64,000 nt of DNA, taken from positions 1,116,001 through 1,180,000 of the forward strand of contig NZ_JADKSG010000002.1 in NCBI RefSeq assembly GCF_015350805.1, given 5' to 3'. Of the stretch, positions 1-64,000 are shown piece by piece. Within the stretch, counting starts at the first letter, position 1. The number at the start of each line of letters is the position of its first letter. The translations under genes were made by a program, and so were the position numbers. Under the pieces are notes generated by a model. The model ran no database searches, was not told the origin of the DNA, and saw nothing but the letters and a program-made list of their open reading frames with translations. Source of the DNA: Herbiconiux sp. VKM Ac-1786. GTDB taxonomy: Bacteria > Actinomycetota > Actinomycetes > Actinomycetales > Microbacteriaceae.

Positions 1-711
1 GAGCTGCGTGTCGAGGTGGATCTGGGCCCCGCGCTTGGCGAGGTTGTCGATCACCCAGAGGCTCGTCTTCAGGCTGACCTCGGGCATGATCCGGCCCATG
101 GCCTCGATCAGGTGGAAGTGGGTGTCTTCGAAGTCGATCTCGGGGTAGCTCGAGATGAGGGCGCTGACGAAGGAGCGCAGCTCGGCGAACACCTCGATGC
201 CCGCGAAGCCGCCGCCGACGACGACGACGGTGAGCAGGCGGTCGCGCTCGGGGCCGGGGGCCATCTGGGCGGCCTTGTCGAAGTTGACGAGGATGCGGTC
301 GCGGATCGCGGTCGCCTCCTCGATGGTCTTGAGGCCGATCGCCTCGTCGGCCACACCGGGGATGGGGAAGGTGCGCGACACCGAACCGGCGGTGACGACG
401 ATCTGGTCGTACTCCTCCTCCCACGTGTCGCCCGCGTTCGAGGCGATCGTCGCGGTCTTGGAGGCGTGGCTGATGCCCGTCACCTTGCCCGCGATCACGC
501 GGGTCTTCTTCAGGTGACGACGGATGCCGACGACGGCGTGACGGGGCTCGATCGAGCCCGCGGCCACCTCGGGGAGGAAGGGCTGGTACGTCATGTACGG
601 CAGCGGGTCGACGACGGTGACGTCTGCCTCACCGGCACGAAGCCACTTCTCCAGCTTCCAAGCGGTGTAGAAACCGGCGTAGCCGCCGCCGACAATCAGG
701 ATCTTGGGCAC
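1..711 (-). CDS. ndh: Type II NADH dehydrogenase (NDH-2), N-terminal part
   Basis: This is the first 237 residues of an FAD-dependent oxidoreductase; its C-terminus lies beyond the left edge of the window. NDH-2 enzymes pass electrons from NADH to quinone at the inner face of the membrane without pumping protons. The N-terminus reads MPKILIVGGGYAGFYTAWK, a dinucleotide-binding GxGxxG-type fold for FAD, and a second nucleotide-binding motif VVVGGGFAGIE lies near residue 165 for NADH. The GTG start at 711 is supported by an AGGAG ribosome binding site about 10 bases upstream. It is transcribed in the same direction as the protease/DUF501/FtsB/enolase group, but the gap of 42 bases leaves room for its own promoter. 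The family call is firm. Other FAD oxidoreductases of the same fold are the only alternative, since the C-terminal membrane anchor is not visible. Confidence 0.88.
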   Translation of the reverse strand, partial: MPKILIVGGGYAGFYTAWKLEKWLRAGEADVTVVDPLPYMTYQPFLPEVAAGSIEPRHAVVGIRRHLKKTRVIAGKVTGISHASKTATIASNAGDTWEEEYDQIVVTAGSVSRTFPIPGVADEAIGLKTIEEATAIRDRILVNFDKAAQMAPGPERDRLLTVVVVGGGFAGIEVFAELRSFVSALISSYPEIDFEDTHFHLIEAMGRIMPEVSLKTSLWVIDNLAKRGAQIHLDTQL

Positions 712-753
712 AGTGAAACGATCTCCTCAGTACAGGGGCCTGCGAACAGGGTA

Positions 754-2007
754 CTACTTGCGAAGCACGCCTCTGAAATGCGAGACGGCCCCCAGAGCGA
801 AAGCCGCCATCAGCATGAGGAACCCGAGCAGGAGCCCCAGCGGCACCGCCCAGTGGGTGAGAGTGTACACCCCGCCCGCGGGCTCGATCGCGCCGGCTCC
901 CGGGCTGCCGCCCTCGGTGTCGCGGCCGCCGGGCGGCGGGATGGTGAGCGTGTCGAGCGAGGTCGTCGCCGACGACGGCCGGTAGGTGGCGATCCAGGCG
1001 TCGAGGTCGCCCACCGGGTTGGCGGCGACGGGGGCGACGGATGCACTGACCGCCGCCTCGGCGTCGACCAGCCCGTACCCGTAGATCGGCCCGGGCACCG
1101 GCTCCCCCTTCGGTACGGCCGTGGTGACGATGCGGTTGATCACGTCGTCGGCCGAGAGCTCCGGATGCGCGGACTTCACCAGCGCGGCCAGACCGCTGAC
1201 CAGCGGCGCCGCCGCGCTCGTCCCGTCCCAGATCACGTGGGTGCCGCCGGGGATGACGCCGACCAGCTGCTCGCTCGGGGCCGCCACCGCGATGGTGATG
1301 CCCTGCGAGGACGCGTCGAAGCTCGCGTCGCCCTGCTTGTCCACCCCCGCGACCGCGACGACGCCCGGGATGGTGGCGGGGGCGCCCACCTCGGTGGTGC
1401 CGCTCCCCCGGTTGCCGGCGGCCGCGACCACGACCACGTCGTTGTCGAAGGCGTAGGAGAACGCCTCGTCCCAGCTCTCGGGCCAGTCGAGGCTGTTGCG
1501 GGTGAGCGACATGTTGATGACGTCGGCCCCGTGGTCGACGGCCCAGCGCACCGCCTCGGCGATCTGCTCGTCGGAGTCGACCGAGCCCTCGCCGAGCGCC
1601 ACCGAGATCGACAGCAGGGAGGCCTTCGGGGCCACGCCCAGCACGCCGTCGCCGAAGCCGGTGCCCCGACCGGCGATCAGCGAGGCCACCATGGTGCCGT
1701 GCTCGGGGCTCGCGCCCACCGGCTTCTGCCCGTCGGGCGAGCCGATGCCCGAGACGTCGGTGCCGTCGACCACCGCGTCGCGGAGCTCGGGCACGCTGCC
1801 GTCGACGCCCGTGTCGATGACGGCGACGGTGGCGCCCTCACCCTCCGTGACGTCCCACGCGGCGCGGTAGCCGTAGTCGCTCAGCCAGTACTCGGCGTCG
1901 CGGATGGAGTCGGCCCGCGCCGGAGCCGCCGGAGTGGCGGCGATGACCGGGGCGACCGCGAGCGCGCCGACGAGGGCGAGCGCCCAGCCCCTCCGCCGGC
2001 CGGTCAT
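754..2007 (-). CDS. S8 family serine protease, secreted and membrane-anchored (mycosin-like)
   Basis: A subtilisin-type protease of 417 residues. A signal peptide is visible at residues 1-31, ending in ARA. The catalytic triad is Asp65 (VIDTGVDG), His103 (HGTMVASL) and Ser264 (GTSAAAPLV), with oxyanion Asn199 (AAAGN). The C-terminus has a proline/glycine-rich linker, then one hydrophobic helix (WAVPLGLLLGFLMLMAAF) and a short basic tail, so the enzyme should sit on the outer face of the membrane. This layout resembles mycosins, but no ESX/type VII genes lie nearby, so a type VII role is not supported. The ATG at 2007 overlaps the stop of the upstream DUF501 gene by ATGA. An in-frame extension to 2139 exists but would run Arg-rich sequence ahead of the signal peptide, so I reject it. 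Confidence 0.88.
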   Translation of the reverse strand: MTGRRRGWALALVGALAVAPVIAATPAAPARADSIRDAEYWLSDYGYRAAWDVTEGEGATVAVIDTGVDGSVPELRDAVVDGTDVSGIGSPDGQKPVGASPEHGTMVASLIAGRGTGFGDGVLGVAPKASLLSISVALGEGSVDSDEQIAEAVRWAVDHGADVINMSLTRNSLDWPESWDEAFSYAFDNDVVVVAAAGNRGSGTTEVGAPATIPGVVAVAGVDKQGDASFDASSQGITIAVAAPSEQLVGVIPGGTHVIWDGTSAAAPLVSGLAALVKSAHPELSADDVINRIVTTAVPKGEPVPGPIYGYGLVDAEAAVSASVAPVAANPVGDLDAWIATYRPSSATTSLDTLTIPPPGGRDTEGGSPGAGAIEPAGGVYTLTHWAVPLGLLLGFLMLMAAFALGAVSHFRGVLRK

Positions 2008-2522
2008 CACTCGCCGAGGTCGTAGTCGACGCACTCGCAGACGAGCGGCGACCAGTCGCCGCGCTCGAGTGCGAGGTCGCCCACCGGGTTGACCCCGGGG
2101 CCGGCCGCGAGGGCGTGGGCGGCGAGGGCGTGCAGGCACTTGACCCGCACCGGCATGCCGCCGGCGGAGATGCCGGCGATCTCGGGCACCTCGCCGAACA
2201 CGGCGCGGTCGGCGAGGTAGGCCTCGTGGGCGGCCAGGTAGGCGGCGTTCAGCTCGGGGTCGGCGAGGTCATCCTGGAACTTGACCATCACGTGCTCGGC
2301 CTCGAGGTCGCTCATCGCGGCCGTCGCGGCGGGGTGCGACAGGTAGTAGAGGGTGGGGAAGGGTGAGCCGTCGGCCAGGCGGGGGGCCGTGGCGAGCACC
2401 GTCGGGTTGCCGCAGACGCAGCGGGCGGCGATGCCGAGCACGTTGCGCACCGGTCGGCCGAGCTGGGCACCCGCGACCGCGAGGTCATGCTCGGAGGCCG
2501 GCTCGAAGGGCGGCGTGCTCAC
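2007..2522 (-). CDS. DUF501 domain-containing protein
   Basis: A 171-residue protein of the actinobacterial DUF501 family. The biochemical role of this family is unknown. Visible features are a CxC pair in RCVCGNP near residue 37, a central LYYLSHPAATAAMSDLEAE segment, and a C-terminal CECVDYD motif, so metal binding through cysteines is possible but unproven. Position is conserved in Actinobacteria: it lies between an FtsB/DivIC-like gene, whose stop it overlaps by four bases (2519-2522), and the S8 protease, which it also overlaps by four bases. The tight coupling suggests one transcript and perhaps an envelope or division role, which is inference from context only. Confidence 0.85.
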   Translation of the reverse strand: MSTPPFEPASEHDLAVAGAQLGRPVRNVLGIAARCVCGNPTVLATAPRLADGSPFPTLYYLSHPAATAAMSDLEAEHVMVKFQDDLADPELNAAYLAAHEAYLADRAVFGEVPEIAGISAGGMPVRVKCLHALAAHALAAGPGVNPVGDLALERGDWSPLVCECVDYDLGE

Positions 2523-3034
2523 GGCACCACTCCGTTCTGCTGAAGTTCTTGGGGCGTGGAGGTGGACAGGCCGGCGGTCACGCCCGAGGCGAACAGCGAC
2601 GAGAGCCAGTCGACCTGCGTCGTGCTGATGGTGTCGCTCACGTCGGCGCCCGGCTCGACCGGGGCGGGGACGTCGTCGACGACGAGGAAGCTCGTCTCGC
2701 CCGGCATGACGTAGTAGAGCCGGTCGCGGGCCTCGGCCTTGATGTAGGCCGGGTCGGTCCAGCGGGCGATCTCGGAGGTCAGTGCGTCGTTCTCGGCGTC
2801 GCGGGCGTCGACCGCCGCGTGCAGCGCCGCGAGCTGCTGGCGCTGCTCGATGTAGACGCGGAGGCCGGGCGCGATGATCACGACGAACATCACGATGACG
2901 ACGAACATCAGCACCGTGAAGCCGGAGAAGCGGATGCTCCGGAGCCAGCCGGCCCCGGCCGCACCCGCCGCCGAGGGCTGCGGCAGCGCCACCGGCATCC
3001 GTGCCGGACGTGATGCTGATGTGCGCTGCCGCAT
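2519..3034 (-). CDS. FtsB/DivIC-family septum formation initiator protein
   Basis: A 171-residue single-pass membrane protein. After a basic, Pro/Ala-rich cytoplasmic N-terminus (about residues 1-37), a hydrophobic helix (GFTVLMFVVIVMFVVIIAPGL, about 38-58) is followed by a short coiled coil (YIEQRQQLAALHAAVDARDAENDALTSEI in shorter pieces) and the family motif around WTDPAYIKAEARDRLYYVMPGE. Proteins of this family join FtsL and FtsQ in the divisome and link peptidoglycan synthesis to Z-ring constriction. It lies just downstream of enolase, as in many Actinobacteria, and overlaps DUF501 by four bases. The C-terminal tail of about 55 residues after the YYVMPGE motif is not conserved as far as I can judge. 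Confidence 0.88.
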   Translation of the reverse strand: MRQRTSASRPARMPVALPQPSAAGAAGAGWLRSIRFSGFTVLMFVVIVMFVVIIAPGLRVYIEQRQQLAALHAAVDARDAENDALTSEIARWTDPAYIKAEARDRLYYVMPGETSFLVVDDVPAPVEPGADVSDTISTTQVDWLSSLFASGVTAGLSTSTPQELQQNGVVP

Positions 3035-3040
3035 GAATCC

Positions 3041-3073
3041 CTCGGGTGGTGCTCGGGTGGTGCTCGGGCTGCT
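3041..3073. repeat. Three short tandem 11-bp repeats between eno and the FtsB-like gene
   Basis: CTCGGGTGGTG occurs at 3041-3051 and 3052-3062, followed by a diverged third copy. The repeats fill most of the 46-base gap downstream of the enolase stop. No terminator hairpin is evident here, so read-through from eno into the division genes is possible. Confidence 0.6.
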
Positions 3074-3080
3074 CCGGCCC

Positions 3081-4400
<1,320 letters not shown>

Positions 4401-4411
4401 TCAGGCGATGG

Positions 4412-5020
4412 CTAGTCTAACGATTCGCGCGCGATGGCCTGCATGGTCATCACGGCCTCGAACAGCCAGGTCGAGAACTCGTCGTCGTAGGCGGCGTCCA
4501 GCGGGCGGTGCAGCGCCGAGTCGACGGCCGACATCACGAGGGTGACGGCGAGCCGGGCGCGGGCCGGCGTCGTGCGCTGCTCGGCCAGGGCGACGATCTC
4601 GTGCCGCAGCTCGGCGGCGAAGCGGATGACGTCGGGCGCGAGCTCCGGGCGCCGGCCGAGCAGGTCGCGGATCGCCTCGCGGTCGACGCCGTCGCGGGCG
4701 GTGGCGTCCATCACCGAGCCGACGAGGGTGCAGAGGTCGCGGACGAGCCAGCGCTCACCGTCGCGCTCCAGGAAGCGCTGCCGCTGCGCATCCGTCACCG
4801 TGAACGCGGACAGGCCGACGATCGCCGAGACCTTCGAGGGGAAGTAGTTGAAGAAGGTGCGGCTGGACACGCCCGCCTCGGAGCAGATCGCGTCGACCGA
4901 GGCGTGGCCGACGCCGTTCTCGGCCACCAGGCGCAGGGCGGCGTCGTGGATCGCGGCGCGCGTCTCCACCTTCTTGCGCTCCCGGAGGGGCAGCTCGTTC
5001 TCGGACTTCAGCGTCGTCAT
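4412..5020 (-). CDS. TetR family transcriptional regulator
   Basis: A 202-residue protein with an N-terminal TetR helix-turn-helix (about residues 12-62: RKKVETRAAIHDAALRLVAE, then VDAICSEAGVSSRTFFNYFPSK). The C-terminal ligand/dimerisation domain is unassigned. It is the last gene of a three-gene operon (MFS pump, MarR, TetR). Its ATG overlaps the MarR stop by four bases. Having both a MarR and a TetR regulator in the pump operon is unusual and suggests dual ligand control. Its target is probably one of the two operators at 7205-7248, which is inferred from position. Confidence 0.9.
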   Translation of the reverse strand: MTTLKSENELPLRERKKVETRAAIHDAALRLVAENGVGHASVDAICSEAGVSSRTFFNYFPSKVSAIVGLSAFTVTDAQRQRFLERDGERWLVRDLCTLVGSVMDATARDGVDREAIRDLLGRRPELAPDVIRFAAELRHEIVALAEQRTTPARARLAVTLVMSAVDSALHRPLDAAYDDEFSTWLFEAVMTMQAIARESLD

Positions 5021-5505
5021 CGTCGCTCCGTTCTGTCGTTGAACTCGCCGAGCAGGCGCACGAACTCCTGCACGTCGGGGGTGGGCCAGCCGTCGAGGGC
5101 GTCGGCGTAGAGCTCCTTCGTCTCCGCGCGCATCTCCTCGAGGCGGGCAAGGGTGAGGTCGGTGGGGGCGTAGAGCTGGGCGCGCCCGTCGCCCGGGTCG
5201 GGCACGCTCGAGACGAAGCCGAGCTCCTTGAGGCTGCGCAGCTGGCGGCTGAGGGCGCTCTTGTCCATCCGGGTGGCCTGGATGATCGCCCCGGGCGACG
5301 TGGGATGGTGCTTCACGATGTACTGCAGCACCGAATAGCCCGAGGGCTGGAGCTCCTCGGAGAACCGTTCGGCGTTGTGCAGCACCGCCCGGCGGACGGT
5401 GCGCACGAGGCGGGCCATCTCGCTCTCGATGGCGGAGACGGCCTCGCCGCGGGGGTCGGCCTGGGGGTCGTCGGTCACGACCCCCAGGCTAGCGTGGGCG
5501 GTCAC
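5017..5505 (-). CDS. MarR family transcriptional regulator
   Basis: A 162-residue winged-helix repressor. The core is visible as SGYSVLQYIVKHHPTSPGAIIQATRMDKSALSRQL in pieces (recognition helix about residues 75-95), followed by the wing DPGDGRAQLYAPTDL. MarR proteins bind palindromes as dimers and release them on binding phenolic or drug-like ligands. The start is a GTG at 5505 that overlaps the stop of the upstream MFS gene (GTGA). The same four-base overlap joins it to the downstream TetR gene. Translation of the three proteins is therefore likely coupled. Confidence 0.92.
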   Translation of the reverse strand: MTAHASLGVVTDDPQADPRGEAVSAIESEMARLVRTVRRAVLHNAERFSEELQPSGYSVLQYIVKHHPTSPGAIIQATRMDKSALSRQLRSLKELGFVSSVPDPGDGRAQLYAPTDLTLARLEEMRAETKELYADALDGWPTPDVQEFVRLLGEFNDRTERR

Positions 5506-7184
5506 CGGCGTTCGGGCGCCTCCTCGGCGTGACGCGGGGCGTGCGGCCGCGCATCCTCGTCGTCACGGATCTTCTCGGTGCTCTCGCCCGCGATCTCGGC
5601 GGCCGAGACGGTGACGACCGTCTGCTCCAGGTCGGCGATCTGCTCCTGCGAGGTCTTGGTGCCGAGGGCACGGTTCGGCAGCAGGGCGATCGCGACGATC
5701 GACAGCAGCGCGAGCGGCACGGCCAGCAGGAAGATGTCGGCCACCGCCTCACCGTAGGCCGACTCCACGAGGGTGCGGATCGGGCCGGGCAGGGTCGACA
5801 GGTCGGGGATGCCGCCGCTCTCGAGACCGCCGGTCTGCGAGGGGTCGACGCCGAGCTTCAGCAGCCCGTCGGCGATCAGCGAGGTGATGCGGTTGCCGAG
5901 AACGGCGCCCATCACGGCCACGCCGATCGTGCCGCCGAGCGAGCGGAAGAAGGCGACGGAGGCGCTGGCCACACCGATCTGCCGCGGGTCGACCGCGTTC
6001 TGCACGATCAGCACGAGGTTCTGCATGACCATGCCGACGCCCGAGCCCATGATGAACATGTAGAGGAACACCAGCCAGAAGCTCGTGTCGTAGCGGATGG
6101 TGCCCATCAGCGCGAGGCCGATGGTGAGCAGCACCGAGCCGACCACCATGTAGCGCTTCCAGACGCCGGTGCGGCTGATCACCTGGCCGATGACGATGCT
6201 CGACACCAGGACGCCCGCGATCATCGGGATGGTGAGGAGGCCGGACTCGGTCGGCGTCTTGCCGCGGGCCAGCTGCATGTACTGGCTGAGGAAGATGCTC
6301 GTGCCGAACATGGCGACGCCCACCGAGATGCTCGCGATGACCGCGAGCCAGAAGGTGCGGTTCTTGAAGAGCGTCATCGGGATGATGGGCTCCTTCACCT
6401 TCAGCTCGGTGACGACCGCGGCGGCCAGCAGCAGCACGGCGCCGACGACCATGGCGATGGACTGCACGGAGCCCCACTCGAAGTCGTTGCCCGCGAGGGT
6501 GACCCAGATCAGCAGCAGCGAGACGCCGGCGGCGATCAGGGCCGCGCCGAGGTAGTCGATGGTGACCTTGCGCTTCTGCGTGGGGATGTGCAGCGTGCGC
6601 TGCAGCACGATCAGCGCGGCGACGGCGAAGGGCACGGCGATGTAGAAGTTCCAGCGCCAGCCGGCCGAGTCGGTGATGACACCGCCGAGCAGAGGGCCGC
6701 CGACGGTGGCGACGGCCATCACGGCACCGAGGAGGCCCATGTAGCGGCCGCGCTCACGGGGCGGGATGATGTCGGCCATCGCGACCTGCACGAGGGCGGT
6801 CAGACCGCCGGCGCCGAGGCCCTGCAGCACGCGGAAGAAGATGAGCATCTCGGTGGACTGCGCGAGGCCGGCGAGACCGGAGCCGACGACGAAGATGATC
6901 AGCGACAGCTGGATCAGACGCTTGCGGTTCGTCAGGTCGGCGAGCTTGCCCCAGATGGGCGTCGAGACGGTGGTGGCGAGCAGGGTCGCGGTGACGACCC
7001 AGGTGTAGCCGGACTGCGTGCCGCCGAGGTCGGAGATGATCTTCGGCAGCGAGCTCGAGACGACAGTGCTGGCGAGCATCGCCACGAACATGCCGAGCAA
7101 GAGGCCCGACAAGGGCACGAGCACCTGCCGGCGGGTCTTGGCGCCCTCCGCGGGCGCCGGGGCTTCGATGGTCTGTGAGGACAC
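5502..7184 (-). CDS. DHA2-family MFS multidrug efflux transporter (14 TM, EmrB/QacA type)
   Basis: A drug/proton antiporter of about 560 residues with 14 predicted membrane helices, the DHA2 pattern. Motif A-like (GKLADLTNRKRL) and motif C-like (GPLLGGVITDSAGWRWNFYI) sequences are present in the first half. An acidic cytoplasmic tail follows the last helix. I choose the GTG at 7184, preceded by AGGAG, giving MSSQTIEAPAP. The longer start at 7247 would place the coding region through the operator palindromes and is unlikely. The gene heads an operon with MarR and TetR regulators, overlapping MarR by four bases. Twin palindromes at 7205-7248 flank the likely -10 region, so repression with induction by substrate is the expected mode. 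Confidence 0.9.
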   Translation of the reverse strand: MSSQTIEAPAPAEGAKTRRQVLVPLSGLLLGMFVAMLASTVVSSSLPKIISDLGGTQSGYTWVVTATLLATTVSTPIWGKLADLTNRKRLIQLSLIIFVVGSGLAGLAQSTEMLIFFRVLQGLGAGGLTALVQVAMADIIPPRERGRYMGLLGAVMAVATVGGPLLGGVITDSAGWRWNFYIAVPFAVAALIVLQRTLHIPTQKRKVTIDYLGAALIAAGVSLLLIWVTLAGNDFEWGSVQSIAMVVGAVLLLAAAVVTELKVKEPIIPMTLFKNRTFWLAVIASISVGVAMFGTSIFLSQYMQLARGKTPTESGLLTIPMIAGVLVSSIVIGQVISRTGVWKRYMVVGSVLLTIGLALMGTIRYDTSFWLVFLYMFIMGSGVGMVMQNLVLIVQNAVDPRQIGVASASVAFFRSLGGTIGVAVMGAVLGNRITSLIADGLLKLGVDPSQTGGLESGGIPDLSTLPGPIRTLVESAYGEAVADIFLLAVPLALLSIVAIALLPNRALGTKTSQEQIADLEQTVVTVSAAEIAGESTEKIRDDEDARPHAPRHAEEAPERR

Positions 7185-7204
7185 GGTTCTCCTGTACGAA
7201 AAAA

Positions 7205-7248
7205 GTTGATCTGGATCAACGATATACCCGTTGTTGACCCAGATCAAC
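7205..7248. promoter_or_regulatory. Twin palindromic operators upstream of the MFS-MarR-TetR operon
   Basis: Two 16-bp near-identical palindromes face each other: GTTGATCTGGATCAAC at 7205-7220 (7-bp arms, 2-bp centre, perfect) and GTTGACCCAGATCAAC at 7233-7248 (one mismatch). Together they also form a larger inverted repeat. On the minus strand a -10-like TATATC lies between them and TTGATC of the distal palindrome could serve as -35, so a bound repressor would block polymerase. One or both sites probably bind the MarR or TetR protein encoded in the operon. Confidence 0.8.
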
Positions 7249-7326
7249 TAATTCCTGCAGAAAGTGCAAACTTTTATGCTGTGCACGGTTTCTGCCCGTA
7301 CGACCCATCCGGCTCAGGATGCTCGG

Positions 7327-8601
7327 CTACTCCCCCGCCGTGATGGCCTCCGCCTCGACGAGCTCGTCCTCCTCCTCGCGGTCGATGTGGGCGATGGCAC
7401 GGTGACCGGCGATGACGATGATCGAGGCGATCACCACGGAGCCCGCGGCGACGTAGAACGGGGTCGCCGCGGTGAACAGACCGGCGATCAGGGAGGCGGC
7501 GGGCGGGGCGACCGCTCCGCCGATGAAGCGCACGGCCGAGTAGGCCGAGGAGGCCACGGGGCGCGGCAGGTCGGTCGCCGCCATCACCGACTCGGTGAGC
7601 ACGGTGTTCATCACGCCGAGCAGGGCACCGCCCGCGACCACGCAGGTGATCAGGCCGGGCACGCTGTCGACGAAGACGCCCGCGAGCACGAGGTCGACGC
7701 CGAGCAGGAGCAGCACCGTCCAGAGCACGCGGCTGCGCGGGATGCGCCGGGTCAGCCACGGCGCCACCCAGACCGAGGTGATCGCGACCGCGATCCCCCA
7801 GCCGAAGAAGGTGAGGCCGAGACCCATCTCGTCGAGCCCGAGCGGGAACGGCGTGTAGGCCAGCAGGATGAAGAAGCCGATGTTGTAGAACAGGGCGGCG
7901 ATCGCGAGGATCGACAGCGCCGGCTTCGCGAGCGCCTTGAACGGCGCCGAGAGCGGCGTGGGGGTCGGCTTGGTGGGCTCCTTCTTCATCAGCGTCGCGA
8001 TGGCGATGAAGCCGATGGCCATCAGCACGCTGGTGCCGAAGAACGGCCCCCGCCAGCTGATCGAGCCGAGCAGCCCGCCGAGCAGCGGGCCGATCGCGAT
8101 GCCGAGGCCGAGGGCGGCCTCGTAGAGGATGATCGCCGAGCTCGCTCCCCCGCTCGCCGCGCCCACGATGGTGGCGAGGGCGGTCGAGATGAACAGAGCG
8201 TTGCCGAGGCCCCAGCCGGCGCGGAAGCCGATGACCGACTCCACGTTCTGCGACAGGCCGGCGGCGAGGGCGAAGGCGACGATCAGCGCGAGGCCGATCA
8301 GCAGCGTCTTGCGGGCGCCGATGCGGGTCGAGAGCCAGCTCGTGAAGAGCATGGCCACGCCCGTGATCAGCAGGTAGCTGGTGAACAGCAGCGAGGTCTG
8401 GGTCTGGGTGGCGTCGAGGCTCTCGGCGATGGCCGGGAGGATCGGGTCGACCAGGCCGATGCCCATGAAGGCGATGACGCAGGCGAACGCCACGGCCCAG
8501 ACGGCCTTGGGCTGGTGCAGGATCGAGTTCTTCGGGGCCGTCTTGGCGGGGTGCTTCGTGGTGGTGGCGGTCGTCGCCGTGTCGGTGGCCGTCGCGATCA
8601 C
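7327..8601 (-). CDS. MFS transporter (12 TM, DHA1-like)
   Basis: A 424-residue major facilitator with about 12 hydrophobic helices. The first helices read ILHQPKAVWAVAFACVIAFM and the loop 2-3 motif A-like STRIGARKTLLIG. The C-terminus ends in an acidic EEEDELVEAEAITAGE tail. DHA1 members usually export drugs or metabolites by proton antiport; the substrate here is unknown. The start is a GTG at 8601 overlapping the stop of the upstream MarR gene (GTGA). A longer open frame to 8823 is an artefact of overlap with marR. Co-transcription with a MarR regulator suggests an inducible resistance pump. Confidence 0.88.
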   Translation of the reverse strand: MIATATDTATTATTTKHPAKTAPKNSILHQPKAVWAVAFACVIAFMGIGLVDPILPAIAESLDATQTQTSLLFTSYLLITGVAMLFTSWLSTRIGARKTLLIGLALIVAFALAAGLSQNVESVIGFRAGWGLGNALFISTALATIVGAASGGASSAIILYEAALGLGIAIGPLLGGLLGSISWRGPFFGTSVLMAIGFIAIATLMKKEPTKPTPTPLSAPFKALAKPALSILAIAALFYNIGFFILLAYTPFPLGLDEMGLGLTFFGWGIAVAITSVWVAPWLTRRIPRSRVLWTVLLLLGVDLVLAGVFVDSVPGLITCVVAGGALLGVMNTVLTESVMAATDLPRPVASSAYSAVRFIGGAVAPPAASLIAGLFTAATPFYVAAGSVVIASIIVIAGHRAIAHIDREEEDELVEAEAITAGE

Positions 8602-9062
8602 GCGGCTTTCACGACGTCGGCGGCGCGCACGTCGGTGCACTCGTGCAGCAGGTCGACGGCGCGCGAGATGACCTCGATCTCCTCGCGGTCGAGGTCGTCG
8701 AACAGCGGGGCGAGGGCGGCGCCGAGCTTCTCGCGCCAGTCGGCGAGGGCGCGGATGCCCTTCGGGGCGAGGGCGATCTGCCACGCGCGGGCGTCGTCGA
8801 CGTCGGCGATGCGGCGGATCCACTCCACCTCGTTGAGGTTCGCGACGATCTTCGTCATCGTCGGCTGGCTGACGCGGCTCTGCTTGGCGAGCTCGCCGAG
8901 GCGCATGGGGCCGAAGCTGCTGAGCACGCTGAGAGTGCGCCAGGTGGCGGGTGAGGTCTGTTCGCCGGTGGCCTGGGCGGCGATGCGGGTGAGGCGGTGC
9001 GTGACCGAGACGAGGTCGGAGAGCAGCGTCTGGAGTTCGGGGGTGGGGGTTTCGTTAGTCAC
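8598..9062 (-). CDS. MarR family transcriptional regulator of the adjacent MFS pump
   Basis: A 154-residue winged-helix regulator. The DNA-binding region is TWRTLSVLSSFGPMRLGEL and then SRVSQPTMTKIVANLNEVEW (about residues 40-85), with a wing at DVDDARAWQIALAPKG. Start is a GTG at 9062. A TACACT -10 hexamer ends 8 bases upstream, so the mRNA is probably leaderless. The palindrome CATAGCTTGGCTATG touches this -10 box, the normal arrangement for MarR autoregulation of its own operon with the MFS gene. The gene overlaps the pump gene by four bases. Confidence 0.92.
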   Translation of the reverse strand: MTNETPTPELQTLLSDLVSVTHRLTRIAAQATGEQTSPATWRTLSVLSSFGPMRLGELAKQSRVSQPTMTKIVANLNEVEWIRRIADVDDARAWQIALAPKGIRALADWREKLGAALAPLFDDLDREEIEVISRAVDLLHECTDVRAADVVKAA

Positions 9063-9070
9063 GGTTAACC

Positions 9071-9076
9071 AGTGTA
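9071..9076 (-). promoter_or_regulatory. -10 box TACACT of the marR-MFS operon (leaderless)
   Basis: On the minus strand TACACT is followed by the 8-base palindrome GGTTAACC and then the GTG start of the MarR gene. No Shine-Dalgarno sequence is present, which fits a transcript starting at or next to the start codon. Confidence 0.55.
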
Positions 9077-9091
9077 CATAGCTTGGCTATG
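9077..9091. promoter_or_regulatory. MarR-type operator palindrome
   Basis: CATAGCTTGGCTATG has perfect 6-bp arms around a TTG centre and directly abuts the -10 box on its upstream side. It is the natural binding site for the MarR protein encoded immediately downstream. Confidence 0.72.
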
Positions 9092-9134
9092 CACTTGTCA
9101 CTCCGCGGGAAATCGATCCGGCGATCGCGCGACC

Positions 9135-10388
9135 CTAGCCACCGAGCAGCTTGAACTCCAACTCGGCCGCGTCGGTCGTCTCGCGCCCGACCTGCGCGAA
9201 CGAGCCGAAGCCCGCCTCGGCGAGGCGCTCGAGCAGCGGGCCCAGGTTCTTCGTGCGGCGCTCGAGGCGCACCCGCTTGCCCCGGGCGACGAGCTGACGC
9301 TTCAGGGCGAGCAGCCGCTCGGGCTCGGCGTTCTTGTCGTGCACCAGGGCCACCGCGTCGCCGGCACCGGCCGCCGGGTCGGCGACGAGGTCGATGATGC
9401 GCTCGAAGCCGATCGAGAAGCCGCAGGCCGGCACCGACTCGGTGAGGAAGCGGCCGATCATGCCGTCGTAGCGGCCTCCGCCGCCGAGCGAGAAGCTGAA
9501 GTCGGGGTGCTCGATCTCGAAGATCGTGCCGGTGTAGTAGCCCATGCCCCGCACGAGGAACGGGTCGAAGACGAGGGCGCCGTCGACCCCGGCCGCGGCC
9601 AGGGCGGACTCGATGCGGGCGAGGTCGGCCACAGCATCCGGAGCCACCCCCTCGGGGAGCACGGGCGGCGACACCGCGAGGAAGCGCTCGATCGCCTCGA
9701 CGGCCTCGGGGCGGGAGCCCTTCTCGCGCAGCTCGGCGACGACGCCCTCGGGGCCGACCTTGTCGAGCTTGTCGATGGTGATCAGCACGGAGTCGTTCTG
9801 CGACGCCTCGAAGCCGAAGTGCTCGAGAAGCCCGAGCAGGATGCGGCGGTCGTTGATGCGGATGCGGCAGCCCTCGAGCCCGAGCGCGTCGAGCGTGGCG
9901 AGGGTGGCCGTGAGCAGTTCGATCTCGGCGAGGATGCCCGCCTCGCCGATGATGTCGATGTCGCACTGCACGAACTGGCGGTAGCGGCCCTTCTGCGGGC
10001 GCTCGGCGCGCCAGACGGGGGCGATCTGCACGGAGCGGAACACCTGCGGCAGGCTCGCGCGGTGGCTGGCGTAGAACCGGGCGAGCGGCACGGTGAGGTC
10101 GAAGCGGAGGCCGAGGTCGGCGAGCGCGTCCGGGTCGTCGCTCTCGGCGGCCGCCCGGAGCGCCTCGGCGTCGAGGCCGCGGCGCATGACGTTGAAGGCG
10201 AGCTTCTCGTTGTCGCCGCCGAGGCCGGCGTGCAGGCGGCCGAAGTCCTCCATCACGGGCGTCTCGATCTCGTCGAAGCCGTGCGCCCGGTAGGTCTGGC
10301 GGATGACGCCGAGCACGCGCTCGCGCTTTGCCTTGTCGGCGGGCAGGAAGTCGCGCATGCCGCGCGGCGGGGTCACCGGAGAAGCCAT
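9135..10388 (-). CDS. hisS: Histidyl-tRNA synthetase
   Basis: Class II aminoacyl-tRNA synthetase of 417 residues that charges tRNA-His. Class II motif 1 region (PPRGMRDFLP at the N-terminus), the His-specific block GGGGRYDGMIG and motif 3 (ACGFSIGFERI) are all present, followed by a C-terminal anticodon-binding domain (about residues 325-417). The ATG at 10388 is preceded directly by GGGGAG with no spacer, but a TAATCT hexamer lies 6 bases upstream, so the gene is probably leaderless. Length is normal. Neighbours are unrelated. Confidence 0.97.
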   Translation of the reverse strand: MASPVTPPRGMRDFLPADKAKRERVLGVIRQTYRAHGFDEIETPVMEDFGRLHAGLGGDNEKLAFNVMRRGLDAEALRAAAESDDPDALADLGLRFDLTVPLARFYASHRASLPQVFRSVQIAPVWRAERPQKGRYRQFVQCDIDIIGEAGILAEIELLTATLATLDALGLEGCRIRINDRRILLGLLEHFGFEASQNDSVLITIDKLDKVGPEGVVAELREKGSRPEAVEAIERFLAVSPPVLPEGVAPDAVADLARIESALAAAGVDGALVFDPFLVRGMGYYTGTIFEIEHPDFSFSLGGGGRYDGMIGRFLTESVPACGFSIGFERIIDLVADPAAGAGDAVALVHDKNAEPERLLALKRQLVARGKRVRLERRTKNLGPLLERLAEAGFGSFAQVGRETTDAAELEFKLLGG

Positions 10389-10394
10389 CTCCCC

Positions 10395-10400
10395 AGATTA
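10395..10400 (-). promoter_or_regulatory. -10 box TAATCT of hisS (leaderless)
   Basis: TAATCT is followed by six bases and the ATG of hisS on the minus strand, the typical spacing for transcription starting at the start codon. Confidence 0.6.
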
Positions 10401-10428
10401 CCGATGGCCGGCCGCCTTCAGCGCCACC

Positions 10429-12306
10429 TCAGGATGCGCAGCGCCGGAGCTCGGCGACCGACGACGAGAGCACCGCCTGACCTCCCAGAAGGGTGACCCG
10501 AGTCGTGCCCGAGTCAGCGAGCTGGTCGAGCACCCGCCCGGGCACGCAATCGGAGCGGGAGAGGTAGAGCGGCGAGCCGGCGGCCGCCGCGACCACTCCT
10601 CCGGTGAGCGCGTCGGGGAAGGAGGCGCCGCTCGCGAGGTAGGCGGAGGTCGCATCGGGGAAATACGCCGCATTGATGGCCTCGGCCACGGCGAACCGAT
10701 CGGCACCGCCGTAGCGGGTCACGGCGCTTCCGGGCGACCGGCTGTGCAGCGAGGACTCGATGCCGGGGGTGATCGCGGCGGGACCTCCGACGAGGACGAC
10801 CTCGCGGGTGCGGAGCGAGGTCAGGAGGTCGAGGGTCGCCTGATCGATCGACTGGGCCGCACCGTCGATCAGCACGACCGGAGCCGTGCTGGCCGTCGCT
10901 GCGGGCGCCGCGGCCAGCGCGTCGGCGTAGGCGCGCCCGGTGGCCAGGAACACCACGGGCGCGCCGGATTTCTCGAAGCTGCGGAGCGCGATCTCCCGCG
11001 ACACCGCGAAACGGTCGGGCCCGCTGATCTGATCGGTGATGAACTGCGGCCCGTTACCGGCCGTGCCGAGGTGCCAGCGCCAGATCCAGGGCAGGGCGTC
11101 GTCGCCTCCGACCTGCACCACCGTCCTGGCCCCGACCGCACGGGCGGCGTTCTCCATGATCGTGATGGTGTCGTTCAGCGTGGCCTCGTCGGCGGTGCCG
11201 AGGAGCACCGGGCGTCCCTCGGCGGCGGCCACGGGAGCGATGCTCAATGCATCGGCGAAGTTCTGGCCCGAGGCCAGGTAGACGGTGTCGACATGGTGTT
11301 CGACCAGAGCCTCGGAGGCGGCCGCGGCGCCTCGGAACCGGTCGTAGCCCGACACCCGGGTGACCGAGACGCCACGGACGACGTCTGCGACCCGCACCCG
11401 CACCTTCACGTTCGAGGTCACGTCTCCGCTGGCCGCCGAGACCGTGAGCAACGCGGTACTGTTCCTCGCCAGGTACGCCGCGGTGTCGAAGTCGGACGGG
11501 ATCGTGACGGCGACCGGCACGGCGCCCGAGGGATCCGGGTCGCCGGCTGACACGGCGACCGGGGTGTCCGGGATCGGCCCGGCCGGATCGGACCAATCAC
11601 GGGAAAGAGGGGCGATCTGTGCCGTGTACTCCGCCCCGAACGGCGCGGCGGGGACGCTGACCGTCAGCGAGTCACCGCCGGTCAGCCAGAGCGGGGTGAC
11701 CGGGTCGGCCCAGAACCATTGCGAGTATTCGAACGTGTCGGCCCGGGACTCGTCGAGATCCAGCACACCCGGGCCGGCGGGCGAACCGGCCGAAGGAGCG
11801 ACAGGGCGGATCGTGGCCCTCAGCTCGAGAAACACCTCGCCTCCCGGGGAATGAGAACCGGTGGGCAGGGACGCCAGATAATGGTCATCGTCCACGCCCA
11901 GGAGGTCCAGGTCGAAGTACGGCCGGCCTTCGGCGTCGAGGGACGCGCCGCCGGCGAAGAATCCGGCTGGGACGTCCAGGTCGAGCTCAGTGGTACCGAG
12001 AGGCAGCGCGACCGTGCCGACGGTCGACTTCGCGGCGCCACTGATCACCCAGGAGAGCCTCGGGAAGGCGAAGCCGGATGCCTGCTCCGGCAGGAGGACG
12101 TGAAGAGAGCTCGAATCCGACGGGATCTCCGCTGTCGAATCGGAAGGGTCCATCTGGTAGAAGGCTGTCAGCCGCCGATTGAAAGCCGGAGCCGCCGGGG
12201 AGACCACCGGCGTGGCGTCCACCGCTGCCGCCGGTGCGACGACCCCGCCCGTTGCGATGAGGGCCAGGAGCCCGCTCACCACCAGTACGCGCATGCGTGC
12301 GCCCAT
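10429..12306 (-). CDS. Secreted protein with three cell wall-binding repeats (PF04122 type)
   Basis: A 625-residue exported surface protein. A signal peptide is at the N-terminus (MRVLVVSGLLALIATGG, cleavage near AAAVDA). Residues about 40-305 form an unassigned extracellular region, perhaps Ig-like. Three cell wall-binding type 2 repeats follow at about 315-410, 420-510 and 515-620, each marked by a (Y/P)DRF start and a (N/Y/S)FADAL or FPDAL core (VSGYDRFRGAAAASEAL, ISGPDRFAVSREIAL, YGGADRFAVAEAINA). Such repeats hold proteins to the Gram-positive wall. A good AGGGGG ribosome site precedes the ATG. No catalytic domain is recognisable, so an adhesin-like or scaffold role is only a guess. Confidence 0.88.
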   Translation of the reverse strand: MGARMRVLVVSGLLALIATGGVVAPAAAVDATPVVSPAAPAFNRRLTAFYQMDPSDSTAEIPSDSSSLHVLLPEQASGFAFPRLSWVISGAAKSTVGTVALPLGTTELDLDVPAGFFAGGASLDAEGRPYFDLDLLGVDDDHYLASLPTGSHSPGGEVFLELRATIRPVAPSAGSPAGPGVLDLDESRADTFEYSQWFWADPVTPLWLTGGDSLTVSVPAAPFGAEYTAQIAPLSRDWSDPAGPIPDTPVAVSAGDPDPSGAVPVAVTIPSDFDTAAYLARNSTALLTVSAASGDVTSNVKVRVRVADVVRGVSVTRVSGYDRFRGAAAASEALVEHHVDTVYLASGQNFADALSIAPVAAAEGRPVLLGTADEATLNDTITIMENAARAVGARTVVQVGGDDALPWIWRWHLGTAGNGPQFITDQISGPDRFAVSREIALRSFEKSGAPVVFLATGRAYADALAAAPAATASTAPVVLIDGAAQSIDQATLDLLTSLRTREVVLVGGPAAITPGIESSLHSRSPGSAVTRYGGADRFAVAEAINAAYFPDATSAYLASGASFPDALTGGVVAAAAGSPLYLSRSDCVPGRVLDQLADSGTTRVTLLGGQAVLSSSVAELRRCAS

Positions 12307-12358
12307 GAGAACCCCCTCGGTCCGACCCCACCGAGGACAGCGTAGCGGTGGGGGTCGG

Positions 12359-13045
12359 TCAGTCGGCGCTGGTGGTCGTGTCGGCGGCGGTGCGGGCCGT
12401 CGACTCGGCGGCGGTGATGTCGGCGCGGAGGGTGCGGAGCGCGGTGCGGAGGGCGCGCTCGGCGTCGAGGCCGCCCGCGCGGGCGCCGGCGACGAGGGCG
12501 AGGAGCTCGGCGCCGAGCTCGTCCTCGGTGGCGGGCACGGGGGCCGAGGCGGGGGCGACCCCGAGCTTGGCCGCCTTGCCGAGCAGCTTGTCGGCCAGGG
12601 CGAGGGCGGGCATGCCGAGCGGAACCCCGTCGAGCACGCTGGTGCGGCCGGGCTTCTCGACGGCCTTGAACGAGTCCCAGGCGTTCTCGACGTCGCCCGC
12701 GGTCGAGAGGTCGAGGTCGCCGAAGACGTGCGGGTGGCGGCCGACCATCTTCGCGGTCATGTGCGCGGCGACATCCTGGATCGTGAACGACTCCCCCGGC
12801 GTGTGGGCGGCGATGTCGGCGTGGAAGACGACCTGATAGAGAACGTCGCCGAGCTCCTCGATCAGCTCCTCGCGCGACCCGGCCTCGATGGCGTCGATCA
12901 GCTCGTGGGTCTCCTCGGTGAGGTACTGCACGAGGGAGGCGTGGGTCTGCTCCGCGTCCCACGGGCAGCCGCCGGGAGCCCTCAGCAGCGCCGTCACCGC
13001 CACGAGGCGGTCGAGCTCGGTACGGGCATCCGGGATCTCAGGCAT
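12359..13045 (-). CDS. mazG: MazG-family nucleotide pyrophosphohydrolase
   Basis: A 228-residue house-cleaning NTP pyrophosphatase. The MazG core has the motif GGCPWDAEQTHASLVQYLTEETHEL (in pieces; about residues 25-55) with the Mg-binding E-E-x-x-E block (EETHELIDAIE), followed by ELGDVLYQVVFHADIA. The C-terminal half is Ala-rich and diverged. It hydrolyses non-canonical or excess NTPs. The ATG at 13045 has no spaced ribosome site but has TAGGCT six bases upstream, so it is likely leaderless. It follows mfd on the same strand with a 23-base gap, a common pairing in this group. Confidence 0.93.
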   Translation of the reverse strand: MPEIPDARTELDRLVAVTALLRAPGGCPWDAEQTHASLVQYLTEETHELIDAIEAGSREELIEELGDVLYQVVFHADIAAHTPGESFTIQDVAAHMTAKMVGRHPHVFGDLDLSTAGDVENAWDSFKAVEKPGRTSVLDGVPLGMPALALADKLLGKAAKLGVAPASAPVPATEDELGAELLALVAGARAGGLDAERALRTALRTLRADITAAESTARTAADTTTSAD

Positions 13046-13051
13046 GCTGCC

Positions 13052-13057
13052 AGCCTA
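13052..13057 (-). promoter_or_regulatory. -10 box TAGGCT of mazG (leaderless)
   Basis: TAGGCT, six bases, then the mazG ATG on the minus strand. This allows mazG to be expressed separately from mfd. Confidence 0.55.
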
Positions 13058-13068
13058 GGTCGCCCGGG

Positions 13069-16000
13069 TCAGACCGCCGCCTTGGCGGGCGCGAAGATGG
13101 CCTCGAGCAGCTGCGCCACCCACGCGATGAGCTCAGCGTCGGCGAGCGGATGCCCGTCGACGACCGGCATCGGGATGGAGACCGCGTTGGTCTGCGCGAA
13201 GTACTTCGACCCCGGGTACATGCGCTGCAGCCGCACCTGGATGCTGTCGGCCAGGTCGGCGGGCGCGACGCGGAGGTTCGAGCCCATCGTGACGACCTCG
13301 CCGAGGTTCGACTTCTGGGCCAGGCGGCGCAGGCGCGACACCGCGATGAGGTTCTGCAGCTCGGCCGGGGGCTCTCCGTAGCGGTCGGTGAGCTCCTCGA
13401 TGACGCGGTCGATGGCGTCGTCGGAGGCCGTGGGCGATGAGGCGGTGGAGAGCTTCTGGTAGGCCTCGAGCCGCAGTCGCTCGCTGTCGACGTACTCCTC
13501 GGGGATGTGCGCGTCGACCGGCAGCTCGAGCCGCAGCTCGGTCTGCCCCTCGGCGACGTCGCCACGGAAGGTCGAGACCGCCTCGCCGATCATGCGCAGG
13601 TAGAGGTCGAAGCCGACGCCCGCGATGTGGCCGGCCTGCTCGCCGCCGAGCAGGTTGCCGGCGCCGCGGATCTCGAGGTCTTTCAGGGCCACCTGGATGC
13701 CCGAGCCGAGCTCGTTGTTCGCGGCCAGGGTGCTGAGGCGGTCGTTCGCGGTCTCGGAGAGCGGCTTGTTCTCGTCGAACAGCAGGTACGCGTAGGCGCG
13801 CTCTCGGCCACGGCCGACGCGACCCCGCAGCTGGTGCAGCTGCGAGAGTCCGTACTTGTCGGCCCGGTCGACGATCAGCGTGTTGGCGTTGGCGATGTCG
13901 ATGCCGGTCTCGATGATGGTCGTCGAGACGAGCACGTCGAACTTGCGCTCCCAGAAGTCGACGATGACCTGCTCGAGCACGTGCTCGTTCATCTGCCCGT
14001 GCGCCACGGCGACGCGCGCCTCGGGCACCAGCTCGGCGAGCTGCGCGGCGACCCGGTTGATCGACGAGACGCGGTTGTGCACGAAGAACACCTGGCCCTC
14101 GCGCAGCAGCTCGCGGCGGATGGCGGCCGCGACCTGCTTGTCGGAGTACGGCCCGACGAAGGTGAGGATGGGGTGCCGGTCTTCGGGCGGCGTGGCGAGC
14201 GTCGACATCTCGCGGATGCCCGTCACCGCCATCTCGAGCGTGCGCGGGATGGGCGTCGCGCTCATCGCCAGGATGTCGACGTTGGTCTTCAGCTTCTTCA
14301 GCTGATCCTTGTGCTCGACACCGAAGCGCTGCTCCTCGTCGATGATCAGGAGGCCGAGGTCTTTGAAGACGATGTTGTCGCTCAGGATGCGGTGGGTCGC
14401 GATCACGACGTCGACGGTGCCGTCGGCGAGCCCCGCGATGGTCTCCCTCATCTCCTTCTCGGTCTGGAAGCGGCTGAGCGCCTTCAGGTGCACCGGGAAG
14501 CCGGCGAAGCGCTCCTGGAACGTCTCCATGTGCTGACGCACGAGCAGGGTGGTGGGCACGAGCATGGCGACCTGCTTGCCGTCCTGCACCGCCTTGAAGG
14601 CGGCGCGGATGGCGATCTCGGTCTTGCCGAAGCCGACGTCCCCGCTGAGCAGCCGGTCCATCGGGATGGGCCGCTCCATGTCGGCCTTCACCTCGTCGAT
14701 CACCGTCAGCTGGTCGGGCGTCTCCTGGAACGGGAACGCCTCCTCGAGCTCGTGCTGCCAGGGCGTGTCGGGGCCGAAGGCGTGACCCTTGGAGGCCATG
14801 CGCGCCGAGTAGAGCTTCACCAGCTCGACCGCGATGTCGCGCACCGCCTTGCGGGCCTTGCCCTTCGCGGCCGCCCAGTCGCTGCCGCCCATCTTGCTGA
14901 GGTTCGGGGCCTCGCCGCCGACGTAGCGGCTGAGCAGGTCGAGCTGGTCGGTGGGCACGTAGAGCTTGTCGCCCGGGTAGCCGCGCTTGGAGGGCGCGTA
15001 CTCGATGACGAGGTACTCGCGGGTGGTCTTCACCGCGTTGCGGCCGCCGCTGGAGACCTCGCGCTGGGTCAGCTCGAGGAACTTGCCGATGCCGTGCGTC
15101 TGGTGCACGACGAAATCGCCGGCCTTCAGCTGCAGCGGGTCGACCACGTTCTTGCGGCGGCTCGCGAGCTTCTTCACCTGCCGGGTCTCGTAGCCGGCGG
15201 TGCGGCCGTAGAACTCGGTCTCGCCGATCAGGCTGAGCTTCAGCTCGGGCAGCTCGAAGCCGTGCTCGACGGCGGCGCGCACGAGGTAGGCGACGCCCGG
15301 CTCGGCGTCGGCCGGGAACTCCTCGACGAGGCGCGCGGGCACCTCACGCTCGGCCAGCACGTCGGCGGCGCGCTCGACGAGGCCCTGGCCCTTGGCGGCG
15401 ACCGCGACGGTCCAGCCGTCGGCGAGGCGGGCGGCGACGTGCGCGATGGCGCCGTCGGCGTTGCCCTGGAAGCTCGGCACGCCGTCGGCCTTCAGCCGCA
15501 GGGTCAGGTGCTCCTCGAGCTCGCGATGCTCGGGCAGCACCTCGTCGTCGGCGGGGCCCTGCTGGAATTCGCTCAGGGTCCACCACGGGCGGTTCGTGCC
15601 CGCGGCGTGACGGAGGTCGTTCAGTGTGATGAACTCGCCCGAGGCGAGGTCGATCGGAGCCTCGGCGCCGGCGGTCGCCGCGGTCCAGGCGGCGGCCAGG
15701 AACTCGCGGTTCGTCTCGCTGAGGTTCACGGCCCGGGTGGCGACGCGCTCGGGCGAGAGCACGGCGATGGCGGCGCCGTCGGGCAGGTAGTGGGCGACCG
15801 TCACGAGCTCGTCGAGCAGCGCGGGGGCGAGCGACTCCATGCCCTCGACCGGGATGCCCGCGCCGATCTTCTCGAGCATGCCGGCGAGGCTCGGGAACTC
15901 GTGCTGCATCTCGCGGGCACGCTGCCGCACCCCGTCGCTGAGCAGCAGCTCCCGGCTCGGCGGCAGGTCGACCGCGCCGACGACGTCGGGCAGCGAGCGC

Positions 16001-16668
16001 TGGTCGGCGACCGAGAAGGCGCGGATCTCGTCGACCTCGTCCCCGAAGAAGTCGACCCGGTAGGGGTGCTCGGCGATCGGCGGGAAGACGTCCAGGATGC
16101 CGCCGCGCACCGCGTACTCGCCGCGGCGGGTGACCATGTCGACCCGCGAGTAGGCGAGCTCGACGAGCTGCAGCGAGAGCGCCGAGAGGTCGAAGCCGCG
16201 GGCGCCCTTCGCCAGGTGCACCGGCTCGAGGTCGGCCAGGTTCGAGGCGATGGGCTGCAGGGCGGCGCGAACGGATGCGACCGCGACGATCGGGCGCCGG
16301 GTGGCCGGGTCGGCCTGCTGCCACGTGCTCAAGCGGCGCAGCGCGTCGATGCGCTTGCCGACGATCTCGGCGCTCGGGCTGAGGCGCTCGTGCGGCAGGG
16401 TCTCCCACGCTGGGAACTCGATGATGTCGGCCTCGGGCATGAAGCTCGCGAGACTCTCGCGCAGCTTCTCGGACTCGCGGCCGGTGGCGGTGACGACGAG
16501 CATCGCCGCGGGCAGGCCGCGCTCGATGCGGCGCGCCATCATGGCGGCGAGGAACGGGGCACGCAGGCCCTCGGTCAGCGAGAAGTCGCTGTCGCGACCC
16601 GCATTACCCAGGGCCTTTTCGACAGTGGATGCGCGCGACAGCGCTTGCACAAGACCCTGGAGTATCAC
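13069..16668 (-). CDS. mfd: Transcription-repair coupling factor
   Basis: A DNA translocase of about 1,199 residues that removes RNA polymerase stalled at lesions and recruits UvrA. Domains in order are an N-terminal UvrB-like module (about 1-480), the RNA-polymerase-interacting CarD-like domain (AGDFVVHQTHGIGKFLEL), the helicase core with Walker A (LSGDVGFGKTEIAIRAAF), DEEQ box (LLIIDEEQRFGVEHKD) and motif SATPIPRTLEMAVTG, and a C-terminal TRCF domain. I choose the GTG at 16668, giving MILQGLVQALSRAS, because TAGAAT lies seven bases upstream. A longer GTG start at 16698 adds ten residues and cannot be excluded. Confidence 0.95.
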   Translation of the reverse strand: MILQGLVQALSRASTVEKALGNAGRDSDFSLTEGLRAPFLAAMMARRIERGLPAAMLVVTATGRESEKLRESLASFMPEADIIEFPAWETLPHERLSPSAEIVGKRIDALRRLSTWQQADPATRRPIVAVASVRAALQPIASNLADLEPVHLAKGARGFDLSALSLQLVELAYSRVDMVTRRGEYAVRGGILDVFPPIAEHPYRVDFFGDEVDEIRAFSVADQRSLPDVVGAVDLPPSRELLLSDGVRQRAREMQHEFPSLAGMLEKIGAGIPVEGMESLAPALLDELVTVAHYLPDGAAIAVLSPERVATRAVNLSETNREFLAAAWTAATAGAEAPIDLASGEFITLNDLRHAAGTNRPWWTLSEFQQGPADDEVLPEHRELEEHLTLRLKADGVPSFQGNADGAIAHVAARLADGWTVAVAAKGQGLVERAADVLAEREVPARLVEEFPADAEPGVAYLVRAAVEHGFELPELKLSLIGETEFYGRTAGYETRQVKKLASRRKNVVDPLQLKAGDFVVHQTHGIGKFLELTQREVSSGGRNAVKTTREYLVIEYAPSKRGYPGDKLYVPTDQLDLLSRYVGGEAPNLSKMGGSDWAAAKGKARKAVRDIAVELVKLYSARMASKGHAFGPDTPWQHELEEAFPFQETPDQLTVIDEVKADMERPIPMDRLLSGDVGFGKTEIAIRAAFKAVQDGKQVAMLVPTTLLVRQHMETFQERFAGFPVHLKALSRFQTEKEMRETIAGLADGTVDVVIATHRILSDNIVFKDLGLLIIDEEQRFGVEHKDQLKKLKTNVDILAMSATPIPRTLEMAVTGIREMSTLATPPEDRHPILTFVGPYSDKQVAAAIRRELLREGQVFFVHNRVSSINRVAAQLAELVPEARVAVAHGQMNEHVLEQVIVDFWERKFDVLVSTTIIETGIDIANANTLIVDRADKYGLSQLHQLRGRVGRGRERAYAYLLFDENKPLSETANDRLSTLAANNELGSGIQVALKDLEIRGAGNLLGGEQAGHIAGVGFDLYLRMIGEAVSTFRGDVAEGQTELRLELPVDAHIPEEYVDSERLRLEAYQKLSTASSPTASDDAIDRVIEELTDRYGEPPAELQNLIAVSRLRRLAQKSNLGEVVTMGSNLRVAPADLADSIQVRLQRMYPGSKYFAQTNAVSIPMPVVDGHPLADAELIAWVAQLLEAIFAPAKAAV

Positions 16669-16675
16669 TCGGACG

Positions 16676-16681
16676 ATTCTA
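16676..16681 (-). promoter_or_regulatory. -10 box TAGAAT of mfd (leaderless)
   Basis: TAGAAT is followed by seven bases and GTG on the minus strand. It is a near-consensus actinobacterial -10 and decides the mfd start. Confidence 0.6.
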
Positions 16682-16725
16682 CCCGCGCCCACCGACACTC
16701 GCCCCGGCGCGGGGTCACCCCGCGG

Positions 16726-17310
16726 TCAGGAAGTCGTGTGGAACTTGAGCTGGGCGGCGGTGAGACCGGAGCCGGCGATCAGCTCCACCGCATCCGCCGC
16801 CTCGTCGATGAGGTTGGGCAGCGTCTGCTTCTCGGTGGAGGTGAAGTCCTTCAGCACGAAGTCGGCCGCGTCCATGCGGCCCGGCGGGCGGCCGACGCCG
16901 ACCCGCACGCGCAGGAAGTCGTTGCTGCCCGTGGCCGCGATGATGTCGCGCAGGCCGTTGTGGCCGCCGTGCCCGCCGCCCTGCTTGAGCTTCAGGGTGT
17001 CGAAGGGGATGTCGAGCTCGTCGTGCACGACGATGAGCTGCTGGGGCGTGAGCCCGTAGAACTTCAGCAGGCCGTTCACCGGCCCGCCCGACACGTTCAT
17101 GTAGGTGTTCGGGTTCGCCACGACGAAGCGCGGGCCGCCGGGGACGATGCGTCCCTCGGCCACCCGCGCGTTCGCCTTGTGGCTCTTGAACGTCGCGCGC
17201 AGACGGTTCGCCAGTTCGGCGGTGACCATCCGGCCCACGTTGTGACGGTTCCCCGCGTAGCCGGGCCCGGGGTTGCCGAGCCCGACCACGAGGTGCAGAT
17301 CGTCGTTCAC
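16726..17310 (-). CDS. pth: Peptidyl-tRNA hydrolase
   Basis: A 194-residue enzyme that cleaves peptidyl-tRNAs released from stalled ribosomes. The N-terminal block VGLGNPGPGYAGNRHNVG holds the conserved Asn and catalytic His (His23). The second signature VVHDELDIPFDTLKLKQGGGHGGHNGLRDI and the RVRVGVGRPPGRMDAADFVL block complete the family pattern. It begins with GTG at 17310, 31 bases after the rplY stop, and is followed by mfd, so rplY-pth is likely one transcript. This gene order is common in Actinobacteria. Confidence 0.96.
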   Translation of the reverse strand: MNDDLHLVVGLGNPGPGYAGNRHNVGRMVTAELANRLRATFKSHKANARVAEGRIVPGGPRFVVANPNTYMNVSGGPVNGLLKFYGLTPQQLIVVHDELDIPFDTLKLKQGGGHGGHNGLRDIIAATGSNDFLRVRVGVGRPPGRMDAADFVLKDFTSTEKQTLPNLIDEAADAVELIAGSGLTAAQLKFHTTS

Positions 17311-17341
17311 TCGATCGGCCGTCGTCTCAGGAACTGAGGTG

Positions 17342-17956
17342 CTACTCGGCGTCGGCCGGGGCCGGGCTGGTCGACTCGGCGGCGCCCTCGCCCTCGGCGG
17401 GCTCGTCGTCGGGCTCCTCGGTCGGGATGGTGACGCCGACGATGACCGTCTCCTCGTCGGTGATCAGGGTCGAGCCGGCGGGCAGCTCGATGTCGGAGGC
17501 ACGCACGACCGAGCCTTCCTCGAGGCCCTCGATCGAGACGGTGACGCTCTCGGGGATGCTCGTGGCAAGCACCTCGAGCAGCACGGTCTGCGAGTCCTGC
17601 GTGGCCATGGTGCCGGGGGCCGACTCGCCCTCGAGGTGCACGTTGACCTCGACCTGGACCTTCTCGCCCTTGCGGATGACGATGAGGTCGATGTGCTCGA
17701 TGATCTGGGTCACCGGGTCCTTCTGCACGTCCTTGACCAGGGCGAGCGACTCGACGCCGTCGATGGTCAGCTCGAGCACCTGGTTCGCCTTGCGCAGGAT
17801 GAGCGCGGTCTGGTGACCGGGCAGCGAGATGTGCTGCGGCTGGGTGCCGTGGCCGTAGATGACGGCGGGGATCTTGCCGGCGGCGCGGGTGCGGCGGGCG
17901 AAGCCCTTGCCGAACTCGGTGCGGGTCTCGGCTGTGACGCGGGTGTCTTCTGACAT
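17342..17956 (-). CDS. rplY: 50S ribosomal protein L25/general stress protein Ctc
   Basis: A 204-residue 5S rRNA-binding protein of the long CTC type. The L25 domain spans about residues 1-95 (ETRTEFGKGFARRTRAAGKIPAVIYGHG), followed by the TL5 C-terminal beta domain (about 96-185) and an acidic, low-complexity tail rich in E, D, A and P. I choose the ATG at 17956, preceded by GGAG eight bases upstream. The open frame continues to 18190 but that part is not conserved. The acidic tail is typical of the longer actinobacterial forms. Confidence 0.94.
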   Translation of the reverse strand: MSEDTRVTAETRTEFGKGFARRTRAAGKIPAVIYGHGTQPQHISLPGHQTALILRKANQVLELTIDGVESLALVKDVQKDPVTQIIEHIDLIVIRKGEKVQVEVNVHLEGESAPGTMATQDSQTVLLEVLATSIPESVTVSIEGLEEGSVVRASDIELPAGSTLITDEETVIVGVTIPTEEPDDEPAEGEGAAESTSPAPADAE

Positions 17957-18174
17957 TGTTCTGCTCCTTCGCGGCCCGATCGGGCTCGCAGTTTGTGTGA
18001 GGGGTTTCAACTCGACCGCATGAAGCGAGAGGAAAGACTGCTGAGGCCTGATCCACCGCGTCGATAACGGATGCGCGGCCTGAGCCCGCATCCCTCGCCG
18101 AAGTTCAGTGCCCGAGTCTAGCGCATCGCCTCCACTACTCTGGAGACGTTCGCTTTCTACGAGGAGTAACCGGC

Positions 18175-19629
18175 ATGTCATCAGCTGCAACCGCCAACAT
18201 CGGAGTCGTCGGGATGGCGGTGATGGGCTCGAATCTCGCCCGCAACCTCGCCAGCCGCGAAGGCAACACGGTGGCCGTCTTCAACCGCTCCCCCGAGCGC
18301 ACCCGCAAGCTCGTGTCCGAGCATCCTGAAGCCGGCTTCGTCGCCTCGGAGTCGATCGACGACTTCGTCGCCAGCCTGCAGAAGCCGCGCACCGCGATCA
18401 TCATGGTGCAGGCCGGGGCCGGCACCGACGCCGTCATCTCCGAGCTCGCGCAGCGCTTCGAGCCGGGCGACATCATCGTCGACGGCGGCAACGCGAACTT
18501 CCACGACACGATCCGGCGCGAGAAGGACATCTCGGCCTCGGGCATCCACTTCGTCGGCACCGGCATCTCGGGCGGCGAGGAGGGCGCCCTGAACGGCCCC
18601 TCGATCATGCCCGGCGGCACCGCCGAGGCCTACGAGACGCTCGGCCCGATCCTCGCGTCGATCGCCGCGGTCGCCGAGGGCGAGCCCTGCGTCACCCACA
18701 TCGGCACCGACGGCGCCGGCCACTTCGTGAAGATGGTGCACAACGGCATCGAGTACGCCGACATGCAGCTGATCGCCGAGGCCTACGACCTGCTGCGCAC
18801 CGTCACCGGTCGCGAGCCCGCCCAGATCGCGGAGGTCTTCGAGACCTGGAACTCGGGCGACCTCGAGTCGTATCTGATCGAGATCACCGCCGAGGTGCTC
18901 CGCCAGGTCGACGCCGACACCGGCAAGCCGTTCGTCGACGTCGTGCTCGACCAGGCCGGCGCCAAGGGCACCGGCTCGTGGACCGTGCAGAACGCCCTCG
19001 ACCTCGGCGTGCCCGTCGGCGGCATCGCCGAGGCCGTGTTCGCCCGCTCGGTGTCGTCGAAGCCCGAGCAGCGCGCCGCGGTGCAGGCGACGATCACCTC
19101 GCGGCCCTCGGTCGTGTCGGTCGATGTCGACTCGTTCGCCGACGACATCCGCGCCGCCCTCTACGCCTCGAAGGTCGTCGCGTACGCGCAGGGCTTCGAC
19201 GAGATCATCGCCGGGGCGAAGCAGTACGGCTGGGAGATCGACAAGGGCGCGGTCGCGAAGATCTGGCGCGCGGGCTGCATCATCCGCGCGCAGTTCCTCA
19301 ACCGTATCGTCGAGGCCTACGAGAACAACCCCGACATCGCGTCGCTGCTGGAGGACCCGTACTTCGCCAAGGCCGTCGCCGACGGCGAGGCCGCCTGGCG
19401 CCGCGTGGTGTCGACGGCAGCGCTCTCGGGCGTGCCGGTGCCCGGCTTCGGCTCGGCGCTGTCGTACTTCGACTCGCTCGCCGCGAAGCGCCTGCCCGCC
19501 GCCCTCGTGCAGGGCCAGCGCGACTTCTTCGGCGCGCACACCTACAAGCGGGTCGACAAGGAGGGCGTGTTCCACACCCTCTGGTCGGGCGACCGCACCG
19601 AGATCGAGACGGAGCCCTCGACCCACTAG
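18175..19629 (+). CDS. gnd: 6-phosphogluconate dehydrogenase, decarboxylating (NADP type)
   Basis: Oxidises 6-phosphogluconate to ribulose 5-phosphate and CO2 with NADP in the pentose phosphate pathway. The 484-residue protein has the Rossmann motif VVGMAVMGSNLARNLA, the substrate signature GTGISGGEEGALNGPSIMPGG, the catalytic helix GHFVKMVHNGIEYADM, and the C-terminal block ALSYFDSLAAKRLPAALVQGQRDFF (in pieces), a full-length family member. The start is an ATG with GAGGAG eight bases upstream. Its stop is only six bases from the stop of smc on the other strand. Confidence 0.97.
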   Translation: MSSAATANIGVVGMAVMGSNLARNLASREGNTVAVFNRSPERTRKLVSEHPEAGFVASESIDDFVASLQKPRTAIIMVQAGAGTDAVISELAQRFEPGDIIVDGGNANFHDTIRREKDISASGIHFVGTGISGGEEGALNGPSIMPGGTAEAYETLGPILASIAAVAEGEPCVTHIGTDGAGHFVKMVHNGIEYADMQLIAEAYDLLRTVTGREPAQIAEVFETWNSGDLESYLIEITAEVLRQVDADTGKPFVDVVLDQAGAKGTGSWTVQNALDLGVPVGGIAEAVFARSVSSKPEQRAAVQATITSRPSVVSVDVDSFADDIRAALYASKVVAYAQGFDEIIAGAKQYGWEIDKGAVAKIWRAGCIIRAQFLNRIVEAYENNPDIASLLEDPYFAKAVADGEAAWRRVVSTAALSGVPVPGFGSALSYFDSLAAKRLPAALVQGQRDFFGAHTYKRVDKEGVFHTLWSGDRTEIETEPSTH

Positions 19630-19635
19630 TCCCGT

Positions 19636-22600
19636 TCAGGTGGTGGGCTGGCCGACGCGCTGGCCCACCACCGCCGAGACGCCGTCCTGGCGCATCGAGA
19701 CGCCGTAGAGGGCGTCGGCGATCTCCATCGTGCGCTTCTGGTGCGTGATGACGATGAGCTGGCTGGTCTCCCGCAGATCCTCGAAGATCGTCAGCAGGCG
19801 GCCGAGGTTGGCGTCGTCGAGCGCCGCCTCCACCTCGTCCATGATGTAGAACGGGCTCGGTCGTGCCTTGAAGATGGCGATCAGCAGCGCCACGGCCGCG
19901 AGCGACCGCTCCCCGCCCGAGAGCAGCGACAGCCGCTCGATCTTCTTGCCCGCCGGCTTCACACTGACCTCGATGCCGGTCGTCAAGAGGTTCTCGGGGT
20001 CGGTCAGCGAGATCGACCCGGTGCCGCCCGGGAACAGCACGGGGAAGACCTTCGTGAAGGCCTCCCGCGTGTCTTCGAAGGCGCTCTCGAAGATGATCTG
20101 CATGCGGTCGTCGATCTCCTCGATGATCGTCAGCAGGTCCTTCCGCGTGTTGGTCAGGTCGGTCAGCTGGTCGCTGAGGAACTTGTGACGCTGCTCCAGC
20201 GCGGCGAACTCCTCGAGCGCGAGCGGGTTCACGCGGCCGAGCTCGGCGAGCTTCCGCTCGGCCTTCGCGAGGCGCTGCTGCTGCTCGGTGCGCACGAAGG
20301 GGCGGCCCTGCGGCTCGTGCGGCTCGTCGTCGGTGAGAGCAGCGGATGCGCGCTGCGCCGCCAGGGCATCGCCGTCGTCGCCCGGCCGGCCGGTACGGGC
20401 ATCCGTCGCCGAGGTGTCGGAACCGGTCTCGTCGCCGCCCGCCTCGGACGCCGCGGCCGACGCCTCGGCCACCGCCCCCGCGCTCGTGTCGATCAGCCGC
20501 ACGGCGTCGTCGTCGGGCACGAGCTGCGACGGCCCGTACTCGGCGACGAGAACGTCCTCGACGAGCCCGAGCTCGGAGCCCGCCCGCTCGAGCAGGCTCG
20601 ACAGGTGCAGCTTCTTCTCGTAGATCTGCAGCTCGAGGCCGTGCATGTTCTCGGTGATCGACTGCAGCCGTTCGCGCAGCGCCGCCTCGTCGCGCCGGAG
20701 GGCGGTGAGCTCCTCGTTCTGCTCGGCGCGCTCGGCCTCGCGGCGCGCGAGCAGCACGGCGGCCTCGGCGACCGAGCGGTCGACCGACGCGAGCACGGCG
20801 GGCAGCGCCTCGGCGACCTCGGTGGCCGAGGCGATCTGCCGCCGCCGGATGACCGCCCGCCGTGCCGCCGCCTCGGCCGCCGCGCGATCGGCCTCGAGCT
20901 GCCGCTCGAGCGCCACCGTGCGCGCCTGCTCGGCCCGCACCCGCTCCCGCGCCGTCTCGACACCGAGCCGCGTCTCGACCTCCCGGTCGCGCGCGGCCTC
21001 GAGCTCGACGAGCAGCCCGTCGCGCGAACTCACGTCGAGCACCGGGCGCGGACGCTCCCGCGCCACCTCGAGCTCCCGCCGGGCGCGCTCGGCCCCCTGC
21101 TCGGCCTGGCCGACGGAGTCCTGGGCGATCGAGAGGCTCTTCTGCAGCCGCTCCAGCTCGGCACCGCTCGCCTCGAGCTGCGCCCGCAGCCGGCCGAGCC
21201 GCTCGGTGCGCGACGCGAGCTTCGAGTCGTGCTCGCGGAGCGCCGCGAGCGCCTTCTGCGACTGCTCCTTCGCGACCTGCACGATGCCGCGCTGCTCGGC
21301 GAGGGCGAAGCGGGCGCGCTCGATCACCGAGTGCTCCTCCTCGAGCAGCACCGCGGCCGAGTCGCGCTCGGCGACCAGCTCGATGCGCGACCGCGTGGCG
21401 CCCGAACCGCCGCGCAGCACGTAGCGCGTGAGCACCTCGCCCTGCTTCGTGACGATGGTGAGGGCGGCGGATGCGGCGCCGGCCGCCTCGACGTCCGCCC
21501 AGGCCCGGCGTGCCGCGTCGAGGTCGTCGGCGATGACGGTGGCGGCGAGCACGCCGAGCACGCCGGCCGGGCCGGTCACGACGCGGGCGGCCGGGGTGAT
21601 GCCGTCGGTGTCGGCCAGGGGGGCGGGAAGCGCATCCGGAGCCCCCGTCGGCGGATCGGCGATGACCAGCTCGACCCGCCCCATGTCGCCGGTCGCCGCG
21701 GCCTGCGCGGCGTTCACGGCGGAGTCGACATCGGTGGCCAGCACCGCGTCGGCGAGCGTGCCGAGGGCCGCGGCGACGGCGGCCTCGAAGCCCGGGGTGA
21801 CCTTGACGTGCTCGGCGACGAGCCCCTGGATGCCGTCGAGCCGGGCGCCGACGAGCTCGGCCGAGCCGTCCTTCTGGTCGAGGGCCATCGTCAGGGCGCT
21901 GGTGCGGGCGGCCAGGGCGTCGCGCTCGCGCTCGTGCGTGTGCAGCTCGTCGCGCAGGCGCTCGATCTCGGCCTCGGCCTCGAACACGGCCGACTGCGCG
22001 AACTCGTAGCCCTCGTCGAGGTCGGTCTCGTCGACCTGCACCTCCACCGCCTCCGCCTCGGCGCGCGCGAACTCCGCCTGGGCGGTGTCGCGCCGGGCGA
22101 CGGCGGCGTCGAGCGCGTTCTGCTGGCGCAGCACCTCGCCCCGCACGGCGGCGAGCCGGGAGTTGGCCGACTCGAGCTGGCCGGTGAGCTTGGACAGCTC
22201 GAGATCGTGCTTCGAGACCAGCGAACTCTGGTAGGCGATCTGCTCGTCGAGGGCGTCGAGCGAACCGCGGGCGGCGAGGGTGGCGCGCTTGGCGGCGTCC
22301 CAGCCGTCTTGAGCGCCGGCGACCTGGGCCTCGAGGCGCACCACCTCGTCGCGGGAGTCGGCGACCATCGACGGGGTGACGCTCGGGCCCGTATCCGGAA
22401 CCGCGTCTTCACCACCGAGCAGGGCGAGCCGCTGGCTGGCGAGGTTGTGCAGGTTGCGCAAGCGCTCCTGCACCGATTCGAGGCCGAACGCGGTGCGGCG
22501 GGCGAGATCCACGGCGTCGCCGACCTGGGCCTGCTCGATGCGGGCGACGCGCAGCTGGTTCTGCTCGAGGCGCTCCTGCAGCACGATGCGCTCGGTGTGC

Positions 22601-23352
22601 CGCTCGCTCTCGCTGCGGGCCGCCGCGTCGAGGGCCGTGCGCAGGGTGACGACCTCGTCGGCCAGCAACCGCGCCTTGGCGTCGCGCACGATCGCGGCGA
22701 TCGACTGCGCCTCCTTGGCGATCTCGGCCTGGCGCCCGAGCGGCTTCAGCTGCCGCCGGATCTCGCCCGCCAGGTCGGACAGCCGCGTCAGGTTCGCCTG
22801 CATCGCCTCGAGCTTGCGCTGCGTCTTCTCCTTGCGGCGGCGATGCTTCAGGATGCCCGCCGCCTCCTCGATGAAGCCGCGACGCCCCTCGGGGGTGGCG
22901 TGCAGCACCGCGTCGAGCTGCCCCTGCCCGACGATGACGTGCATCTCGCGGCCGAGCCCGGAGTCGCTGAGCAGCTCCTGCACGTCGAGCAGCCGGCAGT
23001 TCTCCCCGTTGATGGCGTACTCGCTGCCGCCGTTGCGGAACAGCGTGCGGCGGATCGTCACCTCGGAGTAGTCGATCGGCAGCGCCCCGTCGGCGTTGTC
23101 GATGGTGAGCGTCACCTCGGCCCGGCCGAGCGGGCCCTTGGTGCTCGTGCCGGCGAAGATGACGTCCTCCATCTTGCCGCCGCGGAGGGTCTTGGCGCCC
23201 TGCTCCCCCATCACCCAGGCGAGGGCGTCGACCACGTTGCTCTTGCCCGAGCCGTTCGGCCCGACCACCGCGGTGACGCCGGTCTCGAAGGCGAAGGTGG
23301 TGGGGTTGGCGAAGCTCTTGAAGCCCTTGAGGGTCAAGCTCTTCAGGTGCAC
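19636..23352 (-). CDS. smc: Chromosome segregation protein SMC
   Basis: The condensin ATPase of 1,238 residues. Walker A (GPNGSGKSNVVDALAW) is at about 33-48, the N-terminal coiled coil at about 170-500, the hinge at about 505-660 (GIQGLVAEHVKVTPGFEAAVAAAL start), the return coiled coil to about 990, and the C-terminal head with signature LLSGGERSLAAVALL and Walker B FYIMDEVEAALDD. An Ala/Asp/Glu-rich, probably disordered insertion of about 60 residues interrupts the C-terminal arm before the head (coded near 20300-20490). The start is a GTG giving MHLKSLTLKGFKSF, with GGAAGG six bases upstream. It converges on gnd with only six bases between. Confidence 0.97.
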   Translation of the reverse strand: MHLKSLTLKGFKSFANPTTFAFETGVTAVVGPNGSGKSNVVDALAWVMGEQGAKTLRGGKMEDVIFAGTSTKGPLGRAEVTLTIDNADGALPIDYSEVTIRRTLFRNGGSEYAINGENCRLLDVQELLSDSGLGREMHVIVGQGQLDAVLHATPEGRRGFIEEAAGILKHRRRKEKTQRKLEAMQANLTRLSDLAGEIRRQLKPLGRQAEIAKEAQSIAAIVRDAKARLLADEVVTLRTALDAAARSESERHTERIVLQERLEQNQLRVARIEQAQVGDAVDLARRTAFGLESVQERLRNLHNLASQRLALLGGEDAVPDTGPSVTPSMVADSRDEVVRLEAQVAGAQDGWDAAKRATLAARGSLDALDEQIAYQSSLVSKHDLELSKLTGQLESANSRLAAVRGEVLRQQNALDAAVARRDTAQAEFARAEAEAVEVQVDETDLDEGYEFAQSAVFEAEAEIERLRDELHTHERERDALAARTSALTMALDQKDGSAELVGARLDGIQGLVAEHVKVTPGFEAAVAAALGTLADAVLATDVDSAVNAAQAAATGDMGRVELVIADPPTGAPDALPAPLADTDGITPAARVVTGPAGVLGVLAATVIADDLDAARRAWADVEAAGAASAALTIVTKQGEVLTRYVLRGGSGATRSRIELVAERDSAAVLLEEEHSVIERARFALAEQRGIVQVAKEQSQKALAALREHDSKLASRTERLGRLRAQLEASGAELERLQKSLSIAQDSVGQAEQGAERARRELEVARERPRPVLDVSSRDGLLVELEAARDREVETRLGVETARERVRAEQARTVALERQLEADRAAAEAAARRAVIRRRQIASATEVAEALPAVLASVDRSVAEAAVLLARREAERAEQNEELTALRRDEAALRERLQSITENMHGLELQIYEKKLHLSSLLERAGSELGLVEDVLVAEYGPSQLVPDDDAVRLIDTSAGAVAEASAAASEAGGDETGSDTSATDARTGRPGDDGDALAAQRASAALTDDEPHEPQGRPFVRTEQQQRLAKAERKLAELGRVNPLALEEFAALEQRHKFLSDQLTDLTNTRKDLLTIIEEIDDRMQIIFESAFEDTREAFTKVFPVLFPGGTGSISLTDPENLLTTGIEVSVKPAGKKIERLSLLSGGERSLAAVALLIAIFKARPSPFYIMDEVEAALDDANLGRLLTIFEDLRETSQLIVITHQKRTMEIADALYGVSMRQDGVSAVVGQRVGQPTT

Positions 23353-23411
23353 GGGCGGCCTTCCGTTCTTCGGTGCACCCTACGGTAGCGGCTGGGGCGC
23401 GCCCGTCGGCC

Positions 23412-23792
23412 TCACCTCGCGCGGAGCACGCAGAACTCGTTGCCCTCGGGATCGGCCAGCACGACCCAGCTGACGTCGGTCTGGCCGACGTCGACGCGGG
23501 TGGCGCCGAGGGCCTCGAGGCGGGCGACCTCGGTCGCCTGGGCGTCCGGGCCACCCTCGGGGCCCTCGGGCACGAAGTCGAGGTGCAGGCGGTTCTTCAC
23601 CGTCTTCTTCTCGGGCACGGCGAGGAACAGCAGGCTCGGGTGTGTGTCGGCGTCGGGGGCGATCTCGTACTCGGCCTCCTCGCCCTCCTCGCTCTGGTAG
23701 GTGAGCTGCCAGCCGAGCGCCTCGCGCCACCAGTCGGCGAGGGCCTTAGGGTTCTCGGAGTCGACCACGATCTGTTCGAAGCGGAGTGCCAT
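23412..23792 (-). CDS. VOC-superfamily (glyoxalase-like) protein
   Basis: A 126-residue single vicinal-oxygen-chelate module pair. The start ALRFEQIVVDSENPKALADWWREALGW and the end WVVLADPEGNEFCVLRA are typical of glyoxalase/bleomycin-resistance-like proteins of the DUF4-type VOC family. The substrate is unknown. The ATG at 23792 follows TAATCT by seven bases. That -10 box uses the TAA stop codon of the upstream GNAT gene, so the gene appears leaderless with a promoter inside its neighbour's end. Confidence 0.85.
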   Translation of the reverse strand: MALRFEQIVVDSENPKALADWWREALGWQLTYQSEEGEEAEYEIAPDADTHPSLLFLAVPEKKTVKNRLHLDFVPEGPEGGPDAQATEVARLEALGATRVDVGQTDVSWVVLADPEGNEFCVLRAR

Positions 23793-23799
23793 GGCGGTC

Positions 23800-23805
23800 A
23801 GATTA
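23800..23805 (-). promoter_or_regulatory. -10 box TAATCT of the VOC gene, overlapping the upstream stop codon
   Basis: TAATCT plus seven bases precedes the VOC gene ATG. The TAA of the hexamer is the stop codon of the GNAT gene. Confidence 0.5.
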
Positions 23806-24297
23806 CGCCTCGGCGAGCGCGGCGGGGAAGGCGTCGAGCCGCTTCGTCATGCAGATCACGAGAGGCTCGTCCTTCCAGTAGCCGTAGCAGTCGGTGCGCT
23901 GCCAGCCTTCGCTCGTGTAAAGAGCCACCGCCTCGGGCTGCATCTGGCCGACCTCGAGCTTCAGGATGCGCGTTCCGCCCGCCCGCGCGATCTCCTCCAT
24001 CGCGGCCAGCAGCCGGCGCGCCACCTTCTGGCCCCGGGCGCTCTCGCGCACGTAGACCCGTTTGATCTCGGCCTCTGTGCTGTGCTCTTCACCCAGCGGA
24101 CTCAAGGCGATGCAGCCGACCGGGATGCGGACGCCTCCGTCGCCCTGCGACTGCTCGGCCACCAGCGCGGGCAGACCGCCGTGCACCGAGGGGCCGGGGT
24201 CGTCGCTGGAGTAGCGGCGCATGACGTCGGCCACCTGCTCCTGCTCGAGCTCCCGGAAGGCCGGGTCGTCGGTGGTCGTGGTGCGCAGCGTGATCAC
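23803..24297 (-). CDS. GNAT family N-acetyltransferase
   Basis: A 164-residue acetyl-CoA-dependent acetyltransferase. The core includes the acceptor-side VGCIALSPLG and the acetyl-CoA loop RVYVRESARGQKVARRLLAAMEEIAR (Q/RxxGxG/A type, here R-G-Q-K-V-A), then AVALYTSEGWQRTDCYGYW near the end. The substrate is unknown. I prefer the GTG at 24297, giving MITLRTTTTDDPAFREL, the usual GNAT N-terminus. GAGAAT lies seven bases upstream. A GTG at 24321 would add eight residues. Confidence 0.86.
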   Translation of the reverse strand: MITLRTTTTDDPAFRELEQEQVADVMRRYSSDDPGPSVHGGLPALVAEQSQGDGGVRIPVGCIALSPLGEEHSTEAEIKRVYVRESARGQKVARRLLAAMEEIARAGGTRILKLEVGQMQPEAVALYTSEGWQRTDCYGYWKDEPLVICMTKRLDAFPAALAEA

Positions 24298-24304
24298 GGC
24301 ACCG

Positions 24305-24310
24305 ATTCTC
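24305..24310 (-). promoter_or_regulatory. -10-like box GAGAAT of the GNAT gene
   Basis: GAGAAT is seven bases upstream of the preferred GTG start. The first base departs from the TANNNT pattern, so support is moderate. Confidence 0.4.
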
Positions 24311-24385
24311 ACACGGGCCACCGACGGCGAGCAGCAGGGCTGGGTCGGCTAAGCCGGGCGCCGGCCGGGCATCCGGAATCGACCG

Positions 24386-24391
24386 TAGGCT
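24386..24391 (+). promoter_or_regulatory. -10 box TAGGCT of moeZ (leaderless)
   Basis: TAGGCT, then GGGGGC, then the ATG of moeZ. The purine run touches the ATG and is too close to act as a ribosome site, which favours leaderless initiation. Confidence 0.58.
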
Positions 24392-24397
24392 GGGGGC

Positions 24398-25648
24398 ATG
24401 CCGCTGCCCGCCCTCGTCTCACCCGGCCCCGAGCTCACCCGCGCGGAGCTGCTGCGGTACTCGCGGCAGATCTCGCTGCCGCACGTCGGCGTCGACGGCC
24501 AGCGCCGGCTGAAGGATGCGCGGGTGCTCGTGCTCGGCGCCGGCGGCCTCGGGTCGCCCGTGCTGCAGTACCTCGCCGCGGCCGGCGTCGGCACGATCGG
24601 CATCGCCGACCACGACACGGTGGAGGTGTCGAACCTGCAGCGCCAGACGATCCACCCGGATGCGCGGGTCGGCGAACGCAAGGTCGCCTCCGCCGCCGCC
24701 GCGGTGCGCGCCCAGAACCCGCTGATCGAGGTGATCGAGCACGACGCCGAGGTCACGCCCGCGACCGTGCTCGAGCTGGTCTCGGAGTACGACATCGTGG
24801 TCGACGGCACCGACAACTTCGAGGTGCAGTACGTGGTCGACGCCGCCTGCGCGCTCGTCGGCAAGCCGCTCGTCTGGGGGTCGGTGCTGCGCTTCGACGG
24901 GCAGGTGACCGTGTTCTGGGCGACCGCCGGCGAGGGCCTGGACCGCACGCTCGACGACCTCTACCCCGAGCAGCCCGACGCCGACGCCGGCGAGACCTGC
25001 TCGGTCGCCGGCGTGCTCGGCCCGGTCTGCGCGGCGATCGGCGCCGTGATGGCGACCGAGACGCTGAAGCTCCTCGGCGGCTACGGCGAGCCCCTGCTCG
25101 GCCGGCTGCTCGTGCACGACGCCCTCGACGCGTCCTGGCGCGAGGTGCCCTTCGGCAAGGCGGCGAACCGCGACACCCCGGGCGCCCGGCGCACCCGCGG
25201 AGCCGCCAACATCGGCGAGCCGTACAGCTTCACCAAGCAGGGCACCGCATCCTCGGGCCCCGCCACCGCCCTCTTCGAAAGGCAGTCCACCGTGACGTCA
25301 GAGTCCACCCCCACCCCGTCGATCACCGCTCCCGAGCTCAAGTCGCTGCTCGAGGCGCGCACGCGCGGCGAGGCCGACTTCGTGCTCGTGGACGTGCGCG
25401 AGATGTACGAGAACCAGCTCGTCGCCATCGAGGGCTCGGAGCTGGTGCCGCTCGGGCAGATCCTGAGCGATCAGGCGCGGGAGATCCTGCCGCCGCAGGA
25501 GAAGGTCATCCTGCACTGCCACCACGACGCCCGGTCGCAGCAGGCCGCGGCGCTGCTGCGGGCGAACGGGTGGGAGGACGTGACGTTCGTGCAGGGCGGC
25601 ATCGACGCGTGGTCGCGCGAGGTCGACCCGTCGGCACCGCGGTACTGA
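24398..25648 (+). CDS. moeZ: Adenylyltransferase/sulfurtransferase MoeZ (MoeB-rhodanese)
   Basis: Activates the C-terminal glycine of MoaD-like sulfur carriers by adenylation and then transfers sulfur. The 416-residue protein has a ThiF/MoeB domain (about 15-270) with nucleotide motif VLGAGGLGSPVLQYLAAAGVG, the Arg finger region NLQRQTIH and the conserved Cys region ETCSVAGVLGP. The C-terminal rhodanese domain (about 305-416) has ILHCHHDARS with the candidate persulfide cysteine. The zinc CxxC pairs of E. coli MoeB are not seen. It serves MoaD (25778-26032) in molybdopterin synthesis and may serve other carriers. It converges on moaD with a hairpin between. Confidence 0.93.
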   Translation: MPLPALVSPGPELTRAELLRYSRQISLPHVGVDGQRRLKDARVLVLGAGGLGSPVLQYLAAAGVGTIGIADHDTVEVSNLQRQTIHPDARVGERKVASAAAAVRAQNPLIEVIEHDAEVTPATVLELVSEYDIVVDGTDNFEVQYVVDAACALVGKPLVWGSVLRFDGQVTVFWATAGEGLDRTLDDLYPEQPDADAGETCSVAGVLGPVCAAIGAVMATETLKLLGGYGEPLLGRLLVHDALDASWREVPFGKAANRDTPGARRTRGAANIGEPYSFTKQGTASSGPATALFERQSTVTSESTPTPSITAPELKSLLEARTRGEADFVLVDVREMYENQLVAIEGSELVPLGQILSDQAREILPPQEKVILHCHHDARSQQAAALLRANGWEDVTFVQGGIDAWSREVDPSAPRY

Positions 25649-25740
25649 GCGCGGGGGCGTCTCGCGGCGCCTGAGCGCGTTGCGCACCTTGGCGTACCCG
25701 CGTCGCCTGAGTGTGCGTCAGCCCGTCTGAGGTGAGGGCG

Positions 25741-25759
25741 CCGCGCTGCGCAAGCGCGG
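25741..25759. terminator. Hairpin between convergent moeZ and moaD
   Basis: CCGCGCT / AGCGCGG (7-bp arms, 5-base loop) lies in the 129-base gap between the stops of moeZ and moaD. There is no T-tract, as is common in this group. It is symmetrical enough to act in both directions. Confidence 0.5.
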
Positions 25760-25777
25760 GGGTGCGTCGCCGAGGGG

Positions 25778-26032
25778 TCAGCCGCCGGCGAAGGGCGGGA
25801 GGACGTCGAGGGTGTCGCCGTCGGTGAGCGCCGTGCGGCGGTCGGTCGTGGCGCGCCCGTTGTGCAGGTAGGAGCAGCGGTCGAAGACCGCCGCGGCGGC
25901 CCGGGCATCCGGAGCCGTGGCCGCGAGGGCGTCGACAAGCTCGCCGATCGACGCGGGCGTGGGATCGATGCGCTCCTCCGCCTTGCCGACGGCGGCCTTG
26001 GCCGCGGCGAAGTACCTCACCTGGATGCTCAC
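25778..26032 (-). CDS. moaD: MoaD/ThiS-family sulfur carrier (molybdopterin synthase small subunit)
   Basis: An 84-residue ubiquitin-fold protein ending in FAGG. The C-terminal Gly-Gly is adenylated by MoeZ and thiocarboxylated, and delivers sulfur to precursor Z within the MoaD-MoaE synthase. The N-terminus SIQVRYFAAAKAAVG is typical of MoaD. The GTG start at 26032 is one base after the moaA stop, so it is translationally linked to moaA. Length is normal for the family. Confidence 0.93.
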   Translation of the reverse strand: MSIQVRYFAAAKAAVGKAEERIDPTPASIGELVDALAATAPDARAAAAVFDRCSYLHNGRATTDRRTALTDGDTLDVLPPFAGG

Positions 26033-26033
26033 G

Positions 26034-27191
26034 TCAGCCTCCGATCGCGCTCATCGGGCGGTCGGGCTGCTCGAACCCGGCCGAGTTCATGTTGTGCCCC
26101 GACGGCTTCGCCCACATGGCACCACGCCACAGGTCGGCGAGCTCGCGGTCGTCGGCCCCGTCTCGGAGGGGGCCGAGCAGGTCGGTCTCGGTGTGCGAGA
26201 ACAGGCAGCTGCGCACGGCGCCCTCGGCGGTGAGCCGCGTGCGCCGGCAGTCGGAGCAGAACGGCTCGCTGACCGAGGCGATGATGCCGACGAGTCCGAG
26301 CATCGGGCCGTCGGCGCCGGCGCTGCGCTCGCGCACCTGGAACAGCTCGGCCGGGGCGCCGTCGCGCGGCGCCTCGTCGGGGCTCAGCAGGTAGCGCACG
26401 CTCAACCGCTCGCGGATGCCGTCGGCCGTGATCATCGAGTCGCGGTTCCAGACGTGGTCGGCATCCAGCGGCATCTGCTCGATGAAGCGCAGCTGGTGGC
26501 CGCCGGCGAGCGCCCATTCGAGCAGCTCGACGGCCTGGTCGTCGTTGATGCCCGGCATCAGCACGGCGTTGATCTTGGTCGAGACGAGCCCGGCGGCCCC
26601 CACGGCGTCGATGCCCGCGAGCACCCGGCTGAGGAAGGGCCTGCGCGTGATCTTCGCGAAGGTCTCGGGCTCGATCGAGTCGAGCGACACGTTGATGCGG
26701 TCGAGTCCGGCTTCGGCGAGCGCCTCGGCCCGGCTCGAGAGCCCGATCGCATTGGTCGTCATCGAGATCTCGGGGCGCGGCTCGAGGGCGGCCACGGCGC
26801 GGATGATCTCGACGAGATCCTTCCGCAGCAGCGGCTCTCCCCCGGTGAAGCGCACCTGGCGCACCCCGAACTCGGTCACGGCGATGCGGGCGAAGCGGGT
26901 GATCTCGTCGATCGACATCAGCGACGGCGGCGCCAGGAACGGCAGGCCCTCGGCGGGCATGCAGTAGGTGCAGCGCAGGTTGCAGCGGTCGGTGAGCGAG
27001 ATGCGCAGGTCGGTGCCGCTGCGGCCGAAGCGGTCGATCAGCCCGGCCTCGTCGGGCCGGTCGCTCGGCAGCATCACGGCGCCGCGCGGCTTGGGCGGCG
27101 CCTCGGCCAGCCCGCGCGCAGACGAATCGGCGAGCGCCGCGCCCGCACCGGACGCCGGCTTCACCACCGGGATGCCCAGACCGACGCTCAT
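26034..27191 (-). CDS. moaA: GTP 3',8-cyclase MoaA
   Basis: Radical SAM enzyme of 385 residues that begins molybdenum-cofactor synthesis from GTP. The SAM cluster cysteines are Cys70, Cys74 and Cys77 (LTDRCNLRCTYCMPAEG), and FTGGEPLLRKDL follows. The second cluster is seen near the C-terminus (FCSDCRRTRL plus a Cys in VRSCLF), and the protein ends in the conserved Gly-Gly. The first 50 residues are an Ala/Pro-rich extension typical of actinobacterial forms. TAGGGT lies six bases upstream of the ATG. It is followed by moaD one base after its stop. Confidence 0.96.
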   Translation of the reverse strand: MSVGLGIPVVKPASGAGAALADSSARGLAEAPPKPRGAVMLPSDRPDEAGLIDRFGRSGTDLRISLTDRCNLRCTYCMPAEGLPFLAPPSLMSIDEITRFARIAVTEFGVRQVRFTGGEPLLRKDLVEIIRAVAALEPRPEISMTTNAIGLSSRAEALAEAGLDRINVSLDSIEPETFAKITRRPFLSRVLAGIDAVGAAGLVSTKINAVLMPGINDDQAVELLEWALAGGHQLRFIEQMPLDADHVWNRDSMITADGIRERLSVRYLLSPDEAPRDGAPAELFQVRERSAGADGPMLGLVGIIASVSEPFCSDCRRTRLTAEGAVRSCLFSHTETDLLGPLRDGADDRELADLWRGAMWAKPSGHNMNSAGFEQPDRPMSAIGG

Positions 27192-27197
27192 GCCTCC

Positions 27198-27203
27198 ACC
27201 CTA
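27198..27203 (-). promoter_or_regulatory. -10 box TAGGGT of moaA (leaderless)
   Basis: TAGGGT, GGAGGC, ATG on the minus strand. The GGAGG stretch is only one base from the ATG, too close for normal ribosome binding, which supports leaderless initiation. Confidence 0.52.
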
Positions 27204-27479
27204 AGCGCTCCGGATGCCCGCCCGGCGGTCCCTCCCGGTACCACCCGACCCGCGCCTCCCGCCCGGGTTCCCACCCCGATCGACCCCGGACGTGCCGCCG
27301 TGCGGGCGGAGACCGGGGATGAGTCGGGAACGGGGATCGTGCGGGGCGGACGGAGCATGCTCGGTATTCGGCACGAACGGCCACAGCGGTGGGTGACATC
27401 GACCACGGGCATCCTCGCGGGGGCACCGGGCGCTTCCGGCTGCGCGGTCGGGTCGCGACGGGGTGGCGGCACCATGGGG

Positions 27480-27485
27480 CACACT
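27480..27485 (+). promoter_or_regulatory. Possible -10 box CACACT of moeA
   Basis: CACACT lies six bases upstream of the moeA ATG. It deviates from TANNNT at the first base, so this is a weak call, but no ribosome site is present either. Confidence 0.3.
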
Positions 27486-27491
27486 GGGCGT

Positions 27492-28778
27492 ATGCGAACC
27501 ATCGAGGAGCATCGGCGGGACATCACCGCCCTGCTGGACGGCGTCGCCGCCACCGGCGAGGCGGAGCAGCTGAGCGTCAGCGCGCCCGAGATGGCCGCCC
27601 ACCCCGAGCGGTACGCGCACCGGGTCCTCGCCGAGGACGTCATCGCCGCCTCCAGCCTCCCCGCGTTCGACAACTCGCAGATGGACGGGTACGCCGTGCT
27701 GTCGAGCGACCTCGCCGCGGCGAGCACCGACGTCCCGGTCGCCCTGACCGTCGCTCCACGGATCGCCGCGGGCGACACCTTCGGCACCCATGCTCGCGGA
27801 ACGGCCACGCCGATCATGACCGGGGCACCCGTGCCCGAGGGCGCCGACGCGGTCGTGCAGATCGAGCGGGCCGACCCGCCGGCGTTCTTCGACGACGACG
27901 GCGTCACCCGGGCGGTCGCGTTCAGCGCGGCGGTGCCGGCCGGTCTGTTCGTACGCGCGGCGGGCAGCGACGTGGGCGAGGGCGACGTGCTGCTGACCGC
28001 CGGAACCGTGCTCGGCCCGGCGCACTTCGGCGTCATCGCCGGCACCGGCGCCACCTCGGTGCCCGTGCGGCGGCGCGTGCGGGTGCTCCTCGTGTCGACG
28101 GGGCACGAGATCCGCGAGCCCGGCACGGCGCTCGAGCCCGGCCAGATCTTCGACGCCAACTCGTCCGCCCTCACGGCCGCCCTCCTCGCGATCGGCTGCG
28201 CCGTGACGCCGGCACCGTGCCGTTCCGACGACGCCGCCCACCTCCTCGAGCTCCTGGAGCGCGAAGCGGCGGCCGTCGATGTGATCGTGACCGTGGGCGG
28301 GGTGAGCGCTGGCGCCCGCGAGGTCGTGCGGGACGCCCTCGGTCCGCTGGGCGTCGAGTTCATGAAGGTCGCGATGCAGCCGGGCGGGCCGCAGGGGTTC
28401 GGGATCGCGTCCCTTCCGGGAACGCAGGGGCGGGCATCCGTCGACCGACCCGTGATCAGCCTGCCGGGCAACCCGGTGAGCGCCCTGGTGTCGTTCGAGG
28501 CGTTCCTGCGGCCGGCCCTGCTGGCCGCCTCCGGCGCGCGCACGACCTCGCGCGAGCTGCGGCGCGGTGCGGTGACCGAGACGTTCGACTCGCCGCCCAA
28601 TCACCACCAGTTGCGACGCGGACTCGTGCGCGAGGACGGCACGCTCGAACTCGTCGGCGGCCCGTCGAGCCATCTGCTGCACTCCTACGCCGGGTCGACC
28701 GCGCTCGTGCACGTGCCCGTGGGGGTGTCGTCGGTGACCTCCGGCGACGAACTCGACTACTGGAGGATCGATGGCTGA
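27492..28778 (+). CDS. moeA: Molybdopterin molybdotransferase MoeA
   Basis: Inserts molybdate into adenylylated molybdopterin to form Moco. The 428-residue protein begins MRTIEEHRRDITALLD and shows the family landmarks SSLPAFDNSQMDGYAV, GTATPIMTGAPVPEGADAVVQIE (in pieces), the MoCF-like domain motif VTVGGVSAGAREVVRDAL and the LPGNPVSALVSFEAFLRP block. An upstream in-frame extension exists in this GC-rich frame but has no family similarity. The stop overlaps the moaC start by eight bases, and the genes moeA-moaC-mogA-moaE form one tight operon. Confidence 0.96.
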   Translation: MRTIEEHRRDITALLDGVAATGEAEQLSVSAPEMAAHPERYAHRVLAEDVIAASSLPAFDNSQMDGYAVLSSDLAAASTDVPVALTVAPRIAAGDTFGTHARGTATPIMTGAPVPEGADAVVQIERADPPAFFDDDGVTRAVAFSAAVPAGLFVRAAGSDVGEGDVLLTAGTVLGPAHFGVIAGTGATSVPVRRRVRVLLVSTGHEIREPGTALEPGQIFDANSSALTAALLAIGCAVTPAPCRSDDAAHLLELLEREAAAVDVIVTVGGVSAGAREVVRDALGPLGVEFMKVAMQPGGPQGFGIASLPGTQGRASVDRPVISLPGNPVSALVSFEAFLRPALLAASGARTTSRELRRGAVTETFDSPPNHHQLRRGLVREDGTLELVGGPSSHLLHSYAGSTALVHVPVGVSSVTSGDELDYWRIDG

Positions 28779-29250
28779 CGGCTCCGAGCTCACCCACGTC
28801 ACCGCCGACGGCTCGGCCCACATGGTCGACGTGTCGGACAAGGCGATCACCAAACGCATCGCGAGCGCGCAGGCCGTGCTCCACACGCAGCCCGACGTGA
28901 TCAGGATGCTCGCGGACGGCTCCCTCCCCAAGGGCGAGCCGCTCGCGGTCGCGCGGGTCGCCGGGATCATGGCGGCGAAGCAGACCTCCTCGCTCATCCC
29001 GCTGTGCCACCCGCTGCCGATCTCGGGCGTGACGGTCGACTTCGAGATCGCCGAGTCGAGCGTGCGGATCACCACCTCGGTGAAGACCACCGGGGTCACC
29101 GGCGTCGAGATGGAGGCGCTCACCGCCGCCTCGGTCGCGGCGCTGACCGTGTACGACATGATCAAGGCTGTCGACCGCGCCGCGCGGGTGACGGACATCG
29201 AGGTGCTGTCGAAATCCGGCGGCGCGAGCGGCGATTGGAGCCGGCAATGA
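28771..29250 (+). CDS. moaC: Cyclic pyranopterin monophosphate synthase MoaC
   Basis: Converts the MoaA product into cyclic pyranopterin monophosphate. The 159-residue protein has the conserved THVTADGSAHMVDVSDKAIT start, the AKQTSSLIPLCHPLPISGV active-site region and the TTGVTGVEMEALTAASVAALTVYDM stretch (in pieces) with the conserved Lys in MIKAVDR. It overlaps moeA by eight bases and mogA by four (ATGA), so expression is coupled. Confidence 0.97.
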   Translation: MADGSELTHVTADGSAHMVDVSDKAITKRIASAQAVLHTQPDVIRMLADGSLPKGEPLAVARVAGIMAAKQTSSLIPLCHPLPISGVTVDFEIAESSVRITTSVKTTGVTGVEMEALTAASVAALTVYDMIKAVDRAARVTDIEVLSKSGGASGDWSRQ

Positions 29251-29987
29251 CGCACCACGAGCATCCGCACGACCACGACCACGACCACGCACCCGCAGAT
29301 GGCGACGACCACGACCACGCAGGTGGGCACGAGCACGACCACGCAGCCGGGCACGACCACGACCACGTCCCCGCAGGCGGGCACGAGCACGCACCCGCGC
29401 CTGCAAGCGGACGAGACCACGACGACGCAGCCGCCGAGGCGCCCGCCCCGGCGCACGGCGAGGCGCCCGCCCCGGCGCACGGCGACGGGCACGAGGGCGA
29501 CGCCGCGCACCGCAGCGCCCGCGTCGTCGTCGCCTCGAACCGCGCGGCCGCCGGCGTCTACGAGGACACCACCGGCCCCGTGATCGAGCGCTGGCTGCAG
29601 GACCGCGGCTGGACCGCCTCCGTCGACGTCGTGCCCGACGGCGAACCCGTCGGCGCGGCGCTTCGCCGGGCCGTGGGCGCCGGCGTCGACCTCGTCGTCA
29701 CGACGGGCGGCACCGGCGCCTCCCCCACCGACCGCACCCCCGAGCAGACCCGCGCCGTGATCGACTTCGAGGTGCCGGGCATCGCCGAGGAGATCAGGCG
29801 GGTCGGCGCCCCGCACACGCCGAAAGCCGTTCTCTCGCGCGGGCTGGCGGGAGTCGCCGGTCACACCGTGATCGTCAACCTGCCCGGGTCGAGCGGCGGT
29901 GTGCGCGACGGCCTCGGCGTGCTCGACGGTGTGCTCGTCCATCTCATCGATCAGATCCATGGAGGCGATCATGCCCGCGTCGACTGA
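29247..29987 (+). CDS. mogA: MogA/MoaB-family molybdopterin adenylyltransferase with His-rich N-terminal extension
   Basis: Adenylates molybdopterin before molybdate insertion. The MoCF domain covers about residues 90-246, with VVVASNRAAAGVYEDTTGP and the signature VVTTGGTGASPTDRTPE, then VLSRGLAGVAGHTVIVNLPGS in pieces. The first 88 residues are unlike ordinary MogA: 22 are His, mostly in DHDHDH and GHEHDH runs, followed by a 24-bp exact tandem repeat encoding EAPAPAHG twice. This resembles metal-storage tails of nickel or cobalt chaperones, so binding of Zn, Ni or Cu is likely, though its use here is unknown. The ATG overlaps the moaC stop. No internal ribosome site before the MoCF domain is evident, so the extension is probably translated. 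Confidence 0.92.
   Translation: MTHHEHPHDHDHDHAPADGDDHDHAGGHEHDHAAGHDHDHVPAGGHEHAPAPASGRDHDDAAAEAPAPAHGEAPAPAHGDGHEGDAAHRSARVVVASNRAAAGVYEDTTGPVIERWLQDRGWTASVDVVPDGEPVGAALRRAVGAGVDLVVTTGGTGASPTDRTPEQTRAVIDFEVPGIAEEIRRVGAPHTPKAVLSRGLAGVAGHTVIVNLPGSSGGVRDGLGVLDGVLVHLIDQIHGGDHARVD
29436..29483 (+). repeat. Exact 24-bp tandem repeat inside mogA
   Basis: Two identical 24-bp units at 29436-29459 and 29460-29483 encode the octapeptide EAPAPAHG twice. It lies at the end of the His-rich region and marks it as expandable by slippage. Confidence 0.9.
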
Positions 29988-30441
29988 CCCGGCCGCCTCC
30001 TCGGACGGATCTGTGGACAACCGCGTCGTCATCGCCAGGATCGCGGAGAAGACGATCACCGTCGACGAGTGCTCCGCCGCCGTCGAGGACGCGACCTCGG
30101 GAGCGGTCGTGACCTTCGCCGGGGTCGTCCGCGACCACGACGAGGGCCGCGGAGTCACCGCTCTGAGCTACACCGCCCATCCGTCGGCGGCCGAGGCGAT
30201 CCGGGCGTCCGCGCGGCGCATCGCGGCGGCCCACCCCGAGACGCGGGTGGCGATCGTGCACCGCACCGGCGACCTCGTCGTGGGCGACCTCGCGCTCGCC
30301 TGCGCGGTCGCCTCGGCGCACCGGGGCGACGCCTTCGCCGCCTGCGCGGAGCTGGTCGACGACGTGAAGAAGACGGTGCCCATCTGGAAGGAACAGGCCT
30401 TCGACGACGGCACGACGGAGTGGGTGGCGTCACTCGGCTGA
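29971..30441 (+). CDS. moaE: Molybdopterin synthase catalytic subunit MoaE
   Basis: Large subunit of MPT synthase, which transfers two sulfurs from MoaD thiocarboxylate. The 156-residue protein shows GAVVTFAGVVRDHDEGRGV, LSYTAHPSAAE, VAIVHRTGDLVVGDLAL and the C-terminal DVKKTVPIWKEQAF motif with the catalytic lysines. I choose the ATG at 29971 because GGAGG lies five bases upstream; this overlaps the end of mogA by 17 bases. It is the last gene of the moeA operon. Confidence 0.95.
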   Translation: MPASTDPAASSDGSVDNRVVIARIAEKTITVDECSAAVEDATSGAVVTFAGVVRDHDEGRGVTALSYTAHPSAAEAIRASARRIAAAHPETRVAIVHRTGDLVVGDLALACAVASAHRGDAFAACAELVDDVKKTVPIWKEQAFDDGTTEWVASLG

Positions 30442-30490
30442 CCGCCGCTCCCCTCCTGCACAGGCAGAGCCATTCGTTCGAGTCACCCCC

Positions 30491-30527
30491 AAAACGGGCC
30501 GTTTTACATCTCAGACACATTGCTGAG
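30491..30527. promoter_or_regulatory. Palindromes in the promoter region of the molybdenum hydroxylase operon
   Basis: A perfect 15-bp palindrome AAAACGGGCCGTTTT lies at 30491-30505, followed by CTCAG/CTGAG arms at 30510-30514 and 30523-30527. They sit 40-76 bases before the GTG of the FAD subunit, a good place for an operator. No regulator gene is adjacent. Confidence 0.5.
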
Positions 30528-30566
30528 GTTCACTGGGTCCTGCAGCAACTTCGAACGGAGCACCAC

Positions 30567-31523
30567 GTGGACCTCAACACCGTCGCCACCATCACCCCGG
30601 CACGCTCGCGCGACGATCTCGCCCTCCTCGGCACCGAGGTCGCGCCGCTCGCGGGCGGCTCCTGGCTCTTCTCCGAGCGGCAAGACGAACTGACCGCCCT
30701 CGTCGACCTGATGACCCTCGACTGGCCCTCGCTCTCCGTCACCGACGACGGCCTCGAGGTGGCCGCGACGTGTCGGCTGGTGGAGCTCGCCGAGCTGCCC
30801 GACGCGTGGGGGTGGGGCGCGCATCCGGTGTTCTTCCAGTGCTGCACGGCGCTGCTCGGCTCGTTCAAGGTGTGGAACGTCGCGACCGTGGGCGGCAACA
30901 TCTGCGCGTCGCTGCCCGCGGGGCCGATGACCTCGCTGTTCTCCTCGCTCGACGCCGAAGCACTCATCTGGCGTGCCGACGGCTCAGACGAGCGGATGCC
31001 CGTGGCCGACTTCGTCACGGGCAACGGGCGGAACGCCCTCCGTCCCGGCGATGTGCTGCGCTCCCTGCTCGTGCCGCGGCACGCTCTCGAGGGGCGCACC
31101 GCCTATCGCAAGATCGCGCTGTCGCCGATCGGGCGGTCGGGGGCCGTGATCGTGGGGCGGCTCGACCTCGATGGCTCGTTCGTGCTGACGGTGTCGGGGG
31201 CGACGCTGCATCCCGAGCAGGTGCGCTTCCCGTCGGTGCCCGCGCGCGAGGAGCTCGCGGCGGCGGTCGGCGCGATCGAGTCGTGGTTCACCGACCCGCA
31301 CGGGGCGGCGGACTGGCGGCGCGGGGTGTCGATGCTGCTGGCGGAGGAGATCCGCGAAGAGCTGAGCCTGCCTCCGGGCGAGGCCCCGCCGAGCGACTAC
31401 ACGACGGTGCGGCCGGCGAGCGCGACGACGGCGGAGGTGCCCGCTGGAGCGGTCGGCGGCGCTGCGACGGCCGACGGCGAGACGAGCACGAGCGACGAGA
31501 CGACGAGCGGGGACGCGCGATGA
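30567..31523 (+). CDS. FAD-binding subunit of a xanthine dehydrogenase-like molybdenum hydroxylase
   Basis: A 318-residue FAD_binding_5-type protein that moves electrons from the iron-sulfur clusters to NAD or another acceptor. The FAD motifs are [10 protein letters not shown] (in place of the usual LAGGTDL) and [18 protein letters not shown]. The last 45 residues are an Ala/Thr/Glu-rich tail of low complexity. The start is a GTG with ACGGAG six bases upstream. The stop overlaps the ATG of the fused Fe-S/Mo subunit by four bases. Context with uricase and XdhC favours a purine substrate such as hypoxanthine or xanthine. Confidence 0.88.
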
Positions 31524-34500
31524 GATTCATCATGAACGGCGAGCAGCACGAGGCCGAGCCGATCGCGGGGCAGTGCCTGCGCACCTTCATCCGCGACCAG
31601 GGGCACTTCGAGGTGAAGAAGGGCTGCGACTCGGGCGACTGCGGCGCCTGCTCGGTGATCGTCGACGGCACCCCGGTGCACTCCTGCGTCTACCCGGCCT
31701 ACCGGGTCGAGGATCGCGTCGTCACGACCGTGGCGGGCCTCGGCGAGCCCGACGACCTGAGCACGATGCAGCAGAGCTTCGTCGACCACGCCGGGTTCCA
31801 GTGCGGGTACTGCACGGCGGGCATGGTGGTCACGGCCACCACGCTGAAGCCGGAGCAGCTCGACGACCTGCCGCGCCTGATGAAGGGCAACCTCTGCCGC
31901 TGCACGGGGTACCGGGCGGTGGAGGAGTCGATCCGCGCGGGCGTCTGCGCCGGCGCCGGTCTCGCCGACGGGGCGACGCCCGCACCCGTGGAGGGGCGGC
32001 TGATCACCACGAAGTCGGGCCGCCACGCCCGCGCGGCCGCCGCCGAGTCCATCGGTGCGAGCGCGATTCCCGCCGGTGCGGGCGCTGAGGGCGCCACCGG
32101 CACCGAGAGCGAGACGACGACCACGGGGCCGGGTACGGCGCAGGCTGAGGGGACGCTGTCGGCGACGGAGGTGTCGGAAGGGACGCTGTCGGCGACGGCG
32201 GTGTCCGAGGGGACGCTGTCGGCGACGACGGTGTCCGAGGGGGCGCTCTCTGCCGCGACGGTGTCGGAGGCGATCGAGCCGCCGGCGAGCGTGGCCACGC
32301 CGCGCACGGTGGGGACGTCGGTGGGCGCGCCCGCCGGGCGGCGGATCGTGACGGGGCGGGAGCCCTACACGCTCGACGTCGCCGTGCCCGGCGTCACGCA
32401 CCTCAAGCTGCTGCAGTCGCCGCACGCCCACGCGCGCATCCTGTCGATGGACACCAGCGCCGCCGAGGCGCTCCCCGGGGTGCACGCGGTGCTGACCGCC
32501 GCCGACTCCCACGAGCGCCTCTACTCGACCGCCCGGCACCAGTACCGCACCGACGACCCCGACGACACCACGCTCTTCGACACGGTCGTGCGCTACCGCG
32601 GGCAGCGCGTCGCCGCGGTCGTCGCCGACAGCATCGCGATCGCCGAGGCCGCGTGCCGGCTGATCGAGGTGGAGTACGAGGTGCTCCCCGCCGTCTTCGA
32701 CCCCGAGCAGGCCCGGCAGCCGGGGGCACCGCTCCTGCACGGCGACCTCGACCCCGTGGTGGCACGCGTGGCCGAGCCGGGGCGCAACGTCATCGCGTCG
32801 GTGCACACCGAGATCGGGTCGGTCGCCGAGGCGGTGGCCGGAGCATCCGCCCATGTCACCGGCACCTGGCAGACCCATCGCGTCTCGCACGCGGCGCTCG
32901 AGACCCACGGCTCGGTCGGCTGGATCGACGAGGACGGCCGGCTCGTGGTGCGCACCAGCTCGCAGGTGCCCTTCCTCGTGCGCGACGAGCTCGCCTACAT
33001 CTTCGGGCTGGAGCAGGAGCAGGTGCGCGTGTTCACCGCGCGCGTCGGCGGCGGGTTCGGCGGCAAGCAGGAGATCCTCACCGAGGACGTCGTGTCGGCC
33101 GCCGTGCTGAAGACCGGACTGCCGGTGCAGTTCGAGTTCACGCGCAACGACGAGTTCACGATCGCGCCCTGCCGACACCCGATGCGGGTGTCGGTCGAGC
33201 TCGCAGCCGATGCCGACGGTGCGCTCACCGCCATCGCGGTCGACGTGCTGAGCGACACCGGCGCCTACGGCAACCACGGCCCCGGGGTCATGTTCCACAG
33301 CGTCGGCGAGACGGTCAGCCTCTACAACGCGCCGAACAAGAAGGTGGATGCGGAGGTCGTCTACACGAACAACATCCCCTCCGGAGCCTTCCGCGGCTAC
33401 GGGCTCGGGCAGGTGTCGTTCGCGATCGAGTCGGCGATGGATGAGCTCGCCCACGAGCTGGGCCTGGATCCGTTCGAGCTGCGCCGGCGCAACGTCGTGC
33501 GGCCCGGGCAGCAGCTCGTGGCCTCGCACGTCGAGGGCGACGACCTCGTGTTCGGCAGCTACGGTCTCGACCAGTGCCTCGACCTCACCGAGCAGGCGCT
33601 CCGCCGCGGCAACGCGACTGAGGTGCCGGCCGGCTCGGCGTGGCGGCTCGGCACGGGCATGGCCTCGGCGATGATCGCGACCATGCCGCCCCGCGGGCAC
33701 TTCTCGACCGTCTCGATGACGCTCGAGGCCGACGGGACGTACCTCGCCGCGGTCGGCACGGCGGAGTTCGGCAACGGCACCACCACCGTCCACACGCAGA
33801 TCGCGTCGAGCGTGCTCGGCACGTCGGTCGATCGCATCCGCATCCGCCAGTCCGACACCGACGGCGTCGGCTTCGACACCGGCGCGTTCGGTTCGGCCGG
33901 AACCGTCGTGGCAGGCAAGGCCCTGCACTCGGCGGCCACCTCGCTGAAGGCGGCCGTGCTGCGCACCGCCTCCGAGATCGCCGGAGCGTGGAGCGAGGGC
34001 CACCTGGAGGCCGACGGGGTGCGGATCGGCGAGACGTTCGTGCCGCTGACCGAGATCGCCGAGCGGGCCGGCGGCAGCCTCACGGCCACCGGGCAGGAGG
34101 ACGGGGCGAAGCGGTCGATCGCGTTCAACGTGCATGGGTTCCGGGTGGCGGTGAACGAGCTGACGGGCGAGGTGCGCATCCTGCAGTCGGTGCACGCGGC
34201 CGATGCCGGGTTCGTGCTGAACCCGGCTCAGCTGCGGGGGCAGATCGAGGGCGGCGTCGCTCAGGCGATCGGCTCGGCCCTGTACGAGGAGATGATCATG
34301 AAGGAGGGGTTCGTGACGACGCAGGTCTTCCGGGCATACCACCTGCCGCAGCTGGCGGACGTGCCGGTGACGGAGGTCTACTTCGCCGAGACCGACGACT
34401 CGGTCGGGCCGTTCGGCGCCAAGTCGATGAGCGAGGCGCCGTACAACCCGGTCGCCCCCGCGCTCGCCAACGCCGTGCGCGACGCGCTCGGCGTGCGCCC

Positions 34501-34573
34501 GCACGAGTTGCCGCTCTCGCGTGACCGCGTCTGGCGCCTCGCCACGGCGGCCGCCCGCGAGCTGGTCGGCTAG
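31520..34573 (+). CDS. Fused [2Fe-2S]/molybdopterin subunit of a xanthine dehydrogenase-like enzyme
   Basis: A 1,017-residue protein that joins two usually separate subunits. Residues 1-150 carry a plant-type [2Fe-2S] cluster (Cys36, 41, 44, 56) and a second cluster (Cys95, 98, 126, 128). Residues about 150-270 are a low-complexity linker holding four 10-residue repeats GTLSAT(E/A/T)VSE. The molybdenum domain follows: [41 protein letters not shown] and the catalytic glutamate in [11 protein letters not shown]. It should hydroxylate purines at carbon. Partner genes are the FAD subunit just upstream and XdhC at 37.6 kb. Substrate specificity is inferred, not proved. Confidence 0.9.
32150..32269 (+). 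repeat. Four 30-bp tandem repeats in the hydroxylase linker
   Basis: Four in-frame 30-bp units (32150, 32180, 32210, 32240) encode [10 protein letters not shown] and close variants. The last copy is the most diverged. The repeats lie exactly between the Fe-S and molybdenum domains. Confidence 0.9.
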
Positions 34574-34669
34574 CCGTCCCGCAGCCCGCGCGCCCCACCG
34601 CTCTCCGGGGCGCCGGCGCGGGCGCGGGCGCCGGAACGGGCGTCAGGGGCGCGCGGGCTGCGGGACGGC
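34573..34669. terminator. Long bidirectional hairpin between the hydroxylase and lysG genes
   Basis: A perfect 24-bp inverted repeat has arms at 34573-34596 and 34646-34669, with further GC-rich self-complementary sequence in the 49-base loop. The genes on both sides converge here. The right arm also encodes the last residues of LysG. No T-tract follows, but the stem is strong enough to act as an intrinsic terminator for both strands. Confidence 0.75.
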
Positions 34670-35545
34670 CGGGCGGAGCGCGCGGGCGGCCGCGGCGCGG
34701 ACGGCGGCGGCCGCCTGCTCAAGCGCTCGGGTGCGCAGCTGCCACTGCTGCCAGTACAGCGGCACGTCGATGTACGCCCCGGGCGCGAGCTCGACGAGTC
34801 CCGCCGGCGGGCGCTGCAGCTCGGGGATCATTCCCCAGCCGAGGCCGAGCCGCACCGCCTCGACGAAGTCCGCAGAGCCCGGCACGTAGTGGCGCGGCGG
34901 GTCGAAGGCCGCCCCGCCGGGCAGGGTGCGCAGGAAACGGTGCTGCAGCTCGTCCCGGCGGTCGAAGACCACGACCGGCGCCTCGGCGAATGCGCGGGGC
35001 GGGTCGCCGAGCCAGCGGGACACGAAGGCGGGCGTCGCGAGCGGCTGGTAGCGCATGGCGCCGAGGAGCTCGGACGAGCATCCCTGCACCGGTGTCGCCG
35101 TCGCGCTGACCGCGGCCATCACCGCTCCGTCGCGGAGCAGCTCGGCCGTGTGCGACTCGTCCTCCCGCACCAGCTCGAAGACGATCGAGTCGGCCAGCGG
35201 GGCGAGCGCGGGCAGCAGCCAGGTCGACAGGGAGTCGGCGTTCACCGCGAGCGGGAGGCGCACCGGCGCCGGGGAACGGGAGACGTCCTCCCCGTCCAGT
35301 TCGTCGGCGACGTCGGCCGTGAGCGCTTCGAGCTGGCGGGCCAGCCGGAGCACCGCCCGACCCGACTCGGTGGGGGTGACCGGGCGGGTGCGGCGCAGCA
35401 GCACTCGTCCGGTCTGGCTCTCGAGCGCCTTGATCCGCTGGCTGACGGCGGACGGGGTCACCGACAGCACCCGGGCGGCGGCGTCGAACGACCCCTCGTC
35501 GACGGCGGCCCGCAGGGCCTGCAGCTGAGCCGTGTCGAAGTCCAC
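34643..35545 (-). CDS. lysG: LysR-type regulator of lysine/arginine export (LysG/ArgP)
   Basis: A 300-residue LysR-family activator. The HTH is at residues about 3-60 (QLQALRAAVDEGSFDAAARVL, then TPSAVSQRIKALESQTGRVLL). The effector domain follows and ends in an Ala/Arg-rich tail. In corynebacteria LysG activates lysE when intracellular Lys or Arg is high. Divergent pairing with lysE makes the assignment strong. The GTG at 35545 has TAGCAT seven bases upstream, so it is probably leaderless. Its C-terminal codons form one arm of the downstream terminator. Confidence 0.92.
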   Translation of the reverse strand: MDFDTAQLQALRAAVDEGSFDAAARVLSVTPSAVSQRIKALESQTGRVLLRRTRPVTPTESGRAVLRLARQLEALTADVADELDGEDVSRSPAPVRLPLAVNADSLSTWLLPALAPLADSIVFELVREDESHTAELLRDGAVMAAVSATATPVQGCSSELLGAMRYQPLATPAFVSRWLGDPPRAFAEAPVVVFDRRDELQHRFLRTLPGGAAFDPPRHYVPGSADFVEAVRLGLGWGMIPELQRPPAGLVELAPGAYIDVPLYWQQWQLRTRALEQAAAAVRAAAARALRPAVPQPARP

Positions 35546-35552
35546 ATAAGCG

Positions 35553-35558
35553 ATGCTA
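35553..35558 (-). promoter_or_regulatory. -10 box TAGCAT of lysG (leaderless)
   Basis: TAGCAT plus seven bases precedes the GTG of lysG. It overlaps the left half of the GCTAATG/CATTAGC dyad, suggesting LysG can repress its own gene. Confidence 0.58.
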
Positions 35559-35580
35559 ATGCAGCCGCAGGAACATTAGC
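35555..35580. promoter_or_regulatory. Candidate LysG operator
   Basis: GCTAATG at 35555-35561 and CATTAGC at 35574-35580 form a 7-bp dyad with a 12-base spacer in the divergent lysG-lysE region. It overlaps the lysG -10 box and lies upstream of the lysE -10 box, the classical position for a LysR-type activator. Confidence 0.65.
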
Positions 35581-35604
35581 TGGACCATCACGAGAGGCCC
35601 GCTC

Positions 35605-35610
35605 TATCGT
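35605..35610 (+). promoter_or_regulatory. -10 box TATCGT of lysE (leaderless)
   Basis: TATCGT, six bases, then the GTG of lysE. No ribosome site is present. Confidence 0.55.
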
Positions 35611-35616
35611 CGAAGC

Positions 35617-36228
35617 GTGACCGACCTCCTCCCCGTGCTCGCCGGCCTCGGCTTCGGCCTCTCGCTCATCGTCGCCATCGGCGCCCAGAACGCCTTCGTG
35701 CTGCGCCAGGGGCTGCTGCGGAAGCACATTCTCGCGGTGGTCGCGGTGTGCGCGCTGTCCGACGCCGTGCTGATCGCGCTCGGCATCAGCGGCCTGGGCC
35801 TCGTGTTCGAGCGACTCCCGGTGCTCATGGTCATCGCCCGGATCGCGGGGGCGGCCTTCCTGATCGTCTACGGGTTCCTCGCGGCGCGCCGGGCGCTGCG
35901 GCCGGCCGCGCTCGGAGAGGACGGCCCGCGGTCGTCCGCGGGGCTCGCCGCCACGATCACCACCGCCCTGGCCCTGACCTGGCTGAACCCGCACGTGTAC
36001 CTCGACACCGTGGTGCTGCTCGGCTCCGTCGCGAACTCGCACGGCGACGCCCGCTGGCTGTTCGGGCTGGGCGCGATGGCGGGCAGCGTCATCTGGTTCA
36101 CGGCGCTCGGCTTCGGCGCGCGACTGCTGCAGCCGATCTTCGCCCGGCCAGGCGCCTGGCGGGTGCTCGACGGCATCATCGCCCTCGTGATGCTCGCGAT
36201 CGCGGCGTCGCTCCTCCTCGGCCTCTGA
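35617..36228 (+). CDS. lysE: LysE-family amino acid exporter
   Basis: A 203-residue membrane protein with about six hydrophobic helices. The N-terminus LGFGLSLIVAIGAQNAFVLRQGL is the LysE signature, and LTWLNPHVYLDTVVLLGSVA marks helix 4. It exports L-lysine and L-arginine, protecting the cell during growth on peptides. It starts with GTG, is probably leaderless, and is divergent from its activator lysG. Its stop is ten bases from the stop of the converging amidohydrolase gene. Confidence 0.95.
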   Translation: MTDLLPVLAGLGFGLSLIVAIGAQNAFVLRQGLLRKHILAVVAVCALSDAVLIALGISGLGLVFERLPVLMVIARIAGAAFLIVYGFLAARRALRPAALGEDGPRSSAGLAATITTALALTWLNPHVYLDTVVLLGSVANSHGDARWLFGLGAMAGSVIWFTALGFGARLLQPIFARPGAWRVLDGIIALVMLAIAASLLLGL

Positions 36229-36238
36229 CGGCCCAGCC

Positions 36239-37612
36239 CTACCCCAGCAGCGCCGAAACCGCCCGCGACACCCCCCGCGCCACCGACGCCGACGACACCC
36301 GCACCAGCGCCCCGTCCCGCACGACCTCCCGCCCGTTCACGACGAGCAGCGCGAGCGGCGGCTGCGACCCGAGCGTCAGCCCCGCGACCGGGTCCACGAT
36401 CCCCGCGTGAGCCACCCCGTCGACCTTCCACAGCGCCAGATCCGCGAGCTTCCCCACCTCGATCGACCCGATCTCGGCGTCGCGCCCGAGCACCCGCGCG
36501 CCGCCCATCGTCGCGATCCGCAGCCCGTCCCGCCCGGTCATCGCGGTCGCCCCGCCCCGCAGGCGGTTCACGAGCACCGACATCCGGATCTCGGTGCCGA
36601 GCTCCCCCGACTCGTTCGACGCCGACCCGTCGACGCCCAGCCCCACGGGCACCCCGGCCGCGAGCAGCTGCGGGATCGGGGCGATCCCCGCCGCGAGCCG
36701 CGCGTTCGACGAAGGGCAGTGCGCGACTCCCGTGCCAGTGGCCGCGAAGCGCGCGATGGCCGGTTCGTCGAGGTGCACGCAATGCGCCATCCAGACGTCG
36801 TCGCCCAGCCAGCCGAGATCCTCGAGGTACTGCGTGGGCGTCCGCCCGAAGCGCGCCAGGCAGAACGCGTCCTCCTCCACGGTCTCGCTGCCGTGGGTGT
36901 GCAGCCGCACCGAGCCGGGCAGGCTCCGCGCGAGCACCGCGGCCTCGCGCAGCAGGTCGCTCGTCACCGAGAACGGCGAGCAGGGGGCGATCGCGATCCG
37001 CACCATCGACGAGCGCGACGGGTCGTGGAAGTCGGCCACCGCATCCGCACTCGCCTGCAGCGCGGCCGCGGTGGTCTCGACGGCGAAGTCGGGGGGCAGC
37101 CCGCCCTGCGAGGCCCCGAGGTCCATCGAGCCGCGGGTGCCGTGCAGGCGCACCCCGATCGTGCTCGCCGCGTCGACGATCGAGCCGAGGATGTCGCCGC
37201 CGCCCCGCGGGAAGACGTAGTGGTGGTCGGCCATCGTGGTGCAGCCCGAGAGCGCCCCGACGGCGAGCCCGCCGAGCGCACCGGGCCCCACGGTGTCGGC
37301 GGTGATGCGCGCCCAGGTCGGGTACAGTGCGGTCAGCCAGTCGAACAGGATGGCGTCCTGCGCGATGCCCCGCGTCAGCCACTGGTACAGGTGGTGGTGC
37401 GTGTTCACGAGCCCGGGCGTCAGCAGGTGGCCCCTCGCGTCGATGCGGGTGACGGATGCTCCCGCCGACCACGAGGCCGGCGCCGCCCCCGCCCCCACCG
37501 CCACGATGTCGGTGCCCTCGATCACCACGTGACCCGAGACGTGCTCGGTGCCGGCGGCGTCGACGGTGGCGACGTAGGCGTTCTCGATGATGGTGCGGGC
37601 GGGTTCGGTCAC
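36239..37612 (-). CDS. 8-oxoguanine deaminase-type amidohydrolase
   Basis: A 457-residue zinc amidohydrolase of the AtzB/TrzN/8-oxoguanine deaminase group. The metal site is intact: His72 and His74 (GLVNTHHHLYQWLTRG), the HxxE block HGSETVEE, the histidine in MAHCVHLDEP and the aspartate in GLGVDGSASNES. It should deaminate 8-oxoguanine (to urate) or guanine or a related amino-heterocycle. The GTG at 37612 overlaps the XdhC stop (GTGA), so it shares a transcript with XdhC, linking it to purine oxidation. Substrate is inferred from family and context. The longer open frame to 37966 is out of place. Confidence 0.85.
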   Translation of the reverse strand: MTEPARTIIENAYVATVDAAGTEHVSGHVVIEGTDIVAVGAGAAPASWSAGASVTRIDARGHLLTPGLVNTHHHLYQWLTRGIAQDAILFDWLTALYPTWARITADTVGPGALGGLAVGALSGCTTMADHHYVFPRGGGDILGSIVDAASTIGVRLHGTRGSMDLGASQGGLPPDFAVETTAAALQASADAVADFHDPSRSSMVRIAIAPCSPFSVTSDLLREAAVLARSLPGSVRLHTHGSETVEEDAFCLARFGRTPTQYLEDLGWLGDDVWMAHCVHLDEPAIARFAATGTGVAHCPSSNARLAAGIAPIPQLLAAGVPVGLGVDGSASNESGELGTEIRMSVLVNRLRGGATAMTGRDGLRIATMGGARVLGRDAEIGSIEVGKLADLALWKVDGVAHAGIVDPVAGLTLGSQPPLALLVVNGREVVRDGALVRVSSASVARGVSRAVSALLG

Positions 37613-38727
37613 AGAAGACTCCGGATCTGGTCGGACGAGGACGAGGCAGCAGACACCGCGGCGGAAGCGGAATGGATGGCCCCCGACGTCTCCCGCAGCG
37701 GCACCCCGGAGGCACGGCTGCGCGCCGCGATCACCTCCGCGAGGATCGACACCGCGGTCTCCTCGGGCGACGACGCCCCCAGGTCGAGCCCGATCGGCGA
37801 GTGCAGCCGCGCCAGCGACTCCTCGCCCACGCCGTGCGAGCGCAGCGCCCCGAGCCGTCGCTCGTGCGTCGCCCGTGAGCCCATGGCGCCCACGTAGGCC
37901 ACGTCGAGCCCGAGCGCGGCCTCGATCAGCGGCACGTCGAACTTGTCGTCGTGGGTCAGGATGCACAGCACCGTGCGCTCGTCGACCGCGGTCTCCGCGA
38001 GGTAGTCGGTGGGCCAGCGGTTCACGACCTCGGCCGCCGGGAAGCGCTCGGCCGTCGCGAACACCGGGCGGGCGTCGCAGACGGTGACGCGGTAGCCGAG
38101 CAGGGCGGCGGCGTTCGAGAGGGCGATCGAGAAGTCGACGGCGCCGAAGACGATCATCCGGGCCGGGGGCGCGCTGACGAGCAGCACCGTCTGCTCGAGC
38201 TCACCGTCGCAGTCGACGGTGCGGCGAGCGGAGCGGCCGCGGTGCACCGCCGCGACGAGCTCCGAGCGGATGCGCTGCCGCCGCGCATCCGGAGCCGCAC
38301 CCGACGCGGTCAGCACCTCGACGGGCCCCGCGGGCGACAGCACCAGCGCGAGGCCCGCAGCCCGGCCGTCGCGCGCGAGCCGCAGCTCGTCGAGGAGAGG
38401 TGCGTCACCGTCGCCCGCTCCGAGCGGACGCACGACGACCGTGAGCCGCCCGCCGCAGGAGAGCCCGACGGCGAAGGCGTCGTCGTCGGTGAAGCCGAAG
38501 GTGCAGATCTCGGTGGCGCCCGACGCGAGCGCCGCGGTGCAGGCGTCGTAGACCGCGCCCTCGACGCAGCCGCCCGAGATGCTGCCGATCACGCGCCCGA
38601 GGTCGTCGACCGCCATCGAGGTGCCGAGCGCGCGCGGGGCGCTGCCGTCGACCTCGATCACGGTCGCGACGGCGAGGTGTCGGCCCGCGGCCAGGGCGTC
38701 GAGCAGGGCGGAGGCCAATTCCAGCAT
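37609..38727 (-). CDS. xdhC: XdhC/CoxI-family molybdenum hydroxylase maturation protein
   Basis: A 372-residue protein that binds Moco, helps its sulfuration and inserts it into xanthine dehydrogenase. The N-terminal XdhC_CoxI domain has VATVIEVDGSAPRALGTSMAV and SISGGCVEGAVYD. The C-terminal Rossmann-type domain (about 215-345) has MIVFGAVDFSIALSNAAALLGY and the block VLCILTHDDKFDVPLIEAAL, followed by AYVGAMGSRATHERR. I choose the ATG at 38727 because GGAGGAGG lies upstream. It is co-transcribed with the 8-oxoguanine deaminase-type gene and divergent from a second amidohydrolase. Confidence 0.92.
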   Translation of the reverse strand: MLELASALLDALAAGRHLAVATVIEVDGSAPRALGTSMAVDDLGRVIGSISGGCVEGAVYDACTAALASGATEICTFGFTDDDAFAVGLSCGGRLTVVVRPLGAGDGDAPLLDELRLARDGRAAGLALVLSPAGPVEVLTASGAAPDARRQRIRSELVAAVHRGRSARRTVDCDGELEQTVLLVSAPPARMIVFGAVDFSIALSNAAALLGYRVTVCDARPVFATAERFPAAEVVNRWPTDYLAETAVDERTVLCILTHDDKFDVPLIEAALGLDVAYVGAMGSRATHERRLGALRSHGVGEESLARLHSPIGLDLGASSPEETAVSILAEVIAARSRASGVPLRETSGAIHSASAAVSAASSSSDQIRSLL

Positions 38728-38801
38728 CAGGCCACCTCCTCCGAAGCCGCGGCACGGGGTGCGCGCCCCGTCATCAGCCTGACACATGACTCTGTTAGAC
38801 A

Positions 38802-40181
38802 ATGCGCATGCTGATCATCACCGACGCCACGCGCATCCTGGTCGACGCCGCGACCGAGTTCGAGGGCGACGAGGCCCGCCGCTTCGTGGTGGGCGAGACG
38901 GTGCCGACGAGCCGCGCCGAGACGAGCGCCGAGCCGAACGCCGAGACGAGCGCGTTCGAAGCGAACCGCCCCGAGTCGAGCGCCGAGCACCTCGACGCCA
39001 CCGGCTGCGTCATCACCCCCGGCCTCGTGAACGCCCACCACCACCTCCTGCAGACCGCGTTCCGCACCCTCCCCGGCACCCGCGGGGTGCCCATGCACGT
39101 CTGGCTGCCCACCATGGCCGCCGCGTATGCCGCGGTCGGCATAGACCCCGAGAGTGCCGGCGTCGCCGCGCGCGCCGGGGTCGCCGAGGGCCTGCTCAGC
39201 GGCGTCACCACCATCGCCGACCACCACCTGAACTGGCCGGCCGGCGCGAGCGTCGACGACACCGTCGCGATCGCCCGCAGCACCGCCGACGCGGCCCGGG
39301 GCCTCGGTGCCCGGCTCGCCTTCGTGCGCGGATCGGCCCGCGACGACCCCGAGCAGGCCGCGGCCTCGGCCGACGCCATCGCGAGGTCCCTGCTGCCGGC
39401 GAACGCCGGCGGCCTCAGCCCGGACGGCCTCCTCCAGCTCGCCGTCGGCCCGGCCGGCGTGCACAGCGACTCCGAGGCCACCTTCCGCCTGCTCGGCGAG
39501 GTCGCGGCAGCCCACGGCCTCCGCCGCCGCACCCAGGCGAACGAGCAGGTCGACGTCGCCATCGCGCTCGAGAAGTACGGCCGCCGCCCGATCGCCCTGC
39601 TCGAGGAGTGGGGCTGGCTCGCCGACGACGTCACCGTCGCCCACCTCTGCGCCGTCACCGACGACGAGATCGCGCTGCTCGCCGAACGCGGCGTCACCGC
39701 GACCCACGCGCCCGGCTGCGACCTGCCGATGGGCTGGGGCATCGCGCCGGTCGCCGCCCTCCGCGACGCCGGAATCACCGTGGGCCTCGGCACGAGCGGC
39801 GGCGGCAGCAACGACGCGGGCCATCTGCTGGCGGATGCGCGGCTCGCGCTGCAGGTCGCCGCCCTCATCGGCCCTCCGCTCGACGCGCGCACGGTGCTCG
39901 GCATGGCGACCGAGGGCTCGGCGACCGGCCTCGGGCGCCCCGAGCTCGGGCACCTCCGCCCCGGCGCCGCCGCGGACCTCTGCGTCTGGGACGTCTCGGG
40001 CGTCGCCGACGCGGGCGTCGCCGACCCGGTCGCGGGCCTGCTCTGGACGAATCCCGGCCGCCGCCCGAAGCACGTGGTGGTGGCGGGCCGCGTCGTCGTG
40101 CGAGACTACGAGCTGGTAGGCCACGACGAGAGCGAGCTGGCGGCCGACGTGGCCGAGCTGCTGGCGGCGCGACTGCGGTGA
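38802..40181 (+). CDS. Amidohydrolase paralogue with altered metal site
   Basis: A 459-residue relative of the neighbouring 8-oxoguanine deaminase-type protein. The first metal motif is kept (His79 and His81 in VNAHHHLLQ), as is the His of VAHLCAV and the Glu of the HxxE block. But the HxxE histidine is replaced by Gln245 (RTQANEQ), and the beta-8 aspartate by Ser332 (GLGTSGGGSND, aligned with GLGVDGSASNE). Two canonical ligands are thus missing. The protein may bind metal differently, catalyse another reaction, or be a non-catalytic partner. The start could also be the ATG at 38808. An Arg/Ser/Glu-rich insertion lies at residues about 36-62. Confidence 0.85.
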   Translation: MRMLIITDATRILVDAATEFEGDEARRFVVGETVPTSRAETSAEPNAETSAFEANRPESSAEHLDATGCVITPGLVNAHHHLLQTAFRTLPGTRGVPMHVWLPTMAAAYAAVGIDPESAGVAARAGVAEGLLSGVTTIADHHLNWPAGASVDDTVAIARSTADAARGLGARLAFVRGSARDDPEQAAASADAIARSLLPANAGGLSPDGLLQLAVGPAGVHSDSEATFRLLGEVAAAHGLRRRTQANEQVDVAIALEKYGRRPIALLEEWGWLADDVTVAHLCAVTDDEIALLAERGVTATHAPGCDLPMGWGIAPVAALRDAGITVGLGTSGGGSNDAGHLLADARLALQVAALIGPPLDARTVLGMATEGSATGLGRPELGHLRPGAAADLCVWDVSGVADAGVADPVAGLLWTNPGRRPKHVVVAGRVVVRDYELVGHDESELAADVAELLAARLR

Positions 40182-40208
40182 TGAAAACCGCTCTGACCGG
40201 GCATCCCT

Positions 40209-40269
40209 AGGTCGTCTACACATATTTCTAACTAGTGACCGCGCCCACTACACGCGAACCGAACGACCT
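40209..40269. terminator. Weak dyad between convergent amidohydrolase and reductase genes
   Basis: AGGTCGT at 40209-40215 and ACGACCT at 40263-40269 are complementary but separated by 47 bases. This AT-richer gap separates two converging genes. A terminator role is plausible but poorly supported. Confidence 0.25.
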
Positions 40270-41246
40270 CACAGCTCGAGCACCAGCCGGGGGCAGGCGG
40301 CGCGCGAGACGCAGATCATCATGACCTCGTTGTCCTCCTGCTCGGCCGGGGTGAGCACCGAGTCGCGGTGATCCACCTCGCCCGAGACGACCGGGGTCTC
40401 GCAGGTGCCGCAGGTGCCCTCGCGGCACGAGGAGAGCACGAGCACGCCCGCCTCCTCCACGACGTCGAGGATCGAGCGGTCGGGCGGAACTTCGAGGGTC
40501 ATCCCCGAGAGCTCCAGCTCGACCTCGAACGACTCCTGGCGCACGGGCTCCGTGACCTCGCGGGCCTCGAAGCGCTCGAGGTGCAGCGCGTCGGGCGGCC
40601 AGCCGGCGTCGAGGGCGACCTGTTCGAGCTCGGTGAGCATCCGGGCCGGACCGCAGCAGTAGACGGCGACCGGGGCCGTCGGGGTCCCGCCGCTGAGGGT
40701 CGACAGCGCGAAGCGGTGGCCGAGCTCGGAGGTGTACACCGAGACCCGGTCGCCGTAGGCGGCGACGAGCTCGTCGACGAAGGGCATCCGCTCGAGCGAC
40801 CGGCCCGCGTAGGCGAGCGTGAACGGGATGCCCGCGGCGTCGGCCGCCCGCAGCATCGGCAGCAGCGGGGTGATGCCGATCCCGCCCGCGACGAAGGCGT
40901 ACGAGCCGCCGGGCGGCACCGCGTGCAGCCCGAAGTGGTTCAGCGGGCCCCGGACACGGAGTCGATCGCCCTCGCGAATGTGGGCGTGCAGGTGCTCGGA
41001 GCCGCCGCGGCCGTCGGGCTCGCGCAGCACGGCGACCTGGTACGAGTGACGGTCGGCGGGGTCGCCGCAGAGCGAGTACTGCCGTTCGACGCCGGGCTGC
41101 ACCTCGACGTCGAGGTGGGCGCCGGGCTGCCACGGGGGCAGCTCCGATCCGTCGGCGGCACGCAGGGTCAGCAGCACGACGTCGGTCGCGACGGGCCGGG
41201 CGGAGGCCACCACGGCGTCGATCTCGGGCAGGGTCAGGGCGCTCAT
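40269..41246 (-). CDS. PDR/VanB-family oxidoreductase (flavin plus [2Fe-2S] reductase)
   Basis: A 325-residue reductase of the phthalate dioxygenase reductase class. Order: a flavin-binding beta barrel (RQYSLCGDP), an NAD-binding domain (AGGIGITPLLPMLRA, then VYCCGPARML), and a C-terminal plant-type ferredoxin domain (SSCREGTCGTCETPV, with a fourth Cys in ICVSRA). Such proteins feed electrons to Rieske oxygenases or demethylases. No oxygenase gene is in this window, so its partner is elsewhere or unusual. The ATG at 41246 overlaps the XRE-cupin regulator stop (ATGA), so the regulator and reductase share an operon. Confidence 0.88.
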   Translation of the reverse strand: MSALTLPEIDAVVASARPVATDVVLLTLRAADGSELPPWQPGAHLDVEVQPGVERQYSLCGDPADRHSYQVAVLREPDGRGGSEHLHAHIREGDRLRVRGPLNHFGLHAVPPGGSYAFVAGGIGITPLLPMLRAADAAGIPFTLAYAGRSLERMPFVDELVAAYGDRVSVYTSELGHRFALSTLSGGTPTAPVAVYCCGPARMLTELEQVALDAGWPPDALHLERFEAREVTEPVRQESFEVELELSGMTLEVPPDRSILDVVEEAGVLVLSSCREGTCGTCETPVVSGEVDHRDSVLTPAEQEDNEVMMICVSRAACPRLVLEL

Positions 41247-41902
41247 CCGGCCCTCCGCTCTTTCACGATGAACAGGTGGTACTCGCCCGCGACCGCCGAG
41301 CACCAGCGGTGCAGGGTGCCCCCGGCGTAGTGGATGGAGTCGCCCGGGCCGAGCTCGAAGCTGCCCTCCTCGGCGAGGTCGACGAGCACGCGGCCGCTCA
41401 CGACGTGCAGGAACTCGTCCTCCTCGTGGGTGTAGAACTCCCCCACCGAGACGTTCGAGCCGCGGAACTCCATCGGCGTGAACGGCACGTCGCCGTGCAC
41501 CAGGATGCGGGCCTCGCCGCCGCCGAACGGACCCTGCGGGCCCTCCATCGAGCGCACCAGCGAGACCCGCTGGGTGGCGCCGCCCGGCACGAGGTCGTCG
41601 GTCGCGGCGGCGATCAGCTCGATCTGGCTCGAGCCGAGAGCCCGGGCGATGCGCTCGAGCGACACCATCGACGGTCGCGCCTGGCCGCGCTCGAGCTGCG
41701 AGAGGAAGGGGTGCGAGAGCTCCGCGAGGCGCGCGAGCTCCACCAGCGTCAGGCCGCGGGCCTGCCGGAACGAGCGGATGCGCGCACCCAGGCGCTCGGT
41801 CTGCTCGTCGAGGGCGACGCTTCCGGTGGAGATGGCAGGTCCTCTCGACGAGTGGCGGGCGATGCGGCGGGGTGGGCGGGTGGTCACAGAGACAGTAACC
41901 AC
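41243..41902 (-). CDS. XRE family regulator with C-terminal cupin domain
   Basis: A 219-residue one-component sensor. The HTH_3 domain spans about residues 35-95 (RLGARIRSFRQARGLTLVEL, then LSHPFLSQLERGQARPSM). A cupin domain follows at about 145-215 (FYTHEEDEFLHVVSGRVLVDL and GDSIHYAGGTLHRWCS), with His and Glu residues that may bind metal or a small effector. It lies divergent to the CodA-like amidohydrolase/ABC operon and is the likely regulator of both sides. The GTG at 41902 is uncertain; another GTG lies five codons downstream. Confidence 0.88.
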   Translation of the reverse strand: MVTVSVTTRPPRRIARHSSRGPAISTGSVALDEQTERLGARIRSFRQARGLTLVELARLAELSHPFLSQLERGQARPSMVSLERIARALGSSQIELIAAATDDLVPGGATQRVSLVRSMEGPQGPFGGGEARILVHGDVPFTPMEFRGSNVSVGEFYTHEEDEFLHVVSGRVLVDLAEEGSFELGPGDSIHYAGGTLHRWCSAVAGEYHLFIVKERRAG

Positions 41903-42036
41903 GAACCGGCGCGACAGCGAAATCGTGCGTCAACCCAATTAACATTCGGAAATGCTTGCGTTACCTGCCGGAAACGCGCCATCCGTAGCGTGGCCCCTGT
42001 TGAAGCCATCAACATTCGAGCCGGGAGGAGAGCCTT
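41903..42036. promoter_or_regulatory. Divergent control region of the 40-50 kb catabolic block
   Basis: A 134-base region between the XRE-cupin gene and the CodA-like amidohydrolase. It is less GC-rich than its surroundings near 41925-41965. The octamer AACATTCG occurs at 41941 and again at 42010, about 70 bases apart. A strong GGGAGGAGAG ribosome site lies just before the ATG at 42037. I cannot define the operator further. Confidence 0.4.
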
Positions 42037-43335
42037 ATGTCCGTGCTCCCCAGAACCCTCCGGATGCTGCGTTCCGCGACGCTGCCCGACGGCCGCCTCG
42101 TCGACGTCGAGCTCGACGGCGACACGGTCTCGGCCGTCCGTCCCGCCGGCAGCGGCGCGACGTTCGGCGCCCCGTCCGACGGCACGCTCGACCTCGACGG
42201 CTTCCTGCTGCTGCCCGCTCCCGCCGAGCCGCACGCGCACCTCGACAAGGCCCTCTCCTGGGACCTGATCGACCCGCCGATGGGCGACCTCGGTCTCGCG
42301 ATCGAGTCGTGGAAGCGCTTTGCCGCCACCATGACCACGGCGTCCATCGCCGACCGGGCCCGCCGCCAGGCGCTCGCGATGCTGCAGAACGGCACCACCA
42401 CGATCCGCTGCCACGTCGACCTGCTGCACGACGGGGGCTACGAGAGCGACTCGATGCGCGGCGTCCGCGCCCTCGTGCAGGTGCGCGACGAGCTCGCCGG
42501 CCTCGTCGACCTCGAGCTGGTCGCCCTCGCGGGCCCCAACGCCACCGACGCCCAGGTGCACGAGGCGCTCGACCTCGGCGTCGACCTCGTCGGCGGCGCC
42601 CCGCACCTGGCCGACGAGCCCGACACCGACCTCCGCCGCCTGCTCGCCATCGCGACCGATCGCGGTGTCGGCGTCGACATGCACACCGACGAGAGCCTCG
42701 GCGGACCGATCACGATGGGCACGCTCACCGAGGTCGTGCGCGACTGGCCCGTGAGCCGCCCCGCGACCGCCGGGCACTGCGTGCGCCTCGGCACCCTCGA
42801 GCCGGTCGAGCTCGACGTGCTGATCGAGGGCATCCTGGCCGCCGACCTCGGCATCGTGACCCTGCCGATCACGAACCTCTACCTGCAGGGCTGGCAGCAT
42901 CCGGTCTCGACCCCGCGCGGACTCACCGCCGTGCGCGCCCTGCTCGACGCCGGCGTGCGGCTCGGCGCCGGCGCCGACAACGTGCGCGACCCCTTCAACC
43001 CCGTCGGCCGCAGCGATGCACTCGAGACCGCCTCCCTGCTGGTCACCGCCGGCCACCTCACCCTCGACGAGGCCTACACCGCCGTGAGCACCGGGGCGCG
43101 CGACGTCATGCGGCTGCCGCGCGCCGGCGTCGAGGTGGGCGCCAAGGCCGAGCTGCTGGCGGTGCGCGCCGTCAACCTCTCGGATGCGATCGCCAACGCC
43201 TCGGCCGACCGCTACGTCATCCATACCGGCCGCCTGGTCGCCGCGAGCTCGGTCAGCCGCAGCATCGCGCCGGTGATCACCCTGGCGGAACGATCCCCCG
43301 AACCATTCCCCGAGCCCCAGTACGAAACGAGGTGA
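42037..43335 (+). CDS. Cytosine deaminase (CodA)-like amidohydrolase
   Basis: A 432-residue metal amidohydrolase. The metal motifs are intact: His66 and His68 (AEPHAHLDKALSW), DMHTDES, AGHCVRLG and GADNVRDPFNPVG, the last with the beta-8 Asp typical of the cytosine deaminase group. Members act on cytosine, isocytosine, creatinine or other amino-heterocycles, so the substrate is open. It is the first gene of an operon that continues with an ABC importer, eight bases later. That suggests deamination of an imported ring compound. A strong ribosome site supports the start. Confidence 0.88.
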   Translation: MSVLPRTLRMLRSATLPDGRLVDVELDGDTVSAVRPAGSGATFGAPSDGTLDLDGFLLLPAPAEPHAHLDKALSWDLIDPPMGDLGLAIESWKRFAATMTTASIADRARRQALAMLQNGTTTIRCHVDLLHDGGYESDSMRGVRALVQVRDELAGLVDLELVALAGPNATDAQVHEALDLGVDLVGGAPHLADEPDTDLRRLLAIATDRGVGVDMHTDESLGGPITMGTLTEVVRDWPVSRPATAGHCVRLGTLEPVELDVLIEGILAADLGIVTLPITNLYLQGWQHPVSTPRGLTAVRALLDAGVRLGAGADNVRDPFNPVGRSDALETASLLVTAGHLTLDEAYTAVSTGARDVMRLPRAGVEVGAKAELLAVRAVNLSDAIANASADRYVIHTGRLVAASSVSRSIAPVITLAERSPEPFPEPQYETR

Positions 43336-43343
43336 GAAGCGCC

Positions 43344-44117
43344 ATGACCATCGCACCCCCCGAGGTCGTCCCCGCGACCACGACCGGTCAGCTGCTGCAC
43401 TTCGAGGACGTCGCCATGACGTTCCCGAACGGCACGACCGCCCTGTCCGGCGTCGACCTGACCGTCAACCGCGGTGAGTTCGTCACCGTCGTCGGCCCCT
43501 CCGGCTGCGGCAAGTCGACCCTGCTGCGCATCGCCTCGGGGCTGACCCCCGCGACCGAGGGCGTCACCCAGGTCGACACGAGCCGCATCGGCTACGTGTT
43601 CCAGGATGCGACCCTGCTGCCCTGGCGCGACGTGCAGTCGAACGTCGAGCTGCTCGCCGAGCTGAACGGCGTCCCCAAGGCGAAGCGACGGGCCACCGCG
43701 AAGGAGGCGATCGAGCTCGTCGGCCTCTCCGGATTCGAGAAGCACCTGCCGCGCACCCTCTCGGGCGGCATGAAGATGCGCACGAGCCTCGCCCGCAGCC
43801 TCACGCTCGACCCCGAGCTGTTCCTGTTCGACGAGCCGTTCGGCGCGCTCGACGAGATCACCCGGGAGCGCCTGAACGACGAGCTGATCAAGCTCTTCAC
43901 CGAGCAGCAGTTCGCCGGCCTGTTCATCACGCACTCGGTCTCGGAGGCCGTGTACCTCTCGACCAAGGTCGTCGTCATGTCGGGCCGCCCCGGCAAGATC
44001 GTCGACACCTTCCCCGTCGAGTTCCCCTTCCCCCGCGACCCCGAGATCCGGTTCACCGCCGAGTTCGCCGAACTCTGCGGCAAGGTCTCCCACGCCCTCC
44101 GAGAAGGCCACCACTGA
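43344..44117 (+). CDS. ABC transporter ATP-binding protein (nitrate/taurine/pyrimidine type)
   Basis: A 257-residue ATPase of the SsuB/TauB/ThiZ class. Walker A GPSGCGKSTLLRIASGL, Q-loop YVFQDATLLPW, signature LSGGMKMRTSLARSL, Walker B LFLFDEPFGALDE and the switch histidine in ITHSVSEA are all present. It powers the permease encoded next, whose ATG shares one base with its stop codon. The tight link with the CodA-like enzyme suggests uptake of its substrate. Confidence 0.94.
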   Translation: MTIAPPEVVPATTTGQLLHFEDVAMTFPNGTTALSGVDLTVNRGEFVTVVGPSGCGKSTLLRIASGLTPATEGVTQVDTSRIGYVFQDATLLPWRDVQSNVELLAELNGVPKAKRRATAKEAIELVGLSGFEKHLPRTLSGGMKMRTSLARSLTLDPELFLFDEPFGALDEITRERLNDELIKLFTEQQFAGLFITHSVSEAVYLSTKVVVMSGRPGKIVDTFPVEFPFPRDPEIRFTAEFAELCGKVSHALREGHH

Positions 44118-44962
44118 TGACCACGACGCCTCCCGCCCCGCCGAAGAACCGCACGCTGATGCGGCCCGCCACGGTGAAGAAGTCCCGCTCGAAGACGATG
44201 ACCTGGCTGCCGCCGATCGTGGTCTTCCTCGCCCTGATCGGCGTCTGGTACGCGATCACCTTCCTGGTGCTCGACGAGAAGCGCCGCTTCCTGATGCCTC
44301 CGCCGCACGAGGTCGTCGCCGCGTTCTTCGACCCGGCGACCTTCAGCGAGATCATGGTGGCGCTCGGCCGCACGACCGCCGTCGCGCTGATCGGCCTCGC
44401 GATCGCGATGGTGATCGGCATCGTCTGGGCGATCGCGATGAGCCAGGCGAAGTGGGTGGAGCGCTCGCTCTACCCCTACGCCGTGGTGCTGCAGTGCATC
44501 CCGATCCTCGCCCTCGTGCCGCTGATCGGCTTCTGGTTCGGCTTCGAATACCCGGCCCGCATCATCGTCTGCGTGATGATCGCCCTGTTCCCGATGGTCT
44601 CCAACACCCTGTTCGGCCTGCAGTCGGTCGACCCGGGCCAGCGCGAGCTGTTCCAGCTGCAGCGCGCCAACCGCTGGACCGTGCTGACCAAGCTCGAGTT
44701 CCCGGCCGCCCTGCCCGCGATCTTCGCCGGCATGCGCATCTCGGCCGGGCTCGCGGTGGTCGGCGCCATCGTCGGCGACTTCTTCTTCCGTCGCGGCGAG
44801 CCCGGTCTCGGCTCGCTGCTCAGCACCTACACCGCCCGCCTGCGCTCGGCCGAGCTGTTCGCGACGATCTTCGTCGCGGCCCTGCTGGGAGTGGCGATCT
44901 TCGCCCTCTTCGGCTGGATCGGCAAGCGCGCGGTCGGCCGCTGGTACGACTTCTCGGCCTAG
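44117..44962 (+). CDS. ABC transporter permease
   Basis: A 281-residue BPD_transp_1 permease with about six membrane helices, the first at residues 29-50. The EAA-like loop is DPGQRELFQLQRANRWTVLTKLEFPAALPAIFAG (in pieces), typical of the nitrate/sulfonate/thiamine-precursor class. It forms the channel with the ATPase just upstream and receives substrate from the lipoprotein encoded 90 bases downstream. Confidence 0.93.
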   Translation: MTTTPPAPPKNRTLMRPATVKKSRSKTMTWLPPIVVFLALIGVWYAITFLVLDEKRRFLMPPPHEVVAAFFDPATFSEIMVALGRTTAVALIGLAIAMVIGIVWAIAMSQAKWVERSLYPYAVVLQCIPILALVPLIGFWFGFEYPARIIVCVMIALFPMVSNTLFGLQSVDPGQRELFQLQRANRWTVLTKLEFPAALPAIFAGMRISAGLAVVGAIVGDFFFRRGEPGLGSLLSTYTARLRSAELFATIFVAALLGVAIFALFGWIGKRAVGRWYDFSA

Positions 44963-45052
44963 CTCCGGATGCCCGTCCCGCCCCTTCGACCCGAACGACC
45001 CACCCTGCACCAAAGCACCGTCACATTCCGCACCACCCCCAAAGGAGATGTA

Positions 45053-46228
45053 ATGCGCAGAACCCGATCCCGGCTCGTGCTCACGGCGGGCCTCGTGGCC
45101 GCCACGGCCGTCGCCCTCACCGCCTGTTCGAGCGGTGCCTCCAGCAGCGAGTCCACCCCCGCCTCCGACGCCGAGATCGGCTCGGTCGACCTGGCCGCCG
45201 CCGGCTGCCCGGCGAACGTCGTGCTGCAGACCGACTGGAACCCCGAGGCCGAGCACGGCCACCTGTACCAGCTGCTCGGCCCCGACCCCGTGGTCGACGC
45301 GAGCAACAAGAGCGTCAGCGGCCCCCTCTACAGCTCGGGCGAGTACACCGGCGTCAACGTCGAGATCCGCTCCGGCGGCCCGGCGATCGGCTTCCAGAGC
45401 GTGACCTCGATCATGTACCAGGACCCCGACATCATGCTCGGCTACGTCTCCACCGACGAGCAGATCCAGAACTCGGCCGACTTCCCCACCACGGGCGTCT
45501 TCGCCCCGCTGGAGAAGAGCCCCCTGATGATCATGTGGGACCCGGCGACCTACCCCGACGCGAAGAGCATCAAGGACGTCACCAGCAAGGGCGCCGTCGT
45601 GCGCTACTTCGCCGACTCGACCTACATGGAGTACCTGAAGGAGTCGGGCCAGGTTCCCGAGGCCCAGGCCGACGGCAGCTACGACGGCACCCCGGCGAAC
45701 TTCGTCGCCGACCAGGGCAAGGCGGCCCAGCAGGGCTTCGCCTCGGCCGAGCCGTACATCTACGAGAACGAGGTCGCCGACTGGATGAAGCCGGTCGACT
45801 TCCAGCTGATCAACGACACCGGCTGGGACTACTACCAGTCGGTCATGGCCACCCGCACCGGTGACCTCGAGGCGAACGCCGACTGCCTGAAGGCCCTGGT
45901 GCCCGTGCTGCAGCAGGCCGAGGTCGACTACTTCGCCGACCCGGCTCCGGTGAACACGATGATCCTCGACCTGGTCGACCAGTTCGACACCGGCTGGGTC
46001 TACTCTCAGGGCGTGGCCGACTTCTCGGTCAAGCAGATGATCGACCTCGGGCTCGTCTCCAACGGCTCGAACGACGCCATCGGCGACCTGGACGAGGCCC
46101 GCATGGCCTCGTTCTTCGACAAGGCCGTGCCGATCCTCGAGAAGATCGGTGCGACGCCCGCCGACGGACTGACCGTCGACGACCTCTACACCAACGAGTA
46201 CATCGACACCTCGATCGGCCTGAAGTAG
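45053..46228 (+). CDS. ABC transporter substrate-binding lipoprotein
   Basis: A 391-residue solute receptor. The lipobox ALTAC has its acylated cysteine at residue 25, after a short signal peptide. The mature start VVLQTDWNPEAEHGHLYQLL resembles NMT1/THI5-like receptors, which bind pyrimidine or other small aromatic rings; this is my reading of the pattern, not a firm assignment. A strong AAAGGAGATG ribosome site precedes the ATG. It completes the importer with the two upstream genes. Confidence 0.9.
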   Translation: MRRTRSRLVLTAGLVAATAVALTACSSGASSSESTPASDAEIGSVDLAAAGCPANVVLQTDWNPEAEHGHLYQLLGPDPVVDASNKSVSGPLYSSGEYTGVNVEIRSGGPAIGFQSVTSIMYQDPDIMLGYVSTDEQIQNSADFPTTGVFAPLEKSPLMIMWDPATYPDAKSIKDVTSKGAVVRYFADSTYMEYLKESGQVPEAQADGSYDGTPANFVADQGKAAQQGFASAEPYIYENEVADWMKPVDFQLINDTGWDYYQSVMATRTGDLEANADCLKALVPVLQQAEVDYFADPAPVNTMILDLVDQFDTGWVYSQGVADFSVKQMIDLGLVSNGSNDAIGDLDEARMASFFDKAVPILEKIGATPADGLTVDDLYTNEYIDTSIGLK

Positions 46229-46232
46229 CACC

Positions 46233-47033
46233 ATGACGCATCCTCCCGTGACCACGGTCCCGTCCACCGGCACCGCCATCCCGAACCGGCTGCTCGGCAA
46301 GCGGATCGTGGTCACGGGAGGCGCGCGCGGCATCGGCGCCTCCATCGCCCGGCGGTCCGCCGCCGAGGGCGCCGAGGTCGTCGTGCTCGACCGGCTGGTC
46401 GACGAGGGCACCGCCTTCGCCGACGAGACCGGCTGCCGCTTCGCCCCCGTCGACCTCACCGACCACGCCGGCACGGCCGAGGTGCTGGGCGCGGCCATCG
46501 CCGAGCTCGGCGGCATCGACGTGCTGGTCAACAACGCCGGCATCCTCCGCTTCTCCCCCCTGCTCGACATCACGGTCGAGGAGTGGGAGGCCACCTTCGC
46601 CATCAACACCACCGCCATGCTCGTCACGACGCAGATCGCGGCCCGGGCCATGATCGCCGGCCCCGACCCCGTCGGCCCCCGCCGCGGCACGATCATCAAC
46701 CTGGCCAGCATGGCGGGCAAGACGGGCGGCGCGGGCCAGGGGCACTACGCGGCCTCGAAGTCGGCCGTGATCGCCCTCACCCGGGTGACCGCCCTCGAGC
46801 TCGGGCCATCCGGGATCACCGCCAACTGCCTCTGCCCGGGCTACGTGCTCACCGAGATGGGCGCGGCCACCCGCACCGCGGACGACGTGGCGCTGTGGTC
46901 GACCTACTCCCCGCTCGGCCGGCTCGCCGACCCCGCCGACGTGGCGGGGGTCGCCACCTTCCTCGCCTCCGACGACGCCGCCTACATGACCGGGCAGGCG
47001 CTGAACGTCACCGGCGGCATGATCATGCACTGA
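46233..47033 (+). CDS. SDR family NAD(P)-dependent oxidoreductase
   Basis: A 266-residue classical short-chain dehydrogenase. The cofactor motif is TGGARGIGASIAR, followed by VNNAGILRF, and the catalytic Ser-Tyr-Lys are in NLASMAGKT and HYAASKSA. The preference for an acidic residue at the end of beta-2 (VVLDRL) suggests NAD. It starts four bases after the receptor gene and belongs to the same operon. The alcohol or ring substrate is unknown. Confidence 0.9.
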   Translation: MTHPPVTTVPSTGTAIPNRLLGKRIVVTGGARGIGASIARRSAAEGAEVVVLDRLVDEGTAFADETGCRFAPVDLTDHAGTAEVLGAAIAELGGIDVLVNNAGILRFSPLLDITVEEWEATFAINTTAMLVTTQIAARAMIAGPDPVGPRRGTIINLASMAGKTGGAGQGHYAASKSAVIALTRVTALELGPSGITANCLCPGYVLTEMGAATRTADDVALWSTYSPLGRLADPADVAGVATFLASDDAAYMTGQALNVTGGMIMH

Positions 47034-47094
47034 CCGGGCTCCCGGTCGTCCCCGCCTCACCGCACGCACGCACGCACCGCATCGAAGGACCACC

Positions 47095-48444
47095 ATGACC
47101 ATCTCCCCCACCACCGCACCGACCGCCGGCGACATCGCCGGCCTCGCCAGCGAGCTGACCGCCCTGCTCGGCGAACGCGGAGTCACCACCGAGCTCCGCG
47201 GGCGCGAGAAGGCGTCGGTCGACGGCGCGAAGATGTCGCCGATCCTCGCCGCCCAGCTGCCGCTCGGCCTCGCCGACCTGGTCGCCTTCCCGACGAGCGC
47301 CGAGCAGATCGCCGAGGTCGTCGCGGCCGCCGTGAGGCACGGCGTCGGCGTCACCCCGCGCGGCAAGGGCACCGGCAACTACGGCCAGGCCATCCCGCTC
47401 GAGGGCGGGCTCGTGCTCGACGTCTCGAAGGCCCGCGCCGTGGTGTCGGTCGAGGAGGGCCGCCTGACGGCCGAGGCCGGCGCCACGATGGTCGCCATCG
47501 AGCAGGCCGCGCGCGAGACCGGGCAGCAGATCCTGATGTACCCCTCCACGGCGCAGTCCTCGATCGGCGGCTTCCTCTCCGGCGGCTCGGGCGGCACCGG
47601 CTCGATCAAGCACGGCTCGAACATGAGCGGCGACTACGTGCTCGCGCTCGACGTGGTGCACGCGTCCCCCGAGGCCGCACTGGTGCACGTCGAGGGGGCG
47701 GATGCTCAGCCCTACGTGCACACCTACGGAACCGCGGGCATCATCGCCCGCGCGACCATCGCGCTCGAACCCATGCAGGAGTGGGTCGGCTTCTACGCGA
47801 GCTTCCCGACCTTCGAGCAGGCGACCTCGGTCATCCGCCAGATCGGCTGGCTCGAGCCGACCCCGCGCCTCGTCTCGGCCGACCTGCCCGAGATCGCCAA
47901 CGCGCTGCCGGCCGACCCGGCCATCCCGCACGACCGCGCCTCGCTCCGCGCCATCCTCGACGTCGCCTCGCTCGACGCCGCCCGGGTGCTCGTCGAGGGC
48001 GCCGGCGGCACCGTCGAGGACGTGCGCGAGGGCCCGCAGGCCACCGTGAAGATCTCGATGCTCTCGTACAACCACCCGATCGAGTGGCTGCAGAAGTCCA
48101 CCGACGAGCCCTACTTCCACGTCGAGGTCTCGGGCGCCGCGCTCGTCGAGCGGCTCGACGAGGTGCACCAGGTCTACCCCGGCGCGATGCTGCACATCGA
48201 GGCCCAGCGCGACCACCCGATCGGGATGCTCGCCGCCCCCTACATCAGCCCCGAGGCCGTCTACGCGGGCTTCGACCGCCTGCTGGCGATCGACGTCGGC
48301 TACCACTCCCCTCACCAGTGGTACGTCGACCACAAGGTCGACCGGGTGCGGGCCCTCGCCGCGCAGACCGACCCGCAGGGCCTGCTCAACCCCGGCAAGC
48401 TGCCGCCGGAGGGTGTCGTCACCGGCCCGGAGAAGCACTCGTGA
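47095..48444 (+). CDS. FAD-linked oxidase (GlcD-like)
   Basis: A 449-residue FAD-binding oxidoreductase of the PCMH type. The FAD domain covers about residues 60-235: VAFPTSAEQIAEVVAAAVRHG, PRGKGTGNYGQAIPLEGG and SSIGGFLSGGSGGTGSIKHG. The C-terminal part forms the substrate domain and ends with DPQGLLNPGKLPP, a hallmark of this group. Relatives oxidise 2-hydroxy acids. Here it may act after the SDR on a ring-opening product. Its stop overlaps the next gene by four bases. Confidence 0.88.
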   Translation: MTISPTTAPTAGDIAGLASELTALLGERGVTTELRGREKASVDGAKMSPILAAQLPLGLADLVAFPTSAEQIAEVVAAAVRHGVGVTPRGKGTGNYGQAIPLEGGLVLDVSKARAVVSVEEGRLTAEAGATMVAIEQAARETGQQILMYPSTAQSSIGGFLSGGSGGTGSIKHGSNMSGDYVLALDVVHASPEAALVHVEGADAQPYVHTYGTAGIIARATIALEPMQEWVGFYASFPTFEQATSVIRQIGWLEPTPRLVSADLPEIANALPADPAIPHDRASLRAILDVASLDAARVLVEGAGGTVEDVREGPQATVKISMLSYNHPIEWLQKSTDEPYFHVEVSGAALVERLDEVHQVYPGAMLHIEAQRDHPIGMLAAPYISPEAVYAGFDRLLAIDVGYHSPHQWYVDHKVDRVRALAAQTDPQGLLNPGKLPPEGVVTGPEKHS

Positions 48445-49244
48445 GCATCCCCACCCGCCGCCTCGTCGAGCTCTCGGGCACCGCGGCCGAGGCCGCCCTC
48501 TCGGAGGACTCGGTGATCGTGCTGCCCACCGGCGCGATCGAGTTCCACGGCCCGCACCTGCCGCTGATGACGGATTACCTGATCGCCGACGCCGTCGCGA
48601 ACGCCTCGGTCGACCGCGCCGCCGCCGAGGGGCTCGACGTCTGGGTGCTGCCGACTCTCGCGTACACCAAGAGCGACGAGCACCACTGGGCGCCCGGCAC
48701 GATGTGGATCAGCTGGGACACGCTGATGCAGACCGTCGTCGAACTCGGCAACTCGATCGCCGCGACGCCCGCGAAGAAGCTCGTGTTCTTCAACGGGCAC
48801 GGCGGCAACCTCGCCCTGCTGCAGGTGGCCTGCCGGGAGCTGCGCCGCCGCTTCGGGCTGCAGACCTTCCTGATGGGCGCGACCGTGCCGGCCGGGGCGC
48901 ACGACGGGCCCGAGGAGCTGGGGCTCGGCATCCACGCCGGGCACTCGGAGACCTCGCTCGTGCTGCACCTGCGTCCCGAACTGGTCGACCTCTCGGTCGC
49001 CGAGCGGAGCGTACCGGCGCACCTCGCCGACTACGAGCACATCGGCTTCAAGAAGCGGGTCACCTTCGGCTGGCTGTCGAACGACTTCTCGACGAACGGC
49101 ACGCTCGGCGACCCGACCGGGGCGACCGCCGAGTACGGCGCCGAGCTGTTCGAGGCGGCGGTGAGCGACTCGGTCGCGGCCTTCGCCGAGATCGCGCGGT
49201 TCGACGCGGCGGGGTCGTCGGGCTCTGTCGCCTCGGGGTCGTGA
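48441..49244 (+). CDS. Creatininase-family amidohydrolase
   Basis: A 267-residue metal-dependent amidase. The family blocks PTGAIEFHGPHLPLMTD, FFNGHGGNLALLQ and HAGHSETSLVLHLRP supply the Glu, His and Asp ligands of the binuclear site. Characterised members open creatinine, deformylate FAPy-type pyrimidines or process peptides and inososes, so cyclic-amide or formamide hydrolysis is likely here. The GTG start overlaps the upstream oxidase gene by four bases, and the stop overlaps the next gene by four. Confidence 0.9.
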   Translation: MSIPTRRLVELSGTAAEAALSEDSVIVLPTGAIEFHGPHLPLMTDYLIADAVANASVDRAAAEGLDVWVLPTLAYTKSDEHHWAPGTMWISWDTLMQTVVELGNSIAATPAKKLVFFNGHGGNLALLQVACRELRRRFGLQTFLMGATVPAGAHDGPEELGLGIHAGHSETSLVLHLRPELVDLSVAERSVPAHLADYEHIGFKKRVTFGWLSNDFSTNGTLGDPTGATAEYGAELFEAAVSDSVAAFAEIARFDAAGSSGSVASGS

Positions 49245-49834
49245 CCGCGCTCGACCCGGTCGTCGCTCCCCCGGGAACCGCCGGCCCCGACGAGCTGCTC
49301 GCCGCCTGGCTGCCCGCCAACGACGACCCGGTCCGGCCGCTGATGACGCTCTCCACCGTCTCCGCGAGCGGGTACCCGGATGCCCGCACCGTGCTGCTCT
49401 CGGAGTACGACGCCACGGGGCTGTACTTCCACACCGACTCCCGCTCGCGCAAGGTCGCCGACGTCACCGCGAACCCGCGGGTGGCGCTGACGCTCCTCTG
49501 GCCGGGGCGGCAGCTCGTGGTGCAGGGCGACGCGTCGCCGTCCTCGGCGTCGGAGCAGGCGTGGGCCTACGAGCACCGCTCGCGCTACCTGCAGCAGCTG
49601 TCGTGGCTGAACACGGCGTCGTTCGCCGCCCTCGACGGCGCCGAACGGCTCTCGCAGTGGGCGGAGTTCGGGCACGAGCATCCGTCGCTCACCCCACCGC
49701 TCACCTGGACCGGCTTCGTGGTGCGCCCCGTGCGGCTCACCTTCTGGGAGGGCGACCCCGACACGGCGAGCCGCCGCACCGAGTACCGGCGCGACGCCGC
49801 GGGCGCCTGGACGGCGTCCCTCCTGGCCGGCTGA
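49241..49834 (+). CDS. PdxH-like flavoprotein (pyridoxamine 5'-phosphate oxidase family)
   Basis: A 197-residue split-barrel FMN protein. The FMN region reads ARTVLLSEYDATGLYFHTDSRSRKVADVTANPRVALTLLW in pieces (about residues 45-85), and the C-terminal part PVRLTFWEGDPDTASRRTEYRR resembles the PdxH dimer domain. The PdxH ending W..R-L-x-P is replaced by WTASLLAG, so the usual substrate arginine is missing. It probably oxidises or reduces something other than PNP. The GTG at 49241 overlaps the creatininase gene by four bases, and it closes the operon. Confidence 0.82.
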   Translation: MTALDPVVAPPGTAGPDELLAAWLPANDDPVRPLMTLSTVSASGYPDARTVLLSEYDATGLYFHTDSRSRKVADVTANPRVALTLLWPGRQLVVQGDASPSSASEQAWAYEHRSRYLQQLSWLNTASFAALDGAERLSQWAEFGHEHPSLTPPLTWTGFVVRPVRLTFWEGDPDTASRRTEYRRDAAGAWTASLLAG

Positions 49835-49855
49835 CGCCGCTCGGCACCGCCCGCC

Positions 49856-49880
49856 ACCGCCCGCCCGCGCGGAGGGCGGT
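49856..49880. terminator. Hairpin between convergent PdxH-like and decarboxylase genes
   Basis: ACCGCCC at 49856-49862 and GGGCGGT at 49874-49880 form a 7-bp GC stem with an 11-base loop in the 45-base convergent gap. It can serve both directions. Confidence 0.5.
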
Positions 49881-51655
49881 CAGCGGCGCTGGGCCGCGTG
49901 CGCGATCGCCTCGGTGAGCACCGTGAGCAGGCGCGGCGAGTCCATCGCGGGCAGCACGACCTCGATCAGCACCGCCTTGTCGGTGGTGGCGTGCGCGAGC
50001 TCGAGGGCGGCGGCGAGCTCGTCCTGCGTCGACGCGCGCGCCGTGACCACGAGGTGGGCGGCCCCGAAGGCGGCGGGGATGAGCGTCCAGTCCCAGGGCG
50101 CGATGTCCTGGTAGACCGCCGCCGGGCTCTGGATCTTGCGCTCGACCGTGTACCCGTCGTTGTTCAGCAGGAACACCACCGGCGTGGAGCCGCGATGCAG
50201 CACCGTCGACAGCTCCTGGATCGTCAGCTGCGCCGCCCCGTCGCCCACGAACAGCACCGAGCGCCGCCCGGGCACGGCCACCGACGCGCCGAGCGTCGCC
50301 GGGATCGTGTAGCCGATCGACGACCACACCGGCTGCCCGAGCAGGTCGCTCTCGTCCGGCAGCACGAGGTCGAGCGCCCCGTAGAACGAGGTGCCGGCAT
50401 CGGCGATCACCGTGGTGCGCGGTCGCAGCCAGCCCTGCACGGCGGCCCAGAAGTACTCCTGGTCGAGGGCGGCCCCCACGACCGGTGCGGCGGCGTCGGC
50501 GATCGACGGATGCCCGACCGCCGTCACCGCGGGCCGCGACGTCTGCCCGAGCACGGCGTGCAGCGCGCGCAGGGAGTCCTCGAGCCGCACGCCGTAGAAC
50601 GTGGTGTCGGCGATGCGGGCGGCGGTCAGTCCGAGCTCGATCGCCTGGTCCTCGTCGAAGCGCTGGGTGAAGAAGCCGGTCAGGAAGTCGCTCATCACGG
50701 TTCCGGCGAGCACCAGCAGCGGCGCCTCGTCGACCGCGGCGCGGGCCTCGTCGACGCGGGTGAAGGCGCCCATGTAGGTGCCGAGCGAGGCCGGGTGCGA
50801 CTCGTCGAGCACCGCCTTGGACATGTTCTGCGAGGCCACGTAGACGCCGTCGTGGTCGGCGATCTCGCGCACCAGCGGCTCGAGGCTGCGGCGGTGCACC
50901 TGGGGGCCGACCAGCATCGTCACCTGGGTCGCGGTGGCGACCGCCTCGGCGAGCGCCGTGGTGAAGCGGGCGAGCTCGCCGGTGTCGCTCGACGCCGCGA
51001 CCAGCGGGTGGCGGAGGTTCGCGGCGTGCACGGGCGCCACGGCGACGTCGGACGGGATGCCGAGGTACACCGGCTTGGACTCCCGGAGTGCCGTCATCAG
51101 CGCGGCGTCGATGTCGCGCGTCGCGGTGGCGGCCCGCACGATGGTCGCCGACGCGGTGACCTCGCGGTAGGCGCGGTAGAAGTGCTCGTAGTCGCCGTCG
51201 ATCAGGGTGTGGTGGAGGTGGGCGCCCTCGGCCTTCTGGCTGGTGGAGGGCATCCCGGTGATCTGAACGACGGGCACGTCCTCGGAGAAGCTGCCGGCGA
51301 CGCCGTTGATGGCCGAGAGCTCACCGACCCCGAAGGTGGTGACGAGGGCGCCGAGGCCGCGGCGGAGGCGCGCGTAGCCGTCGGCGGCGTAGGCCGCGTT
51401 CAGCTCGTTCGTCGAACCGACCCAGTGGAAGCCGTCGACCGTGACCATCTGGTCGAGGAGGCTGAGGTTGAAGTCGCCCGGCAGGCCGAAGACGTGGTCG
51501 GCGCCGAGCTGCACGAGGCGGGCGGCGAGGTACTGGCCGACCGTGACGGTGCCGGCGGGAACGGTGCTCGCCGGGACGGTGCCGGCGGCGGGACGGACGG
51601 GGGTGCTGCCGGCAGGGGTGTCGCCGGCGGGCGGAATCTGCGTGGTGTCGCTCAT
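49880..51655 (-). CDS. Thiamine-diphosphate 2-oxoacid decarboxylase (pyruvate/indolepyruvate decarboxylase type)
   Basis: A 591-residue ThDP enzyme. The PYR domain has GLPGDFNLSLLDQM, the catalytic Glu in STNELNAAYAADGYARLRRG and the paired histidines in LHHTLIDGD, the mark of non-oxidative decarboxylases. The ThDP motif is FVGDGAAQLTIQEL followed by NNDGYTVE. It is therefore not glyoxylate carboligase, which lacks the Glu. The N-terminal 38 residues are a Thr/Pro/Val-rich extension. It starts four bases after the MetF-like gene and forms an operon with it. The acid it decarboxylates is unknown. Confidence 0.88.
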   Translation of the reverse strand: MSDTTQIPPAGDTPAGSTPVRPAAGTVPASTVPAGTVTVGQYLAARLVQLGADHVFGLPGDFNLSLLDQMVTVDGFHWVGSTNELNAAYAADGYARLRRGLGALVTTFGVGELSAINGVAGSFSEDVPVVQITGMPSTSQKAEGAHLHHTLIDGDYEHFYRAYREVTASATIVRAATATRDIDAALMTALRESKPVYLGIPSDVAVAPVHAANLRHPLVAASSDTGELARFTTALAEAVATATQVTMLVGPQVHRRSLEPLVREIADHDGVYVASQNMSKAVLDESHPASLGTYMGAFTRVDEARAAVDEAPLLVLAGTVMSDFLTGFFTQRFDEDQAIELGLTAARIADTTFYGVRLEDSLRALHAVLGQTSRPAVTAVGHPSIADAAAPVVGAALDQEYFWAAVQGWLRPRTTVIADAGTSFYGALDLVLPDESDLLGQPVWSSIGYTIPATLGASVAVPGRRSVLFVGDGAAQLTIQELSTVLHRGSTPVVFLLNNDGYTVERKIQSPAAVYQDIAPWDWTLIPAAFGAAHLVVTARASTQDELAAALELAHATTDKAVLIEVVLPAMDSPRLLTVLTEAIAHAAQRR

Positions 51656-51659
51656 GCGT

Positions 51660-52697
51660 TCATGATCGCAGGCCGAGGCGCTCCGCCACGATCCCCATCG
51701 CGTCGGCGAACTCGACCTCTGCGCCGGCCGAGGCTCCGCCGGACAGGTTCACGCCCGCCACGCCGTCGAGCTCGAGCATCCGCTCGCAGAGCTCGGTGAC
51801 GGCGTCGAGGCCCTCGCGATAGGGGTCGGCGGCGTGCAGGATGCGGTCGAGGAAGCCCTCGGGCAGCACGAGCGTCGTGAACGAGCGGAGCAGCCCGGCG
51901 CTGCCCTTGTCGATCACCATCGGCACGCACGGGATGAACGCGGGCTCGGCCCCCTCCTCGCGCGTGGCCTCGATGAAGCGCCGCACGGGCTCGACCCCTC
52001 CGGCGTGGTTGACGAAGCAGATGTCGGCGCCCGCGAGCACCTTCTCGCGCAGCCGGGCGGCGCGCTTCTCGACGGGCGGCGAGGTGGGGGCCTCGGCGAC
52101 CGAGACGAGGTGCCCCTGGGCGGCAGCGAGGGCGGCGAGCTGGGTGGAGTCGAGGTCGAAGACCGGCTGCGCATCCGCTCGCCCACCGGTCGCGGTGTGG
52201 TCTCCCGTGACGCAGTGCACCCCGGCGACACCGACCGCTCGGAGGCCCGCGAGCTCGCCCTCGAGGGCGACGCGGTTGCGGTCGCGGCAGTTCAGGCCGG
52301 TCCAGACGGCGACGCCCTGCTGCTGGATGAGGTGGGCGCGGTAGCTCGGCGGGAACTGCACGCGGCTGCGACCGGAGTCGCCCGCGAGGGTGGCGTCGAC
52401 CCGGCCGGCGAGGGCGGCCGCGCAGTCGGCGAGCGAGACGCGGTCGACCGAGCGGCCGGGGAAGTCGGCGACGACGATCGGGCGGGTGGCGAGCAGCGCG
52501 CGCATCGCGGCGGCACCGGGCTGCGGGTCGACGGGATCGACGCGGGGTGTGCCGTGCCACCGCACCGTCGGCGTGTCGAGGAACACGCAGCGGAACTCGC
52601 CCACCTCGCAGGTGCCGTCGAAGTCGACGCCGCCGCAGGGCCCGTACTCCATGTGCTTCGGGCAGGACGCGCGCTGCTCCGGCGTCACGACGCTCAT
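51660..52697 (-). CDS. MetF-like protein with N-terminal cysteine module
   Basis: A 345-residue protein. The first 40 residues hold Cys12, Cys21, Cys30 and Cys37 (SCPKHMEYGPCGGVDFDGTC), the pattern of the 'MTHFR C-terminal' domain, here at the N-terminus. Residues about 70-345 look like a methylenetetrahydrofolate reductase TIM barrel (GLNCRDRNRVALEGELAGLRAVG, VHCVTGDHTATGG, FIPCVPMVIDKGSAG). It may handle one-carbon units on folate or another carrier. It is divergent from allantoinase, has TAGCAT seven bases upstream of its ATG, and is co-transcribed with a ThDP decarboxylase. Flavin and metal content are not known. Confidence 0.78.
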   Translation of the reverse strand: MSVVTPEQRASCPKHMEYGPCGGVDFDGTCEVGEFRCVFLDTPTVRWHGTPRVDPVDPQPGAAAMRALLATRPIVVADFPGRSVDRVSLADCAAALAGRVDATLAGDSGRSRVQFPPSYRAHLIQQQGVAVWTGLNCRDRNRVALEGELAGLRAVGVAGVHCVTGDHTATGGRADAQPVFDLDSTQLAALAAAQGHLVSVAEAPTSPPVEKRAARLREKVLAGADICFVNHAGGVEPVRRFIEATREEGAEPAFIPCVPMVIDKGSAGLLRSFTTLVLPEGFLDRILHAADPYREGLDAVTELCERMLELDGVAGVNLSGGASAGAEVEFADAMGIVAERLGLRS

Positions 52698-52704
52698 GCC
52701 GCCA

Positions 52705-52710
52705 ATGCTA
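52705..52710 (-). promoter_or_regulatory. -10 box TAGCAT of the MetF-like operon (leaderless)
   Basis: TAGCAT plus seven bases precedes the ATG at 52697. The 62-base gap to allB must also hold the allB promoter, so the two may be coordinately controlled. Confidence 0.55.
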
Positions 52711-52759
52711 GCCGTCTAGGCTTGTGCCACTTCGCACCGCCCGAGCCCCGAGGAGCCCC

Positions 52760-54184
52760 ATGACCGCGCCCTACGACCTCGTCGTCCGCTCCCGATCCGT
52801 GCTGGTCGACGGGGAGTGGCGGGAGGCCGCGGTCGCCGTGCGCGACGGCGTGATCGCCGCGATCGCCGAGTACGACGAGGAGCTCCAGGCGCACGAGACG
52901 GTCACGCTCCCCGAGGGCCAGGTGCTCGTGCCGGGTGTCGTCGACACCCACGTGCACGTCAACGAGCCGGGCCGCACCGAGTGGGAGGGCTTCACCACCG
53001 CCACCCGCGGCGCTGCCGCCGGGGGCGTGACGACCATCGTCGACATGCCGCTGAACAGCATCCCGCCGACCACCACGGTCGAGGGGCTCGCGGTCAAGCG
53101 CGAGGCGGCCGCCCCGCAGGCGAGCGTCGACGTGGGGTTCTGGGGCGGGGCGATCCCGTCGAGCCTCGGCGCGCTGGAGCCGCTGTGGAACGCCGGGGTG
53201 TTCGGCTTCAAGGCCTTCCTCGCCCCCTCGGGCGTCGACGAGTTCCCGCACCTCAGCACCCCCGAGCTTCGCCGCGCCCTCGAGGAGATCGCCGGCTTCG
53301 GCGGGCTGCTCATCGTGCACGCCGAAGATCCGGATGCCCTCGACGCCGCCGCGGCGACACCCACGCCCGAGGCCACCGACCCGTCCTCGACGCCCGCGGC
53401 CGACCCCGACGGCCGCGACTACGACGCCTTCGTCGCCTCGCGCCCCGACGCCGCCGAGCAGCACGCGATCGCCCACGTCATCGACGGCGTGCGCGTCACG
53501 GGCGCCCGCGCCCACATCCTGCACCTCTCCAGCGCCCGCGCCCTCGACGCCATCCGCGCCGCCAAGGCCGAGGGCCTGCCGCTCACGGTCGAGACCTGCC
53601 CGCACTACCTCGCCTTCTCGGCCGAGCAGATCCCCGACGGGGCCACGCAGTTCAAGTGCTGCCCGCCCATCCGCGACGAGGCCAACCGCGACCTGCTCTG
53701 GGAGGCCCTCCTCGACGGCACGATCGACCTGATCGCGAGCGACCACTCCCCCTCGACCGCCGAGCTGAAGTTCGCGGGCGACGGCGACTTCCAGGAGGCC
53801 TGGGGCGGCATCTCGGGCCTGCAGCTGTCCTTCCCCGCGGTCTGGACGGCCGCCCGTGAGCGCGACATCCCCCTCGAGCGCGTGCTCGGCTGGATGAGCG
53901 CGAACACCGCCGCCTTCGTGGGCCTGGCGCAGAAGGGCGCCATCGAGGCCGGCCGCGACGCCGACCTCGTCGCCTTCGCGCCCGAGGAGGAGTTCGCGGT
54001 CGACGCGGCCGCGCTCGCCCACAAGAACCCGGTCTCGGCCTACGACGGCCGCACCCTCCGGGGCGTGGTCGGCACCACCTGGCTCCGCGGCCGGATCGTG
54101 CACGGCGGGGCCGGCGAGCTCCTCGACGAGGGCACCCGCACCCCCCTCGGCGAGCTGCTCTCGCGGCCGGGTTCCACCCGCTGA
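52760..54184 (+). CDS. allB: Allantoinase
   Basis: Opens the hydantoin ring of allantoin to give allantoate. The 474-residue amidohydrolase has [19 protein letters not shown] (metal His pair), [14 protein letters not shown], the carboxylated Lys in [15 protein letters not shown], histidines in LIVHAED and ILHLSSA, and the catalytic Asp in IASDHSPST. These are allantoinase-specific in combination. An acidic Thr/Pro-rich loop is inserted near residue 205. The start is an ATG with AGGAG five bases upstream. It precedes uricase by 125 bases on the same strand. Confidence 0.94.
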
Positions 54185-54192
54185 ACCGCCTT

Positions 54193-54210
54193 GTAAATTG
54201 GACGTAAATT
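54193..54210 (+). promoter_or_regulatory. Tandem GTAAATT motif upstream of uricase
   Basis: GTAAATT occurs at 54193-54199 and 54204-54210, one helical turn apart, in a short AT-rich island just after the allB stop. It may be an operator or part of a uricase promoter. Confidence 0.4.
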
Positions 54211-54267
54211 CCGCGTCCCGGCCACCGCATCCGTCGATCACGCCGTCGCCCGGGCGACAGACTGGAG

Positions 54268-54296
54268 CTGCGCGGAACCGAGCGTCCTCCGCGCAG
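54268..54296 (+). promoter_or_regulatory. Stem-loop in the uricase leader
   Basis: CTGCGCGGA and TCCGCGCAG form a perfect 9-bp stem with an 11-base loop, ending a few bases before the AGGAG of uricase. It could end allB transcripts or control uricase translation. Confidence 0.5.
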
Positions 54297-54309
54297 TGAG
54301 CAGGAGACC

Positions 54310-55233
54310 ATGGCCATCGTCCTCGGAGAGCACCAGTACGGCAAAGCCGAGAACCGCATCGTGCGCGTCTACCGCGACAGCCCGCGCCACGAGATCCACG
54401 ACGTCAACGTCTCCACCGCCCTGCGCGGAGCCTTCGACCCGGCCCACCTGACGGGCGACCAGGCCGCGGTGCTCCCGACCGACACCCAGAAGCAGACCGC
54501 CTACTCCTACGCCAAGGAGAAGGGGCTCACCTCGATCGAGCCCTACGGCCTCACCCTCGCGGCGCATTTCGTCGACGACGTCGAGCCCGTCACCGGCGCC
54601 CGCATCGAGATCGAGGAGTACGAGTGGGAGCGCGCCGTCGTCGACGGCGCGGAGCACGACCACACCTTCGTGCGCAAAGGTCAGGAGGTGCGCACCGCCG
54701 CCATCACGGTCGAGGGCGTCGGAGCCGAGCAGACCAGCCACGTCATCGGCGGGTTCAAAGACCTCGTGCTGCTGAAGACCACCGGCTCGGAGTTCACCGG
54801 CTTCCTCGAGGACTCCTACACGCTGCTCCCGCCGACCAACGACCGCATCATGGCCACCTCGCTCGTGGCCAAGTGGCGCTTCGTGATGGACGAGGTGGGC
54901 GACCCCGCCGCCTTCGACTGGGAGGGCGTGTACCTCGGCATCAAGCGCACCATGATCGAGGTCTTCGCCTCGCTGCACTCGCTCGCCCTGCAGCAGACGC
55001 TGTACGAGATGGGCAAGGCGGTGCTCGAGCAGTACCCGTTCCTCGCCGAGATCCGCATGTCGGCGCCGAACAAGCACCACTTTCTCTACGACCTGTCGCC
55101 GTTCGGTCAGACGAACGAGAACGAGGTCTTCAACGCGGATGACCGTCCCTACGGCCTCATCCAGGCCTCCGTCGTGCGCGACGACGCCCCCGCGGCCGGC
55201 TCGGCCTGGACGATCGCGGGCGGCTTCGCCTGA
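54310..55233 (+). CDS. pucL: Urate oxidase (uricase, cofactor-independent)
   Basis: Oxidises urate to 5-hydroxyisourate with O2, needing no cofactor. The 307-residue protein has two T-fold halves. NVSTALRGAF and LPTDTQKQTAYSYAKEKG contain the conserved Thr and Lys of the active site, and the C-terminal part carries MSAPNKHHFLYDLSPFGQTNENEVF (in pieces) with the conserved His/Asn region. The ATG has CAGGAG seven bases upstream. It follows allB and converges on uraH, whose stop is only 12 bases away. Confidence 0.96.
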   Translation: MAIVLGEHQYGKAENRIVRVYRDSPRHEIHDVNVSTALRGAFDPAHLTGDQAAVLPTDTQKQTAYSYAKEKGLTSIEPYGLTLAAHFVDDVEPVTGARIEIEEYEWERAVVDGAEHDHTFVRKGQEVRTAAITVEGVGAEQTSHVIGGFKDLVLLKTTGSEFTGFLEDSYTLLPPTNDRIMATSLVAKWRFVMDEVGDPAAFDWEGVYLGIKRTMIEVFASLHSLALQQTLYEMGKAVLEQYPFLAEIRMSAPNKHHFLYDLSPFGQTNENEVFNADDRPYGLIQASVVRDDAPAAGSAWTIAGGFA

Positions 55234-55245
55234 ACCGCTTTTCTC

Positions 55246-55590
55246 CTAACTGCCGCGGTAGGTGGAGTAGGCGAAGGGGCTGAGCAGCAGCGGCACGTGG
55301 TAGTGCGCCGCCGCGTCGCCGAGGTCGAAGGTGATCTGCACCTCGGGATAGAAGGCCTTCACCTCCTGCTCGGCGAAGTACGTCGCCGTGTCGAAGCTCA
55401 CGCGGTACCGACCCGGCTTCAGCGCCACGGGGCCGAGGTTGTTCACGCGGCCGTCCTCATCGGTCGTCGCCGACCCGATCATCACCCAGTTGCCCACCTC
55501 GTCGTGCTCGAGGATCACGGGCACCCCCGCCGCCGGGCGTCCGATCACGGAGTCGAGCACGTGCGTGGTCACGTGGCTGCGTTCGGTCAT
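55246..55590 (-). CDS. uraH: 5-hydroxyisourate hydrolase
   Basis: Hydrolyses 5-hydroxyisourate to OHCU. The 114-residue transthyretin-like protein has THVLDSVIGRPAAGVPV near the start and ends with the diagnostic tetrapeptide YRGS. Conserved His residues are in SHVTTHVLD and AHYHVPLLLSPF. I choose the ATG at 55590, preceded by AGAGGAG. A much longer open frame in this phase crosses uraD and is not coding. It follows uraD by 32 bases. Confidence 0.96.
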   Translation of the reverse strand: MTERSHVTTHVLDSVIGRPAAGVPVILEHDEVGNWVMIGSATTDEDGRVNNLGPVALKPGRYRVSFDTATYFAEQEVKAFYPEVQITFDLGDAAAHYHVPLLLSPFAYSTYRGS

Positions 55591-55622
55591 GCTGCTCCTC
55601 TTATAGGGAAGGTCGACGGCGC

Positions 55623-56132
55623 TCAGTCGGCGGCCGGGTCGGGCGGGTACAGGCTCGCGAGCCGCAGCATCGTGATGTCGTGCAGCTCCCCGGCGACGAC
55701 GACCGCCTCGGCCGCCTCGTCGAGCAGCAGCCTCCGCCGCAGCTCCTGCAGGATCTCCGCCCGCCCCCGCCCCGCCGCCCGGATGAGGAACACCCGGTCG
55801 AACCGCGCCTCGTACTCCCGGTTGCCCGCGGCGATCTCCTCGGCGAGCGCCGCGTCCGAAGCGTCGGCCGCCGACTGCTCCGAGCGGCTGAACCGCTGCG
55901 CCTGCCCATCGCCGGCGGCCCGCTCCCCGATCCGCGGGTGATGCGCGAGCGCGGCATCCACCTCGTCCGGCGTCAGCGACGACGCCACCCGGTCGGCCAC
56001 CGCGAGCAGCTGGTCGTGCGACGAGAACGGCGCCGCGGCCGCCACCTCCGCCACGAACCGCTCCACCCCGAGGCACGACCGCAGCGCCTCCCGGAACTCC
56101 GGGCCGTCGACGGGCGCAGGCGCGTTCTCCAT
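55623..56132 (-). CDS. uraD: OHCU decarboxylase
   Basis: Decarboxylates 2-oxo-4-hydroxy-4-carboxy-5-ureidoimidazoline to S-allantoin. The 169-residue helical protein has the catalytic-histidine motif LAHHPRIGERAAG and the Glu-Gln/Ser-rich stretch SRSEQSAADASDAAL, then YEARFDRVFLIRAAGR, all typical. It heads the uraD-uraH operon. Its ATG follows TAAGCT by six bases, and this -10 box overlaps the -10 box of the divergent MocA-like gene by two bases. Confidence 0.95.
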   Translation of the reverse strand: MENAPAPVDGPEFREALRSCLGVERFVAEVAAAAPFSSHDQLLAVADRVASSLTPDEVDAALAHHPRIGERAAGDGQAQRFSRSEQSAADASDAALAEEIAAGNREYEARFDRVFLIRAAGRGRAEILQELRRRLLLDEAAEAVVVAGELHDITMLRLASLYPPDPAAD

Positions 56133-56138
56133 GCCCCC

Positions 56139-56144
56139 AGCTTA
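56139..56144 (-). promoter_or_regulatory. -10 box TAAGCT of uraD (leaderless)
   Basis: TAAGCT, six bases, ATG of uraD on the minus strand. It shares positions 56143-56144 with the -10 box of the divergent gene. Confidence 0.6.
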
Positions 56145-56148
56145 CGAT
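56143..56148 (+). promoter_or_regulatory. -10 box TACGAT of the MocA-like gene (leaderless)
   Basis: TACGAT, six bases, ATG at 56155. The GAGGG run is only one base from the ATG, so leaderless initiation is more likely than ribosome-site initiation. Confidence 0.58.
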
Positions 56149-56154
56149 GAGGGC

Positions 56155-56793
56155 ATGCCCCCCTCCCGCTCGATCGGCGTGCTGCTCGCCGCCGGCGCCG
56201 GCCGCCGCATGGGCCGGCCGAAGGCCCTGGTCGAGGGCGCCGACGGCGAGCCCTGGTCGGCCCGCGGCATCCGGATGCTGCTCGACGGCGGCTGCGACGA
56301 GGTGCTCGTCGTGCTCGGCGCCCGCGCCGACGAGGCCCGCTCCCTCCTGGCGGGCCCCCTCGCCGATCCGCGGGTGAGGGCGACGGATGCCCGGGACTGG
56401 GCCGAGGGTCTCTCCGCCTCCCTGGCGCACGGCGTGGGCGCGGCGGTCGAGGCCGGCGCCGACGTCGTCGTGGTGACGCTCGTCGACCTGCCCGCCCTCC
56501 GCCCCGAGGCCGTGGAGCGCCTCCGCGCCGGCGCCCACCGCGGCACCCTCGCGCAGGCGTTCTACGACGGGCGTCCCGGGCATCCGGTGGTCATCGGAGC
56601 CGACCACGCCGAGGCGCTCCTCGCCGCCCTGGCCGCGGGCGGCGGGAGCGGCTCCGTGCGCGCCGACCGCGGTGCCCGGGCGTTCCTTTCCGCGAACGGG
56701 GCGACGGAGGTCGACTGCAGCGACCTCGGCGGGGGTGACGACATCGACCGGCCGGTGCGAGCATCCGGAGCACCTTCTGGGAACCGGGAATGA
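56155..56793 (+). CDS. mocA: MocA-like molybdenum cofactor nucleotidyltransferase
   Basis: A 212-residue NTP transferase that would join CMP to Moco for xanthine-dehydrogenase-family enzymes. The nucleotide-binding motif is VLLAAGAGRRMGRPKAL, followed by VVVVTLVDLPALRP (metal-binding Asp) and GRPGHPVVIG. I prefer the ATG at 56155 over 56131 because of the -10 box spacing. Relatives with other substrates exist, so MocA rather than another NTP transferase rests on context with XdhC and the molybdenum hydroxylase. The next gene follows after 28 bases. Confidence 0.82.
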   Translation: MPPSRSIGVLLAAGAGRRMGRPKALVEGADGEPWSARGIRMLLDGGCDEVLVVLGARADEARSLLAGPLADPRVRATDARDWAEGLSASLAHGVGAAVEAGADVVVVTLVDLPALRPEAVERLRAGAHRGTLAQAFYDGRPGHPVVIGADHAEALLAALAAGGGSGSVRADRGARAFLSANGATEVDCSDLGGGDDIDRPVRASGAPSGNRE

Positions 56794-56821
56794 ACCCGCG
56801 CGAGGAGAGTTGACTGTCGGT

Positions 56822-57478
56822 ATGACTGCAACAGGGCTCACCACCATCGGTTTCATCGGCGCCGGCAACATCGGCGGACAGCTCGCGCGGCTCGCCGTCG
56901 CCCACGGCTACTCGGTCGTGATCAGCAACTCGCGCGGGCCCGAGACGCTCGACTCGCTCGTCGCCGAGCTCGGCCCGCAGGCGCGCGCCGCCACCCCGGC
57001 CGAGGCCGCGGAGGCCGGCGACCTCGTCGTCGTGACCGTGCCGCTCAAGGCCTACCAGGCGGTGCCGGTCGAGCCGCTGGCCGGCAAGACCGTGATCGAC
57101 ACGAACAACTACTACTTCGAGCGCGACGGGCACATCGCCGAGCTCGACGAGGAGAAGACCACCGTCTCCCAGATGCTGCAGGAGCACCTGCCGACCTCGA
57201 CGATCGTCAAGGCGTTCAACAACATCATGGCGGCCGACCTCACCACCGATGGACTCCCGGCCGGCGACCCCGACCGTCGCGGCCTCCCGATCGCGGGCGA
57301 CGACGCGGCCGCGAAGGCGCTCGTCTCGACCCTCCTCGACGAGTTCGGCTTCGACGCCGTCGACGCGGGCCCCCTGGCCGACAGCTGGCGCTTCGAGCGC
57401 GACCGCCCGGCCTACGTCGTGCGCATGACGGCGGCGGAGATCCCCGCCAAGCTCGCCGAGGCCGGCACCCGCCCCTAA
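56822..57478 (+). CDS. NAD(P)-binding oxidoreductase of the F420-dependent NADP reductase/NpdG-like family
   Basis: A 218-residue single-domain Rossmann protein. The N-terminus TTIGFIGAGNIGGQLARLAVAHGYSV (in pieces) binds NAD(P), and SNSRGPETL suggests NADP through Ser/Arg. KAFNNIMAADL matches the family landmark. Relatives reduce F420 or act on other small substrates, and its role here is not defined. It may be co-transcribed with the MocA-like gene. It converges on the RpiR gene across a long hairpin. Confidence 0.82.
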   Translation: MTATGLTTIGFIGAGNIGGQLARLAVAHGYSVVISNSRGPETLDSLVAELGPQARAATPAEAAEAGDLVVVTVPLKAYQAVPVEPLAGKTVIDTNNYYFERDGHIAELDEEKTTVSQMLQEHLPTSTIVKAFNNIMAADLTTDGLPAGDPDRRGLPIAGDDAAAKALVSTLLDEFGFDAVDAGPLADSWRFERDRPAYVVRMTAAEIPAKLAEAGTRP

Positions 57479-57491
57479 CCCCGCCCCCTTC

Positions 57492-57549
57492 GCGAGTGGT
57501 CACTTTTCGCCCGAAACACGAGCTTTTAGGGCGAAAAGTGACCACTCGC
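57492..57549. terminator. Perfect 21-bp hairpin between convergent genes
   Basis: Arms at 57492-57512 and 57529-57549 are exact inverted copies (GCGAGTGGTCACTTTTCGC plus two bases) around a 16-base loop. It fills most of the gap between two converging genes. The TTTT/AAAA within the stem gives a short T-tract on both strands. It may also be a dispersed genomic repeat. Confidence 0.78.
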
Positions 57550-57565
57550 CGGGAGATGAGCGGGG

Positions 57566-58411
57566 CTACGGCTGCTCGAGCTCGCCGAAGGCGTCGTAGA
57601 GCGTGTTGATCGCGGCGATGCGCGTGCGGCTGTCACGAGCGTGCGCCGCGAGCGTGTTCGACGCCAGCACGTTCGCCAGGCTCATCGCGCTGGCGTAGCT
57701 GTCGAGGGGTGAGACGCTGTCGATCGGGCACTCGATCCAGACGCTCGCGAACTCGGCGTAGCGGCGGGCCGAGGGGTCGCCGATCAGGATGACCGGCACA
57801 CCCCGCGCGGCGATGCCCGCGATCATCCGCCCGAACCCCGCGGGTCGCCGACGGAAGCCGAGCACGACGGCGGTGTCCCGCGCATCCCGCTCGGCGAACT
57901 CCTCGGCGAGGGTCTGCCCGGGCAGGGGCGCGAGCAGCACGGAGTCGCGCGCCTGGGCCAGCTGCTCGCGCAGGTGCACGGCGACCGGGTAGCTGTTGCG
58001 GAGGCCGACGATCGTCACCGTGCGCCCCCGCACGAGCAGCGAGGTCGCCTGCTCGAGCCGCTCGGGCCCGAGGGCGTCGAGGCAGCGGCGCAGGTTCTCG
58101 ACCTCACGCACGAGGTGGGCCGAGAGGTCGGCCGTCGCGCCCGGGGTGGTGCCGCCGACGGGCACTCCCGAGGAGCGGAGCGACCGCGCGTGCTCCCGCA
58201 CCTCCTGCGCGTTCTCGAAGCCGAGCCGCCGGAACAGGCGCGACACGGTCGCCTTCGACACGCCGCTGCGCTGCGCGAGCTCGGTGCCCGAGTAGACCGC
58301 GAGGTCGCTGAGGTGGTCGAGGATGAAGTCGGCCGCCCGCTGCTCCTGCGGCGACAGCTCGCCGTAGCTGCGGTCGATCCGCTGGCCGATGTTCATCGTC
58401 TGCACGCTCAT
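57566..58411 (-). CDS. RpiR family transcriptional regulator
   Basis: A 281-residue regulator. An HTH_6 domain (about 8-80: QRIDRSYGELSPQEQRAADFI, GVSKATVSRLFRRLGFENAQEV in pieces) is followed by a SIS domain (about 130-260: VTIVGLRNSYPVAVHLREQL, PVILIGDP) that binds a small effector, often a sugar phosphate or, in purine operons, a ureide. It lies last in the pucG-allC operon, 13 bases after allC, so it likely controls this pathway. I choose the ATG at 58411, giving MSVQTMNIGQRI; a longer frame has no similarity. Confidence 0.92.
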   Translation of the reverse strand: MSVQTMNIGQRIDRSYGELSPQEQRAADFILDHLSDLAVYSGTELAQRSGVSKATVSRLFRRLGFENAQEVREHARSLRSSGVPVGGTTPGATADLSAHLVREVENLRRCLDALGPERLEQATSLLVRGRTVTIVGLRNSYPVAVHLREQLAQARDSVLLAPLPGQTLAEEFAERDARDTAVVLGFRRRPAGFGRMIAGIAARGVPVILIGDPSARRYAEFASVWIECPIDSVSPLDSYASAMSLANVLASNTLAAHARDSRTRIAAINTLYDAFGELEQP

Positions 58412-58424
58412 CCGTCGCCCGCTC

Positions 58425-59759
58425 TCAGGCGTTCTCGCCCGAGGCGGCCGGCGCCGATGCAGATGCCGAGGCCGAGGCCGCCGCCACGGACGAGGCCAGC
58501 GTCGCATCGGCCACCGCCAGCACCGCCCGCTCGAACGCATCGATCGTCGCAGCGACATCCGCCTCGGTCACGTACTCGGCCGGGTTGTGGCTCACCCCGC
58601 CCTCGCACCGGACGAACAGCATCCCGATCTCGGTGATCGCCGCGATCGCCATCGCGTCGTGCCCCGCCTTCGAGAACAGCGACATGGGCCGCCGATCGCC
58701 GGTCGAGCGGATGCCCTCCCCCACCGCCGCCCGCAACCGCGCACTGCACTCCGCCGCCGGTGCCGAGTGCGTCTCGATGCTCTCCCACGACAGCCGCCGC
58801 TGCCGGCAGATGTCGGTCAGCATGTCCTGGACGACCGTCCAGATCCGGTCCCGCTCGCTGTCGTACTCGCCCCGCAGATCGAGGCTGAACTCCACCTCGC
58901 CCGGAATCACGTTGACCGCTCCCGGCGACACCTGCAGATGCCCGACGGTGGCGATGAGCTGCGCCGACCGGGCGATCCGCTCGATCGCGAGGATCGCGTC
59001 CGCCGCCCCCGCGAGCGCGTCCCGCCGCCGCTCGTAGGGCGTGCCCGAGTGCCCCGCGCGCCCCGTGATCGTGATCAGGAACCGCCGGGCCCCCGCGATC
59101 GACGACACGATCCCGAGCGCCTTGCCCTCGTCCTCGAGGTAGGGGCCCTGCTCGATGTGGGCTTCGAGGTACCCCACGAACTCCTCGGGCCGCCGCGCAG
59201 CATCCTGAACCTTCGACGGGTCGAGCCCGAAGTCGAGAAAAGCCTGGTGCAGGCTCACCCCGTGCTCGTCGAGCAGCTCCCACCAGGCGGGGTCGAAGGT
59301 GCCCGCGTACGCCCGCGAGCCGATCAGCGCCCGGCCGAAGCGGGTGCCCTCCTCGTCGGCGAAGGCCACGACCTCGAGGGCGAACGGCAGCGCGCGACCA
59401 GACGAGCGGATGCGCTGCACCACCGCGATGGCCGTCAAGACCCCGAGGATGCCGTCGTACTTCCCCGCCCGCGGCACCGTGTCGAGGTGCGACCCGAGCA
59501 GCAGCGCCGGAAGCCCGGGCTCTGCGCCTTCGAGGCGGCCGCACTGGTTGCCCGCGGCGTCCTGCCAGGTGGTCATGCCGGCCTCGCGCATCCACTCGGC
59601 GGCGATCGCGTTGACGGCGGCGTGCTCGCGTGAGAGGTTCACCCGCTGGATCAGCCCGCCCGGCAGCGACGAGTGCGTCGCCAGCAGGTCGCACCGCTTC
59701 AGCACGACGGCGGCCGTCGTGTCGGCCGGCACCTCGCGAACAGCGTCGGTGCCCGTCAC
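58425..59759 (-). CDS. allC: Allantoate amidohydrolase (M20 family)
   Basis: Hydrolyses allantoate to ureidoglycine, ammonia and CO2. The 444-residue M20 metallopeptidase-fold enzyme shows LLLGSHLDTVPRAGKYDGILG, VAFADEEGTRFGRALIGSRA, AHIEQGPYLEDEG, GRAGHSGTPYERRRDAL and SKAGHDAMAIA, which supply the binuclear metal site and the allantoate-type Arg/His residues. N-carbamoyl amino acid hydrolases are close relatives; the neighbouring pucG and allB favour allantoate. The GTG start overlaps the pucG stop (GTGA). The C-terminus ends in a Ser/Ala-rich tail. Confidence 0.9.
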   Translation of the reverse strand: MTGTDAVREVPADTTAAVVLKRCDLLATHSSLPGGLIQRVNLSREHAAVNAIAAEWMREAGMTTWQDAAGNQCGRLEGAEPGLPALLLGSHLDTVPRAGKYDGILGVLTAIAVVQRIRSSGRALPFALEVVAFADEEGTRFGRALIGSRAYAGTFDPAWWELLDEHGVSLHQAFLDFGLDPSKVQDAARRPEEFVGYLEAHIEQGPYLEDEGKALGIVSSIAGARRFLITITGRAGHSGTPYERRRDALAGAADAILAIERIARSAQLIATVGHLQVSPGAVNVIPGEVEFSLDLRGEYDSERDRIWTVVQDMLTDICRQRRLSWESIETHSAPAAECSARLRAAVGEGIRSTGDRRPMSLFSKAGHDAMAIAAITEIGMLFVRCEGGVSHNPAEYVTEADVAATIDAFERAVLAVADATLASSVAAASASASASAPAASGENA

Positions 59760-60994
59760 GCCCCGGCCCCCTCGTACACGCCATAGGCCGCTTCCACCGC
59801 AGCCCCCGGCGCCCCCGCCGCCCCGTTGCGCCGCAGCACCTGCTCGAGCGCGGCCAGCGTCGTGAGCACCGCGTCCTTCCGCGCGTTGTACCCCATCGTC
59901 CCGATCCGCCACACCTTGCCGTGCAGCGGCCCGAACGAGGTGCCGATCTCGATCCCGAAGTCCTCGAGCATCTCCCCGCGCACCGCGTCACCGGTGACCC
60001 CGTCGGGGATCTGCACCGCCACCACGTTGTTCATCTTCGCCGCGGGGTCGCCGAACACGGTCAGCCCGAGACCCTCGACGCCCGCGAGCATGGCGGCCCC
60101 GTGCATCCGGTGCCTCTCGATGGTGGCGTCGAGCCCCTCCTCGACGATGATGCGCGCGCACTCGCGGGCGCCGTAGAGCATCGTGGTGGCCTCGGTGTGG
60201 TGGTTGAGGCGCTTCTCGCCCCAGTAGTCGAAGATCATGGCGAGGTCGAAATAGTTCGAGCGGATGCGCGACTCACGGATCTCGTCGGAGGACCCCGCGA
60301 TCCCCGCCTCGATGCTCTTCCGCGACTCGATGCGCTCGACGGCCTTCGCCGAGAACGTCGCGGGTGCCGACCCGGACGGTCCCCCGAGGCACTTCTGCAG
60401 CCCCGCCGTCACGGCGTCGAGCCCGAGCGCATCCGCGTCGAACGCGTTGCCGGCGAGCGACGCGGTGACGTCGGTATAGAACAGCACGCCGTGCTTCGCG
60501 CAGAGCTCGCCGAGGCCCTCGAGCGGCTGGGCGAGCGTGGTGCTGGTGTCGCCGTGCACGACGGCGAGGAGGGCGGGTTTCACGCGCACGATGGCCTCCT
60601 CGATCTCGCGCTCGGTGAAGACGGTGCCCCACTCGCGCTCGATCACGTGCACCTCGGCGCCGGCGCGCTCGGCGATCTCGCGCAGCAGGTGCCCGAATCG
60701 GCCGAACACGGGCACGAGCACGCGGTCGCCGGGGGCGACGAGCGACAGGATTGCCGCCTCGATGCCCGCGCGCGAGGTGCCGTCGATCAGCAGCGTCTGC
60801 TCGTTCGCCGTGCGGAAGACCTGCCGGTACAGGCCCATGGTCTCGGTCATGTACGCCGTCATCGCGGGGTCGTACTGGCCGACGAGCTGCGCCGACATCG
60901 CACGCAGCACGCGCGGATCGGCGTTGATCGGGCCGGGGCCCATCAACAGGCGCGGCGGCGGGTTGATCTGAAGAAGGTCGGGCGGGGTGCTCAT
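59756..60994 (-). CDS. pucG: (S)-ureidoglycine-glyoxylate aminotransferase
   Basis: Class V PLP aminotransferase of 412 residues. The PLP lysine is in TAGLQKCLGGPSGSAP, preceded by FYTDVTASLAGNAF with the conserved Asp. LLMGPGPINADPRVL at the start is typical of the AGXT/PucG group. It transfers the amino group of ureidoglycine to glyoxylate, giving glycine and oxalurate. Alanine-glyoxylate aminotransferase is the closest alternative, but the coupled allC gene strongly favours PucG. GAGGAG lies four bases before the ATG at 60994. Confidence 0.86.
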   Translation of the reverse strand: MSTPPDLLQINPPPRLLMGPGPINADPRVLRAMSAQLVGQYDPAMTAYMTETMGLYRQVFRTANEQTLLIDGTSRAGIEAAILSLVAPGDRVLVPVFGRFGHLLREIAERAGAEVHVIEREWGTVFTEREIEEAIVRVKPALLAVVHGDTSTTLAQPLEGLGELCAKHGVLFYTDVTASLAGNAFDADALGLDAVTAGLQKCLGGPSGSAPATFSAKAVERIESRKSIEAGIAGSSDEIRESRIRSNYFDLAMIFDYWGEKRLNHHTEATTMLYGARECARIIVEEGLDATIERHRMHGAAMLAGVEGLGLTVFGDPAAKMNNVVAVQIPDGVTGDAVRGEMLEDFGIEIGTSFGPLHGKVWRIGTMGYNARKDAVLTTLAALEQVLRRNGAAGAPGAAVEAAYGVYEGAGA

Positions 60995-61013
60995 CGGTCT
61001 CCTCGAAAAGTCT

Positions 61014-61060
61014 GTTTCGTCGCCGCCCAGTCTACGAAACGCGTGTTTCACCCGTGTTTC
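61014..61060. promoter_or_regulatory. GAAAC/GTTTC motif cluster upstream of pucG-allC-rpiR
   Basis: GTTTC at 61014-61018, the palindrome GAAACGCGTGTTTC at 61036-61049, and a direct repeat CGTGTTTC at 61042-61049 and 61053-61060 (one helical turn apart) lie before the pucG start. The same core CGAAAC recurs upstream of the amidase operon near 63954-63979. RpiR is the obvious candidate to bind it. Confidence 0.6.
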
Positions 61061-61068
61061 GCGTCCGC

Positions 61069-61152
61069 GCGTGTACGCTCCGGACTGATTTTCGAGGGGT
61101 CGGCGACCACTATGGTCGCGGTGGCCCGGATATCATTCCGGAGCGTACACGC
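61069..61152. terminator. Nested inverted repeats after the amidase gene
   Basis: A perfect 16-bp inverted repeat (GCGTGTACGCTCCGGA at 61069-61084; complement at 61137-61152) encloses a smaller hairpin GCGACC-ACTAT-GGTCGC (61103-61119). The right arm lies inside the last codons of the amidase gene. It probably ends the acetamidase-amidase transcript before the pucG promoter. Confidence 0.65.
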
Positions 61153-62728
61153 CGGCCTCAGCGAGCACGGCGGCCAGGTCAATCAGTGCGAGGTCGGAGC
61201 CGCGCGGGCCGACGAGACAGAGCCCGAGCGGCGCGCTGCCGCCGGGTGCCGGTACGCGGAGCAGCGGCGCCGAGACCGCGGGGTAGCCGCCGGTGCCGGC
61301 GACGGCGGTCATCCGCAGCGTCGCGGCCCGCACCGCCGCGATCGTCTCGGCCGACGCGTCCAGCGGCGGCGCCGCCGACGACGCAGACGGCAGCAGCAGC
61401 ACCCGCCCGCCGAGCGCCGCGTCGAACCGTTCCCGCGCCTGGCGCAGCACCTCCCGCGCCTCGATCTCCTGCCCGGGGGTGATCGCGGCGGCGACCTCGA
61501 AGCGCTCGGCGACGTCGTCCCCCACGGCTCCCGGATGCGCCGCCACCCACGCCCCGTCGGCCCGCCACGCCTCGGCGCCCTGCACCGTGCGGAACGCCGC
61601 GAACACCGCGTCCAGCCCGCCCAGCACGACGCTCTCCACCGATCCCCCGAGCTCGGCGACGAAGGCGTCGAACGCGGCGACCACCTCGGGATCGCAGCCC
61701 TCGAGCAGCTCGGCCGCCACGACGAACGCCGGACGCAGTGCGACGACCGTGCCGGAGGCCGGCGCGAGCGACGCGGCGGCCGCCGCCCGCAGCGTCGCCG
61801 CGTCGCGCGTCAACCACCCCACGGTGTCGAACGAGGGCGCGAGCGGCAACAGCCCCCGCGTGCTCACGGCGCCGTGCGTCGTCCGCAGCCCCCACAGCCC
61901 CTGATACGACGCCGGCACCCGGATCGACCCGGCCGTGTCCGTCGCCAGCCCGATCGTCGCCTGCCCGAGCGACACCGCGGTGGCGGGCCCGCTCGACGAG
62001 CCGCCCGGGATCGCCCCCGGCACGGCCGGGTTCGGCGCCGTCCCGTAGTGCACGTTCCGCCCCGCGATGCTGTACGCGAACTCGTCCGTCTGCGCGATCC
62101 CCTGCACGGCCGCCCCCGCGCCACGAAGCGCCGCCACGGCGTCGGCGTCGACGGATGCCCGCCCCGCCTCCGCGAGGAACACCGGGTTCCCCGCCCCCAC
62201 CGCGTACCCCGCCACGTCGAACAGATCCTTCACGGCCACCGTCATCCCCGCCAGCGGCCCTGGACCGGAGGCAGGGACGAGCGGCGCCCCCGCCACCCGC
62301 CAGACCGAGCGGTTCAGCGCGGGCGGGGCGCCGGTGACGTGGGCGGCTCCGATCGTCCAGGTGCCGGCGGGCGAGCGCTGCCAGAGCTGCGTCTGCAGCC
62401 CCGTTCCGCCGGCGTCGAAGGCGCTGACGGACACGAGCAGTGCCGCATCCGGAGCCACCACCCGCACGTGCAGCTCGACGATGCTCCGCGGCGCCACCCC
62501 ACCCCGCAGCCCCCGGAAGGCCGCGATGCGCCCGTGCCCCACGAGCAGCCCGTTCGCGTCGCCCCGCAGCGTGTCGGCCCCCGGGGCGAACGACCCGTCG
62601 AGCGCGGCGACGTCGTTCGACATCAGCGCCGCCTCGTACCCCCGGAACGCCTCCAGCAGCGCCGCGAGCTCCCCCTCCGGCAGCGACCCCACCAACGATG
62701 TGACACCGGAAGGCACCGCGTCAGCCAC
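61133..62728 (-). CDS. AtzH-like/amidase fusion (candidate oxalurate-branch amidase)
   Basis: A 531-residue natural fusion. Residues about 12-135 form an NTF2-like AtzH/HpxZ (DUF3225) domain (LLEAFRGYEAALMSNDVAAL, RGLRGG, TQLWQRSPAGTWTIGAAHVT in part). Residues about 140-531 are an amidase-signature enzyme with Lys167 (AVKDLFDV), the cis-Ser pair in PGGSSSGPA (244-246) and nucleophile Ser268 (TDTAGSIRVPAS). In Klebsiella, separate HpxZ and HpxY genes belong to oxalurate breakdown; fusion here supports a joint function. It sits between the acetamidase gene and pucG, whose product makes oxalurate. The reaction is inferred. The GTG start overlaps the upstream gene by eight bases. Confidence 0.84.
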   Translation of the reverse strand: MADAVPSGVTSLVGSLPEGELAALLEAFRGYEAALMSNDVAALDGSFAPGADTLRGDANGLLVGHGRIAAFRGLRGGVAPRSIVELHVRVVAPDAALLVSVSAFDAGGTGLQTQLWQRSPAGTWTIGAAHVTGAPPALNRSVWRVAGAPLVPASGPGPLAGMTVAVKDLFDVAGYAVGAGNPVFLAEAGRASVDADAVAALRGAGAAVQGIAQTDEFAYSIAGRNVHYGTAPNPAVPGAIPGGSSSGPATAVSLGQATIGLATDTAGSIRVPASYQGLWGLRTTHGAVSTRGLLPLAPSFDTVGWLTRDAATLRAAAAASLAPASGTVVALRPAFVVAAELLEGCDPEVVAAFDAFVAELGGSVESVVLGGLDAVFAAFRTVQGAEAWRADGAWVAAHPGAVGDDVAERFEVAAAITPGQEIEAREVLRQARERFDAALGGRVLLLPSASSAAPPLDASAETIAAVRAATLRMTAVAGTGGYPAVSAPLLRVPAPGGSAPLGLCLVGPRGSDLALIDLAAVLAEAGVYAPE

Positions 62729-63824
62729 GCCGCACCCCCGCGAAGTCGGCGACGCGGATGCGCGCGTGCACGCCCTTGACGATGTCGACCACCTGCGAGA
62801 TGTCGAAGTCGGTGGCGGCGCTGAGGTAGGCGTAGGCGAGCGCCCGGTCCATGCCGTACCGCGCCTCGAGGAGGCCGAGCGCGGCGCGCACGCAGTTCTG
62901 CACCGCGACGTCGAGATCCTCGTCGAGGCCCGTCGGCACCAGAAACTCGGAGGTCTCGGCCAGCGGCCCGGCGATCGTCCCGAAGGACTCCACGGCCTCG
63001 GCCTGCGGCACCACCTCGAACCGCACGGTCACGCGCAGCGACGCCTCCATCGCGGTCAGCGCCACCTCCCCGTCGCCCTGCGCGAAGTGCGGGTCGCCGA
63101 CGTACGCGAGCGCGCCCGGCACCTGCACGGGCAGGTACAGCGACGACCCCACGGTGAGCAGGTTGATGTCGATGTTGCCGCCGTGCGGCCCCGGCGGCAC
63201 CGAGTGCGGCCGTTGGTCACCGGCCACCGCGACCCCCATGATGCCGAGGAACGGACGCAGCGGGAACCGCACCGACCGCTCCCCGCCCGGCACGAGCGGC
63301 AGCGTGCCCCACTCCGACCCGTCGAGCCCGTGCTCGACCTCGGCGAACACGCTCACCGACCCCTGCGAGACGGGCATCTCCCCCACCAGCGCGCCCTTGC
63401 CGTGCCGGTTCGAGATCACGCCGTACGGCACCCGCGGTGTCGTCTCGAGCACGGTCATCTTCAGCAGGTCGCCCGGCTGCGCCCCGCGCACGGCGATCGG
63501 GCCGGTCACGACGTGAGGCCCGTCGGTTCCCGAGCGTGGGTAGCCGGATGCGGCCAGCGCCACCGCGTCGTCGAGCACCAGAGACCGGTCGACGCCGTTC
63601 GCGGCGAAGAAGGCCGCCGGGTCGCGACCCTGGTCCTCGAGGATGCCCTCGTGGCTCAGCGTGTCGATCGTCACGTCGGTGCCCGGGTCGATCGTCAGCA
63701 CCGGCCGGTCGGTGGCGCAGGGCAGCCGCCCCCAGAGCACGTGCGAGAGGCTCGCGGCCAGGTAATCGGTGGCGCGGATCTCGCCCGCGCCGGGCTGCAG
63801 GGCCGCCGTCATCGACATGCGCAT
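62721..63824 (-). CDS. Acetamidase/formamidase family protein
   Basis: A 367-residue FmdA/AmdA-family amidase. Family landmarks include VTGPIAVRGAQPGDLLKMTVLE, RFPLRPFLGIMGVAVAGD, PPGPHGGNIDINLLTVGSSLYLPV and YVGDPHFAQGDGEV (His and Asp residues for zinc; written in pieces). Known members hydrolyse formamide or acetamide. In this pathway oxamate or formamide would be a sensible substrate, which is inference. It heads a two-gene operon with the AtzH-amidase fusion. The ATG at 63824 could be replaced by in-frame ATGs at 63818 or 63812. Confidence 0.88.
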   Translation of the reverse strand: MRMSMTAALQPGAGEIRATDYLAASLSHVLWGRLPCATDRPVLTIDPGTDVTIDTLSHEGILEDQGRDPAAFFAANGVDRSLVLDDAVALAASGYPRSGTDGPHVVTGPIAVRGAQPGDLLKMTVLETTPRVPYGVISNRHGKGALVGEMPVSQGSVSVFAEVEHGLDGSEWGTLPLVPGGERSVRFPLRPFLGIMGVAVAGDQRPHSVPPGPHGGNIDINLLTVGSSLYLPVQVPGALAYVGDPHFAQGDGEVALTAMEASLRVTVRFEVVPQAEAVESFGTIAGPLAETSEFLVPTGLDEDLDVAVQNCVRAALGLLEARYGMDRALAYAYLSAATDFDISQVVDIVKGVHARIRVADFAGVRRG

Positions 63825-64000
63825 CCGTTCTCGTGCCCGGGACGATGGAGCCGACGGCGGGCTCCGGGGCGGCCGCCGACCCCCCCGAGGCTATCGCCGT
63901 TTGCGGCCCGCTTCCCGGAGCGGCTACCGTTCAGGAGCAGTGTTTGCACGGCCGAAACCGGCTTTTACACCCGCGAAACATGCACCCCCTCGGCGTGAAA
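63825..64000. promoter_or_regulatory. Control region of the acetamidase-amidase operon
   Basis: The last 176 bases precede the acetamidase start and hold no gene that I can support. CGAAAC occurs at 63953-63958 and 63974-63979 (21 bases, two helical turns apart), with GTTTG at 63942. CGCGAAACA at 63972-63980 is an exact 9-base match, on the other strand, to the pucG upstream motif at 61055-61063. Confidence 0.5.

Follow-up and report, generated by a model that had tools for sequence, protein, structure and literature searches.

A purine-catabolism gene cluster of Herbiconiux sp. VKM Ac-1786 in which an FmdA-family protein probably takes the place of HpxW

The stretch of Herbiconiux sp. VKM Ac-1786 DNA analysed here (the window, 64,000 nt; all positions are window positions) contains a minus-strand run of an fmdA-like gene, a gene encoding an AtzH-amidase fusion, pucG, allC, and a gene encoding an RpiR-type regulator (Table 1). 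The initial annotation had placed four genes at 58425-63824, and all of them are present there with open frames; the genes themselves are certain. It had also described pucG and allC as translationally coupled, which agrees with the overlap of the pucG stop and the allC start (GTGA), but it had missed a second overlap, as the fmdA stop and the fusion start share 8 bases (GTGGCTGA). With their overlapping frames, fmdA and the fusion gene are the tightest unit in the cluster. Both genes lie upstream of pucG, as had been stated, although not directly, since a gap of 138 bases (60995-61132) separates the fusion gene from pucG. A GAGGAG box precedes the pucG ATG at 60994, so the frame list, with its GTG at 61051, probably starts the gene too far upstream. 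The TPP enzyme encoded near allB (49880-51655) was rejected as a glyoxylate carboligase, as it best matches indolepyruvate decarboxylase, below the cut-off of the latter.

Table 1. Purine-catabolism genes and protein domains encoded in the window
Feature	Position	Strand	Evidence
FmdA/AmdA-family amidase, 367 aa, proposed oxamate amidohydrolase	62721..63824	-	PF03069 113.9 bits
AtzH-amidase fusion, 531 aa, proposed oxalurate amidohydrolase and N-carboxyoxamate decarboxylase	61133..62728	-	PF11533 + PF01425
AtzH/HpxZ-like domain, fusion residues 21-132	62333..62668	-	PF11533 57.8 bits
Amidase-signature domain, fusion residues 152-524, closest to PRK08310	61157..62275	-	NF006169 354 bits
pucG, ureidoglycine-glyoxylate aminotransferase	59756..60994	-	best PDB match 3nnk; start by ribosome-binding site
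allC, allantoate amidohydrolase	58425..59759	-	NCBIfam NF006775 514 bits, cut-off 479
RpiR-type regulator, 13 bases downstream of allC	57566..58411	-	PF01418
uraD, OHCU decarboxylase	55623..56132	-	TIGR03180 139.4 bits, at its cut-off
Hydroxyisourate hydrolase	55246..55620	-	reading of translation
Urate oxidase	54310..55233	+	TIGR03383 334 bits
allB, allantoinase	52724..54184	+	TIGR03178 556 bits

The pucG product is most similar to ureidoglycine-glyoxylate aminotransferases of known structure (3nnk, 579 bits; 3isl, 453 bits), while alanine-glyoxylate-type enzymes score far lower (289 bits for 1vjo and at most 229 bits for others). The earlier PucG-type assignment was thus upheld, and the ureidoglycine aminotransferase (HpxJ/PucG) of an Hpx-type pathway is, as judged by sequence, present in the cluster.

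The second part of the fusion protein is a predicted amidase (PF01425, 160.8 bits) that scores higher with the model in Table 1 (cut-off 391) than with the AtzE model TIGR02715 (142 bits, cut-off 425.75). By these scores, it is placed outside the HpxY/AtzE subfamily, a point absent from the initial annotation, and yet its best fold match is AtzE (6c62). Lys167, Ser244, and Ser268 of this domain are invariant, and the active-site residues are kept in 31/31 aligned fusions, including that of the window. In the other domain, residues identical to Tyr22, Arg46, Arg63, Arg66, Arg73, Gln106, and Gln108 of AtzH (numbering worked out by hand) were found at the aligned positions, and Arg96 aligns to Ala. 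Tyr22 and Arg46, on which the assignment to AtzH decarboxylases is based, are identical in the window and in all 31 aligned fusions. Hence, the HpxZ/AtzH-type protein of Hpx-type pathways is represented here by a fused domain, while an AtzE/HpxY-type amidase with the small HpxX/AtzG subunit is not found among the five cluster genes.

The fmdA product is a member of the FmdA/AmdA family by profile (cut-off 27 bits) and by fold. Its AlphaFold model (pLDDT 92) has the acetamidase fold, with fold matches to 3b9t, 2ii1, and 2f4l, and the PF03069 matches in the Herbiconiux genome are confined to this gene (two pieces of one gene). Although it shares the Pfam family, the fold, and the core motif with formamidases and acetamidases (FmdA/AmdA), its score with the formamidase equivalog model NF045496 (74.4 bits vs. 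the curated score of 500) rules out an ordinary formamidase in the sense of that equivalog. In a tree built without L086, L119, L103, L104, L120, and L124, whose frames were partial, duplicated, or too long (L and G numbers denote our loci and genomes), the pucG-linked FmdA proteins form one separate branch (SH-aLRT 98). Arg33 and Arg205, the latter directly before the PPGPHGGN motif, are typical of this branch, which is also marked by Asp39; the set of outsiders used for the residue comparison was taken without L181 and L167. Among the matches listed in a literature search of titles and abstract openings, which covered few subscription papers, none concerned a role of FmdA-family proteins on oxamate or in allantoin breakdown.

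The fusion was used as a query to fetch 93 loci (94 in an earlier count, from which L104, the same record as L103, was then removed), and seven unnamed loci, each a duplicate of a named one, were dropped from the locus counts. The fmdA gene lies directly upstream of the gene of the fusion-type amidase in 80/93 of these loci, which is more than chance, and pucG is present in 81/93. In an even draw of 246 class-level genomes, PucG was found in 19, and a fusion-type amidase in all 19 of them, in G160 without AtzH, in statistics that ignore descent. A close FmdA is encoded in 18/19 PucG genomes (E<=1e-119, a threshold set after the list was seen, and with descent ignored); at the looser threshold of E<=1e-25, FmdA occurs in 18/19 PucG genomes vs. 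42/227 others. At E<=1e-40, no HpxW-like protein is matched in any of the 18 genomes with PucG and FmdA, so that the co-occurrence proposed as a check in the initial annotation, fusion with pucG and hpxW absent, was borne out. The Herbiconiux genome itself has no match to PF01019 and thus no HpxW of an Hpx-type pathway. Matches to PF01019 were obtained in 14/19 PucG genomes, with HpxW scores of 160 bits in G160 or of at most 124 bits. The GGT-type protein of G160 resembles 2nlz more than 5hft and is therefore not regarded as HpxW. In Bacillus subtilis, YwrD is described as an HpxW-like protein (PMC5270733).

G160, the sole PucG genome without FmdA, encodes AllE and AllG. AllE is above its cut-off in this genome only, with a weak match below the cut-off in G104, and ureidoglycolate lyase (PF04115) was found in 0/19 PucG genomes; therefore, PucG is in 18 genomes the only user of ureidoglycine among those looked for. 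AllG, which the initial annotation did not consider, is present in 7/19 PucG genomes, six of them with FmdA. AllG belongs to the other oxalurate route, and its presence beside FmdA is against a strict swap of FmdA for HpxW. A search with PF06545 gave no AllG in the Herbiconiux genome, and the AllFGH route is thereby ruled out there.

HpxW was found in 8 and FmdA in none of 12 pucG loci inspected elsewhere. Genes of an amidase of the same type (without AtzH), HpxW, PucG, and AllC form one run in 4/12 of these loci. The order is amidase-HpxW-(TauE)-pucG-allC in Pseudoalteromonas (three records), and Photobacterium has it without TauE; the best PDB match of HpxW of these runs is HpxW itself (5hft). 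HpxW is there encoded between the amidase and pucG, whereas fmdA lies here upstream of the amidase gene, on the side away from pucG. The argument for a swap is therefore based on which partners share a run, irrespective of their order. As far as context is concerned, the earlier proposal that FmdA stands in HpxW's place agrees with HpxW being the partner of the same amidase type beside pucG and allC.

We consider it probable that the cluster takes purine nitrogen from urate to oxalate, with FmdA instead of the unrelated HpxW and with the amidase and AtzH domains acting stepwise. The linkage of fmdA to the fusion, the co-occurrence with PucG, the absence of HpxW-like matches from the 18 genomes and of other ureidoglycine users among those looked for, the AllE and AllG of the FmdA-less G160, the HpxW operon swap, the preserved active-site residues of AtzH and amidase, and the single branch of pucG-linked FmdA proteins with its typical Arg33 and Arg205 all argue for this reading. 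Uricase, hydroxyisourate hydrolase, UraD, allantoinase, and allantoate amidohydrolase, as predicted from sequence, would act before PucG, which would convert ureidoglycine to oxalurate with an alpha-keto acid, for instance glyoxylate, as acceptor of the amino group. The amidase domain may then release the terminal ammonia of oxalurate to give N-carboxyoxamate, and the AtzH domain, by analogy with AtzH, may decarboxylate the latter to oxamate and CO2; the initial annotation had kept these two steps undivided. The fusion of AtzH to the amidase fits such an N-carboxy product, and AtzH is thought to decarboxylate 1,3-dicarboxyurea. The FmdA-family enzyme, in place of Klebsiella HpxW, would hydrolyse oxamate to oxalate and ammonia, an activity suggested by gene context and co-occurrence.

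The cluster is best read as a variant of the known Hpx route. It shares with the route of Klebsiella (HpxJ, which is PucG, HpxXYZ, HpxW, and the regulator HpxU, likewise annotated as of RpiR type) the aminotransferase, the allantoate amidohydrolase, the HpxZ/AtzH-type domain, an amidase, and an RpiR-type regulator. It differs in having an FmdA-family partner and no HpxW, and in an amidase closest to PRK08310 that is fused to AtzH; an HpxX/AtzG gene would not fit among the five cluster genes, which overlap or lie at most 138 bases apart. The AtzG-AtzE-AtzH system of cyanuric acid catabolism (PMC6219798) similarly comprises an amidase followed by an NTF2-fold decarboxylase with Tyr22 and Arg46, whereas here one polypeptide with an amidase of another subfamily occurs in a purine context with no adjoining AtzG. 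Oxamic transcarbamylase AllFGH of E. coli (PMC11326118) also leads from oxalurate to oxamate, but by other proteins and with a yield of carbamoyl phosphate. Like this soil-type bacterium, many actinobacterial relatives appear to end purine breakdown with the same unusual enzyme set. If our reading is true, purine catabolism would gain its final steps in a large actinobacterial group whose genes carry no more than the labels amidase and acetamidase/formamidase. One branch of a family otherwise linked mainly to formamide and acetamide would have a natural role, and an unrelated enzyme would have replaced HpxW beside this amidase and aminotransferase. One fusion protein and its neighbour would also offer a testable three-step mechanism.

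Several observations are against this reading. No FmdA is seen in 12/93 loci, of which two are truncated at contig ends. Nine FmdA-less loci were traced into genomes (ten genomes were searched besides one control), and B. moukalabense and five others, four of these five titled as metagenome bins, were without FmdA at E<=1e-20. Four Cryobacterium loci are without a recognisable AtzH part. Oxalyl-CoA decarboxylase is over its cut-off in 0/19 PucG genomes, which rules it out as the oxalate sink.

The alternative that survives best, possible although rather unlikely, is that the pair is a general module which several pathways have recruited to dismantle acylureas (acylurea to acylcarbamate to primary amide to acid), with oxalurate as one of several substrates. 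Pairs of FmdA and fusion without pucG within the fetched flanks occur in Streptomyces, Trebonia, Arthrobacter, and Rhodococcus, so the substrate need not be purine-derived; these pairs, which were missed in the initial annotation, are likewise against a strict swap of FmdA for HpxW. In favour of such a module, FmdA together with the amidase or fusion, without pucG, is encoded beside creatininase-like genes (L169, L172, L177), luciferase-like monooxygenase genes (L169, L172, L233), and genes of an amidohydrolase (L128, L172) or an NMT1-type transporter (L128, L134, L172). Against it, 82 of the 96 rows of the FmdA branch are pucG-linked, and FmdA proteins of five amidase-linked loci without pucG (L169, L175, L177, L192, L193) fall outside this branch, with Pro at position 205 where the branch typically has Arg, but FmdA of L172, which has a creatininase-like neighbour, falls inside. 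This alternative complements the Hpx-variant reading more than it opposes it. A tentative suggestion combining the two is that FmdA may include a further family of oxamate amidohydrolases, not related to the known one, and form with the fusion a portable module. This module would take acylureas apart in steps (ammonia, CO2, ammonia). It would act on oxalurate in the purine breakdown of actinobacteria including bifidobacteria and, where actinobacterial clusters carry genes of creatininase-like proteins and luciferase-like monooxygenases, on other acylureas.

It is improbable that the amidase converts oxalurate directly to oxalate and urea, with FmdA acting on formamide, acetamide, or a like amide and the neighbourhood reflecting shared regulation only. 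While characterised FmdA relatives use formamide or acetamide (PMC5052560), direct release of urea would leave the AtzH domain, with its active-site residues intact, without a task, and the low formamidase-model score and the separate branch of linked FmdA proteins speak against the supposed FmdA substrates. A reversal of roles, with FmdA removing the ureido ammonia of oxalurate and the amidase domain hydrolysing oxamate, is hardly probable either. Solved structures related to the amidase domain in sequence and fold include malonamidase E2, a member of the amidase-signature family that hydrolyses malonamate, but the fused AtzH fits an N-carboxy product at the amidase, Pseudoalteromonas and Photobacterium pair this amidase type with the known oxamate enzyme HpxW, and B. 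moukalabense has kept the fusion and lacks a match to FmdA at the above threshold. Finally, it is most improbable that PucG is an alanine-glyoxylate aminotransferase forming no oxalurate and that the cluster is a chance group of nitrogen-scavenging amidases, since, in spite of the public annotation of PucG relatives as 'alanine-glyoxylate aminotransferase family protein', such an identity is ruled out by the scores, and the pucG/allC overlap and the PucG-amidase co-occurrence in 19/19 genomes also speak against it.

The RpiR-type regulator is matched in 61/94 and hydroxyisourate hydrolase in 64/94 loci of the earlier count. As further support for the Hpx-variant reading, pucG, allC, allB, and the fusion gene occur in six Bifidobacterium loci with genes of a purine/allantoin-type permease and a racemase, and FmdA is encoded in 4/6 of them.

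The four genes of the proposed oxalurate branch in the 3.9 Mb genome of Herbiconiux sp. VKM Ac-1786 lie where the initial annotation had placed them, including the overlap (GTGA) of pucG and allC, which it had read as translational coupling. The genes of fmdA and of the AtzH-amidase fusion protein overlap by 8 bases, while gaps of 138 and 13 bases separate the fusion gene from pucG and allC from the gene of an RpiR-type regulator, respectively. A perfect inverted repeat, GCGACCA-TAG-TGGTCGC (61103-61119), without a T run, is located within the 138-base gap and is a possible operator.

Purine and oxalurate genes of the window
Feature	Position	Strand
fmdA	62721-63824	minus
AtzH-amidase fusion gene	61133-62728	minus
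pucG	59756-60994	minus
allC	58425-59759	minus
RpiR-type regulator gene	57566-58411	minus
uraD and HIU hydrolase genes	farther along from the RpiR-type regulator gene	minus
uricase and allantoinase genes		plus

The best PDB matches of PucG are the Klebsiella ureidoglycine-glyoxylate aminotransferase (3nnk, 579 bits) and PucG of B. subtilis (3isl, 453 bits); alanine-type aminotransferases score no more than 289 bits. Glyoxylate is the acceptor in the name of this enzyme, and other keto acids may also serve. The fusion protein comprises an AtzH-like domain and an amidase-signature domain. The latter is best matched by NCBIfam model PRK08310 (354 bits, under the cut-off of 391); its identification as AtzE was rejected, as the AtzE score is only 142 bits. 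The AlphaFold models are confident (pLDDT 92.2 for FmdA and 90.7 for the fusion), with AtzE (6c62) as the best fold match of the fusion and putative acetamidases as those of FmdA. Among the AtzH active-site residues named in PMC6219798, Tyr22, Arg46, Arg63, Arg66, Arg73, Gln106, and Gln108 are identical in the window's fusion (numbering derived by hand from the alignment), and Arg96 is replaced by Ala. In 31 aligned fusions, including the window's, all of these identical residues are invariant except Gln106, which is kept in 19. Also invariant in the 31 are amidase residues Lys167, Ser244, and Ser268, which we take to be the catalytic triad.

Since oxalurate resembles 1-carboxybiuret, the substrate of AtzE, the amidase domain would by analogy convert oxalurate to N-carboxyoxamate, from which the AtzH domain would form oxamate. 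Elsewhere such an amidase is partnered by HpxW, the oxamate amidohydrolase of the Klebsiella Hpx route, so the amidase is probably not itself the oxamate enzyme; this leaves FmdA as the candidate, and FmdA is the predicted oxamate enzyme here. No description of FmdA in this role was found among the literature matches listed, in a coverage that leaves out most subscription journals.

The strongest argument for the replacement of HpxW by FmdA comes from clusters in which an amidase and an aminotransferase of the window's types run with HpxW instead of FmdA. Of 21 plasmid-collection records with PucG, 12 were inspected in fetched stretches; within these, HpxW is present in eight and FmdA in none, and neither was found in Pantoea, Zymomonas, Enterococcus gilvus (with an AllFGH set, the other oxalurate route), and Halomontanus. 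Three Pseudoalteromonas records and Photobacterium encode an amidase of the window's type (35-39% identity; in one Pseudoalteromonas record matching only piecewise), and no AtzH was found in these four. There, HpxW (best PDB match 5hft) is encoded between the amidase gene and pucG, whereas in the window FmdA is encoded on the opposite side of the amidase. The function of HpxW as oxamate amidohydrolase is given in passages of PMC5270733, citing Hicks and Ealick 2016. In the Pseudoalteromonas loci (L231, L240, L245), a gene of a TauE/SafE-type protein, a candidate end-product exporter, lies between hpxW and pucG.

Among 246 genomes drawn evenly from the class, the amidase (E<=1e-60) was found in 40, FmdA (E<=1e-25) in 60, and PucG (E<=1e-90) in 19. 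All 19 PucG genomes encode the fusion-type amidase, one of them (G160) without AtzH. FmdA at E<=1e-119 is present in 18 of the 19 PucG genomes vs. 4 of the 227 others (Fisher p 1.5e-22, a value that takes no account of descent and uses a threshold picked post hoc); at the looser E<=1e-25, the counts are 18/19 vs. 42/227. No FmdA at E<=1e-119 occurs without the amidase among the 246 genomes. FmdA is located away from the fusion in G206; in G044 the two are paired, and the pair is separate from pucG.

The absence of hpxW from genomes with the fusion gene and pucG, predicted in the initial annotation, was borne out: with at most six candidates per genome scored, HpxW-like matches at E<=1e-40 are absent from all 18 genomes with PucG and FmdA and occur, mostly weak, in 38 of the 246. 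The strongest (39% identity) is in G285, a genome absent from both the PucG and the FmdA lists. The window's own genome has no match to PF01019, the HpxW family. Such matches occur in 14 of the 19 PucG genomes (25 loci), with HpxW scores of 160 bits in G160 and at most 124 elsewhere; proteobacterial HpxW loci score 278-1080 bits in seven of eight cases and 195 in the interrupted Klebsiella one. G160, in which no FmdA match was found, encodes AllE, another user of ureidoglycine, and AllG of the other oxalurate route. The presence of AllG also in 6 of the 18 FmdA-bearing PucG genomes counts against a strict either-or.

With the fusion as query, 158 relatives were found in named genomes. The best 80 of these, 13 further relatives, and the window made up 94 mapped loci, or 93 after removal of one repeat; as they were selected by the fusion, only the presence of other genes is informative. 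Among these 93, fmdA lies directly upstream on the same strand in 80, in another arrangement in one, and is missing in 12; PucG is encoded in 81, together with FmdA in 73. The genera include Herbiconiux, Agreia, Rathayibacter, Cryobacterium, Frigoribacterium, Demequina, Bifidobacterium, Streptomyces, and Arthrobacter. The Cryobacterium breve record NZ_CP075584.1 carries the same cluster at both ends (L103, L104), perhaps an unclosed overlap of a circular assembly.

A quick tree of 126 proteins places on one branch (SH-aLRT 98) all 82 PucG-linked FmdA, 12 of the 17 that are linked to the amidase but have no PucG nearby, and 2 of the remaining 27. FmdA residues Arg33, Asp39, Arg205, Phe247, and Leu295 are conserved in 98-100% of these 82 PucG-linked proteins vs. 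6-25% of 25 outsiders. Arg205 immediately precedes PPGPHGGN; that it binds the oxamate carboxylate is a guess.

The AtzH part is present in 85 of the 93 loci and absent (at E<=1e-6) in eight: two cut by contig ends, L050 (a weak match in the first mapping), one Salinibacterium bin, and four of Cryobacterium (L119, L125, L127, L130), in which the amidase is present and the AtzH part unrecognisable. The AtzH-less loci would fit a spontaneous decarboxylation such as PMC6219798 describes for related intermediates.

FmdA was searched for in the whole genomes of 11 strains or bins, including as the control L116, whose cluster contains FmdA. It is encoded elsewhere in G022, G050, Bifidobacterium ruminantium (L118), and a Propionibacteriaceae bin (L100). 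No FmdA at E<=1e-20 was found in Bifidobacterium moukalabense (L115), L082, L084, L086, L102, and L132, four of the latter five being titled MAG. As B. moukalabense encodes the fusion and lacks FmdA, its purine route is predicted to end at oxamate; the passages seen of PMC6518056 map its allantoin genes to a glycine-directed route without assigning these steps. No oxalate sink was found, and oxalyl-CoA decarboxylase is over the cut-off in none of the 19 PucG genomes.

Six Bifidobacterium loci (L115, L116, L118, L120, L121, L124) combine pucG-allC-allB and the fusion gene with genes of a permease of purine/allantoin type and of an Asp/Glu/hydantoin racemase; four of the six clusters include FmdA. 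In L082, L084, L086, L102, and L132, which lack fmdA in this position, three genes resembling, by eye, those of a molybdate-type ABC transporter precede the fusion or amidase gene. In two bins of Salinibacterium, the usual place of allC after pucG is taken by a small gene (L102:12683-13075, L132:6354-6770); the L102 product has a weak NifU-like match under the Pfam cut-off.

The occurrence of FmdA with the amidase or fusion where pucG is not nearby suggests a more general module for dismantling acylureas. In these loci GntR-type regulator genes also adjoin, as do genes of creatininase-like proteins (L169, L172, L177), luciferase-like monooxygenases (L169, L172, L233), amidohydrolases (L128, L172), and NMT1-type transporters (L128, L134, L172), forming a putative further catabolic pathway.

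Just past the window's end, a gene of a DUF1275 membrane protein (G000:C2:1180039-1180779; L003:12039-12779) is divergent from the adjoining fmdA. A DUF1275 match occurs in 59 of 112 FmdA loci (L103 and L104, both counted, being one record), in 50 of the 59 divergently and within 1 kb of fmdA; the protein is possibly a transporter of the pathway, e.g., for oxalate. The amidohydrolase encoded at 38802-40181 of the window is closest to 8-oxoguanine deaminase (256 bits, under the cut-off of 532) and may be a further purine gene product.
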